Assembly (NCBI RefSeq): GCF_000966975.1
Contig: NZ_JZWV01000177.1
Span: 1-20,832 of the forward strand
Origin: Streptomyces katrae
GTDB taxonomy: Bacteria; Actinomycetota; Actinomycetes; Streptomycetales; Streptomycetaceae
Reading direction: 5' to 3'
Length of the DNA stretch: 20,832 bases
Shown here: piece after piece, positions 1 to 20,832 of the stretch
Layout of the letters: the number at the start of each line of letters is the position of its first letter
Numbering within the stretch: the first letter of the stretch is position 1
The notes under the pieces: model-generated
Told to the model about the DNA's origin: nothing
Databases searched by the model: none
Seen by the model: the letters and a program-made list of their open reading frames with translations, nothing else
Translations under genes and position numbers: made by a program

Positions 1-43
1 CGGGGAGAGGCTCCGCGCAGCGGTCCCCACCCCGCCCCCCGGG

Positions 44-512
44 TCAGAGCGTCAGCTCGTAGAGGCGGGTCCGCCGCCCGCCCGGCGCGGCGAGTTCCTC
101 CCCCGGCGTCATGCCGATCCGGCCCCCCGCAACCGCTCCAGCGTGGCCAGCGCGGCGGCATACGCGTACCCCTTCCCCCACGCGGCGCGCCCCAGCCGCC
201 ACCCGATCTCGATCCGCCCCACCGGCCCCCACGCCTTCGCCTCCGGCCACGGCTGCGCGCCCGTGAAGCCGAGGACCTCGCCCTCCTCGTCCAGCAGGGT
301 CCACAGGCAGTACCCCAGCTGTGCGTCGTGCATCCGCTGCCGGGCGGTGATCTCCTCGTACACGGAAGGCTCCGCGGGCCCCCGAACTCCATCACGTCCG
401 TGTCGTCGAAGACTCGGTGCCAGGCGTGCGCGTCCTCGTCGGTCGGTACGCGGAGCCGGACCGCGGGCAGCGGAGGCCGGGCCGTCGGCGAGGTGGTGGA
501 CGAGGTCGTCAT
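44..512 (-). pseudogene. GNAT-family N-acetyltransferase, broken by a frameshift and an internal deletion
   Basis: The minus strand encodes pieces of a GNAT acetyltransferase in three reading frames. From ATG at 512 it reads MTTSSTTSPTARPPLPAVRL and on to VFDDTDVMEFGG. The frame then shifts at a G5 run near 380-388; one extra G would restore EFGGPAEPSVYEE. The second piece (363-109) carries the typical GNAT core, with CLWTLLDEEGEVLGFTGAQP, then EIGWRLGRAAWGKGYA (the acetyl-CoA pyrophosphate-binding region), then LERLRGAG. The C-terminal piece RIGMTPGEEL...YELTL is in yet another frame and ends at 44. About 20 residues normally lie between LERL..AG and R.GM in this family, so roughly 60-70 bp appear deleted. 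Seen: the frames and motifs. Known: GNAT architecture. Inferred: inactivation. The first lesion could be a homopolymer sequencing error; the second is hard to explain that way. The substrate is unknown. Confidence 0.75.
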
Positions 513-610
513 CGGGGCAGCCCTTCGGATCGCGATCACTCTCGCTGCATAGACTGCGTCATGTCCTGTGCCGTTGGGCACCCCTTATCGAGCCTTCGGG
601 AGACCCCGCA

Positions 611-1903
611 GTGACCGAGCCCACCGAGCCCCTCTCCGAACACCGCGCGGACGTGATCGTCGTCGGGGCCGGGCCCGCCGGCTCGACGACCGCCTACTAC
701 CTCGCGAAGGCCGGACTGGACGTCCTGCTCCTGGAGAAGACGGCGTTCCCGCGCGAGAAGGTCTGCGGTGACGGCCTGACCCCGCGCGCCACCAAGCAGC
801 TGGTGGCGATGGGCATCGACATCTCCGAAGAGGCCGGCTGGCTGCGGAACAAGGGTCTGCGCATCATCGGCGGCGGGCAGCGGCTCCAGCTGGACTGGCC
901 GGAACTCGCCTCGTACCCGGACTACGGACTCGTGCGCAAGCGCGACGACTTCGACGAGACCCTGGCCCGCCAGGCGCAGAAGGCCGGCGCCCGCCTGTAC
1001 GAGCGCTGCAACGTCGGCGAGCCCGTCCGGGACCCGCGCACGGGGCACATCACCGGCGTGCACGCGAAGCTCGGCGAGGAGAAGACCCCGGTCACCTTCC
1101 ACGCCCCGCTCGTCGTCGCGGCCGACGGCAACTCCTCCCGCCTGTCCCTCGCGATGGGGCTGCACCGGCGCGAGGACCGCCCGATGGGCGTGGCGGTGCG
1201 CACGTACTTCACCTCGCCCCGGCACGACGACGACTACCTGGAGTCCTGGCTGGAGCTGTGGGACCGGCGCGGTCCGCAGGACCGGCTGCTGCCCGGCTAC
1301 GGCTGGATCTTCGGCATGGGCGACGGCACGTCCAACGTCGGCCTCGGCATCCTCAACTCCTCCTCCGCGTTCAAGGAGCTGGACTGGCGCGAGGTCCTCA
1401 AGGCCTGGTGCGCGTCCATGCCGGAGGACTGGGGCTACACCCCCGAGAACATGACGCAGCCGATCCGCGGCGCGGCCCTGCCGATGGCCTTCAACCGGCA
1501 GCCGCACTACACCAAGGGGCTGCTGCTGGTCGGTGACGCGGGCGGGCTCGTCAACCCGTTCAACGGCGAGGGCATCGCCTATGCGATGGAGTCCGGCCAG
1601 ATCGCGGCGGAGGTCATCGTCCAGGCCCACGCCCGCGCCACCCCGGCCCAGCGCGAACTGGCCCTGCACAGCTACCCGAAGGTGCTCAAGGAGACCTACG
1701 GCGGCTACTACACGCTGGGCCGCGCCTTCGTGAAGCTGATCGGCAACCCGACGGTCATGAAGATCGCCGCCCAGCGCGGCCTGACGCACCCCGTGCTGAT
1801 GCGCTTCACGCTGAAGATGCTGGCGAACCTGACGGACCCGACGGGCGGCGACGCGATGGACCGCATCATCAACGGCCTCTCGAAGGTGGCCCCGAAGGCC
1901 TGA
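611..1903 (+). CDS. Geranylgeranyl reductase family FAD-dependent oxidoreductase (MenJ-like, probable menaquinone side-chain reductase)
   Basis: This is a 430-residue flavoprotein. The GTG start at 611 is preceded by GGGAGA at about 599-604; upstream reading in the same frame is low-complexity shadow. An N-terminal Rossmann motif VVGAGPAGS (residues 17-25) binds the ADP of FAD, with an acidic residue in LLLEK (39-43). GDGLTPRA (53-60), VVAADGNSSRLS (168-179), PGYGWIF (228-234) and the FAD-closing LLVGDAGGLVNPFNGEGIAY (305-324) are hallmark geranylgeranyl-reductase-family segments. The family saturates isoprenoid double bonds; the mycobacterial member MenJ reduces one isoprene unit of menaquinone-9. 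Streptomycetes use partly hydrogenated menaquinones, and the gene lies close to the complex I operon, so the inferred substrate is the menaquinone tail. Other isoprenoid lipids are possible. It converges on the next gene through a shared terminator. Confidence 0.85.
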   Translation: MTEPTEPLSEHRADVIVVGAGPAGSTTAYYLAKAGLDVLLLEKTAFPREKVCGDGLTPRATKQLVAMGIDISEEAGWLRNKGLRIIGGGQRLQLDWPELASYPDYGLVRKRDDFDETLARQAQKAGARLYERCNVGEPVRDPRTGHITGVHAKLGEEKTPVTFHAPLVVAADGNSSRLSLAMGLHRREDRPMGVAVRTYFTSPRHDDDYLESWLELWDRRGPQDRLLPGYGWIFGMGDGTSNVGLGILNSSSAFKELDWREVLKAWCASMPEDWGYTPENMTQPIRGAALPMAFNRQPHYTKGLLLVGDAGGLVNPFNGEGIAYAMESGQIAAEVIVQAHARATPAQRELALHSYPKVLKETYGGYYTLGRAFVKLIGNPTVMKIAAQRGLTHPVLMRFTLKMLANLTDPTGGDAMDRIINGLSKVAPKA

Positions 1904-1920
1904 GCAGCCCCAGGAAGCCC

Positions 1921-1956
1921 CTGAGCCGCCCCCGGGTCTCCCGATGGGCGGCTCAG
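1921..1956. terminator. Bidirectional hairpin terminator between convergent genes
   Basis: The 11-bp arms CTGAGCCGCCC (1921-1931) and GGGCGGCTCAG (1946-1956) are perfectly complementary. The 14-nt loop contains a further CGGG/CCCG pairing (1933-1936 with 1940-1943). The hairpin begins 17 nt after the reductase stop and overlaps the stop codon of the minus-strand membrane-protein gene, so it can serve both transcripts. There is no T-run, which is common in streptomycetes. Confidence 0.75.
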
Positions 1957-2213
1957 TCGTCCGCGGGCTCCTGCGCCGCCTCCGGGGCCCCGTGGACCGT
2001 GCGTACGCAGCGGGTCAGGAGGCTCAGGCCGGCCAGGAGGAGAGCGCCGGAGACGGCCCAGCCGAGACCCAGGGTCAGGGGCGTGCCGGGTTTGTGCCAG
2101 GGGCGGGCGGTGGTCAGCAGCCAGCCGCCGACCGCGAGCATGCACAGGCCGAGGGCGGCGGGGAGAGCGGTGTCCTCGTGGGCGCCGTCTTCCTCGCGCG
2201 AGGTTCCGTTCAC
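1953..2213 (-). CDS. Small two-helix membrane protein of unknown function
   Basis: This is an 86-residue protein with a GTG start at 2213. GGAGG (2227-2223) lies 9 nt upstream, a good ribosome binding site that fixes the start. After a short acidic N-terminus (NGTSREEDGAHEDT) come two hydrophobic segments: about residues 17-35 (LPAALGLCMLAVGGWLLTT) and about 46-66 (TLGLGWAVSGALLLAGLSLL). The C-terminus is hydrophilic and acidic. The ends suggest an N-in, C-in hairpin. I do not recognise a family. It sits downstream of the NlpC/P60 gene on the same strand but is separated from it by a strong terminator, so it is probably transcribed from its own promoter in 2214-2320; I could not assign that promoter. 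Confidence 0.7.
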   Translation of the reverse strand: MNGTSREEDGAHEDTALPAALGLCMLAVGGWLLTTARPWHKPGTPLTLGLGWAVSGALLLAGLSLLTRCVRTVHGAPEAAQEPADD

Positions 2214-2324
2214 GGATCACCACCTCCGGGAATCGCTACGGGCGCACGGGTACCCGCCTATCTTCGCAGGGCTCCGGCGGGTTCCGCACGGGCCGTCCGC
2301 CGGGCGGGAATCCGGGCATGGCGA

Positions 2325-2365
2325 AGGTCCGGTACTCCACCCCCGAGCAGGGGAGTACCGGACCT
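2325..2365 (-). terminator. Strong hairpin terminator downstream of the NlpC/P60 gene
   Basis: AGGTCCGGTACTCC (2325-2338) and GGAGTACCGGACCT (2352-2365) form a perfect 14-bp stem with a 13-nt loop in which C and G runs can extend pairing. It lies 18 nt beyond the minus-strand stop codon at 2383. It separates the hydrolase transcript from the small membrane-protein gene. Confidence 0.8.
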
Positions 2366-2382
2366 CGCGGAGACCGGGTGCG

Positions 2383-3246
2383 TCAGAGGACGCGGACGGC
2401 GCCCGTCGGCATGTCGTAGCTCAGCGGGCGCTCGACGATGCCCGTGCTGGGGTTCTGCGCGCCGACGAACTTGCCGCCGCCGACGTAGATGGCGACGTGG
2501 TAGGCGCTGCCCTTGGGGCCCCAGTACAGGATGTCGCCCGGCTGGAGGTTGCTCAGCGAGACCGAGGTGCCGGCCAGGGACTGGTCCTGGGAGGTGCGGT
2601 CCAGGGAGATGCCCGCCTGGCGGTAGGCGGCCTGCACGAGGCCCGAGCAGTCGTACGCGGAGGGGCCGGTGGCACCCATCACGTACGCCTTGCCGACCTG
2701 GGCGTAGGCGAAGTTGACGATGGCCGCGGCCGAACCGGTGGCCGAGGAGCGGCCGCTGCTGGAGGAACCGCCGGTGACGGCGGCACCGCTGCCGTCGTCG
2801 GAGGCGGAGGCGTTGGTCAGGGAGGAGCGGCCGGAGCTGCGGTTGGCACGCTCGGCGTCGGCCTTGCGGTCGGCCTCCTGCTTCGCCTTCTGCTCGGCGG
2901 CCTTCTGGGCGTCTTCCTTCGCCTGCTTCGCCTCGGCGGCGGCACCCGTACGGGCGCTCTCCTCCTGGGCGTTCAGCTCGCCGGTGACGGCGGCCTCGAC
3001 GGCGGCGACGCGGGTGTTCTCGGCGGCCGTGTTGACCGCGTTGGAGACCTCGGTGCCGAGGTCCAGGCTGAGGACCGGCATCTCCAGCGTCGTCTCGGCC
3101 ACGGGCTCGGTAGACGGGGACGCGCTCGCGGTGCCGGCCATGGCCAGGGTGCTGAGGACGCCACCGGCAACTCCGGCGCGGACCGCGAGCTTCGAGGCGC
3201 TGCGGCGGGGCTTCCGGTGGCTGGGTATGTGAGCGGTGTGGGACAT
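2383..3246 (-). CDS. Secreted NlpC/P60 family peptidoglycan hydrolase
   Basis: This is a 287-residue exported cell-wall hydrolase. The basic N-terminus and hydrophobic core (about residues 10-42: RKPRRSASKLAVRAG, then VAGGVLSTLAMAGTASA) form a signal peptide with likely cleavage after ASA. Residues 70-135 are rich in Ala, Glu and Lys and probably coiled coil. A Ser/Gly linker (136-172) follows. The NlpC/P60 domain covers about 174-287, with catalytic Cys200 in AYDCSGL and His250 in AYHVAIYV; the third polar residue is probably Gln264 or Asn265 in AQNPSTG, not the more common His. Family members are gamma-D-glutamyl-meso-diaminopimelyl type endopeptidases. Start ATG 3246 gives a full signal peptide, but its ribosome binding site is weak. 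The gene diverges from nuoA across a long regulatory region, and its transcript probably has a structured leader. It matches the position I recall for SCO4561. Confidence 0.92.
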   Translation of the reverse strand: MSHTAHIPSHRKPRRSASKLAVRAGVAGGVLSTLAMAGTASASPSTEPVAETTLEMPVLSLDLGTEVSNAVNTAAENTRVAAVEAAVTGELNAQEESARTGAAAEAKQAKEDAQKAAEQKAKQEADRKADAERANRSSGRSSLTNASASDDGSGAAVTGGSSSSGRSSATGSAAAIVNFAYAQVGKAYVMGATGPSAYDCSGLVQAAYRQAGISLDRTSQDQSLAGTSVSLSNLQPGDILYWGPKGSAYHVAIYVGGGKFVGAQNPSTGIVERPLSYDMPTGAVRVL

Positions 3247-3365
3247 GGGACAACCGCTATCAGGGGTGCAGGGTCACCTTCAAGAAACGTGGTCTGCGCC
3301 ACAGTTGCGGGAAAAGCCGGGTAACCGGGCGCGCCGCGCCCCTTATTGACGCCGTAACGGACAGA

Positions 3366-3417
3366 TCGGACACCCCTTCGCAAGGCTGTGATCATGGGGT
3401 TTCAGCAATAAGTCCGA
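3366..3417 (-). other. Predicted structured leader of the NlpC/P60 mRNA
   Basis: Within the 175-nt leader predicted for the minus-strand hydrolase transcript, TCGGAC and ACCCC (minus strand, 3417-3412 and 3400-3396) both pair with one continuous 3' arm GGGGTGTCCGA (3376-3366). This leaves an 11-nt asymmetric bulge (3411-3401) and a 19-nt loop. An alternative hairpin, CCTT/AAGG (3375-3385 region), competes for two of the paired bases. A second hairpin, GGGCGC-ggc-GCGCCC, lies at 3341-3327. It does not match the ydaO (c-di-AMP) riboswitch consensus. Seen: the complementarity. Inferred: that it is an RNA element. Confidence 0.3.
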
Positions 3418-3427
3418 ATTGATCCAC

Positions 3428-3457
3428 CGCCTACCATCCACCCGCACAGATGGCCAA
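3428..3457 (-). promoter_or_regulatory. Candidate promoter for the NlpC/P60 gene
   Basis: On the minus strand, TTGGCC (3457-3452) is followed after 18 nt by TAGGCG (3433-3428), close to the streptomycete TTGACN/TAGGRT vegetative pattern. The predicted start is near 3421, giving a leader of about 175 nt. The Crp-type site at 3485-3498 would then be centred about 70 bp upstream, a normal class I activator position. Confidence 0.35.
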
Positions 3458-3484
3458 GCCTCCTTTTTGCGGGCCATGATCGAT

Positions 3485-3500
3485 GTGTCGCAGGTCACAG
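3485..3500. promoter_or_regulatory. Crp-type operator upstream of the NlpC/P60 gene
   Basis: GTGTCGCAGGTCAC (3485-3498) fits the streptomycete Crp consensus GTG-N6-GNCAC exactly. The 16-mer 3485-3500 differs by one base from a second copy at 3902-3917 upstream of nuoA. It overlaps the inverted repeat CAGGT-N7-ACCTG (3491-3507). Seen: the motif match. Known: the Crp consensus in S. coelicolor. Inferred: binding. Confidence 0.55.
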
Positions 3501-3510
3501 TTACCTGCCG

Positions 3511-3598
3511 CCGTGAGGGCGCTGTGGCCGGTCCGTGATCCGACCGTGAACTCGCCGTGCGCTTACCGCGCCCTCGCCGTGCGGTTCCCGTGCGGTCC
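3511..3598. repeat. Eight tandem 11-bp units with a CCGTG core (phased operator-like array)
   Basis: Units start at 3511, 3522, 3533, 3544, 3555, 3566, 3577 and 3588. Six begin with CCGTG exactly; the others are CTGTG (3522) and CCGCG (3566). The last six bases vary, apart from related pairs such as the units at 3577 and 3588 (CCGTGCGGTTC and CCGTGCGGTCC). An 11-bp period is about one helical turn, so all cores face the same side of the DNA. On the minus strand the core reads CACGG, and units such as GTTCACGGTCG resemble the 11-bp direct repeats bound by OmpR-family regulators such as PhoP. The array lies in noncoding DNA between the two divergent promoters. Confidence 0.75.
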
Positions 3599-3730
3599 GC
3601 CGCGGGCCGGGGTGCTCGTGAACGCGTGCACATCCTTCCGGCGCCGGATCCGGCGTCCACTTCCGTACCGCCGGGCCCCCCGGGCGGGGGAAGCCGATTC
3701 CTTTATCACTCCGGTCGCCCAGCCGCCAAT

Positions 3731-3758
3731 TTGCCTGTAGCGGCCAGTCTTTGATAGT
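3731..3758 (+). promoter_or_regulatory. Candidate distal promoter for the nuo operon
   Basis: TTGCCT (3731-3736) and GATAGT (3753-3758) are separated by 16 nt, each matching four of six bases of the vegetative consensus. They lie in the locally AT-rich stretch 3699-3760. Transcription would start near 3765 and leave a leader of about 240 nt before nuoA. Confidence 0.3.
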
Positions 3759-3802
3759 GCAAGCCCGCCTCTACCTGCGGTAACGCGGCCGGATGTCACG
3801 TT

Positions 3803-3840
3803 TGGTGATCATGTGGATGCCTTGCGTACGAAGATCACCA
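3803..3840. promoter_or_regulatory. TGGTGATC / GATCACCA inverted repeat upstream of nuoA
   Basis: The 8-bp perfect arms TGGTGATC (3803-3810) and GATCACCA (3833-3840) flank a 22-nt spacer. Both arms contain the GATCAC hexamer that recurs in this intergenic region. It could be an operator or an RNA stem if transcription starts at the distal promoter. Confidence 0.35.
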
Positions 3841-3868
3841 CTCATCGGGCTTCATGATCGTTCGTCAG

Positions 3869-3882
3869 GTGGTGGAGATCAC
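3869..3882. promoter_or_regulatory. Crp-like GTG-N8-CAC site, distal copy upstream of nuoA
   Basis: GTGGTGGAGATCAC has the GTG-N8-CAC geometry of Crp operators and is followed by A, giving the half-site TCACA. It departs from the streptomycete GTG-N6-GNCAC form only at the internal G. It lies exactly 33 bp from the next site at 3902 and shares AGATCACA with it. Confidence 0.4.
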
Positions 3883-3901
3883 AAACTCGGTGTTGTTACC
3901 C

Positions 3902-3917
3902 GTGTCGCAGATCACAG
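3902..3917. promoter_or_regulatory. Crp-like GTG-N8-CAC site, proximal copy upstream of nuoA
   Basis: GTGTCGCAGATCACAG matches the site at 3485-3500 at 15 of 16 positions; the single difference is A for G at position 10. Two nearly identical operators at opposite ends of the same divergent region suggest one regulator acts on both the hydrolase and the nuo operon. Confidence 0.5.
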
Positions 3918-3928
3918 ACCGCCAGGCA

Positions 3929-3934
3929 TAAGAT
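3929..3934 (+). promoter_or_regulatory. Candidate proximal -10 element for nuoA
   Basis: TAAGAT resembles the streptomycete -10 element and would start transcription near 3941, so the Rex operator at 3951-3966 would cover the initially transcribed region. No convincing -35 hexamer is visible 16-18 nt upstream, which would suit an activator-dependent promoter. The assignment is tentative. Confidence 0.25.
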
Positions 3935-3950
3935 GCGCACCAGTCTGGCT

Positions 3951-3966
3951 TGTGAACTGCCTCACA
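3951..3966. promoter_or_regulatory. Rex operator (ROP) upstream of nuoA
   Basis: TGTGAACTGCCTCACA matches the Rex operator TGTGAACNNNTTCACA at all but one defined position. Rex is the NADH/NAD+ sensing repressor of actinobacterial respiratory genes. From memory, the nuo operon is among its reported targets in S. coelicolor. The site ends 40 bp before the nuoA start codon. High NADH would release Rex and raise complex I expression. Confidence 0.8.
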
Positions 3967-4006
3967 TGCGACCAACGGTCAAGGACGACTGGAAGGAGCG
4001 AGGAGC

Positions 4007-4366
4007 GTGAATGCCTACGCACCCATCCTCGTGCTCGGCGCCATCGGCGCAGGGTTTGCGATCTTCTCCGTGGTCATGGCCACGCTGATCGGCCCAAAAC
4101 GGTACAACCGGGCGAAGCTTGAAGCGTACGAGTGCGGCATCGAGCCCACCCCGATGCCCGCCGGCGGCGGTCGCTTCCCCATCAAGTACTACCTCACGGC
4201 GATGCTCTTCATCGTCTTCGACATCGAGATCGTCTTCCTCTACCCCTGGGCCGTCACCTTCGACTCCCTGGGGATCTTCGGGCTCGTCGAGATGCTGCTC
4301 TTCGTGCTCACCGTCTTCGTCGCCTACGCATACGTCTGGCGCCGCGGCGGCCTGGAATGGGACTGA
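4007..4366 (+). CDS. nuoA: NADH-quinone oxidoreductase subunit A
   Basis: A 119-residue membrane subunit of complex I, homologous to mitochondrial ND3. It has three transmembrane segments (about residues 6-28, 62-82 and 88-111). The loop between the first two carries KLEAYECG (37-44), whose Cys43 corresponds to the loop Cys near the quinone cavity. The conserved stretch from RFPIKYYLTAMLFI to FDIEIVFLYPWA (56-82) contains the buried acids Asp72 and Glu74. The GTG start at 4007 is preceded by GGAAGGAG (3991-3998) at 8 nt. It is the first gene of the operon; a 15-nt gap separates it from nuoB. Its control region holds Rex and Crp-like sites. Confidence 0.97.
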   Translation: MNAYAPILVLGAIGAGFAIFSVVMATLIGPKRYNRAKLEAYECGIEPTPMPAGGGRFPIKYYLTAMLFIVFDIEIVFLYPWAVTFDSLGIFGLVEMLLFVLTVFVAYAYVWRRGGLEWD

Positions 4367-4381
4367 GGGGCTGAATTTTCC

Positions 4382-4936
4382 ATGGGACTGGAAGAGAAGC
4401 TGCCGAGCGGCTTCCTGCTGACCACCGTCGAACAGGCCGCGGGCTGGGTGCGCAAGGCATCCGTCTTCCCGGCCACCTTCGGCCTCGCCTGCTGCGCCAT
4501 CGAGATGATGACCACCGGCGCCGGCCGCTACGACCTCGCCCGCTTCGGCATGGAGGTCTTCCGCGGCTCCCCGCGCCAGGCCGACCTGATGATCGTCGCC
4601 GGCCGGGTCAGCCAGAAGATGGCGCCGGTGCTGCGGCAGGTGTACGACCAGATGCCCGCCCCCAAGTGGGTCATCTCCATGGGGGTCTGCGCCTCCTCGG
4701 GCGGCATGTTCAACAACTACGCGATCGTCCAGGGCGTCGACCACATCGTCCCGGTGGACATCTACCTGCCCGGCTGCCCGCCCCGCCCCGAGATGCTCAT
4801 GGACGCGATCCTCAAGCTCCACCAGAAGATCCAGGGCTCCAAGCTCGGCGTGAACCGGGAAGAGGCGGCGCGCGAGGCGGAGGAGGCGGCCCTCAAGGCC
4901 CTCCCCACCATCGAGATGAAGGGGCTCCTGCGGTGA
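4382..4936 (+). CDS. nuoB: NADH-quinone oxidoreductase subunit B (cluster N2)
   Basis: A 184-residue subunit (PSST homologue) carrying the terminal 4Fe-4S cluster N2, which hands electrons to menaquinone. All four ligands are visible: tandem Cys37-Cys38 in GLACCAIE, Cys103 in MGVCASSGG and Cys132 in LPGCPPRPE. The N-terminal GFLLTTVEQ and the [12 protein letters not shown] segment are typical. The last 30 residues are a charged helix, from [13 protein letters not shown] onward. The ATG start follows AGGGG (4366-4370) at 11 nt, a slightly long spacing. The stop overlaps the nuoC GTG by 3 nt (GTGA), so the two are translationally coupled. Confidence 0.98.
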
Positions 4937-5664
4937 GCGACGAACCCGCCGTGGAGAACGGCAACGGCAACAACGTCCCCGCACCCCGGGCGGGCGCCCC
5001 CGGCCCCGAGGTGATCGGCGTCCGCAAGGGCATGTTCGGCGCCAGGAACGGCGGCGACACCAGCGGCTACGGCGGCCTGGTCCGCACCGTGGCCCTGCCC
5101 GGCGCCAGCTCCCGCCCGTACGGCTCCTATTTCGACGAGGTCGCCGACGAGCTGGAGGGGGCCCTGGAGGAGCAGGACCTGCTCCCGGAGAACGCGATCG
5201 AGAAGGTCGTCGTCGACCGCGGCGAGATGACCCTCCACATCGCCCGCGAGCACCTGCTGCGGGTGGCCTCCACCCTGCGCGACGACCCGGCCCTGCGCTT
5301 CGAGCTGTGCACCGGCGTCTCGGGCGTCCACTTCCCCGACGACCGGGGCCGCGAGCTGCACGCCGTCTACCACCTGCGCTCCCTCACCCACGGCCGGATC
5401 ATCCGGCTGGAGGTGTCGGTGCCCGACGGCGACCCGCACCTCCCCTCGCTCGTCACGGTCTACCCGACCAACGACTGGCACGAGCGCGAGGCGTACGACT
5501 TCTTCGGCCTGGTCTTCGACGGCCACCCGGCCCTCACCCGGATCATGATGCCGGACGACTGGCAGGGCTTCCCGCAGCGCAAGGACTACCCGCTCGGCGG
5601 CATCCCCATCGAGTACAAGGGCGCCCAGATCCCGGCTCCCGACCAGCGGAGGTCGTACAGCTGA
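4933..5664 (+). CDS. nuoC: NADH-quinone oxidoreductase subunit C
   Basis: A 243-residue peripheral-arm subunit (30-kDa subunit homologue) that packs against NuoD near the quinone site and has no cofactor. The signature region is [17 protein letters not shown] (183-199), followed by [10 protein letters not shown] and [10 protein letters not shown] (214-223). The first 45 residues are a low-complexity extension rich in Asn, Gly and Pro, as in other actinobacteria. The GTG start overlaps the nuoB stop, with AAGGGG (4919-4924) at 8 nt. The TGA shares one base with the nuoD ATG. NuoC is a separate protein here, unlike the enterobacterial NuoCD fusion. Confidence 0.97.
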
Positions 5665-7001
5665 TGTCGAACACCCCCAACGCCGCCGACCACGCGGCCT
5701 CCCGCGAGACCACCGAAGGCACCGTCTACACCGTCACCGGCGGCGACTGGGACGAGATCGTCCGGTCCGCGGCCAAGGCGGACGACGAGCGCATCGTCGT
5801 CAACATGGGCCCCCAGCACCCCTCCACCCACGGGGTGCTCCGCCTGATCCTGGAGATCGACGGCGAGACGGTCACCGAGGCCCGCTGCGGCATCGGCTAC
5901 CTGCACACCGGCATCGAGAAGAACCTCGAATTCCGCAACTGGACGCAGGGCACCACCTTCGTCACGCGCATGGACTACCTCACGCCGTTCTTCAACGAGA
6001 CGGCCTACTGCCTCGGCGTCGAGAAGCTCCTCGGCATCACCGACCAGATCCCGGACCGGGCCACCGTCATCCGCGTCCTGCTGATGGAGCTCAACCGCCT
6101 CTCCTCCCACCTGGTGTGCATCGCCACCGGCGGCATGGAGCTCGGCGCGACCACGATCATGATCTACGGCTTCCGGGACCGCGAGCTGATCCTCGACGTC
6201 TTCGAGCTGATCACCGGCCTGCGCATGAACCACGCCTTCGTCCGCCCCGGCGGCCTCGCCCAGGACCTGCCCCCCGGCGCGGTCGACCAGCTGCGCGAGT
6301 TCGTCAAGACGATGAAGAAGAACCTGCCGGAGTACGACAAGCTCGCCACCGGCAACCCCATCTTCAAGGCCCGCATGCAGGACGTCGGCTACCTCGACCT
6401 CGCCGGCTGCATGGCCCTCGGCGCCACAGGACCGATCCTGCGCTCGGCGGGCCTGCCGCACGACCTGCGCAAGACCGACCCCTACTGCGGCTACGACAGC
6501 TACGAGTTCGACGTCCCCACCACCGAGAGCTGCGACTCCTACGGGCGGTTCCTGATCCGCCTGGAGGAGATGCGCCAGTCGCTGCGGATCGTGGAGCAGT
6601 GCCTGGACCGGCTGGAGCCCGGCCCGGTCATGGTCGCCGACAAGAAGATCGCCTGGCCGGCGCAGCTCGCCATGGGTCCCGACGGCCTCGGCAACTCCCT
6701 CGACCACATCAAGAACATCATGGGCACCTCCATGGAGGCCCTCATCCACCACTTCAAGCTGGTGACCGAAGGCTTCCGGGTCCCCGCCGGACAGGCGTAC
6801 GCGGCCGTCGAGTCCCCCAAGGGCGAGCTCGGCGTCCACGTGGTCTCCGACGGCGGCACCCGCCCCTACCGGGTCCACTTCCGCGACCCGTCCTTCACCA
6901 ACCTGCAGGCCATGGCGGCGATGTGCGAAGGCGGCCAGGTCGCCGACGTCATCGTCGCCGTCGCCTCCATCGACCCCGTGATGGGAGGCGTCGACCGATG
7001 A
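5664..7001 (+). CDS. nuoD: NADH-quinone oxidoreductase subunit D (quinone-binding 49-kDa subunit)
   Basis: A 445-residue subunit, related to the large subunit of NiFe hydrogenases, that forms the quinone headgroup pocket with Nuo[13 protein letters not shown] (49-60) holds His52 and His56. MDYLTP (103-108) holds Tyr105, 49 residues after His56, the same distance as between the quinone-binding His38 and Tyr87 of the Thermus subunit. [18 protein letters not shown] and the C-terminal DPVMGGVDR ending are family hallmarks. The ATG is preceded by GGAGG (5648-5652) at 11 nt. The first 40 residues are a variable extension. It overlaps both nuoC (1 nt) and nuoE (4 nt). Confidence 0.98.
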
Positions 7002-7753
7002 CGGCCGATGCAGTGAACACGGGCATCAGCCTCGGGATGCCGCAGCTCCCCGCCCCCGACTTCCCCGCCGAGGTACGCGCCCGGCTGGAAGCGGACGCGC
7101 AGGAGGTCATCGCCCGCTACCCCGACAGCCGCTCCGCGCTGCTGCCGCTCCTGCACCTGACGCAGTCCGAGGAGGGCTACGTCTCCCGCACCGGCATCCG
7201 CTTCTGCGCCGAGGTCCTCGGCCTGACCACCGCCGAGGTCACCGCCGTCGCCACCTTCTACACGATGTACCGGCGCAAGCCCTCCGGCGACTACCAGGTC
7301 GGGGTCTGTACCAACACCCTGTGCGCGGTGATGGGCGGCGACGCCATCTTCGACGAGCTCAAGGAGCACCTCGGGGTCGGCAACAACGAGACCACCCCCG
7401 ACGGCAAGGTCACGCTGGAGCACATCGAGTGCAACGCGGCCTGCGACTACGCCCCCGTGGTGATGGTCAACTGGGAGTTCTTCGACAACCAGACCCCCGC
7501 GTCCGCCAAGGCCCTCGTCGACGACCTGCGCGCCGGCCGCCCGGTCGAGCCGACCCGGGGCGCGCCGCTGTGCACGTTCAAGGACACCGCCCGGATCCTG
7601 GCGGGCTTCCCCGACGGGCGCGAGGGCGCGGTGGAGGCGAGCGGCGGAGCGGGCCCCGCCTCCCTGATCGGCCTGCGCATCGCCCGCGGCGAATCCCCGC
7701 ACGCCCCGGTCGTCCGCCCGCGCGCCGAGACCGGTACCGAGGGAGGGGAGTGA
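6998..7753 (+). CDS. nuoE: NADH-quinone oxidoreductase subunit E (cluster N1a)
   Basis: A 251-residue thioredoxin-fold 2Fe-2S subunit that pairs with NuoF. The N1a ligands are Cys104 and Cys109 (VCTNTLC) and Cys145 and Cys149 (ECNAAC). The N-terminal helical bundle includes [18 protein letters not shown] and ATFYTMY, as usual. The E. coli protein has about 166 residues; this one carries some 80 extra C-terminal residues (from about 175) rich in Gly, Ala and Arg, a tail also known in mycobacterial NuoE. GGGAGG (6983-6988) lies 9 nt before the ATG, which overlaps the nuoD stop as ATGA. Confidence 0.97.
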
Positions 7754-9117
7754 TGTCCGTGTCGACCGAGATCGAGAAGAACGGCACCAGCCCGGAGAAG
7801 CTGCTCGCGCCCGTGCTGTCGGCGTTCTGGGACGAGCCCGAGTCGTGGACGCTGGAGACCTACCGGCGCCACGAGGGCTACGAGGGCCTGCGCAAGGCGC
7901 TCGCGATGACCCCGGACGAGGTGATCGCCTACGTCAAGGACTCGGGCCTGCGTGGACGCGGCGGCGCGGGCTTCCCCACCGGGATGAAGTGGCAGTTCAT
8001 CCCGCAGGGCGACGGCAAGCCGCACTACCTCGTCGTGAACGCGGACGAGTCCGAGCCGGGAACCTGCAAGGACATCCCCCTCCTCTTCGCCAACCCGCAC
8101 TCCCTCGTCGAGGGAATGATCATCGCCTGCTACGCGATCCGTTCGGAGCACGCCTTCATCTACCTGCGCGGTGAGACCGTCCCCGTGCTGCGGCGGCTGC
8201 ACGAGGCCGTGCGCGAGGCGTACGCGGCCGGATACCTCGGCAAGGACATCGACGGCAGCGGACGCAACCTCGACATCACCGTGCACGCGGGAGCGGGCGC
8301 GTACATCTGCGGCGAGGAGACGGCACTGCTCGACTCCCTCGAAGGCCGGCGCGGTCAGCCCCGGCTGCGTCCCCCCTTCCCCGCGGTCGAGGGCCTCTAC
8401 GCGTGCCCCACTGTCGTCAACAACGTGGAGTCCATCGCCTCGGTTCCCGCGATCCTCAACAAGGGCAAGGACTGGTTCAAGGCGATGGGGACGGAGAAGT
8501 CCCCCGGCTTCACCCTCTACTCCCTCTCCGGGCACGTGGCCGGCCCCGGCCAGTACGAGGCCCCCCTCGGCATCACCCTGCGCCAGCTCCTCGACATGAG
8601 CGGCGGCATGCGCCCCGGACACCGGCTGAAGTTCTGGACCCCCGGCGGCTCCTCCACCCCCATGTTCACCGACGAACACCTCGACGTCCCGCTGGACTAC
8701 GAGGGCGTGGGCGCGGCCGGCTCCATGCTCGGCACCAAGGCCCTCCAGTGCTTCGACGAGACCACCTGCGTGGTGCGCGCCGTCACCCGCTGGACCGAGT
8801 TCTACGCCCACGAGTCCTGCGGCAAGTGCACGCCCTGCCGCGAGGGCACGTACTGGCTGGTCCAGCTGCTGCGCGACATCGAGGCCGGCAAGGGCGTCAT
8901 GTCCGACCTCGACAAGCTGAACGACATCGCCGACAACATCAACGGCAAGTCCTTCTGCGCGCTCGGCGACGGCGCGGCCAGCCCGATCTTCTCCTCGCTG
9001 AAGTACTTCCGCGCGGAGTACGAGCAGCACATCACCGGGAAGGGCTGCCCCTTCGACCACCGGAAGTCGACCCTGTGGGCCGACGGTCCGGCAGAGAACT
9101 CCGAGGTGAACGCATGA
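7753..9117 (+). CDS. nuoF: NADH-quinone oxidoreductase subunit F (NADH and FMN binding, cluster N3)
   Basis: A 454-residue catalytic entry subunit: NADH reduces FMN here and electrons pass to cluster N3. The FMN/NADH glycine-rich motif [16 protein letters not shown] spans 65-80, NADESEPGT spans 96-104 and [19 protein letters not shown] spans 180-198. The N3 ligands are Cys356, Cys359 and Cys362 in [11 protein letters not shown], plus Cys402 in SFCALGDG. Length is near the family norm of 430-450. The ATG shares one base with the nuoE TGA, and a purine-rich GGAGGGGAG (7742-7750) precedes it. The acidic C-terminus ends with a 4-nt overlap into nuoG. Confidence 0.98.
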
Positions 9118-11618
9118 CCGTCGCCACCAGTGCCCCCGCCGGCGGGGGCGAGGCCGCCAAGCCCCCGCAGGACGACCTGGTCACGCTGACCATCGACGGC
9201 GCCGAACTGTCCGTACCCAAGGGGACCCTGGTCATCCGGGCCGCCGAACAGCTCGGCATCGAGATCCCCCGGTTCTGCGACCACCCCCTCCTCGACCCGG
9301 CCGGCGCCTGCCGCCAGTGCATCGTCGAGGTCGAGGGCCAGCGCAAGCCGATGGCCTCCTGCACCATCACCTGCACCGACGGCATGGTCGTCCGCACCCA
9401 GCTGACTTCCGAGACCGCGGACAAGGCCCAGCGCGGGGTGATGGAGCTGCTGCTCATCAACCACCCGCTGGACTGCCCCGTCTGCGACAAGGGCGGCGAG
9501 TGCCCGCTGCAGAACCAGGCGATGTCGCACGGCAACGCCGAGTCCCGGTTCGAGGGGCGCAAGCGGACCTACGAGAAGCCCGTCGCGATCTCCACGCAGG
9601 TGCTGCTGGACCGCGAGCGGTGCGTGCTGTGCGCGCGCTGCACCCGCTTCTCCAACCAGGTCGCCGGCGACCCGATGATCGAACTGGTCGAGCGCGGCGC
9701 ACTCCAGCAGGTCGGCACCGGCGAGGGCGACCCGTTCGAGTCGTACTTCTCCGGCAACACCATCCAGATCTGCCCCGTCGGCGCCCTCACCTCGGCCGCC
9801 TACCGGTTCCGCTCCCGCCCCTTCGACCTCGTCTCCTCCCCGAGCGTATGCGAGCACTGCGCGGGCGGCTGCGCCACCCGGACCGACCACCGGCGCGGGA
9901 AGGTGCTGCGCCGCCTCGCCGCCGAGGACCCCGAGGTCAACGAGGAGTGGATCTGCGACAAGGGCCGCTTCGCGTTCCGTTACGCGCAGCGCCCGGACCG
10001 GCTGACCACCCCGCTGGTGCGCGGGGCCGACGGGGTCCTCGCCCCGGCGAGCTGGCCCGAGGCGCTGGAGGCCGCGGCCGCCGGGCTCACCGCCGCGCGC
10101 GGCCGGGCCGGCGTCCTGACCGGCGGCCGGCTGACCGTCGAGGACGCCTACGCGTACGCCAAGTTCGCCCGGGTGGTCCTCGACACCAACGACATCGACT
10201 TCCGGGCCCGGGTGCACAGCGCGGAGGAGACCGAGTTCCTGGCGGCCTCCGTCGCCGGCACCGGCAAGGACCTCGACGGCACGGGCGTCACGTACGCCTC
10301 CCTGGAGGCCGCCCCGGCCGTGCTGCTGGTGGGCATCGAGGCCGAGGAGGAGGCCCCCGGGGTCTTCCTGCGGCTGCGCAAGGCCCACCGCAAGCGGGGC
10401 CAGAAGACGTACGCGCTCGCGCCGTTCGCCACCCGGGGCCTGACGAAGGCGGGCGGCACCCTGCTGGCCGCCGCCCCCGGCACCGAGCCGGAGTGGCTGG
10501 ACGCCCTGGCCTCCCGCACCGGGCTGGAGACCGGGGGCGCCGAGGCCGCCGAGGCGCTCCGCAAGCCCGGGGCCGTCCTCGTCGTCGGGGAGCGTCTCGC
10601 CGGGGTGCCCGGCGCGCTGACCGCCGCCGTACGGGCGGCCACCGCGACCGGGGCCCGGCTGGTGTGGATCCCGCGCCGGGCCGGGGAGCGGGCCGCGATC
10701 GAGGCGGGCGCCCTGCCGTCCCTGCTGCCGGGCGGCCGCCCGGCCACCGACCCGCGGGCCCGCGACGAGGTCGCCGGCGCCTGGGGGCTGGAGGCGCTGC
10801 CGCACCGCTACGGCCGCGACACCGGCCAGATCATCGAGGCCGCCGCCGGCGGCGAGCTGGGCGCGCTGCTGGTCGCGGGTGTGGAGCTCGCCGACCTGCC
10901 CGACCCGCGGCGGGCCCGCACCGCGCTCAAGGAGGCCTTCGTGGTCTCCCTGGAGCTGCGGCCCGGCGAGGTCACCGACCTGGCGGACGTGGTCCTGCCG
11001 GTCGCCGCCGTCGCCGAGAAGGCGGGCACGTTCGTCAACTGGGAGGGCCGCGTCCGCCCGTTCGAGGCCGCCCTCAAGCCCGACCAGATGACCCGCCGCC
11101 TCGCCCCGGCCGACGCCCGCGTGCTGCACATGCTGGCCGACGCCGCCGACCGGCCCATCGCCCTGCCCGACGTGCACGCCGTACGCCGGGAGCTGGAGCG
11201 GCTCGGCCCCTGGGAGGGCGACCTCGCCCCCGAGCGGTCCACCGGCCCGGAGCCGCTGCCCCGGCCCGGCGCGGGCGAGGCCGTACTCGCCGGGCACCGG
11301 CTGCTGCTGGACCTGGGCCGGCTCCAGGAGGGCGACGAGGCCCTGGCCGGGACCCGGCACGAGGCCGCGGCCCGCCTCTCGGCCGCCACGGCCGCCGAGA
11401 CCGGCGTCAAGGACGGCGACCTCCTCGCCGTCACCGGCCCGGCCGGCTCGGTGGAACTCCCGCTGCGGATCACCGAGATGCCCGACCGGGTCGTGTGGCT
11501 CCCCCTGAACTCCACCGGCTCCGGCGTCCTCGCCGACACCGGCGCCCTGCCCGGCGGCCTCGTCCGCATCGGACCGGCGCCGGCCCCGGCCGCCCCCGCC
11601 AAGGAGGTGCGAGCGTGA
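9114..11618 (+). CDS. nuoG: NADH-quinone oxidoreductase subunit G (clusters N1b, N4, N5, N7)
   Basis: An 834-residue subunit, the largest peripheral-arm protein, that wires electrons from NuoF toward NuoI. The N-terminal 2Fe-2S ferredoxin domain has ligands Cys55, Cys66, Cys69 and Cys83. His117, Cys121, Cys124 and Cys130 bind N5. Cys170, Cys173, Cys176 and Cys220 bind the next 4Fe-4S cluster (N4). The molybdopterin-oxidoreductase-like domain starts at about 240 with CEHCAGGC plus Cys281, the full set for the optional cluster N7. The remaining domain is degenerate and binds no molybdenum in the family. The last 300 residues are Ala/Gly/Arg-rich and less conserved. The ATG overlaps the nuoF stop. 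Confidence 0.97.
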
Positions 11619-13000
11619 GCACCCTCGCCCACATCGCGGCGCAGCAGCCGCACGTCCTCGCCGCCGAGGACCTGTCCCTGTTCGGCACGGACGTCTGGTG
11701 GCTCGTCCTCGTCAAGGCGGTGTTCTGCTTCGCCTTCCTGATGGTGACCGTGCTGTTCTCCATCGTCTGGGAGCGCAAGGTCGTCGCCTGGATGCAGCTG
11801 CGCATCGGCCCCAACCGGCACGGGCCCTGGGGCATGCTCCAGTCCCTCGCCGACGGCGTGAAGCTGATGCTGAAGGAGGACGTGGTCGTCAAGCGGGCCG
11901 ACAAGGTGGTGTACGTCCTGGCGCCGGTCATCGCGGCGATCCCGGCGTTCATGGCCATCGCGGTGATCCCGTTCGGCCCGTCCGGCAACGAGGTCTCGAT
12001 CTTCGGGCAGCGCACCACGATGCAGCTGACCGACCTGCCGATCGCGATGCTGTACGTCCTGGCCGTGGCCTCGGTCGGCATCTACGGGATCGTCCTCGCG
12101 GGCTGGTCCTCCGGCTCGACGTACCCGCTGCTCGGCGGTCTGCGCTCCTGCGCGCAGATGATCTCGTACGAGATCGCGATGGGCGCGGCCTTCGCCTCGG
12201 TCTTCCTCTACTCCGGGTCGATGTCGACCTCGCAGATCGTGGAGGCGCAGGCGGACCGCTGGTACATCGTGCTGCTGCCGGTGTCGTTCATCATCTACGT
12301 GATCACGATGGTCGGCGAGACGAACCGCGCCCCGTTCGACATGCCGGAGTCCGAGGGCGACCTGGTCGGCGGCTTCAACACCGAGTACTCCTCCATCAAG
12401 TTCGCGCTGTTCATGCTGGCCGAGTACGTCAACATGGTCACGGTCTCGGCGGTCTCGGTCACCCTCTTCCTGGGCGGCTGGCGGGCCCCGGCGCCGATCT
12501 CCACGTACTGGGAGGGCGCGAACCACGGCTGGTGGCCGATGCTCTGGTTCGTCATCAAGGTGCAGCTGCTGCTGTTCTTCTTCATCTGGCTGCGCGGCAC
12601 GCTGCCGCGCGTGCGCTACGACCAGCTGATGAAGCTCGGCTGGAAGGTGCTGATCCCGGTCTCCGTGGTCTGGCTGATGCTGGTCGCCACCGTCCGGGCG
12701 CTGCGCAACGAGCGCTACGACTTCTCGGAGATCGTTCTCTACGTCGGCGGGGCCGTCGTGGCGATCCTGCTGCTGACCTCCGTCGCCGACCACTTCCGCG
12801 ACAAGCGCGAGAAGACGGCCGCCGAGCGGGCCGGCAAGGCCGCGGCCGCCGAGCCCTTCGACCCGATGGCGGGCGGTTTCCCCGTACCGCCCAAGCCCGG
12901 CCAGCACCTGGCACCCGTACCGCGCAGGCGGCCCCGCGCGGAGCGGGAGCTGATTGTCAGTGGCGGGACGAATACTGACAGTGACCGAGAGGAGGGTTGA
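11615..13000 (+). CDS. nuoH: NADH-quinone oxidoreductase subunit H (ND1 homologue)
   Basis: A 461-residue membrane subunit at the junction of the two arms, forming the quinone access channel. Conserved segments are [19 protein letters not shown] near residue 53, [13 protein letters not shown], the [20 protein letters not shown] acidic loop and the [18 protein letters not shown] loop. About eight transmembrane helices fill residues 25-395. A hydrophilic tail of about 60 residues follows, with Pro-rich FPVPPKPG and basic [16 protein letters not shown] (11601-11607) lies 7 nt before GTG 11615. The final 20 codons use ATT, AGT, AAT and ACT, rare in this genome, where a PafBC-like promoter motif and an inverted repeat occur. 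Confidence 0.97.
12954..12976 (+). promoter_or_regulatory. PafBC-type (RecA-NDp) promoter motif inside the nuoH tail, ahead of nuoI
   Basis: TTGTCAGTG (12954-12962), an 8-nt spacer and AATACT (12971-12976) match the actinobacterial RecA-independent DNA-damage promoter motif tTGTCRGTG-N8-TAnnnT in every defined position except the first T of the -10. The stretch also forms a perfect inverted repeat, TGTCAGT (12955-12961) with ACTGACA (12974-12980). Start would be near 12983, just before nuoI. Rare low-GC codons in this short tract suggest DNA-level constraint. Binding is inferred. Confidence 0.4.
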
Positions 13001-13003
13001 GAC

Positions 13004-13624
13004 GTGTCTGACGAGAAGTCCGAAAAGTGGCAGAACCCGGTGGCCGGCTTCGGCGTGACCTTCAAGGCCATGTTCAAGAAGCGCCTCACCGAGCAGTACC
13101 CGGAGCAGGAGAAGACCACCGCTCCGCGGTTCCACGGAAGGCACCAGCTCAACCGGCACCCCGACGGTCTGGAGAAGTGCATCGGCTGCGAGCTGTGCGC
13201 CTGGGCCTGTCCCGCCGACGCGATCTACGTGGAGGGCGCGGACAACACGGAGGAGGAGCGCTACTCCCCGGGCGAGCGGTACGGGCGGGTCTACCAGATC
13301 AACTACGCCCGCTGCATCCTGTGCGGGCTCTGCATCGAGGCCTGTCCGACCCGGGCGCTGACGATGACGAACGAGTTCGAACTGGCCGACGCCAGCCGCG
13401 AGTCGCTGATCTACACCAAGGAGCAGCTCCTCGCCGGACTGACCGAGGGCATGGTCGACACCCCGCACTCGATCTTCCCCGGCATGGACGAGCAGGACTA
13501 CTACCGGGGCCTGGTGACGGGTGCCGCGCCCGGTACCGAACGGCAGGTGGCGGTCTCCAAGGGCGAGGTCCCGGCCTCGAACGGCGCCGGGAACGGCGCT
13601 GCCGCCGAGGGGGTCGGAGCATGA
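13004..13624 (+). CDS. nuoI: NADH-quinone oxidoreductase subunit I (clusters N6a and N6b)
   Basis: A 206-residue ferredoxin-like subunit that passes electrons from NuoG to N2 in NuoB. Two 4Fe-4S motifs are intact: Cys59, Cys62, Cys65 and Cys69 ([12 protein letters not shown]), and Cys104, Cys107, Cys110 and Cys114 ([12 protein letters not shown]). An amphipathic N-terminal helix ([19 protein letters not shown]) docks on the membrane arm. The C-terminus (about 172-206) is a Gly/Ala-rich extension. GTG 13004 follows GGAGGG (12991-12996) at 7 nt and is 3 nt past the nuoH stop, so it does not overlap. A possible stress promoter lies just upstream in nuoH. Confidence 0.97.
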
Positions 13625-14442
13625 GCGCCCTCGCGGCCGCCGCCACCACGACCTCCACCGGTGAGGCCATCCAGTTCTGGGTGCTCGCCGTCGTCGCCGT
13701 CATCGGCGCGCTCTGCACGATCCTGATGAAGAAGGCCGTGCACAGCGCCCTGTGCCTGGCCGGGACGATGATCGTCCTCGCGGTCTTCTACCTCGCCAAC
13801 GGGGCCTACTTCCTGGGCGTGGTCCAGGTCATCGTCTACACCGGCGCCATCATGATGCTGTTCCTCTTCGTGGTCATGCTCGTCGGCGTCACGGCGGCGG
13901 ACTCGCTGAAGGAGACCATCAAGGGCCAGCGCTGGCTCGCCGCCCTGTGCGGGCTCGGCTTCGGCATCCTGCTGATCGCCGGCCTCGCCAACGCGAAGCT
14001 GACCCACTTCAACGGCCTCGGCCGGGTCAACTCCGCGGGGCACGTCGAGGGCCTGGCCCAGCTGATCTTCACCCGCTACATCTTCGCCTTCGAGATCACC
14101 GGCGCCCTGCTGATCACGGCGGCCGTCGGCGCGATGGTGCTCACCCACCGCGAGCGCACCGAGCGGGCCGCCACCCAGCGCGAGCTCTCCGAGAAGCGCG
14201 TCCGCGAGGGCGTCCAGGTCCCGCCGCTGCCCGCCCCCGGCGTCTACGCCCGGCACAACGCCGTGGACATCGCCGGTCTGCTGCCCGACGGCACCCCGTC
14301 CGAGCTGACCGTCAACAAGACGCTGCGCGCCCGCGGCCAGATCCGTGACGTGTCCACCGAGGCCCTGGACGACCTCAAGGCGCTGGAGCAGCGCTCCGCG
14401 GAGCGTCTGGGCCGGGACTCCCGAGAGGAGGCCTCGAAGTGA
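13621..14442 (+). CDS. nuoJ: NADH-quinone oxidoreductase subunit J (ND6 homologue)
   Basis: A 273-residue membrane subunit. Five transmembrane helices lie at about residues 17-35, 41-59, 63-90, 105-122 and 152-175. The third helix carries [22 protein letters not shown], the conserved region with the pi-bulge that couples quinone chemistry to pumping (Tyr73, Gly75). The E. coli protein has about 184 residues; here some 95 extra hydrophilic C-terminal residues follow [10 protein letters not shown]. This long tail also occurs in other actinobacterial NuoJ proteins, but its role is unknown. ATG overlaps the nuoI stop (ATGA), with GAGGGGG (13607-13613) at 7 nt. Confidence 0.96.
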
Positions 14443-14738
14443 ATCCGGTCAACTACCTGTACCTGGCCGCCCTGCTGTTCACCATCGGCGCGGCCGGCGT
14501 CCTCATCCGGCGCAACGCCATCGTGCTGTTCATGTGCGTCGAGCTGATGCTCAACGCCTGCAATCTGGCGTTCGTGGCCTTCTCCCGGATGCACGGCAAC
14601 CTCGACGGCCAGATCATCGCGTTCTTCACGATGGTCGTCGCCGCCGCGGAGGTCGTGGTGGGCCTCGCGATCATCGTGTCGCTGTTCCGTACCCGCCACT
14701 CGGCCTCGGTCGACGACGCCAGCCTGATGAAGCTGTAA
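14439..14738 (+). CDS. nuoK: NADH-quinone oxidoreductase subunit K (ND4L homologue)
   Basis: A 99-residue membrane subunit with three transmembrane helices (about 5-22, 27-49 and 58-84). The two buried glutamates of the proton path are present: Glu35 in MCVELMLNA and Glu71 in [11 protein letters not shown], corresponding to Glu36 and Glu72 of E. coli NuoK. The length is normal. GTG 14439 overlaps the nuoJ stop as GTGA, with GGAGG (14427-14431) at 7 nt. A 12-nt gap separates it from nuoL. Confidence 0.97.
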
Positions 14739-14750
14739 GGGGCGTTCACA

Positions 14751-16691
14751 GTGGAGAATCTGATTGCGCTGCTGGTGGGCGCGCCCCTGCTCGGAGCGGC
14801 GGTGCTGCTGTGCGGCGGCCGGCGCCTCGACAAGGCCGGCCACTGGCTCGGGACCCTGCTCGCCGCGGTCTCCTTCGGCATCGGCGTGGCCCTCTTCGCC
14901 GACATGCTGGGGCGCGGCGCCGAGGACCGCACCCTCTACCAGCACCTGTTCAGCTGGGTGTCGGTGGGGAGCTTCCAGGCGGACTTCGCCTTCCGGCTCG
15001 ACCAGCTGTCGATGACCTTCGTCCTGCTGATCTCCGGGGTGGGCACGCTCATCCACGTGTACTCGATCGGGTACATGGAGCACGACGAGCGCCGCCGCCG
15101 CTTCTTCGGCTACCTCAACCTGTTCGTCGCGGCGATGCTGCTGCTCGTCCTCGCCGACAACTACCTGCTGCTGTACTTCGGCTGGGAGGGCGTCGGCCTC
15201 GCCTCGTACCTCCTGATCGGGTTCTGGCAGCACAAGCCCAGCGCGGCCACCGCCGCGAAGAAGGCCTTCCTGGTCAACCGCGTCGGCGACATCGGCCTGT
15301 CGATCGCCATCATGCTGATGTTCACCACCTTCGGGACCTTCGCCTTCGGGCCGGTCCTCGCCAACGCGGACAAGGCGTCGGAGGGCACGCTGACGGCGAT
15401 CGGCCTGATGCTGCTCCTGGCCGCCTGCGGCAAGTCGGCCCAGGTGCCGCTCCAGTCCTGGCTCGGTGACGCGATGGAGGGCCCGACCCCGGTCTCGGCC
15501 CTGATCCACGCGGCGACCATGGTCACCGCCGGTGTCTACCTGATCGTCCGCTCCGGCGCGATCTTCAACGCGGCGCCCGACGCGCAGCTGGTCGTCACCG
15601 TCGTCGGCGCGGTCACGCTGCTCTTCGGTGCGATCGTCGGTTGCGCCAAGGACGACATCAAGAAGGCCCTCGCCGGGTCCACGATGTCGCAGATCGGCTA
15701 CATGGTCCTCGCCGCGGGCCTCGGACCCGTCGGCTACGTCTTCGCGATCATGCACCTGGTGACGCACGGCTTCTTCAAGGCCGGCCTCTTCCTCGGCGCG
15801 GGTTCCGTGATGCACGGGATGAACGACGAGGTGGACATGCGCAAGTACGGCGGCCTGCGCAGGTACATGCCGGTCACCTTCGTCACCTTCGGCCTCGGAT
15901 ACCTCGCCATCATCGGCTTCCCGGGCCTGTCGGGCTTCTTCTCCAAGGACAAGATCATCGAGGCGGCCTTCGCGAAGGGCGGCACCGAGGGCTGGATCCT
16001 CGGCGGGGCGGCCCTGCTGGGCGCCGGCATCACCGCCTTCTACATGACCCGCGTCATGCTCCTCACCTTCTTCGGCGAGAAGCGCTGGCAGCCCGCCCCC
16101 GACGCCGACCAGGTGCCGAGCGCCGAGCCGGCCGCCGAGCACCGGGCCGGGCGCATGCCGCACCCGCACGAGTCCCCGAAGTCCATGACCATCCCGATGA
16201 TCGTGCTGGCCTTCGGCTCGGTCTTCGCGGGCGCCTTCTTCGGGCTCGGCGACCGCTTCCTGAACTGGCTGGAGCCGGTCACCGGCTACGAGCACGGCAA
16301 CCCGCCGGTCGGCGCCCTGACGGTCACCCTGTCCACTATGGTGGTCCTCGCCGTCGGCGTCGCCATCGCCTGGTCGATGTACGGCAGGAAGCCCGTCCCG
16401 GTCGTCGCCCCGCGCGGCTCGTTCCTCACCCGGGCGGCCCGCCGGGACCTGTTCCAGGACGACTTCAACCACGTCGTCCTCGTGCGCGGCGGAGAGCACC
16501 TGACCCGCTCGCTCGTGTACGTCGACCACAGCCTGGTCGACGGAGTGGTCAACGGGACGGCCGCCTCGGTCGGCGGGCTCTCGGGCCGGCTGCGCAAGCT
16601 GCAGAACGGCTACGCCCGCAGCTACGCGGTCTCGATGTTCGGGGGCACGGTGGTCCTGATCGCCGCGACCCTGCTGATGAGGGCGGTGTGA
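14751..16691 (+). CDS. nuoL: NADH-quinone oxidoreductase subunit L (antiporter-like, ND5 homologue)
   Basis: A 646-residue distal proton-pumping subunit with about 16 transmembrane helices, including the C-terminal lateral helix. Key charged residues are in place: Glu146 in YFGWEGVGL, Lys228 in [18 protein letters not shown], His253 in [14 protein letters not shown] and Lys399 in [13 protein letters not shown], matching the E. coli proton-path residues. [19 protein letters not shown] (about 335-353) is the other family signature. GTG 14751 follows AAGGGG (14737-14742) at 8 nt, in a short relatively AT-rich gap. A polar insert around residues 445-475 is variable. Confidence 0.97.
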
Positions 16692-16692
16692 C

Positions 16693-18285
16693 ATGACTTT
16701 CCCGCTTCTGACGGTGACGGCCGCGGTCCCCGCGGTCGGCGCGGTCCTCACCGCCGCCGTCCCGGCCAAACAGCGCACCGCCGCCAAGTGGCTCGCGCTG
16801 CTGTTCTCCCTGGCGACACTGGCCCTGGCCGTGCTCGTCGCGGTCCGCTTCGAGCCCGGCGGCGCCCGCTACCAGCTCACCGAATCCCACGCCTGGATCG
16901 CCGACTTCGGCGTCCGCTACGAACTGGGCGTGGACGGCATCGGGGTGGCGCTCATCGCGCTCACCGCCCTGCTGATCCCCTTCGTGATCGGCGCCGGCTG
17001 GAACGACGCCGACCCCCTGGAGACCAACTCTTCGCGCTGGCGCCCCACCCAGGGCTTCTTCGCCCTGATCCTCATGGTCGAGGCGATGGTGGTGATCTCC
17101 TTCGAGGCCACCGACGTCTTCCTCTTCTACATCTTCTTCGAAGCCATGCTCATCCCGATGTACTTCCTCATCGGCGGCTTCGGGGACCGGGCCCACGCGG
17201 GCTCCGACGAGAACGCCGCCGCCCAGCGCTCCTACGCGGCCGTCAAGTTCCTCCTCTACAACCTGGTCGGCGGCCTGATCATGCTCGCCGCCGTCATCGG
17301 GCTGTACGTGGTCGCCGGGAACTTCTCCCTCCAGGAGATCGCCGCCGCCCGCGCCGCCGGCACCCTCGACATGGCGACCAACACCGAGCGGCTGCTCTTC
17401 CTCGGCTTCTTCTTCGCCTTCGCGGTGAAGGCCCCGCTGTGGCCGCTGCACACCTGGCTGCCCAACGCGATGGGCGAGGCCACCGCCCCGGTCGCCGTAC
17501 TGATCACCGCGGTCGTCGACAAGGTCGGCACCTTCGCGATGCTCCGCTTCTGCCTCGGCCTCTTCCCCGAGGCCAGCAAGTGGGCCACCCCCGTCATCCT
17601 CGTCCTGGCCCTGATCAGCATCGTCTACGGCGCGCTGCTCGCGGTCGGACAGCGGGACATCAAGCGGCTGGTCGCGTACGCGTCGATCTCGCACTTCGGC
17701 TTCATCATCCTGGGCATCTTCGCGATGACCTCCCAGGGCCAGTCCGGGGCGACGCTCTACATGGTCAACCACGGGATCTCCACGGCGGCGCTGATGCTCG
17801 TCGCCGGGTTCCTGATCTCCCGGCGCGGCTCCCGCCTCATCGCCGACTACGGCGGTGTCCAGAAGGTGGCCCCGGTCCTCGCCGGCACCTTCCTGATCGG
17901 CGGCCTCGCCACCCTGTCCCTGCCGGGACTGGCCCCCTTCGTCAGCGAGTTCCTGGTCCTGGTCGGCACCTTCGCCCGGTACCCGGTCCTCGGCGCCATC
18001 GCCACCATCGGCATCGTGCTCGCCGCCCTCTACACCCTGGTCCTCTACCAGCGGACCATGACCGGCCCCGTGAAGGAGGAGGTCCGCACGCTGCCGGACC
18101 TGCGCCCGCGGGAGCTGCTGGTGGTCGCCCCGCTGATCGCGCTGCTGATCGGGCTGGGCGTCTACCCGAAGGTGCTCACCGACATCGTCAACCCGGCGGT
18201 GCAGCACACGCTGTCGGACGTGAAGAAGACGGACCCCAAGCCTGAGGTCGCCGTCGAAGCCAAGAACGGGGAGGCGGTCAAGTGA
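16693..18285 (+). CDS. nuoM: NADH-quinone oxidoreductase subunit M (antiporter-like, ND4 homologue)
   Basis: A 530-residue proton-pumping subunit with about 14 transmembrane helices. Proton-path residues seen are Glu150 in FFEAMLIPMYFLIGGFG, Lys246 in FAVKAPLWPLHTWLPNAM and Lys277 in VVDKVGTFAMLRF. VAYASISHFGFIILGIF (about 333-349) is a further signature. The WLPNAM/GEATAPVA sequence differs from the WLPDAHTEAPTAGS of many bacteria. A charged C-terminal tail of about 30 residues (KKTDPKPEVAVEAKNGEAVK) follows the last helix. ATG 16693 lies one base past the nuoL stop, with AGGGCGG as ribosome binding site. Confidence 0.97.
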   Translation: MTFPLLTVTAAVPAVGAVLTAAVPAKQRTAAKWLALLFSLATLALAVLVAVRFEPGGARYQLTESHAWIADFGVRYELGVDGIGVALIALTALLIPFVIGAGWNDADPLETNSSRWRPTQGFFALILMVEAMVVISFEATDVFLFYIFFEAMLIPMYFLIGGFGDRAHAGSDENAAAQRSYAAVKFLLYNLVGGLIMLAAVIGLYVVAGNFSLQEIAAARAAGTLDMATNTERLLFLGFFFAFAVKAPLWPLHTWLPNAMGEATAPVAVLITAVVDKVGTFAMLRFCLGLFPEASKWATPVILVLALISIVYGALLAVGQRDIKRLVAYASISHFGFIILGIFAMTSQGQSGATLYMVNHGISTAALMLVAGFLISRRGSRLIADYGGVQKVAPVLAGTFLIGGLATLSLPGLAPFVSEFLVLVGTFARYPVLGAIATIGIVLAALYTLVLYQRTMTGPVKEEVRTLPDLRPRELLVVAPLIALLIGLGVYPKVLTDIVNPAVQHTLSDVKKTDPKPEVAVEAKNGEAVK

Positions 18286-19937
18286 GCGCCGCGACTGCTG
18301 CCCAGGGCCTGCTGACACTGGCGGCCAACGGACCGGCCGACAAGATCCCGGCCCCGCACATCGAGTACGCCCAGCTCGCGCCCACGCTGATCGTGGTGGG
18401 CGCGGCCGTCCTCGGCGTCCTCGTCGAGGCCTTCGTCCCGCGCAGGTCCCGCTACCACGTCCAGGTGTTCCTCGCCGTCGCCTCGCTCGCCGCGGCCTTC
18501 GCGGCGGTCGTCGGCCTCGCCGCCGGCGGGTACGGGAACAGCAAGGCGCACATCGCGGCCATGGGCGCCATCGCCGTCGACGGCCCCGCCCTGTTCCTCC
18601 AGGGCACCATCCTGCTCGCCTCGGTCGTGGCCGTGTTCACCTTCGCCGAGCGCCGCCTCGACCCGAAGGCGCACGGCAACCGGGTGGACTCCTTCGCCGC
18701 CCAGGCCGCGTCGGTACCGGGCAGTGACAGCGAGAAGGCCGCCGTCAAGGCCGGGTTCACCACCACCGAGGTGTTCCCGCTGGCCCTGTTCGCCATCTCC
18801 GGGATGCTGATCTTCCCGGCGGCCAACGACCTGCTGACCCTGTTCATCGCGCTGGAGGTCTTCTCCCTCCCGCTCTACCTGCTCTGCGCCGTCGCCCGCC
18901 GCCAGCGGCTGATGTCGCAGGAGGCGGCCGTCAAGTACTTCCTGCTCGGCGCCTTCTCCTCGGCGTTCCTGCTCTTCGGCATCGCCCTGCTCTACGGCTA
19001 CGCGGGCTCCGTCTCCTACGCGGTGATCGCCGACGTGGTCGACGGCACCGTCACCGCCGTCGACCCGGCGCTCGCCTCCACCATGGGCAACGACGCGCTC
19101 CTCCTCATCGGCGGCGCGCTGATCCTGATGGGCCTGCTCTTCAAGGTCGGCGCCGTCCCCTTCCACATGTGGACCCCGGACGTCTACCAGGGCGCCCCCA
19201 CCCCCGTGACCGGCTTCATGGCCGCCGCGACCAAGGTGGCCGCCTTCGGCGCCCTGCTGCGCCTGCTCTACGTGGTCCTGCCCGGGCTGCGCTGGGACTG
19301 GCGGCCGGTGATGTGGGGCGTCGCCATCGTGACGATGCTCGCGGGCGCGGTGATCGCCGTGACCCAGACGGACGTCAAGCGGCTGCTGGCGTACTCCTCG
19401 ATCGCGCACGCCGGGTTCATCCTGGCCGGTGTGATCGCCACGTCGGCGGAGGGCGTCAAGTCCGTCCTCTTCTACCTGGGCGCCTACTCCTTCGTGACGA
19501 TCGGCGCGTTCGCGGTGGTCACGCTGGTGCGCGACGCGGGCGGCGAGGCCACGCACCTGTCGAAGTGGGCGGGGCTCGGGCGGCGTTCGCCGCTCACCGC
19601 GGCCGTCTTCGCGGTGTTCCTGCTGGCCTTCGCCGGCATCCCGCTGACCTCCGGCTTCGCCGGGAAGTTCGCCGTGTTCAAGGCGGCCGCGGAGGGCGGG
19701 GCCGGGGCGCTGGTCGTCGTCGGTGTGATCTCGTCGGCGATCGCCGCGTTCTTCTACATCCGGGTGATCGTGCTGATGTTCTTCAGCGAACCCAAGGCCG
19801 ACGGGCCGACGGTGGCGGTGCCCTCGCCGCTGACGATGACCACCATCGCGGTGGGCGTCGCCGTCACCCTGGTGCTGGGCGTCGCGCCGCAGTACTTCCT
19901 GGACCTGGCGGGGCACGCGAGCACCTTCGTGCGCTGA
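18282..19937 (+). CDS. nuoN: NADH-quinone oxidoreductase subunit N (antiporter-like, ND2 homologue)
   Basis: A 551-residue proton-pumping subunit and last gene of the operon, with about 14 transmembrane helices. Likely proton-path residues are Glu192 in ALEVFSLPLYLLCAVAR, Lys218 in AAVKYFLLGAFSSAFLLFG, Lys288 in LLFKVGAVPFHMWTPDVY and Lys318 in AAATKVAAF. A hydrophilic insert at about 124-162 sits before the helix that carries Glu192; it makes the protein longer than the 485-residue E. coli subunit. GTG 18282 overlaps the nuoM stop (GTGA), with GGGGAGG (18268-18274) at 7 nt. A strong terminator follows. Confidence 0.97.
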   Translation: MSAATAAQGLLTLAANGPADKIPAPHIEYAQLAPTLIVVGAAVLGVLVEAFVPRRSRYHVQVFLAVASLAAAFAAVVGLAAGGYGNSKAHIAAMGAIAVDGPALFLQGTILLASVVAVFTFAERRLDPKAHGNRVDSFAAQAASVPGSDSEKAAVKAGFTTTEVFPLALFAISGMLIFPAANDLLTLFIALEVFSLPLYLLCAVARRQRLMSQEAAVKYFLLGAFSSAFLLFGIALLYGYAGSVSYAVIADVVDGTVTAVDPALASTMGNDALLLIGGALILMGLLFKVGAVPFHMWTPDVYQGAPTPVTGFMAAATKVAAFGALLRLLYVVLPGLRWDWRPVMWGVAIVTMLAGAVIAVTQTDVKRLLAYSSIAHAGFILAGVIATSAEGVKSVLFYLGAYSFVTIGAFAVVTLVRDAGGEATHLSKWAGLGRRSPLTAAVFAVFLLAFAGIPLTSGFAGKFAVFKAAAEGGAGALVVVGVISSAIAAFFYIRVIVLMFFSEPKADGPTVAVPSPLTMTTIAVGVAVTLVLGVAPQYFLDLAGHASTFVR

Positions 19938-19957
19938 CCGTCCCCGTCGCAGGCCGC

Positions 19958-19989
19958 GGGCCCGGCTCCCCCTCGGGGGAGCCGGGCCC
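19958..19989. terminator. Bidirectional hairpin terminator after nuoN
   Basis: GGGCCCGGCTCCCC (19958-19971) and GGGGAGCCGGGCCC (19976-19989) form a perfect 14-bp, almost all G-C stem closed by a CTCG loop. It starts 20 nt after the nuoN stop and lies 29 nt beyond the stop of the convergent minus-strand gene, so it can end both transcripts. Confidence 0.85.
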
Positions 19990-20018
19990 ACGTGCGTTGC
20001 GGGCTTTCGCGACACCCG

Positions 20019-20634
20019 CTAACCGTGGTCGGCGTGCATCGGGTCGGGCTTGGCGTTGCCGGGGCACTTCAGGGCGGTGTTCCAGTTGTGGAAGCGGCCC
20101 GCCGGGTTGTCCCGGTACGCCCACATGTGCAGGTCGTAGTGCTTGGGCATGCCCGTCCAGTGGCCGGGCATGGGCCCGTCGAAGGGCAGGCCGAACATCG
20201 ACGGCCGGTCGTCCTTGGTGCTCAGGTCCTGGTCCTTGTCGCGGACCATCCACTCCACCGTCTCCAGCTTGCGGCGGCCGTTGCGGTCCTTGGCGGTGCT
20301 GTAGAGCAGCGCCGTCGGCCTGGCGGGGTCCGTCGAACCCCAGTTGGATTCCTTCACGTAGTGGTAGCCCATGGCGCCCACCCCGAAGGGGTTGGTCATG
20401 CACTCCTGGCCGTGCGGGACGTACCCGTCCTTGATCGCCTCCCGCTCGTCCACGTACTTGGCGGTCACCGCCATGGCCGTGGCCATGTCGCGCATCGCCT
20501 TCGCGTCGTGCGGGTCGGGCGCCGGACCGTCCACGGCGTGCGCCGGCGTGCGCCGGGGGCAGGGCCGCCAGGACGATGGACGCGCCGGCGACGGCACAGG
20601 CGGACAGGGCCTTGAGACCGCGGGCTGCGGGCAT
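20019..20634 (-). pseudogene. Uncharacterised secreted protein, frame broken by a 10-bp tandem duplication at the signal cleavage site
   Basis: ATG 20634, with AGGAG (20644-20640) at 5 nt, begins a clear signal peptide (MPAARGLKALSACAVAGASI, then VLAALPPAHA, cleaved after AHA). The mature sequence is in another frame, from VDGPAPDPHD to MHADHG at 20019. Removing one copy of the 10-bp repeat at 20536-20555 joins them into a 201-residue protein. The mature part has motifs of a widespread uncharacterised secreted family: ECMTNPFGVGAMGYHYV, PFDGPMPGHW, MPKHYDLHMWAYRDNPAGRF, and Cys75 and Cys187, which might form a disulfide. Several His residues could bind metal. As written, translation runs into an unrelated frame ending at 19864. 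An internal ATG at 20597 is in the mature frame but lacks a ribosome binding site and a signal. Either this is a recent pseudogene, a slippage-switchable gene or an assembly error. Confidence 0.7.
20534..20556. repeat. 10-bp tandem duplication (GCGTGCGCCG x2)
   Basis: GCGTGCGCCG occurs at 20536-20545 and again at 20546-20555; period-10 identity extends over 20534-20556. It falls in the signal-peptide cleavage region of the minus-strand secreted-protein gene and shifts the frame by one base. Confidence 0.9.
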
Positions 20635-20714
20635 GGGAGCTCCTGGTGTTCTGGGGTCCCGTAGGGGGCTTGCGTTCCACCATCGGGTCGGGGCCCGGGC
20701 CGTGCACGCGGCGG

Positions 20715-20741
20715 GCCGCCGAACGGGCGCCGCCGAACGGG
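20715..20741. repeat. 14-bp period tandem repeat in the intergenic gap
   Basis: GCCGCCGAACGGG occurs at 20715-20727 and 20729-20741, a 13-bp identity with period 14. It lies between the stop codon of the partial gene at 20747 and the start of the secreted-protein gene at 20634. The rest of 20645-20746 shows nothing I can assign. Confidence 0.7.
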
Positions 20742-20746
20742 GCGGG

Positions 20747-20832
20747 CTACGGGGAGGTGGCCGCCGGGGAGGGCGTCACGGCCGGGGCCACGGGAGTGGC
20801 GGGGGCATCCGGGGCGGTGGGGGAGGCAGGGG
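20747..20832 (-). CDS. 3' end of a gene encoding a Pro/Ala/Thr-rich C-terminus (partial)
   Basis: Reading the minus strand from the window edge, one frame gives PASPTAPDAPATPVAPAVTP and then SPAATSP before a TAG at 20749-20747. Third positions are almost all G or C, as expected for coding DNA in this genome. The composition looks like a secreted or surface-protein tail or linker. The start and any domain lie outside the window, so no function can be given. It is on the same strand as the secreted-protein gene that follows, 112 nt away. Confidence 0.45.
   Translation of the reverse strand, partial: PASPTAPDAPATPVAPAVTPSPAATSP

Follow-up and report, generated by a model that had tools for sequence, protein, structure and literature searches.

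What could a run of eight short direct repeats, set 11 bp apart, be doing between a cell-wall hydrolase gene and the complex I operon of Streptomyces katrae? In the window, the whole stretch of 20,832 nucleotides analysed here, the nlpC/P60 hydrolase gene lies on the minus strand at 2383–3246 (Pfam NLPC_P60, 4e-23) and nuoA, which opens the complex I operon, on the plus strand at 4007–4366 (Pfam Oxidored_q4, 4.2e-36). The array between them occupies 3511–3598, its units starting at 3511, 3522, 3533, 3544, 3555, 3566, 3577 and 3588. The core is CCGTG in six of the eight units, CTGTG at 3522 and CCGCG at 3566, so that 38 of the 40 core letters (the array score) agree with CCGTG repeated every 11 bp. 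The original prediction of eight units at 11-bp steps, six of them exact, was therefore borne out in both positions and cores.

That prediction had also called the register improbable by chance, and the shuffle control agreed, with 0/1000 in every shuffle set. When the 760-bp intergenic region was subjected to 1000 dinucleotide shuffles, the highest score of CCGTG at period 11 was 26, short of 38, and any five-letter motif at any period from 6 to 30 reached at most 30 in the same 1000 shuffles. Shuffling only the local 140 bp around the array 1000 times, with any motif and periods of 6–18 allowed, also never gave the array score. The array is real and chance is excluded.

Among the eight units the core is 90% identical whereas the 6-bp spacer is only 32% identical. 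Core and spacer of a simple minisatellite should be equally alike between units, which is not what is seen here, and the difference argues against plain slippage. Tandem Repeats Finder (TRF) made a single call at the array, with a 22-bp period (3543–3592). Units 4–5 agree with units 6–7 at 17 of 22 letters and unit 7 agrees with unit 8 at 10 of 11. Units 1–4 (3511–3554), which read CCGTGAGGGCG CTGTGGCCGGT CCGTGATCCGA CCGTGAACTCG on the plus strand, form the conserved, putative operator core and are assigned to the minus strand because they keep a constant position with respect to the nlpC promoter; units 5–8 (3555–3598, minus strand) appear to be an in-phase extension.

Sites flanking the array

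The comparison was built on 80 nuoA loci from named genomes, 79 of which have the fixed site that we call anchor 1, and on 60 loci from two genome searches (anchor 1 in 60/60), together with pattern matches. The 171 loci obtained in all were reduced to 148 with an anchor-1-like place, 127 unique ones and finally 123, after removal of four pattern matches that were not nuo loci; locus L035 is without anchor 1. A clear anchor 2 is missing in 10 of the 123 loci, leaving 113 in which the length of the slot between the two anchors is defined.

Anchor 1 is a palindrome, GTGTCGCAGGTCAC, at 3485–3498 (no strand assigned). It is a putative Crp site that matches GTGN6GNCAC, given as the Crp consensus (PMC10033298), in this strain and in 123/123 nuo loci. 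Anchor 2, TCGTGAACGCGTGCACA at 3616–3632 (no strand assigned), is a putative Rex-type operator: 14/14 of its core letters equal the reverse complement of the operator core footprinted at the rex promoter of S. avermitilis (PMC5355995). Near nuoA lies TTGTGAACTGCCTCACAT (3950–3967, no strand assigned), the counterpart of the S. avermitilis nuoA1 operator, whose footprinted sequence is TTGTGACCTGCTTCACAT (PMC5355995). As the published footprint corresponds to 3950–3967, anchor 2 would be a second, distal Rex-type site. Two Rex-type operators thus precede nuo (3616–3632 and 3950–3967), of which the proximal one alone corresponds to the published nuoA1 footprint. A second Crp-like site, GTGTCGCAGATCAC (GTG-N8-CAC), is present at 3902–3915, ∼90 bp upstream of nuoA. 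The conserved TTTGATAGTG on the plus strand (3750–3759) may be the −10 element of a distal nuo promoter.

On the other side, the sequence suggests a minus-strand nlpC promoter at 3428–3457, with TTGGCC at 3457–3452, TAGGCG at 3433–3428 and a spacer of 18, from which we predict a transcription start near 3421. This would place anchor 1 at about −70. The array lies 265–352 bp from the nlpC start codon. Its original placement 90–178 bp upstream of the hydrolase start is thus wrong for the start codon and right only for the predicted transcription start. The sequence GGCCAAGCC (3452–3460) is 24–25 bp from anchor 1 in the 123 loci in which it was found, and the distance from the nlpC start to anchor 1 is 237–241 bp in 123/123 loci. 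For a leader and promoter region, the DNA between the nlpC start codon and anchor 1 (3247–3484) is thus unusually rigid, and it has no Rfam family at the gathering threshold. An RNA element was considered and rejected: Rfam gave no match at gathering over the window, and two sub-threshold matches (E 1.2 and 4.9) in 3200–4020.

Conservation of the array in related genomes

Runs of at least two exact CYGTG units were found in 31/123 nuo loci, and runs of at least three in 26/123. All 31 begin at offset 12 or 23 after anchor 1, out of 22 offsets tried, and so share one register. The 26 loci with at least three units fall in a single 28-row clade of the 120-row nuoAB tree (support 99/90), and the remaining two rows of this clade have two exact units each. 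Outside it, two exact units occur in L015 and L027. The original prediction had proposed looking for the 11-bp register in relatives, and it is indeed conserved in the 28-row clade, at the same offset from the Crp-like palindrome.

Units 1–4 align without gaps across the 28 clade rows. On these rows, Fitch counting placed 34 changes in the 20 columns of the core and 117 in the 24 columns of the spacer (p 0.00055), and information content also separated core from spacer in 29 loci (permutation p 0.0001). The GTG of units 2, 3 and 4 is present in 28/28 rows each, so that these nine columns have zero changes where the spacer columns average 4.9. Unit 1 is less conserved, with GTG in 12/28 rows. 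GTGA is found in 26/28 rows at unit 3 and 28/28 at unit 4, and unit 3 reads GTGAC in 19/28. Over all 20 core columns there were 1.7 changes per column compared with 1.06 for nuoA third codon positions, the excess coming mostly from unit 1 and the Y position. The array has what is expected of an operator of the OmpR/PhoB direct-repeat type, namely two or more direct repeats at 10–11 bp with a conserved core and a freer spacer.

Five units are present in L143, the nearest relative, where those beyond the fifth have no counterpart; L024 has eight units of its own type. The core is therefore old and the length young. Comparison of the aligned sequences shows that units 1–4 go back to the ancestor of the clade and have been maintained by selection, most strongly units 2–4. 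Units beyond the fourth or fifth appear lineage-specific, and units 5–8 of this strain look like in-phase duplications that arose in its lineage.

An elastic slot between two anchor sites

The slot between the anchors (3499–3615, no strand assigned) is 117 bp long here and ranges from 9 to 281 bp in 113/123 loci. Against the 237–241 bp of the nlpC side, this makes the hydrolase side rigid and the slot the elastic part. Slot lengths cluster at 9, 19, 29–33, 40–45, 52–59, 63–68 and 73–78 bp and are then blurred (113/123 loci). For 43 representatives with slots of at most 110 bp (one per tree cluster and length), the best period was 11.6 and 0/2000 jittered sets scored as high. The same was true of 37 representatives outside the array clade (at most 110 bp), where the best period was 11.3, with nR2 of 11.2 at period 11 and 6.4 at period 10.5. 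No length quantization was seen in slots longer than 110 bp, and none at ∼11 bp among 16 representatives of the array clade (best period 13.0, p 0.05). An independent-pair test (55 pairs, 28 differences of 4–80 bp) gave p 0.0014 at period 11 and 0.058 for the best of all periods; with differences of up to 40 bp or up to 300 bp, p was 0.36 and 0.33, respectively. Its support for quantization is suggestive only.

Sequence periodicity within the slot was examined with pooled lag spectra (115 slots, possibly including up to two of the four non-nuo loci). In 75 slots of at least 60 bp, lags 11, 22, 33 and 44 had z values of 20, 12, 7.5 and 6.7, and outside the array clade lag 11 had z 10.4 (47 slots), all inflated by relatedness. 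Among slots outside the clade, the lag-11 signal was weak at 28–60 bp (z 1.8, 30 slots) and stronger at 61–110 bp (z 6.1, 20 slots). The flanks gave large values as well, with z 9.8 at lag 11 and 28 at lag 9 towards nlpC and z 17 at lag 33 towards nuo. This inflation, the weak signal of short slots and the pair test all speak against the elastic-slot reading, although the series 11, 22, 33, 44 was seen in the slot alone. A motif-free lag scan found 11-bp arrays of other sequences in the slot. L006 and L007 have CYGAGATCTC types, which are shorter in L039 and L077, and still other types are present in L004, L027 and L056. The slot of L136 has 13-bp repeats, CCGTGAGGGGCAG, in place of 11-bp ones.

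One tentative and unlikely explanation is that the slot is elastic throughout the genus: whole 11-bp cells would be gained and lost, lineages would refill the slot with unrelated arrays, and the number and phase of cells would be selected and read by an oligomerising protein of loose sequence preference. If so, copy number would be an evolvable gain knob for a divergent pair of cell-wall and respiration promoters.

Two rival explanations were also weighed. Unit sequence might be secondary, with selection holding the Crp-like site and the Rex operator a whole number of turns apart so that regulators could make contact across the slot. This agrees with the quantization of slot length outside the array clade and with the rigid nlpC side, as well as with the gap from the distal Rex site (3616) to TTTGATAGTG (3759), which has modes at 112–114 bp (33/83 loci) and 121–125 bp (22/83 loci), ∼11 bp apart, when related loci are counted. 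We nevertheless consider it very improbable. The best period is 11.3–11.6 and not 10.5. Being closer to the length of a unit, it speaks for 11-bp cells that are added or lost more than for phasing of the two anchors, and seven steps of 11 to 11.5 bp would already put the phase out by a third to two thirds of a turn. The lack of periodicity in slots above 110 bp, and among the 16 array-clade representatives, also counts against it. Alternatively, the array could be a neutral minisatellite of 11-bp slippage products in a permissive spacer, read by no protein. The duplication-like unit pairs (4–5 with 6–7, and 7 with 8) fit this, as does the wider genome. In intergenic samples of three clade genomes, lag 11 was the most frequent best lag once multiples of three were set aside, with 19 places compared with 10 for lag 5, 9 for lag 10 and 8 for lag 13. 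The lag-11 places carry unrelated units, and five were found in three other genomes, one of these belonging to another family. By genome, the 400-kb samples gave 8, 6 and 5 such places inside the clade, as against 2, 0 and 3 outside it; genes were called with a crude composition model that leaves some coding DNA, and segments with N were excluded. A first control count had given 29 lag-11 places, one of them a masked run. There may thus be an 11-bp mutational tendency in the clade that supplies raw material for arrays, making part of the signal mutational. Neutrality is hard to reconcile with the nine unchanged GTG columns of units 2–4 on the 28-row tree, beside a spacer average of 4.9 changes, and we regard it as unlikely; it applies better to units 5–8 than to units 1–4.

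Similar arrays elsewhere

Degenerate, unrelated 11-bp tandem arrays occur in other intergenic regions of the clade (L180, L178, L202, L289 and others). A genome-wide excess, as from a repeat family or regulon, was rejected: the strict four-unit pattern was found in 35/295 genomes and its reversed control, by hand count, in 37.

In the strain's own genome, the clade pattern with at most two mismatches was found at four places, compared with one for the reversed control. Two of the four are at this array, one is elsewhere and one, the only other place within one mismatch, precedes a PASTA-domain protein gene. At this last place (L296, 1501–1529, minus strand) there is a perfect GTCACAG-N4-GTCACAG pair, with 11-bp spacing, 27 bp before the gene. 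Genome G083 (L311) has a similar stretch, equally far upstream of an ORF, but the product of this ORF gave no PASTA match.

Nine further array loci were chosen by eye from 29 pattern loci in other genomes. Some of these non-nuo arrays recur, seemingly at one promoter in two genomes each, which we treat as a lead. In two other Streptomyces (L097, 1512–1549; L100, 1501–1538), CTGTG arrays at 11 bp precede genes for LAETG surface proteins of the sortase type, the proteins being above the NCBIfam cut-off for L097 and just below it for L100. These arrays are followed by a GTGAC-type palindrome, GTGACCGGGGTCAC or GTGAGCGGGATCAC, an architecture like that of the nlpC array at another cell-surface gene. 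CYGTG arrays are also found in L101 and L110 (1501–1538 in both), in a divergent region with genes for an AMP-binding enzyme and a solute-binding protein; GAGGTTAGGCAAACCTAA, which follows the L110 array, resembles an iron box. The array in L084 is near a PAS-domain sensor gene, and L092, compared at the DNA level, is nearly the same DNA.

Which protein may read the array

The array probably serves as a landing site for a signalling protein. Each 11-bp unit would seat a single protomer and, with the protomers arranged head to tail, several dimers would line up along one face of the helix. The fixed distance from the Crp-like site, itself at about −70 of the predicted nlpC start, makes nlpC, and hence cell-wall turnover, the most likely target; nuo, the divergent operon on the far side of the distal Rex operator, would perhaps be co-controlled.

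Candidate consensus sequences were scored in 28 array blocks and compared with 3000 random intergenic windows from three clade genomes. On the clade mean, 1.5% of random windows were as good for the S. coelicolor MtrA consensus, 1.9% for the mycobacterial MtrA repeat, 4.7% for AfsQ1 and 5.5% for PhoP. The S. coelicolor consensus is given as KTRACC-N5-GTKAC (PMC5650626), and the clade blocks average 9.8/11 against it; this strain scores 9/11, which is reached by 4% of 56-bp and 9% of 92-bp random windows. The corresponding values in this strain were 2.7% for the mycobacterial repeat and 13% for AfsQ1. Array blocks matched Crp worse than random windows did, and Rex half-sites were near background (clade median reached by 39% of windows), so that arrays of Crp or Rex half-sites were rejected. 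For the GlnR consensus, the clade median was reached by 7% of windows.

The strain's own genome encodes MtrA (NF040689, 394.7 bits, curated cut-off 300). GTNAC, in the pair form common to MtrA and AfsQ1 sites, stands exactly 11 bp after the GTCAC of anchor 1 in 44/123 loci and in 15/28 of the clade, and is absent in this strain. Other offsets within 40 bp had at most 5 loci, except for offset 36 (20 loci), which is unit 3. A 2026 account of the MtrA half-site has T1 and C4 conserved (PMC13189361); if these are the T and C of TNAC, a mapping of our own, both are present in only 3/8 units. The nlpC gene of C. glutamicum is reported to be under GlxR (a Crp relative), MtrA and EsrR (PMC9960051). 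MtrA was placed first because it is the most distinctive match clade-wide, because of the C. glutamicum nlpC sites and because of the pair before the PASTA-domain gene. It is not the sole candidate, since SCO4561, the S. coelicolor counterpart, is reported to be lower when the response regulator SCO5785 is overproduced (PMC3276577). A literature survey, made mostly from titles and abstract openings, turned up no account that places MtrA at the Streptomyces nlpC or nuo genes. The array itself was absent from titles and abstract openings in the literature on its candidate regulators and repeats, a set with subscription papers mostly outside it.

The other regulator with a claim on this strain is PhoP, for which the minus strand of the array would be a complex PHO box, its best units being GTTCACGG and GATCACGG. 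The original prediction had dismissed PhoP on its 22-letter consensus, and the match is indeed ordinary (15/22, reached by 35% of random intergenic windows). The dismissal does not extend to the 7-letter PHO unit: for GTTCACC-N4-GTTCACC this strain scores 11/14, reached by only 0.6% of 56-bp and 1.2% of 92-bp intergenic windows. PHO units are described as 11 nt long and variable in number and sequence (PMC6988585, PMC4415409), and a proteomics study invokes activation by PhoP for part of the respiratory proteins, although it saw no more than a slight rise of complex I when phosphate was limiting (PMC8981147). Across the clade, however, the GTTCACC pair averages 10.2 of 14, with G replacing C after CAC, and the 5.5% of random windows that equal it compare poorly with the 1.5% for MtrA. 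Going by these matches, PhoP fits better than MtrA in this strain alone, while MtrA is the best match clade-wide; a PhoP operator seems improbable.

The original proposal of a larger-than-usual OmpR-family operator stays the best reading, its register being conserved and its shuffle controls negative, although it is predicted from sequence. The proposal did not include the lack of conservation of units 5–8, the Crp-like and Rex-type sites on either side of the slot or the ∼11-bp steps in slot length. In its fuller form we hold it to be somewhat better than an even prospect: an extended tandem direct-repeat operator for a response regulator of the OmpR/PhoB type, with MtrA as the likeliest reader and nlpC as the most likely target. 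Counting against it are the 9/11 MtrA match of this strain and the 3/8 units with both T1 and C4, the units beyond the fifth that L143 lacks, the core columns that on average change more than nuoA third codon positions, the lack of a genome-wide excess and the 11-bp arrays of other sequence elsewhere in the clade.

Comparison with known operators

The closest parallel in form is ArcA of E. coli, which is reported to have 92 sites with three to five 11-bp repeats and 66 with two (PMC3798270). There too, direct repeats are 11 bp from centre to centre and often more numerous than the two of a dimer, and ArcA also binds upstream of nuo (PMC3798270). The two systems differ in repeat number (two to five compared with eight here), sequence and phylum, and the present array is a predicted operator. 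MtrA sites of Streptomyces, Corynebacterium and mycobacteria are described as GTGACC-N5-GT(G/T)AC or GTCACA repeats at ∼11 bp (PMC5650626, PMC13189361), and the C. glutamicum nlpC gene is an MtrA target (PMC9960051). In contrast to the run of up to eight units here, the MtrA sites in these accounts are pairs or two pairs per promoter, and the letters after GTG are weak in this strain's array. PHO boxes share the 11-nt units and their variable number, but the array has GG after CAC instead of C and a weaker match clade-wide. AfsQ1 sites (GTnAC-n6-GTnAC) resemble the form found at the anchor in 44/123 loci and the GTGAC of unit 3 in 19/28 clade rows, but 0/8 units of this strain read GTNAC.

The operator reading is likely, and the elastic slot is the new part. 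Although extended direct-repeat operators of the OmpR type are known, it is seldom possible to see how they arise, grow and turn over. In this case, a single slot followed over 123 loci appears to combine frozen cores, in-phase gain of units and quantized length, beside known control points of complex I (Rex). It would offer a natural copy-number series for asking how the length of an array sets the response.
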